Positions 1 through 9,550 of a stretch of 9,550 bases of DNA are shown here, in pieces. A program made the position numbers and the translations under genes. Positions within the stretch are counted from its first letter, which is position 1; each line of letters opens with the position of its first letter. Origin of the DNA: Candidatus Cloacimonadota bacterium (GTDB lineage Bacteria > Cloacimonadota > Cloacimonadia > JGIOTU-2 > B8-G9); NCBI GenBank assembly GCA_003647765.1, contig QMNM01000033.1:1-9550 (forward strand), in the 5' to 3' direction. Under the pieces are notes generated by a model. It was not told the DNA's origin, did no database searches, and saw only the letters and a list, made by a program, of their open reading frames with translations.

Positions 1-223
1 AAGAATCATATAAAGAATCAGGAGAGAGATTAGATATGGCAAACTACAATACAATTATAGTTGTGTTTGTCTGCAATACAAAATCCAACGCATCCTGTGT
101 GTTTTCTTTGTGTCTTCCAATAGGAATATTTCAGTAGAAAATTATTCGTGTTTCTTCGTGTTATTCGTGGCTAATTAAGTATATTTAGAATAAAAAGGAC
201 TTAGCTGCAACCAAGAAAGGAGA
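1..223. other. Intergenic region with a degenerate dispersed repeat
   Basis: I see no convincing gene here. One frame stays open from position 3 to a stop at 135-137, but only its first 20 or so codons look protein-like. It could be the tail of a gene that begins before the window, and I cannot identify it. From about 93 the sequence resembles the dispersed repeat seen at 3676-3810, 6110-6145 and 7172-7252: it has a 'ctttgtgtc' piece, three TTCGTG hexamers (145-150, 155-160, 164-169), then 'gtggctaattaa'. The stretch ends in the ribosome binding site of the next gene. Confidence 0.5.
218..222 (+). promoter_or_regulatory. Shine-Dalgarno site that favours a GTG start at 230
   Basis: AGGAG lies at 218-222. 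An ATG at 224 is only one base downstream, too close for normal initiation. The in-frame GTG at 230 is seven bases downstream, which is ideal spacing. I therefore prefer GTG 230. The difference is two residues and does not affect the signal peptide. Confidence 0.6.
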
Positions 224-229
224 ATGAAA

Positions 230-739
230 GTGAAAAGAACAACCATAACAACAATCATAGTAAGTATCTTGATATTTGCTATGGTTACAAGTATCTATGC
301 TCAGAGAGGAGCACGTGAACAACAGAAGTATATGAAATCATCACAAGTTGAAATAGCGGAGATGGATAAAGGACATCATCCTTGTTTTGAGGACTTGGAC
401 CTGACTGATGCACAAAAAGATCAGCTTTATGAGTTAAAGACGAAACTGGACAAGGATATGAATGATTATGACCATAGACTGAATAATGTTAAAATTGAAT
501 TACGCGATTTATTGAAAAAAGAAGACATTACCACTGCTAAAAATAAGATTGACGAAATTATGGACATAAGATCTGAAATGTGGAAGAGACGACTTGATTT
601 TCGTACTGATTTTATGAAAATTCTAACAGACGAACAAAAGAAGAAGTTAGGTGATTTTCCTTTTGTACATTGGGCTGAAGGAATGATTGGTAAAGATGGC
701 AGGCGACCTTATGAAATCCACAGGAGAATGCATAAATGA
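230..739 (+). CDS. Spy/CpxP-like (LTxxQ) exported protein
   Basis: A 169-residue protein from the preferred GTG (171 residues if the ATG at 224 is used). Residues 1-24 form a signal peptide: KR at the start, a hydrophobic core, and a likely cleavage after SIYA. The mature part is highly charged and almost certainly helical. It carries two LTxxQ-type motifs, LTDAQ near residue 58 and LTDEQ near 132, spaced as in the Spy/CpxP/ZraP family of periplasmic chaperones and metal-responsive proteins. HH and H..C residues around 49-52 might bind metal, but that is a guess. A strong terminator follows, and the gene looks monocistronic. Family members either protect envelope proteins or modulate a two-component sensor. 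No CpxA- or ZraS-like partner is visible, so its role is open. The family call is fairly safe; the metal role is not shown. Confidence 0.75.
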   Translation: MKRTTITTIIVSILIFAMVTSIYAQRGAREQQKYMKSSQVEIAEMDKGHHPCFEDLDLTDAQKDQLYELKTKLDKDMNDYDHRLNNVKIELRDLLKKEDITTAKNKIDEIMDIRSEMWKRRLDFRTDFMKILTDEQKKKLGDFPFVHWAEGMIGKDGRRPYEIHRRMHK

Positions 740-775
740 TGTGGACATTGTGATGAATTAAAGTAAATATCATCT

Positions 776-813
776 AATTGAGAGACAGCTAATCACTGTC
801 CCTCAATTTTTTT
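776..813 (+). terminator. Rho-independent terminator after the Spy-like gene
   Basis: A 13-bp stem with one mismatch: the left arm at 776-788 (AATTGAGAGACAG) pairs with the right arm at 796-808 (CTGTCCCTCAATT), with a 7-nt loop. A run of seven T follows at 807-813. It starts 36 bases after the stop codon. The T run overlaps the -35-like TTGACA of the next gene, so termination and re-initiation are packed together. Confidence 0.85.
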
Positions 814-843
814 GACAATTTTTACATATCTAATAATTTCTGG
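812..843 (+). promoter_or_regulatory. Putative promoter for the SHOCT-domain gene
   Basis: TTGACA at 812-817, then exactly 16 bases, then TAATTTCTGG at 834-843. The same layout with the same spacing occurs at 5146-5177 and 9054-9085. The downstream element resembles the Bacteroidota TAnnTTTG box with one extra base. Position fits: the start codon lies 25 bases further on. This is inferred from pattern only. Confidence 0.45.
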
Positions 844-867
844 CTTAAAATAAATAAGGATTGTCTA

Positions 868-1146
868 ATGAAAACAATAATTCTAATATTCATCTCATTT
901 GTAATAATATTTCTGCCTTTATTGGCAGTACCTTTCAATCTTTGGGATAATTTCCCTTTTAGATTCTTCTTTCTCATAAATCCATTCTTTATTCTGATGA
1001 TAATTATTATTGTAATAATTATTTTGTCTAAAAAGAAAAATCAACTTGATGATAGCGAAACTGCTTTAGATATTTTGAAGAAACGATATGCTAAAGGAGA
1101 GGTTTCCAAGGAAGAATTTGAGCAAATGAAAAAGGATATTAACTGA
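868..1146 (+). CDS. Small SHOCT-domain membrane protein
   Basis: 92 residues. Two hydrophobic segments, about 3-22 and 38-53, suggest two membrane helices joined by a short aromatic loop (NLWDNFPFRFFF). A basic KKKN stretch follows. Residues 64-92 match the SHOCT domain, a short C-terminal helical motif of the form LxxLKxRYAKGExxxEEFEQMK, here ALDILKKRYAKGEVSKEEFE. SHOCT domains are usually found at the end of small membrane proteins and are thought to mediate oligomerisation; their cellular role is mostly unknown. AAGGA at 856-860 lies seven bases before the ATG, supporting this start. A promoter candidate lies at 812-843 and a repeat-filled gap follows, so the gene appears to stand alone. 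Confidence 0.78.
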   Translation: MKTIILIFISFVIIFLPLLAVPFNLWDNFPFRFFFLINPFFILMIIIIVIIILSKKKNQLDDSETALDILKKRYAKGEVSKEEFEQMKKDIN

Positions 1147-1448
1147 TTATAGGACAAACTTAATTGCAATCGCGGACTAATACGAACTATACGAACTCAC
1201 GCGAACCTTTTTATAAATTAAATCTTTTGCGATAAGTTTGTTGAGTTAGCGTTTAGTTTGCGTTTAATCTCTTACTCAATCGCGAACTTGCAATCGCGGA
1301 CTAATACGAACTGAACGAACTTACGCGAACCTTTTTTATCCCTTTTATAAATTAAATCTTTGTAGAACGACCTTCCAAGGTCGTTTAAATGCGATGGGTC
1401 AGTAAAGTCAGTATTTAGTTCGCGTCTAAATTATAGTACAATTAGCCA
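1147..1448. repeat. Non-coding gap filled with direct repeats and a palindrome
   Basis: No gene is visible in these 302 bases. Two direct repeat units lie at 1164-1228 and 1288-1361. They share an almost identical first half (three differences in about 47 bases) and the same ending (ataaattaaatctt). The second carries an extra 10 or so bases just before that ending. Between them are shorter fragments of the same vocabulary (gcgataag, gagttagcg, actcaatcgcg). A perfect 9-bp palindrome with a 2-base centre lies at 1366-1385 (AACGACCTT-cc-AAGGTCGTT). The segment 1373-1433 recurs inverted at the end of the window. The GTTCG/CGAAC-rich composition differs from the AT-rich genes on either side. Confidence 0.8.
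1366..1433 (+). repeat. Dispersed palindromic repeat, copy 1
   Basis: It begins with the perfect palindrome at 1366-1385. Bases 1373-1433, read on the minus strand, align without gaps to 9490-9550 with 52 of 61 positions identical. The end of this copy lies 15 bases before the mbhE start codon, so it forms the upstream region of that gene. Confidence 0.85.
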
Positions 1449-1703
1449 ATGAAAAAGAACATAAAAAAAATTATACTTATTAGTTTGCTTCTATTTATTT
1501 TGATATATTCCATTATCAATTTTAGTAAGCAGGACAGTTTTTTTGTTGACAATAATTACCTGCAAAATGGATTTTCTTTAACTAAATGCAAAAATATTGT
1601 AACTGCTATCTATCTTGATTATAGATTATATGATACTTTTGGCGAGGTAATGTTATTACTTACTGCTGCTATTGGTGTGAAACTTTTACTGAATCGAAGA
1701 TGA
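1449..1703 (+). CDS. mbhE: MbhE-like (MrpA C-terminal type) antiporter subunit
   Basis: 84 residues, inner membrane. A helix at about 7-24 is followed by a periplasmic-looking loop and a second helix at about 64-80. Residues 49-67 (NIVTAIYLDYRLYDTFGEV) are the family signature: the C-terminal domain of MrpA/MnhA, encoded as a separate subunit E in Mbh-type hydrogenase and Mrp-like complexes. Length is normal for that subunit. An in-frame stop six bases upstream of the ATG fixes this start; there is no Shine-Dalgarno sequence. mnhB follows after 65 bases, the order seen in Mrp and Mbh operons. The other partners (MbhD or MrpA main body, MrpC, MrpD, MrpE-G) are missing on both sides. The two subunits may join a complex encoded elsewhere, or be relics. 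Confidence 0.76.
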   Translation: MKKNIKKIILISLLLFILIYSIINFSKQDSFFVDNNYLQNGFSLTKCKNIVTAIYLDYRLYDTFGEVMLLLTAAIGVKLLLNRR

Positions 1704-1768
1704 ATATCAGGACTTTCGCAGAATAGTTTACACAGTCACAACATTTATACGCTCTATGGCAAATTAAC

Positions 1769-2191
1769 ATGAAAGATTCATCTATTATATTTTTAGCAAT
1801 TCGCAAATTATATCCTTTTATTTGCATTTATGCATTATATTTAATTTATAATGCTGATGTTTCACCTGGTGGTGGGTTTCAGGGTGGAGTAATATTAGCC
1901 ACTGCCTTAATTGGATTGATAATTATCTATGGATTTGAAACTGTTCAGGAAAAACTAAGCTCCAAAATGTTCACTATTATAGAAATTTCTGCTCTAATAA
2001 TTATCATTGGTTTTGGCTTAAATGGAATCCTAATTGGCAAGCATTTCTTTTATCATTTTAGTGGCATATTTTTTATTAAAGCATTTAGTATTCTAATTGG
2101 ATTAAAAGTATTTAGCGAAAATGTCAGTATTTTTTACACCTTTTTTGACTATTATCAAAATGAGACCACTGCCAAGCCAGATGATAAATAG
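1769..2191 (+). CDS. mnhB: Na+/H+ antiporter subunit MnhB/MrpB (MbhF-like)
   Basis: 140 residues, the full length of the MnhB family. Four membrane helices at roughly 7-26, 38-56, 66-90 and 98-125. The signature SPGGGFQGGVILA begins at residue 32, just after the first helix, as in MrpB and MbhF. MrpB is one of the small membrane subunits of Mrp cation/proton antiporters and of the ion-translocating arm of Mbh hydrogenases. It lies 65 bases after mbhE on the same strand. No Shine-Dalgarno is visible before the ATG. No mrpC- or mrpD-like gene follows; a non-coding region with hairpins comes next. The family call is firm; whether the complex is complete in this genome cannot be seen here. Confidence 0.87.
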   Translation: MKDSSIIFLAIRKLYPFICIYALYLIYNADVSPGGGFQGGVILATALIGLIIIYGFETVQEKLSSKMFTIIEISALIIIIGFGLNGILIGKHFFYHFSGIFFIKAFSILIGLKVFSENVSIFYTFFDYYQNETTAKPDDK

Positions 2192-2288
2192 AATCTTTAA
2201 CTTGTATATTTGGCTATCATTACAATCAAAAACAGAGAATAGCCCACTGAAAAACGCTGACAGGTCTTTATTATTTTATAATTTTTTA

Positions 2289-2326
2289 TCAGTGTTATTC
2301 ACTGACCTTGCGCAGATAGTGCAAGG
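2289..2326 (+). repeat. Two abutting stem-loops
   Basis: The first has arms TCAGTG (2289-2294) and CACTGA (2300-2305) around a 5-nt loop. The second begins on the very next base, with arms CCTTGC (2306-2311) and GCAAGG (2321-2326) around a 9-nt loop. Both stems are perfect. No T tract follows, so they do not look like a standard terminator. Confidence 0.6.
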
Positions 2327-2413
2327 ATTAACTTACAATAAAAATTTTCAAAAAACTAATGATCCTAGTCTAAAAAGCACTGAATAGGTTAGAATTAGGT
2401 TTTTTTACATTTT

Positions 2414-2497
2414 ACCCACAGTTAAAACTGTGGGCTTCTTATCCACCGAATAATCGCTGATAGTAATTTCAAAAAGCCAACAACTTCAGTTGTGGGT
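2414..2497. repeat. REPIN-like inverted pair of REP hairpins
   Basis: The first hairpin (2414-2435) has 9-bp arms CCCACAGTT and AACTGTGGG, preceded by A and followed by CTT. The second (2474-2497), read on the minus strand, has the same plan: ACCCACAACT, a short loop, AGTTGT-TGGCTT, with one mismatch in the stem. The ends match (ACCCACA...GGGCTT) while the inner stem bases differ in a compensating way. They lie head to head about 40 bases apart. This is the layout of REPINs, which are mobilised by RAYT transposases (IS200/IS605-type tyrosine enzymes). No RAYT gene is in this window. Confidence 0.65.
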
Positions 2498-2521
2498 AAG
2501 AGAATACAATAAGCCCATTTT

Positions 2522-2540
2522 AACCATTTTAATGGTTTTT
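2522..2540 (+). other. Short hairpin upstream of the radical SAM gene
   Basis: Arms AACCATT (2522-2528) and AATGGTT (2531-2537) around TT, followed by three more T's. It ends 17 bases before the start codon. It could be a weak terminator, a leader structure, or another short palindromic repeat. The stem is AT-rich and only 7 bp long. Confidence 0.35.
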
Positions 2541-2557
2541 ATAGTAGATACATTATT

Positions 2558-3652
2558 ATGAAAAAGAAAAAATTGTATATAGGATTTATAATAATATTTA
2601 TCCTGATTAGCATCGGAATTATTGCTGGCAAAAATGACAAAGTGGAACTTCTAAAAGAAGCGGACTTTTATAAAAAATTAAAACATAATCTTGTCAAATG
2701 CGAGCTCTGTCCAAATTATTGCGTGCTGAAAGATGGTGAAACTGGAATATGCAAAGTTAGGAAAAATATCGGAGGAAAACTCTATTCTCTTGTATATAAT
2801 CAGCCAATTGCCATTCATATTGATCCAATTGAAAAAAAACCATTGTTCCATTTTTATCCTAAGTCCTATGCTCTTTCTATTGCCACTGTTGGATGTAATT
2901 TACGATGTATATTTTGCCAAAATTGGCAAATTTCTCAAACAGACCCAAAGGATGTAACACCAGACCATTATACGCCTATTGAGATTGTAGATTTAGCAAA
3001 GAAATATAAATGTAAAAGTATTGCTTTTACTTATACTGAACCTACTATTTTTTATGAGTATATGTTGGATATAGCAAAGTTAGCTAGAGAAGAAGGGATA
3101 AAAACTGTTTTAGTTACCTGTGGTTATATCAATCCGGAGCCATTGCGAAAATTAGCAAAATATATTGATGCGGCTAATGTTGACTTAAAAGGTTCTAAGA
3201 AATTTTATCGGGAATATACTACTGGAAAGGTTCAGCCGGTTTTGGAGTGTCTGAAAATCCTGGATGAACTCGGAGTATGGCTGGAGATTACAAATTTAGT
3301 TATCCCACAAGCAAATGATAATACGGATGATATAAGGCAGATGTGTTGCTGGATAAAGGATAATTTAGGTGTATCTTATCCTTTGCATTTTAGCAGGTTT
3401 TCTCCACAATATAAATTGCTAAATAGACCGCCAACTCCTTTGAAAACTCTTGTAAAAGCAAGAGAAATTGCATTAGAACAAGGAATTAAATATGTGTACA
3501 TTGGAAATATTAGTACTGATGCAGAAAATACATATTGTCCTCATTGTGGAAAATTATTGATAAAACGAGAGGGCTATCAAATTAGTGAGATAAATATTGA
3601 GAATAATAAATGTAGATTCTGTGGAGAGAAAATTGAAGGCGTATGGAAATAG
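2558..3652 (+). CDS. amrS: AmrS-type radical SAM enzyme with an N-terminal membrane segment
   Basis: 364 residues. The radical SAM cluster motif is CNLRCIFC (Cys113, Cys117, Cys120), the CX3CX2C pattern, followed by QNW as in the AmmeMemoRadiSam-system enzyme (AmrS, formerly PflA-like). Upstream is a four-cysteine group at 48, 51, 55 and 65 (CELCPNYC...GIC), typical of this family. At the end is a rubredoxin-like pair of CxxC groups (327/330, 352/355). The family's reaction is not established; it co-occurs with Memo and AMMECR1 proteins, neither of which is here. Unusually, residues 1-24 are KKKK plus a strongly hydrophobic helix, a signal or membrane anchor. By the positive-inside rule this would put the SAM-dependent domain outside, which is hard to reconcile with its chemistry. 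No internal start would keep the first cysteines and drop the helix. No Shine-Dalgarno sequence is visible. Confidence 0.88.
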   Translation: MKKKKLYIGFIIIFILISIGIIAGKNDKVELLKEADFYKKLKHNLVKCELCPNYCVLKDGETGICKVRKNIGGKLYSLVYNQPIAIHIDPIEKKPLFHFYPKSYALSIATVGCNLRCIFCQNWQISQTDPKDVTPDHYTPIEIVDLAKKYKCKSIAFTYTEPTIFYEYMLDIAKLAREEGIKTVLVTCGYINPEPLRKLAKYIDAANVDLKGSKKFYREYTTGKVQPVLECLKILDELGVWLEITNLVIPQANDNTDDIRQMCCWIKDNLGVSYPLHFSRFSPQYKLLNRPPTPLKTLVKAREIALEQGIKYVYIGNISTDAENTYCPHCGKLLIKREGYQISEINIENNKCRFCGEKIEGVWK

Positions 3653-3675
3653 TGTAGCATTCCACACAATATCTT

Positions 3676-3810
3676 TGATTGCCACAAGGACACAGAGAGA
3701 GAGAAAATAATCTTGGTGTTGCTCTACGCACTACGCATTACGCATTACGCACTACGCATTACGCACTACGCCTTTCGCATTACGCCTTATGTTTATCTGT
3801 GGCTAACAAA
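3676..3810 (+). repeat. Dispersed repeat with 7-bp tandem array, copy before folC
   Basis: The first part (about 3677-3737: gattgccac...gacacagagagag...aataat...ttggtgttgc...acgcactacgc) is an inverted match to 7188-7255. Inside it are nine tandem 7-bp units at 3724-3786 with consensus yTACGCA. A 'tctgtggctaa' piece at about 3796-3806 matches the end of the copy at 93-180. Because seven is not a multiple of three, the array reads as a 7-residue peptide repeat with no stop in the folC frame. This explains an apparent 36-residue extension of FolC beginning at a TTG at 3713, which I reject. Confidence 0.85.
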
Positions 3811-3820
3811 TAGGAATTAT

Positions 3821-5110
3821 ATGAACTATAATGAATTTTTATCTTTAATTTATCAAAAACGAGGCGGTGACAGAAAAATTAACCTGAATCGTATTCGTAG
3901 TTTTTTAGATGCAATCTGCAATCCTGAACAAAAATTAAGAGCAATTCACATTGCTGGTACTAATGGCAAAGGTTCTAGTTCAGCCGTGATAGAATCTATA
4001 CTTTTTGCTAATGGATATAATGTCGGATTGAATACATCTCCGCATTTAGTTGATTTTACAGAGAGATTTCGTATAAATAAGAATGAAGTGTCAGAACAGG
4101 AAATCCTTTGTCATTATTTAAGATACAAACAATTCTATGACAAATATGATACTACATTCTTTGAAATTGCCACGGGCCTGGCTTTTACTATATTTTATGA
4201 AAAAGGTGTTGATTATGCTATTATGGAAACTGGAATGGGTGGAAGATTAGATGCAACGAATCTTGTAAATTCAGTAATTACTGTAATTACAAATATTGAC
4301 TACGAGCATACAAAAAGTTTGGGCAATACTTTGTCAAAGATTGCTAATGAGAAAGCTGGAATTATCAAAAAAGGCGTGCCATTAGTTTTAGGAATTATGA
4401 GGAGAAGTGCTCAAAACACAATTATACAGCGAGCAAAAGAGGCAAAAATCCAGTATTATCTTATGGAAAAGGAAGTGAAAATTGAAAATGTTAAATATAC
4501 AGAAACAGGCAGTTCATTTAGTATGCAAATACAACGCTTTAATCTAACATTTAATAAATTATACATAAATCTTGCTGGAACATATCAGATTTTTAATTGT
4601 GCATTAGCAGTTTTTACAATTGTAATTTTATTCAGTTTATATGGACAGAAACCTGATGAAATGGCAATAAGAGAAGGATTACTCTCTATCAAATGGTCAG
4701 GACGATTACAACTCATCAGAAATCAGCCGAAAGTAGTTATTGATGGTGCTCACAATCCGGATGGAATAAACGCATTAGTTTCTAGCATAAAAAGTATATA
4801 TTCTTATAGAAAATTGATTGTATTGATAGGGATTTTAGGCGACAAGAATATCAGGAAAATGGTAGCAAGATTGTCTATAGTGGCTGATGAATTTGTGATT
4901 TCTACTCCACATTCGGATAGAGCGGCAGATTTGAGCAAATTAGAGCAAATCGTGAAAATGACTCATAAGCCGTATCATATAGCAGACAATGTTATAGAAG
5001 GATATAAGAGGGCTTTAGATTTAGCCACAGATAAGGATATGATTTGTATAACTGGATCTCTTTATACAGTTGGAGAAATTTTAGCATACATTAAGCATCA
5101 CGACTTTTAA
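3821..5110 (+). CDS. folC: Folylpolyglutamate synthase / dihydrofolate synthase
   Basis: 429 residues, normal for FolC. The enzyme adds glutamate to folates (and in many bacteria to dihydropteroate) using ATP, in the cytoplasm. Visible motifs in order: the P-loop GTNGKGS (46-52), SPHL (73-76), METGMGGRLDATN (135-147), the NIDYEHTKSLGNTLSKIANEKAG stretch beginning at 158 that holds metal and ATP ligands, then in the C-terminal ligase domain SGRLQ (293-297), DGAHNPDG (308-315) and TGSLYTVGE (411-419). The ATG at 3821 has AGGA five bases upstream, and the family homology starts there. The longer frame from TTG 3713 only reads through a tandem DNA repeat. This is the first gene of a plus-strand block with the coiled-coil gene, ruvX and mltG. 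Whether it makes dihydrofolate, polyglutamates or both cannot be told from motifs. Confidence 0.94.
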   Translation: MNYNEFLSLIYQKRGGDRKINLNRIRSFLDAICNPEQKLRAIHIAGTNGKGSSSAVIESILFANGYNVGLNTSPHLVDFTERFRINKNEVSEQEILCHYLRYKQFYDKYDTTFFEIATGLAFTIFYEKGVDYAIMETGMGGRLDATNLVNSVITVITNIDYEHTKSLGNTLSKIANEKAGIIKKGVPLVLGIMRRSAQNTIIQRAKEAKIQYYLMEKEVKIENVKYTETGSSFSMQIQRFNLTFNKLYINLAGTYQIFNCALAVFTIVILFSLYGQKPDEMAIREGLLSIKWSGRLQLIRNQPKVVIDGAHNPDGINALVSSIKSIYSYRKLIVLIGILGDKNIRKMVARLSIVADEFVISTPHSDRAADLSKLEQIVKMTHKPYHIADNVIEGYKRALDLATDKDMICITGSLYTVGEILAYIKHHDF

Positions 5111-5145
5111 TGCTCTTAATTGGCAAATATCAGAATAATTTTTTT

Positions 5146-5177
5146 TTGACATAGGTAATAAACATTTTAAATTTTGG
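5146..5177 (+). promoter_or_regulatory. Putative promoter for the coiled-coil gene
   Basis: TTGACA at 5146-5151, 16 bases, then TAAATTTTGG at 5168-5177. Spacing and downstream box match the candidates at 812 and 9054. The ATG at 5201 lies 23 bases past the box, leaving a very short leader. A preceding run of T's lies against the -35 element, as at 812. Confidence 0.45.
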
Positions 5178-5200
5178 GAAAAATAAGTAAGGAGAAAAAG

Positions 5201-5548
5201 ATGGATATAAAAGCTCTATTAAATAAGGCGAAAAAAGATGTAAGTATTACACTTTCTAAAGTTGCTGGTGCAGCAGAATATGTTGCAAAGTTGTCAAAAC
5301 TGAAACTAAGTATTACTTCTATAGGATCAGAAATCAATGGATTGCTACAAAAAGTTGGTGAGTATGTTTATGAGAACAAAGATGAATATGCTAAAGACGA
5401 ATACTTGACTGACTTATTTGATGAAATTTCTGACAAAAAACAAGAAGTGGAAGAACACGCTAAAGAAATTGAGGAAATTAGGAAACATTTTGAAAAAAGG
5501 CAAGAAGCTGTAAATGAAGAGGAGGAAACTGAAACCACAGAGGAGTAA
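5201..5548 (+). CDS. Small cytoplasmic coiled-coil protein of unknown function
   Basis: 115 residues from the ATG at 5201, which has AAGGAG at 5189-5194 six bases upstream. A TTG nine codons earlier (5174) is also in frame, but using it would translate the ribosome binding site, so I reject it. No signal peptide or membrane helix. Residues 30-100 are heptad-like (KLKLSITSIGSEINGLLQKVGEYVYENK, then DLFDEISDKKQEVEEHAKEIEEIRK) and should form helical or coiled-coil structure. The last 12 or so residues are almost all Glu and Thr. The pattern LKLxIxxIxxEIxxLxxxxGxxVYE recalls small proteins that often carry a C-terminal zinc ribbon, but no ribbon is present here. I do not know its function. It has its own promoter candidate and sits between folC and ruvX. 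Confidence 0.72.
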   Translation: MDIKALLNKAKKDVSITLSKVAGAAEYVAKLSKLKLSITSIGSEINGLLQKVGEYVYENKDEYAKDEYLTDLFDEISDKKQEVEEHAKEIEEIRKHFEKRQEAVNEEEETETTEE

Positions 5549-5646
5549 ATAATCGCAATCCAAAAATGAATTCTAACAGTAATTTTATTTTGTTTTTAAA
5601 CCTGTAATTGAGATGTTAGATTATTATATTTTTTGAAGTTTCTATT

Positions 5647-6057
5647 ATGGCACGATTGATGTGTATAGATTTTGGTAGTCGCAGAATTGGTATTGCTCTT
5701 ACTGACAAATTACAAATTATATCTTATCCTTACAAGACAATTGATACAAAGAAAATCAATTTCATAGATGAAATTAAGAATATTATTGCACGGCAAGAAG
5801 TGGAAAGGATTATTATTGGATTACCTACAGATGTTCAAGGTGAGGATAGTATAACATGCAAAAAAATAAGAGAATTCGCTCAGATGTTAAAAAGGAAAGT
5901 TGATATTCCTTTTACTTTTCACGATGAGAGTTTTTCGTCACGTAAGGCACAGCAAATATTTCATCAATCAGGCAAAAAATTAAAAGGACATAAAAAAGAC
6001 ATAGACAAAATTGCAGCAGCAATCATCTTACAAGATTACTTACAAGAGCAAAATTAA
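5647..6057 (+). CDS. ruvX: RuvX/YqgF family RNase H-fold nuclease
   Basis: 136 residues, the usual size. The RNase H-like fold is recognisable from its acidic residues: Asp8 in IDFGSRRIGIA, a Glu in HDESFSS (Glu94) where most members have DERLTT, and Asp120 in DIDKIAAAIILQDYL. The IIIGLP strand at 55-60 is also typical. The family is annotated as a Holliday-junction resolvase, and in E. coli is needed for processing the 5' end of 16S rRNA. The DER-to-DES change replaces the Arg that normally follows the Glu, a modest deviation. The ATG at 5647 is the natural start (MARLMCIDFG), without a visible Shine-Dalgarno. It lies 98 bases after the coiled-coil gene and 118 before mltG; ruvX and mltG are neighbours in many bacteria. 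Confidence 0.93.
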   Translation: MARLMCIDFGSRRIGIALTDKLQIISYPYKTIDTKKINFIDEIKNIIARQEVERIIIGLPTDVQGEDSITCKKIREFAQMLKRKVDIPFTFHDESFSSRKAQQIFHQSGKKLKGHKKDIDKIAAAIILQDYLQEQN

Positions 6058-6109
6058 ACAACCATAGCACAATCATATTCATTCTGTTACTTTTAAGGAA
6101 AAATAGAAA

Positions 6110-6145
6110 TTACTCTGTGTCCTTTGTGTCTCTGTGGCAAAATAA
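6110..6145. repeat. Dispersed repeat fragment between ruvX and mltG
   Basis: The sequence 'ctctgtgtcctttgtgtctc' followed by 'tgtggcaaaa' matches the piece at 7231-7250 (ctctgtgtctctgtggcaa) and, inverted, the piece at 3679-3702. It is a short copy of the family that also flanks folC and mltG. Confidence 0.7.
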
Positions 6146-6175
6146 AAGTCAGTATGTAACACAGCTTATATAATT

Positions 6176-7171
6176 ATGAAAAAGGGATATTCATATATTT
6201 TAATATTGGTATTTCTATCTATTATTGTAATAAATAGTATCAGAGTTTTTAGACCTTACAAGATAAATTTTGCTGAGATATACATTGATAAAGGAAGTTC
6301 TACAAGAGAAATTGCCCGGATGCTAAAAGATAAAGGGATTATATCTTCTAAATCGCTATTTTTAATAATTACAAAACTAAGGGGACTAGATGGTAAATTA
6401 GGAAGTGGTTTGTATCAGTTCTCTGACAATTATACTATAAATAAGGTAATAGATAAACTTGCAAATGGACAAGTAGTTAAATATAAGGTTGTTATTCCAG
6501 AGGGCTATAATTTACAGGAGATTAGTAAATTATTAGCAAATCATTTCAAAGACAAATCCATTTCGGACAAACATCTTATAAATCAAAATCGCTTTGATAG
6601 TTTAGTAGTAGATACTATTTTCATTCATTCTCAAGGGATAAATGCATCTAATTTGGAGGGTTTTCTTTTTCCAGACACTTATTACATCCCAAGCGATTTT
6701 ACAGAAGAGATGATTATTAAGGCAATATTACATAATTTCAGAAAACAGGTTTATCCATTGTTTCATAAAGTCCCATGCTTTGATTCTTTATACAATATTA
6801 TTAAATTAGCTTCTATCATAGAAAAAGAGACAATGCTTGATAATGAGCGGCCTATCATTTCTGGGGTTTATCATAATAGATTAAAGAGAAATATGCTATT
6901 ACAAGCAGACCCAACAGTTGCTTATGCACTTGAACAGAAAAAGATATTTCGTAAGACGATATATTATAAGGATCTAAAAATTAACTCTCCTTATAATACA
7001 TACCGTTATTTGGGATTACCTCCAACACCTATTTGCAATCCAGGGCTGATGTCAATCAAAGCTGCTATACATCCAGCAAATACTGATTACTACTACTTCT
7101 TCGCTAGAAAAGGACGACATATATTCTCTAATACATATAAGCAACATTTAGCGAGAAGACGAAATGATTGA
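6176..7171 (+). CDS. mltG: Endolytic murein transglycosylase MltG
   Basis: 331 residues, full length. It cleaves nascent glycan strands of peptidoglycan and is thought to set glycan length. One N-terminal membrane helix (about 6-22) anchors it with the catalytic part in the periplasm. Residues 33-100 form the LysM-like region (YIDKGSSTREIARMLKDKGII... SGLYQFS). The YceG core includes VIPEG (106-110), LEGFLFPDTY (160-169), the catalytic-glutamate motif LASIIEKE (211-218), QADPTVAYAL (243-252), and NSPYNTYRYLGLPPTPICNPG followed by IKAAIHP (270-300). All family landmarks are intact. No Shine-Dalgarno precedes the ATG; a dispersed repeat fragment lies upstream and another directly after the stop. 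It is the last gene of the plus-strand block and converges on dtd. Confidence 0.95.
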   Translation: MKKGYSYILILVFLSIIVINSIRVFRPYKINFAEIYIDKGSSTREIARMLKDKGIISSKSLFLIITKLRGLDGKLGSGLYQFSDNYTINKVIDKLANGQVVKYKVVIPEGYNLQEISKLLANHFKDKSISDKHLINQNRFDSLVVDTIFIHSQGINASNLEGFLFPDTYYIPSDFTEEMIIKAILHNFRKQVYPLFHKVPCFDSLYNIIKLASIIEKETMLDNERPIISGVYHNRLKRNMLLQADPTVAYALEQKKIFRKTIYYKDLKINSPYNTYRYLGLPPTPICNPGLMSIKAAIHPANTDYYYFFARKGRHIFSNTYKQHLARRRND

Positions 7172-7256
7172 AAATTAACCACGAATATGCGTAGTGCGTA
7201 AAGCGTATGCAACACCAAAATTATTTCTCTCTGTGTCTCTGTGGCAATGTCCATTA
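7172..7256. repeat. Dispersed repeat copy between mltG and dtd
   Basis: Read on the minus strand, it gives CATTGCCACAGAGACACAG, AGAGAAATAATTTTGGTGTTGC, then two 7-bp units (TTTACGC, ACTACGC) and TATTCGTGGTTAAT. This matches 3677-3737 in order and spacing, in the opposite orientation. It fills almost the whole space between two convergent genes. Confidence 0.85.
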
Positions 7257-7694
7257 TCATTTTTCAATCATAAAAGTAACAGGACCATCATTGATCAGTT
7301 TTACCTGCATATATGCTGAAAATTTACCCATCTTTGGCTTAACACCGTAATTGCCTAATAATTCTGCGAATTTTAAGTATAATTTTTTTGCATTTTCAGG
7401 TAGTTCTGCTTTATCAAAACTTGGACGATTTCCTTTATTACAATCCCCATAAAGTGTAAATTGCGATACTAACAAAATCTCAGCTTGAATATCTTTTACA
7501 CTGAGATTCATCTTTGAATGAGCATCTTCAAATATACGTAAATTCACACACTTATTTGCTAAAAACTCTGCTTGTTTTATATTATCATTTTTTCCTATTC
7601 CAAGAAATATCAATAAACCTTTTCCAATTTGAGATACATTATTATTGCCAATGCTTACTGATGCCTCTTTTACCCTTTGAACTAAAACTCGCAT
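7257..7694 (-). CDS. dtd: D-aminoacyl-tRNA deacylase
   Basis: 145 residues, normal length, cytoplasmic. It hydrolyses D-amino acids (and achiral glycine mischarged on tRNA-Ala) from tRNA. Motifs: [15 protein letters not shown] at the start, SQFTLYGD (77-84) with the active-site Gln and Thr, KGNRPSF (87-93), and near the end NDGPVTF (136-141), the Gly-cisPro motif that enforces chirality. AGGA lies six bases upstream of the ATG on the minus strand. The gene starts 14 bases after the stop of the restriction-modification remnant and is probably co-transcribed with the methyltransferase. There is no functional link that I know of, so the arrangement looks like insertion of the restriction-modification genes upstream of dtd. 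Confidence 0.96.
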
Positions 7695-7708
7695 AATATT
7701 TCCTATTT

Positions 7709-8014
7709 TTATCTCTCTTTAAATTTTTTTTGTTCAAGTTCAGAGATTTGGATTGTTGCCAACTTCGCCACGCTCATTTGTCCGTAATCCGCTTTACTCA
7801 AACCAAAAGATTCCAAGACATTATCAAATTCTGTATCTACGATTTTAACCTCATTATAAGTTAACTCGTATAATTTATAAACCATTACATCTATTTGGTT
7901 TTCTAAATCTGTGGTGTCTTTACCTGCTTTTTTAAACGGTGAAATCTCGACTCGAGTTTGGAAAACCCGAGTCGGGATTTTTCCCCATCTGGCCAAATAA
8001 ATAACTAAACGCAA
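7709..8014 (-). pseudogene. Remnant of a type IIG-like restriction-modification protein with an in-frame palindrome
   Basis: An open frame of 101 codons from a TTG. Residues 27-62 (FKKAGKDTTDLENQIDVMVYKLYELTYNEVKIVD) closely resemble the last part of Eco57I/TaqI-type combined methyltransferase-nucleases and related large methylases, whose C-termini read like 'KADTSALExEIDxLVYxLYGLTxEEIxIVE'. The rest of such a protein, some 900 or more residues, is absent. The first 25 or so residues are not family-like. Residues 12-24 translate a 39-nt hairpin (7942-7980), immediately before the homology begins. I see no ribosome binding site. It is best read as a decayed C-terminal fragment next to an intact, different methyltransferase. 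A small functional protein cannot be excluded. The residues after 62 (FDNVLESFGLSKADYGQMSV...) I do not recognise. Confidence 0.55.
7942..7980. repeat. 39-nt palindromic element inside the restriction-modification remnant
   Basis: Two 18-base arms, 7942-7959 and 7963-7980, with a 3-base loop. Sixteen of 18 positions pair by Watson-Crick, plus one G-T wobble on the plus strand. The core is TCGACTCG/CGAGTCGG. Length is 39, a multiple of three, and it is read without a stop in the frame of the remnant. It is far more GC-rich than its surroundings. Confidence 0.85.
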
Positions 8015-8034
8015 AACACAATAATAAAGACATT

Positions 8035-8823
8035 TTAAGCCATCTTGATTTTATAGTATACATCTCCCAAGTATAAGCGGTTTTTACAAATAGAAACCAG
8101 AGCAGGATTTATCTCAAATCCGATATAATTTCTTTTTAATTCTTGGCAAACTACCAAAGTTGTGCCAGTTCCTGCAAATGGGTCTAAAACTAATTCCCTT
8201 TCATTTGAACTTGCTTTCACTATTCTCTCAATAAGTTTTTTAGGTTTTTGGATTGTGTGCAAATATTTTCTACTGATGAGTTCTTTTGATTTATAAGTAA
8301 GCTGCTTAATATCTCCCCAAACATCCCCGGGATTTTTGCCTTTTTCATTGAATTTTGTCTTACCAAATTTACCATTTACTACTGACGGCACATTTTCACA
8401 TCTTTTTCTATGTTCTAACTCCACTAATTGTGGTACTCTTATATCGTCTAAATTAAAAGTTTTTGCTTTCCCTTTTGTAAAATAAGCAATTATATCATAA
8501 TTATTTGTATAATTAATTCTTCCTTGTGCTAATCTGCTTGGCTGATACCAAACAATTTTTGAATTTAATATTAAATAAGGCCTATAATCAATAAAATCAA
8601 TGCAATCTGGTTTACCAAAAAGATAAAGTGCTCCACCAGTTTTTAATTTTTTAGATAATATTTTTATTACACTAATATTAAATTCTTGGATATTATTTAT
8701 TTTGTCCCATTTTTTTTCAGTTACACCATACGGACCATCGCATATAATAAGATCTATTGAGTCGTCATCAACTTGATTTATTAGTTCAAAGAAATCGCCT
8801 TGATAAATTTCATTAGTTTTCAT
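8035..8823 (-). CDS. Site-specific DNA methyltransferase (N6-adenine/N4-cytosine, beta-type order)
   Basis: 262 residues. The catalytic motif IV comes first (ICDGPYG, 27-33) and the SAM-binding motif I (DPFAGTGTT, 214-222) near the end, followed by FEIN; this is the beta-class order. The HTIQKPKKLIERIV segment at 189-202 is typical of the N6_N4_Mtase family. The central region 95-185 should hold the target-recognition part. Motif IV reads DGPY instead of the usual DPPY; this variant occurs in related methylases, so activity is likely. AAGG lies 11 bases before the ATG on the minus strand. The next gene on this strand is a broken restriction-modification fragment, so no intact cognate nuclease is visible. 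It may be an orphan methylase or part of a decayed system. Target sequence and whether it makes m6A or m4C cannot be told from sequence. Confidence 0.9.
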   Translation of the reverse strand: MKTNEIYQGDFFELINQVDDDSIDLIICDGPYGVTEKKWDKINNIQEFNISVIKILSKKLKTGGALYLFGKPDCIDFIDYRPYLILNSKIVWYQPSRLAQGRINYTNNYDIIAYFTKGKAKTFNLDDIRVPQLVELEHRKRCENVPSVVNGKFGKTKFNEKGKNPGDVWGDIKQLTYKSKELISRKYLHTIQKPKKLIERIVKASSNERELVLDPFAGTGTTLVVCQELKRNYIGFEINPALVSICKNRLYLGDVYYKIKMA

Positions 8824-9053
8824 ATCTTATTTGACCTTACGCAAAAAAATTTTTTAATATTGAATTATTATCAATTTGTTTTAATTTTTCAAGTTCTAAA
8901 AAACATTTTTTAATTCTAGTTTGTTAAGTTGTGTTGCGATGGTGTAATCCTAGTTCGTTAAAACTTCGTAGGACAAAACACCGATGATAAAGCGTTCTTT
9001 AGACCACTTTGTTTGATTTAGTTCGCTTACTTGCAATTCTTTCAAACTCTTTA

Positions 9054-9085
9054 TTGACAGCAAATTTATAGAAAACAAGGTTTGG
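9054..9085 (+). promoter_or_regulatory. Putative promoter upstream of atpE
   Basis: TTGACA at 9054-9059, 16 bases, then CAAGGTTTGG at 9076-9085, the same layout as at 812 and 5146. A second TTGACA at 9098-9103 lacks a comparable downstream box. If used, the promoter would give a leader of about 145 bases containing the palindrome at 9130-9150. Confidence 0.4.
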
Positions 9086-9129
9086 TTCTATACTTTATTG
9101 ACAGAATAATATGGTATTAATTAAGCATT

Positions 9130-9150
9130 TATAAGTTAATGTAACTTATA
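9130..9150. promoter_or_regulatory. Perfect 9-bp palindrome upstream of atpE
   Basis: TATAAGTTA at 9130-9138, spacer ATG, TAACTTATA at 9142-9150. The symmetry and length fit an operator for a dimeric regulator, or a leader hairpin in the atpE transcript. It ends 87 bases before the start codon. It is AT-rich, so chance cannot be dismissed. Confidence 0.4.
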
Positions 9151-9237
9151 GTAAATTTAGTTAATTATCAGGTAAGCTAGTTGTCGTAAGTATAATTTTC
9201 TAAATTTATTATGTAAAAAATATATGTAGGAGTAATA

Positions 9238-9492
9238 ATGGAAGGAATTACATTAGCACAGGCAATTATTAAGGCAGCATCTTTATTAGGAGCAGGACTT
9301 TGTATGGGAATGGGAGCATTAGGCCCTGGTGTTGGAGAAGGTTTTGCAGCAGGAAAAACCTGTGAAGGTATTGCTCGTTCACCTGAAAATGCTGGTATTT
9401 TAACAAGAACAATGCTTGTTGGACAGGCGGTTTCTGAATCCACAGGTATATATTCTCTGGTCATCTCTTTATTGCTTATGTTCGCTGTATAG
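9238..9492 (+). CDS. atpE: F-type ATP synthase subunit c, Na+-type with two carboxylates
   Basis: 84 residues forming the usual two-helix hairpin; copies assemble into the membrane rotor ring that couples ion flow to ATP synthesis. The loop is RSPE (47-50). The outer-helix ion site reads QAVSESTGIY: Gln63, Val65, Glu67, Ser68, Thr69, Tyr72, the set known from Na+-binding c rings such as that of Ilyobacter. The inner helix reads GPGVGEGFAAGK, with Glu34 at the position that is Gln32 in Ilyobacter. A second carboxylate there is the hallmark of the two-carboxylate Na+ rotors described for Fusobacterium nucleatum. AGGAG (9228-9232) lies five bases before the ATG. No atpB precedes it and no other gene starts in the 58 bases after it, which hold a dispersed repeat, so atpE may be transcribed alone. 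Na+ use is inferred from the ligands. Confidence 0.96.
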   Translation: MEGITLAQAIIKAASLLGAGLCMGMGALGPGVGEGFAAGKTCEGIARSPENAGILTRTMLVGQAVSESTGIYSLVISLLLMFAV

Positions 9493-9550
9493 ATTAGACG
9501 CGAACCAAATGCCGACTTTACAAACGCATCGCGTTTAAACGACCTTGGAA
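9490..9550 (-). repeat. Dispersed palindromic repeat, copy 2 (cut by the window end)
   Basis: It aligns without gaps to the reverse complement of 1373-1433, with 52 of 61 positions identical. It begins at the atpE stop codon and runs off the window in the middle of the palindrome (...AACGACCTTGGAA). The expected continuation, if the copy is complete, is GGTCGTT. Confidence 0.85.

What the first reader, a model, noticed from the sequence alone, without database searches (positions are those of the whole stretch)
9238..9492. ATP synthase rotor subunit with a two-carboxylate Na+ motif
The c subunit carries the Na+ ligand set Gln63, Val65, Glu67, Ser68, Thr69, Tyr72 and, on the inner helix, Glu34 where classical Na+ c subunits have Gln. 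This combination is the one described for the Fusobacterium nucleatum rotor. Finding it here in a non-fusobacterial context suggests a sodium-driven ATP synthase with an extra proton held in each site.
Basis: partly seen in the sequence, partly recalled or inferred. Interest (0 to 1): 0.62.

Follow-up and report, generated by a model that had tools for sequence, protein, structure and literature searches.

The report
Sodium rotor with fused silent partner
The gene makes a normal-looking sodium-binding piece of the spinning ring of an ATP-making enzyme, but in this group of bacteria the same gene cluster also encodes a fused multi-copy version of that piece that has mostly lost its ion-binding sites, which should change how many ions are spent per ATP.

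Summary
Window 9238-9492 encodes an 84-aa F-type c subunit. E34 and E67 align with Glu32 and Glu65 of the F. nucleatum ring, and V65, S68, T69 and Y72 are all present. The host is a Candidatus Cloacimonadota MAG. The motif itself is ordinary: 65 of 67 single c subunits examined in the phylum have it, a 2021 paper already infers a Na+-dependent F-ATP synthase for the phylum, and a second glutamate alone does not prove Na+ use. The larger finding lies outside the given coordinates. The same genome, and nearly every Cloacimonadota genome with this c subunit, also encodes a fused c protein of three hairpins, normally directly upstream of the single c. Most of its hairpins have Gln where the ion-binding Glu should be (Glu kept in hairpin 1: 40/65, hairpin 2: 8/65, hairpin 3: 56/65). 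Two- to five-hairpin versions accompany close relatives in Latescibacterota, Hydrogenedentota, Planctomycetota and Desulfobacterota. Best explanation: a hybrid Fo rotor of single Na+-binding c subunits plus a multi-hairpin c with silent positions, lowering Na+ per ATP. This extends the A. woodii / C. aceticum two-hairpin hybrid rotor, apparently with independent origin.

The parts
9238..9492 (+). single-hairpin F-type c subunit (84 aa) with two-carboxylate Na+ site
9228..9232 (+). AGGAG, likely ribosome-binding site, 5 nt before the ATG
   Evidence: read
9337..9339 (+). codon of Glu34 (inner helix, aligns with F. nucleatum Glu32)
9436..9438 (+). codon of Glu67 (outer helix, essential ion carboxylate)
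9488..9550 (+). copy of a dispersed intergenic repeat that overlaps the end of the gene and reaches the contig end; probably why the contig stops and why the genes downstream of c are not seen
   Evidence: 19 matches to the 131-nt query in the genome, the query's own place included; inverted copy at 1373-1435, 86%

Best explanation
The window's c subunit is the ion-carrying half of a hybrid Fo rotor. Many copies of the single-hairpin c each bind one Na+ between E34, E67 and S68 and the V65 backbone carbonyl, as in F. nucleatum and I. tartaricus. They form one ring together with one or more copies of a second, fused c protein, here a three-hairpin protein of 240 aa on another contig (G000:C174:2390-3112). 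In this genome only its first hairpin keeps a Na+-type site (E/ES); hairpins 2 and 3 have Gln and are silent. A silent hairpin passes the stator arginine without carrying an ion, so fewer Na+ cross per turn and per three ATP. If the ring has 11 hairpins with one fused copy (assumed from the A. woodii and F. nucleatum rings), it would carry 9 Na+ instead of 11, about 3.0 instead of 3.7 Na+ per ATP. Shown: both genes exist, are under purifying selection, are adjacent in nearly all relatives, the fused protein is predicted with high confidence to be three c hairpins, and the carboxylates are lost. Inferred: co-assembly in one ring, copy number, ion specificity, ratio.
For: Gene order a - fused c - single c - b - delta - alpha - gamma - beta in relatives. 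Phylum survey: 65 three-hairpin and 1 two-hairpin fused c beside 67 canonical single c; singles always E/ESTY (65) or Q/ESTY (2); Glu67 in hairpin 1 40/65, hairpin 2 8/65, hairpin 3 56/65 (one of the 65, G063, has a frameshift in hairpin 3). Two genomes have three silent hairpins (G091, G098), so in them the fused protein could not form a working ring alone. Median dN/dS 0.11 (fused) and 0.09 (single). AlphaFold2 of the own-genome fused c: pLDDT 94.8, pTM 0.88, three hairpins; two of its hairpins match A. woodii c1 4BEM_J at Z 18.7, 1.5 A over 161 residues. Precedent: A. woodii and C. aceticum c1, with the second hairpin lacking the carboxylate, beside single c; Na+-dependent enzyme (PMC7911925). 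Own genome has rnfG/E/A-like genes (L118), a membrane PPase and OAD-beta.
Against: No structure, proteomics or stoichiometry of any such ring. In this particular genome the single c is not next to the fused c (C33 against C174), and no b or delta subunit was found. The MAG is 88.8% complete in 360 contigs, so this may be a gap or may mean the enzyme is incomplete here. The stator arginine is invariant (89/89), but subunit a gives no Na+/H+ verdict.
Confidence: 0.78

Rival explanations
1. Homomeric ring. Only the single c forms the working rotor, as in F. nucleatum, and the fused protein is a non-rotor membrane protein or an assembly helper.
For: The single c alone has a complete site. In this genome the two genes lie on different contigs.
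Against: The fused protein is made entirely of c hairpins, normally sits between a and single c in the atp operon, is under purifying selection, and A. woodii / C. aceticum give a precedent for mixed rotors (PMC7911925).
Confidence: 0.1
2. Ring-size seed. The fused c is in the ring, but its main role is to nucleate assembly or fix ring size and register with the central stalk; the lower ion/ATP ratio is a by-product.
For: First, middle and last hairpins form separate position-specific groups across phyla. Some lineages keep Glu67 in all three hairpins (8/65), so loss of sites is not the only constant feature.
Against: Loss of the carboxylate in the middle hairpin is nearly universal (57/65 without Glu67 in Cloacimonadota; 48/52 without Glu in other phyla), which a pure assembly role would not require.
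Confidence: 0.3
3. Proton rotor. The two-carboxylate sites of the single c bind two protons and the enzyme is H+-driven, as in the B. pseudomallei N-type ring.
For: Two-carboxylate rings can be H+-selective (PMC5376962; PMC3692424).
Against: The B. pseudomallei ring has Thr62, Met63 and Tyr66 after its Glu61, whereas here S68, T69, Y72 and V65 match F. nucleatum. The phylum is read as Na+-energised (PMC8542988).
Confidence: 0.15

Closest known systems
Fusobacterium nucleatum c11 ring (PDB 3ZK1/3ZK2)
   Same: Na+ site with two glutamates; same ligand positions
   Different: Reported as a ring of 11 identical c subunits; no fused partner described there. The window c has one extra residue in the inner helix before the site and groups apart from it in the hairpin tree
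Acetobacterium woodii / Clostridium aceticum hybrid rotor (c1 + c2/c3; PDB 4BEM)
   Same: An operon with a fused c whose hairpin lost the carboxylate plus single Na+ c subunits (PMC7911925); structural match of two hairpins at 1.5 A
   Different: c1 has two hairpins and one silent. Here there are 3 in Cloacimonadota (one genome with 2) and 2-5 elsewhere, with up to three or four silent in a row. The two A. woodii hairpins group with each other and with I. tartaricus / F. nucleatum, not with the first and last hairpins here, which indicates an independent fusion
V-type / A-type proteolipids (eukaryotic V-ATPase c, E. hirae NtpK)
   Same: Fused hairpins; V-ATPase c chains match two hairpins of the model at 2-3 A
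   Different: The operon and neighbours are F-type (a, b, delta, alpha, gamma, beta); hairpin sequences are F-type. The genome has a separate V/A-type operon with its own single-hairpin K (L118)

Membership tests
F-type ATP synthase c subunit | two-helix hairpin of the ATP-synt_C family with the essential carboxylate on the second helix | tested here: met
F-type ATP synthase c subunit | encoded in an atp operon of F-type order | tested here: inconclusive
   Met in relatives. In this genome the gene stands alone at a contig end, with a - fused c - alpha on C174
Two-carboxylate Na+ c ring (F. nucleatum kind) | Glu at the inner-helix position plus outer-helix Glu, Ser, Thr, Tyr | tested here: met
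Two-carboxylate Na+ c ring (F. nucleatum kind) | Na+ protects the site from DCCD; Na+ drives ATP synthesis | not testable with these tools
   needs membranes or a purified ring
Two-carboxylate Na+ c ring (F. nucleatum kind) | homomeric ring of 11 copies | not testable with these tools
   A fused partner c is encoded, which makes a homomer unlikely, but ring composition was not measured
Hybrid Fo rotor (A. woodii kind) | a fused multi-hairpin c with a lost carboxylate and a single-hairpin Na+ c encoded with the same ATP synthase | tested here: met
Hybrid Fo rotor (A. woodii kind) | both kinds of c in one ring | not testable with these tools
   needs a purified ring
Hybrid Fo rotor (A. woodii kind) | fused c has exactly two hairpins and shares ancestry with A. 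woodii c1 | tested here: not met
   Three hairpins here; A. woodii hairpins group elsewhere in the hairpin tree (short sequences, moderate support). It works like that rotor but is not shown to be the same lineage
N-type ATPase | beta-epsilon first, atpQ/atpR, then a-c-b-alpha-gamma | tested here: not met
   F-type order in relatives; a beta-first N-type-like operon was seen only in G041 (L134)

The most novel reading that the evidence does not exclude
An ancient, modular class of F-type rotors exists across several anaerobic phyla. Its second c protein is built as first hairpin + 0 to 3 middle hairpins + last hairpin. Gain and loss of silent middle hairpins tunes the ion-to-ATP ratio, and the ring must turn through an arc of up to three or four consecutive hairpins that carry no ion (for example G091, G098 and some Hydrogenedentota), which the usual step-by-step ion hand-off model does not cover.
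Probability: 0.5. Interest if true: 0.82.

Novelty: new variant of a known kind. Interest (0 to 1): 0.6.

Why it matters
The number of ion sites on the rotor sets how much of the ion gradient one ATP costs, and cells near the thermodynamic limit of life are thought to adjust it. Only one fused form, two hairpins with one silent, was found described in the papers read here. A phylum in which this is three hairpins almost throughout, and a wider set of anaerobes with two to five hairpins and different numbers of silent sites, gives a natural series for testing how the ratio is tuned and how a rotor crosses an arc without ion sites.

Tried and rejected
Chance motif: rejected, strong family and PDB matches. 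Fused c as artefact of missing stops or assembly: rejected, 65 genomes, low dN/dS, confident fold. Fused c belonging to the V-type enzyme: rejected, it sits in the F operon, and the V-type operon has its own K (L118). Missing b and delta: Pfam searches and a relative's b protein found nothing in this genome; unresolved. RnfD/NqrB absence in this genome is probably incompleteness, since rnfG/E/A-like genes are on C35. Using subunit a to decide Na+ or H+: no residue could be trusted. A survey of other phyla by genome handle was not possible, so frequencies outside Cloacimonadota come only from the 80 closest loci. G041's single c was counted but lies in an N-type-like operon. Brandt & Mueller 2015 (hybrid rotor survey) and Matthies 2014 are not held, so I cannot exclude that some 3-5-hairpin c proteins were noted there.

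Full report
What was claimed and what is there. The window is contig C33 of a 1.97-Mb metagenome-assembled genome whose relatives are Candidatus Cloacimonadota. At 9238-9492 there is an 84-residue c subunit. Aligned to solved rings, E34 falls on Glu32 of F. nucleatum (Gln32 of I. tartaricus), E67 on Glu65, and V65, S68, T69 and Y72 on the other Na+ site residues (residue roles from PMC3692424). Gln63 is not one of the ligands listed in that paper.

What the motif means. The second glutamate alone is neither rare nor diagnostic for Na+. The F. nucleatum paper itself names S. pneumoniae, M. tuberculosis and M. acetivorans and treats the second glutamate as equivalent to glutamine. A Burkholderia pseudomallei N-type ring with two carboxylates is mainly H+-selective (PMC5376962). 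[quoted passage not shown] Within the phylum 65 of 67 single c subunits counted have Glu and 2 have Gln at position 34, so both states occur side by side.

The unexpected part. The genome search for c hairpins returned, besides the window gene and a V-type K on C35, three hairpins in one reading frame on C174. They form a 240-residue protein between subunit a and subunit alpha (G000:C174:2390-3112). In relatives the order is a, fused three-hairpin c, single c, b, delta, alpha, gamma, beta. In the phylum survey (124 genomes) I read the c region of the genomes with this enzyme: 65 three-hairpin and 1 two-hairpin fused c. The family labelled f3 mostly shows only 1-3 c hairpins per genome; the one f3 locus inspected (G041) is an N-type-like operon.

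Lost sites. In the fused protein the outer-helix Glu is kept in hairpin 1 of 40/65, hairpin 2 of 8/65 and hairpin 3 of 56/65; otherwise it is almost always Gln. Hairpin 3 has Ile or Val at the inner-helix position, so even where Glu remains it lacks the Na+ ligand there. One of the 65 (G063) is frameshifted in hairpin 3. In the window's own genome the pattern is E/ES, S/QT, V/QS: one possible Na+ site out of three. Two genomes, G091 and G098, have none. Selection is purifying on both genes (median dN/dS 0.11 and 0.09), so this is not decay.

Spread. All 80 loci fetched by similarity to the window c were checked. Outside Cloacimonadota 14 have three, 13 four, 9 two and 4 five hairpins in the partner; a few more are cut by contig ends, and the loci without a fused partner are cut at contig ends or, in one Cloacimonadota locus, have the fused gene split into two frames. 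These come from Latescibacterota, Hydrogenedentota, Planctomycetota, Coatesbacteria and Desulfobacterota-type records, including the cultured Desulfatibacillum alkenivorans (L082). In the hairpin tree, first hairpins group together across phyla, middle hairpins group together, and last hairpins group with the single c (moderate support, about 75 columns). Two-hairpin forms behave as first plus last, with G123 having lost the middle one. The two A. woodii c1 hairpins group with each other beside I. tartaricus and F. nucleatum, which suggests that their fusion was separate.

Structure. AlphaFold2 predicts the own-genome fused c as three hairpins (mean pLDDT 94.8, pTM 0.88). Two of its hairpins match A. 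woodii c1 (4BEM_J, Z 18.7, 1.5 A over 161 residues). The five-hairpin Desulfarculaceae form is also confident (pLDDT 91.1, pTM 0.89). These models support hairpin architecture, not ring assembly.

How it most likely works. Single c subunits supply Na+ sites; the fused c takes up at least three positions of the same ring, most of them silent. Each silent position passes the invariant stator arginine (89/89) without an ion, so a turn costs fewer Na+. C. aceticum's two-hairpin version is read the same way (PMC7911925). With an assumed 11-hairpin ring and one fused copy, this genome would use 9 Na+ per turn, about 3.0 per ATP. Copy number and ring size are not known, and co-assembly is inferred.

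Caveats for this genome. The single c stands alone: a DNA methyltransferase lies upstream on the other strand, and a dispersed repeat begins at its last codon and runs to the contig end. b and delta were not found. In a same-order relative (G121) the single c, b, delta, alpha, gamma, beta and epsilon are together and the a - fused c pair lies elsewhere. Assembly gaps are the simplest reason for what is missing here.

Novelty. Hybrid rotors with a two-hairpin c are known. I found no description of three- to five-hairpin F-type c proteins in the papers searched, but the key 2015 survey could not be read. I therefore call this a new variant of a known kind.

Noticed in passing
[quoted passage not shown]
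   Followed up: partly
window 9488-9550 and 1373-1435: A dispersed repeat of about 60 nt, inverted copies 86% alike within the window, with further partial copies elsewhere in the genome.
   Followed up: partly
L118 (own contig C35) 1277-4724 and 7063-8965: A V/A-type ATPase operon with a single-hairpin K of 124 aa with an N-terminal extension, next to rnfG/E/A-like genes; identified by eye from the translations.
   Followed up: partly
L130 and L124 (G106, G123): G123 has a two-hairpin fused c made of first and last hairpins, a natural loss of the middle hairpin; G106 lacks Glu67 in both the middle and last hairpin.
   Followed up: no
L078 and L084 (Deltaproteobacteria): The two-hairpin fused c lies downstream of the single c and keeps Glu at both site positions in both hairpins, unlike the upstream forms.
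   Followed up: no
window 1164-1212 and 1288-1336: Two copies of a 49-nt intergenic direct repeat, 94% alike.
   Followed up: no
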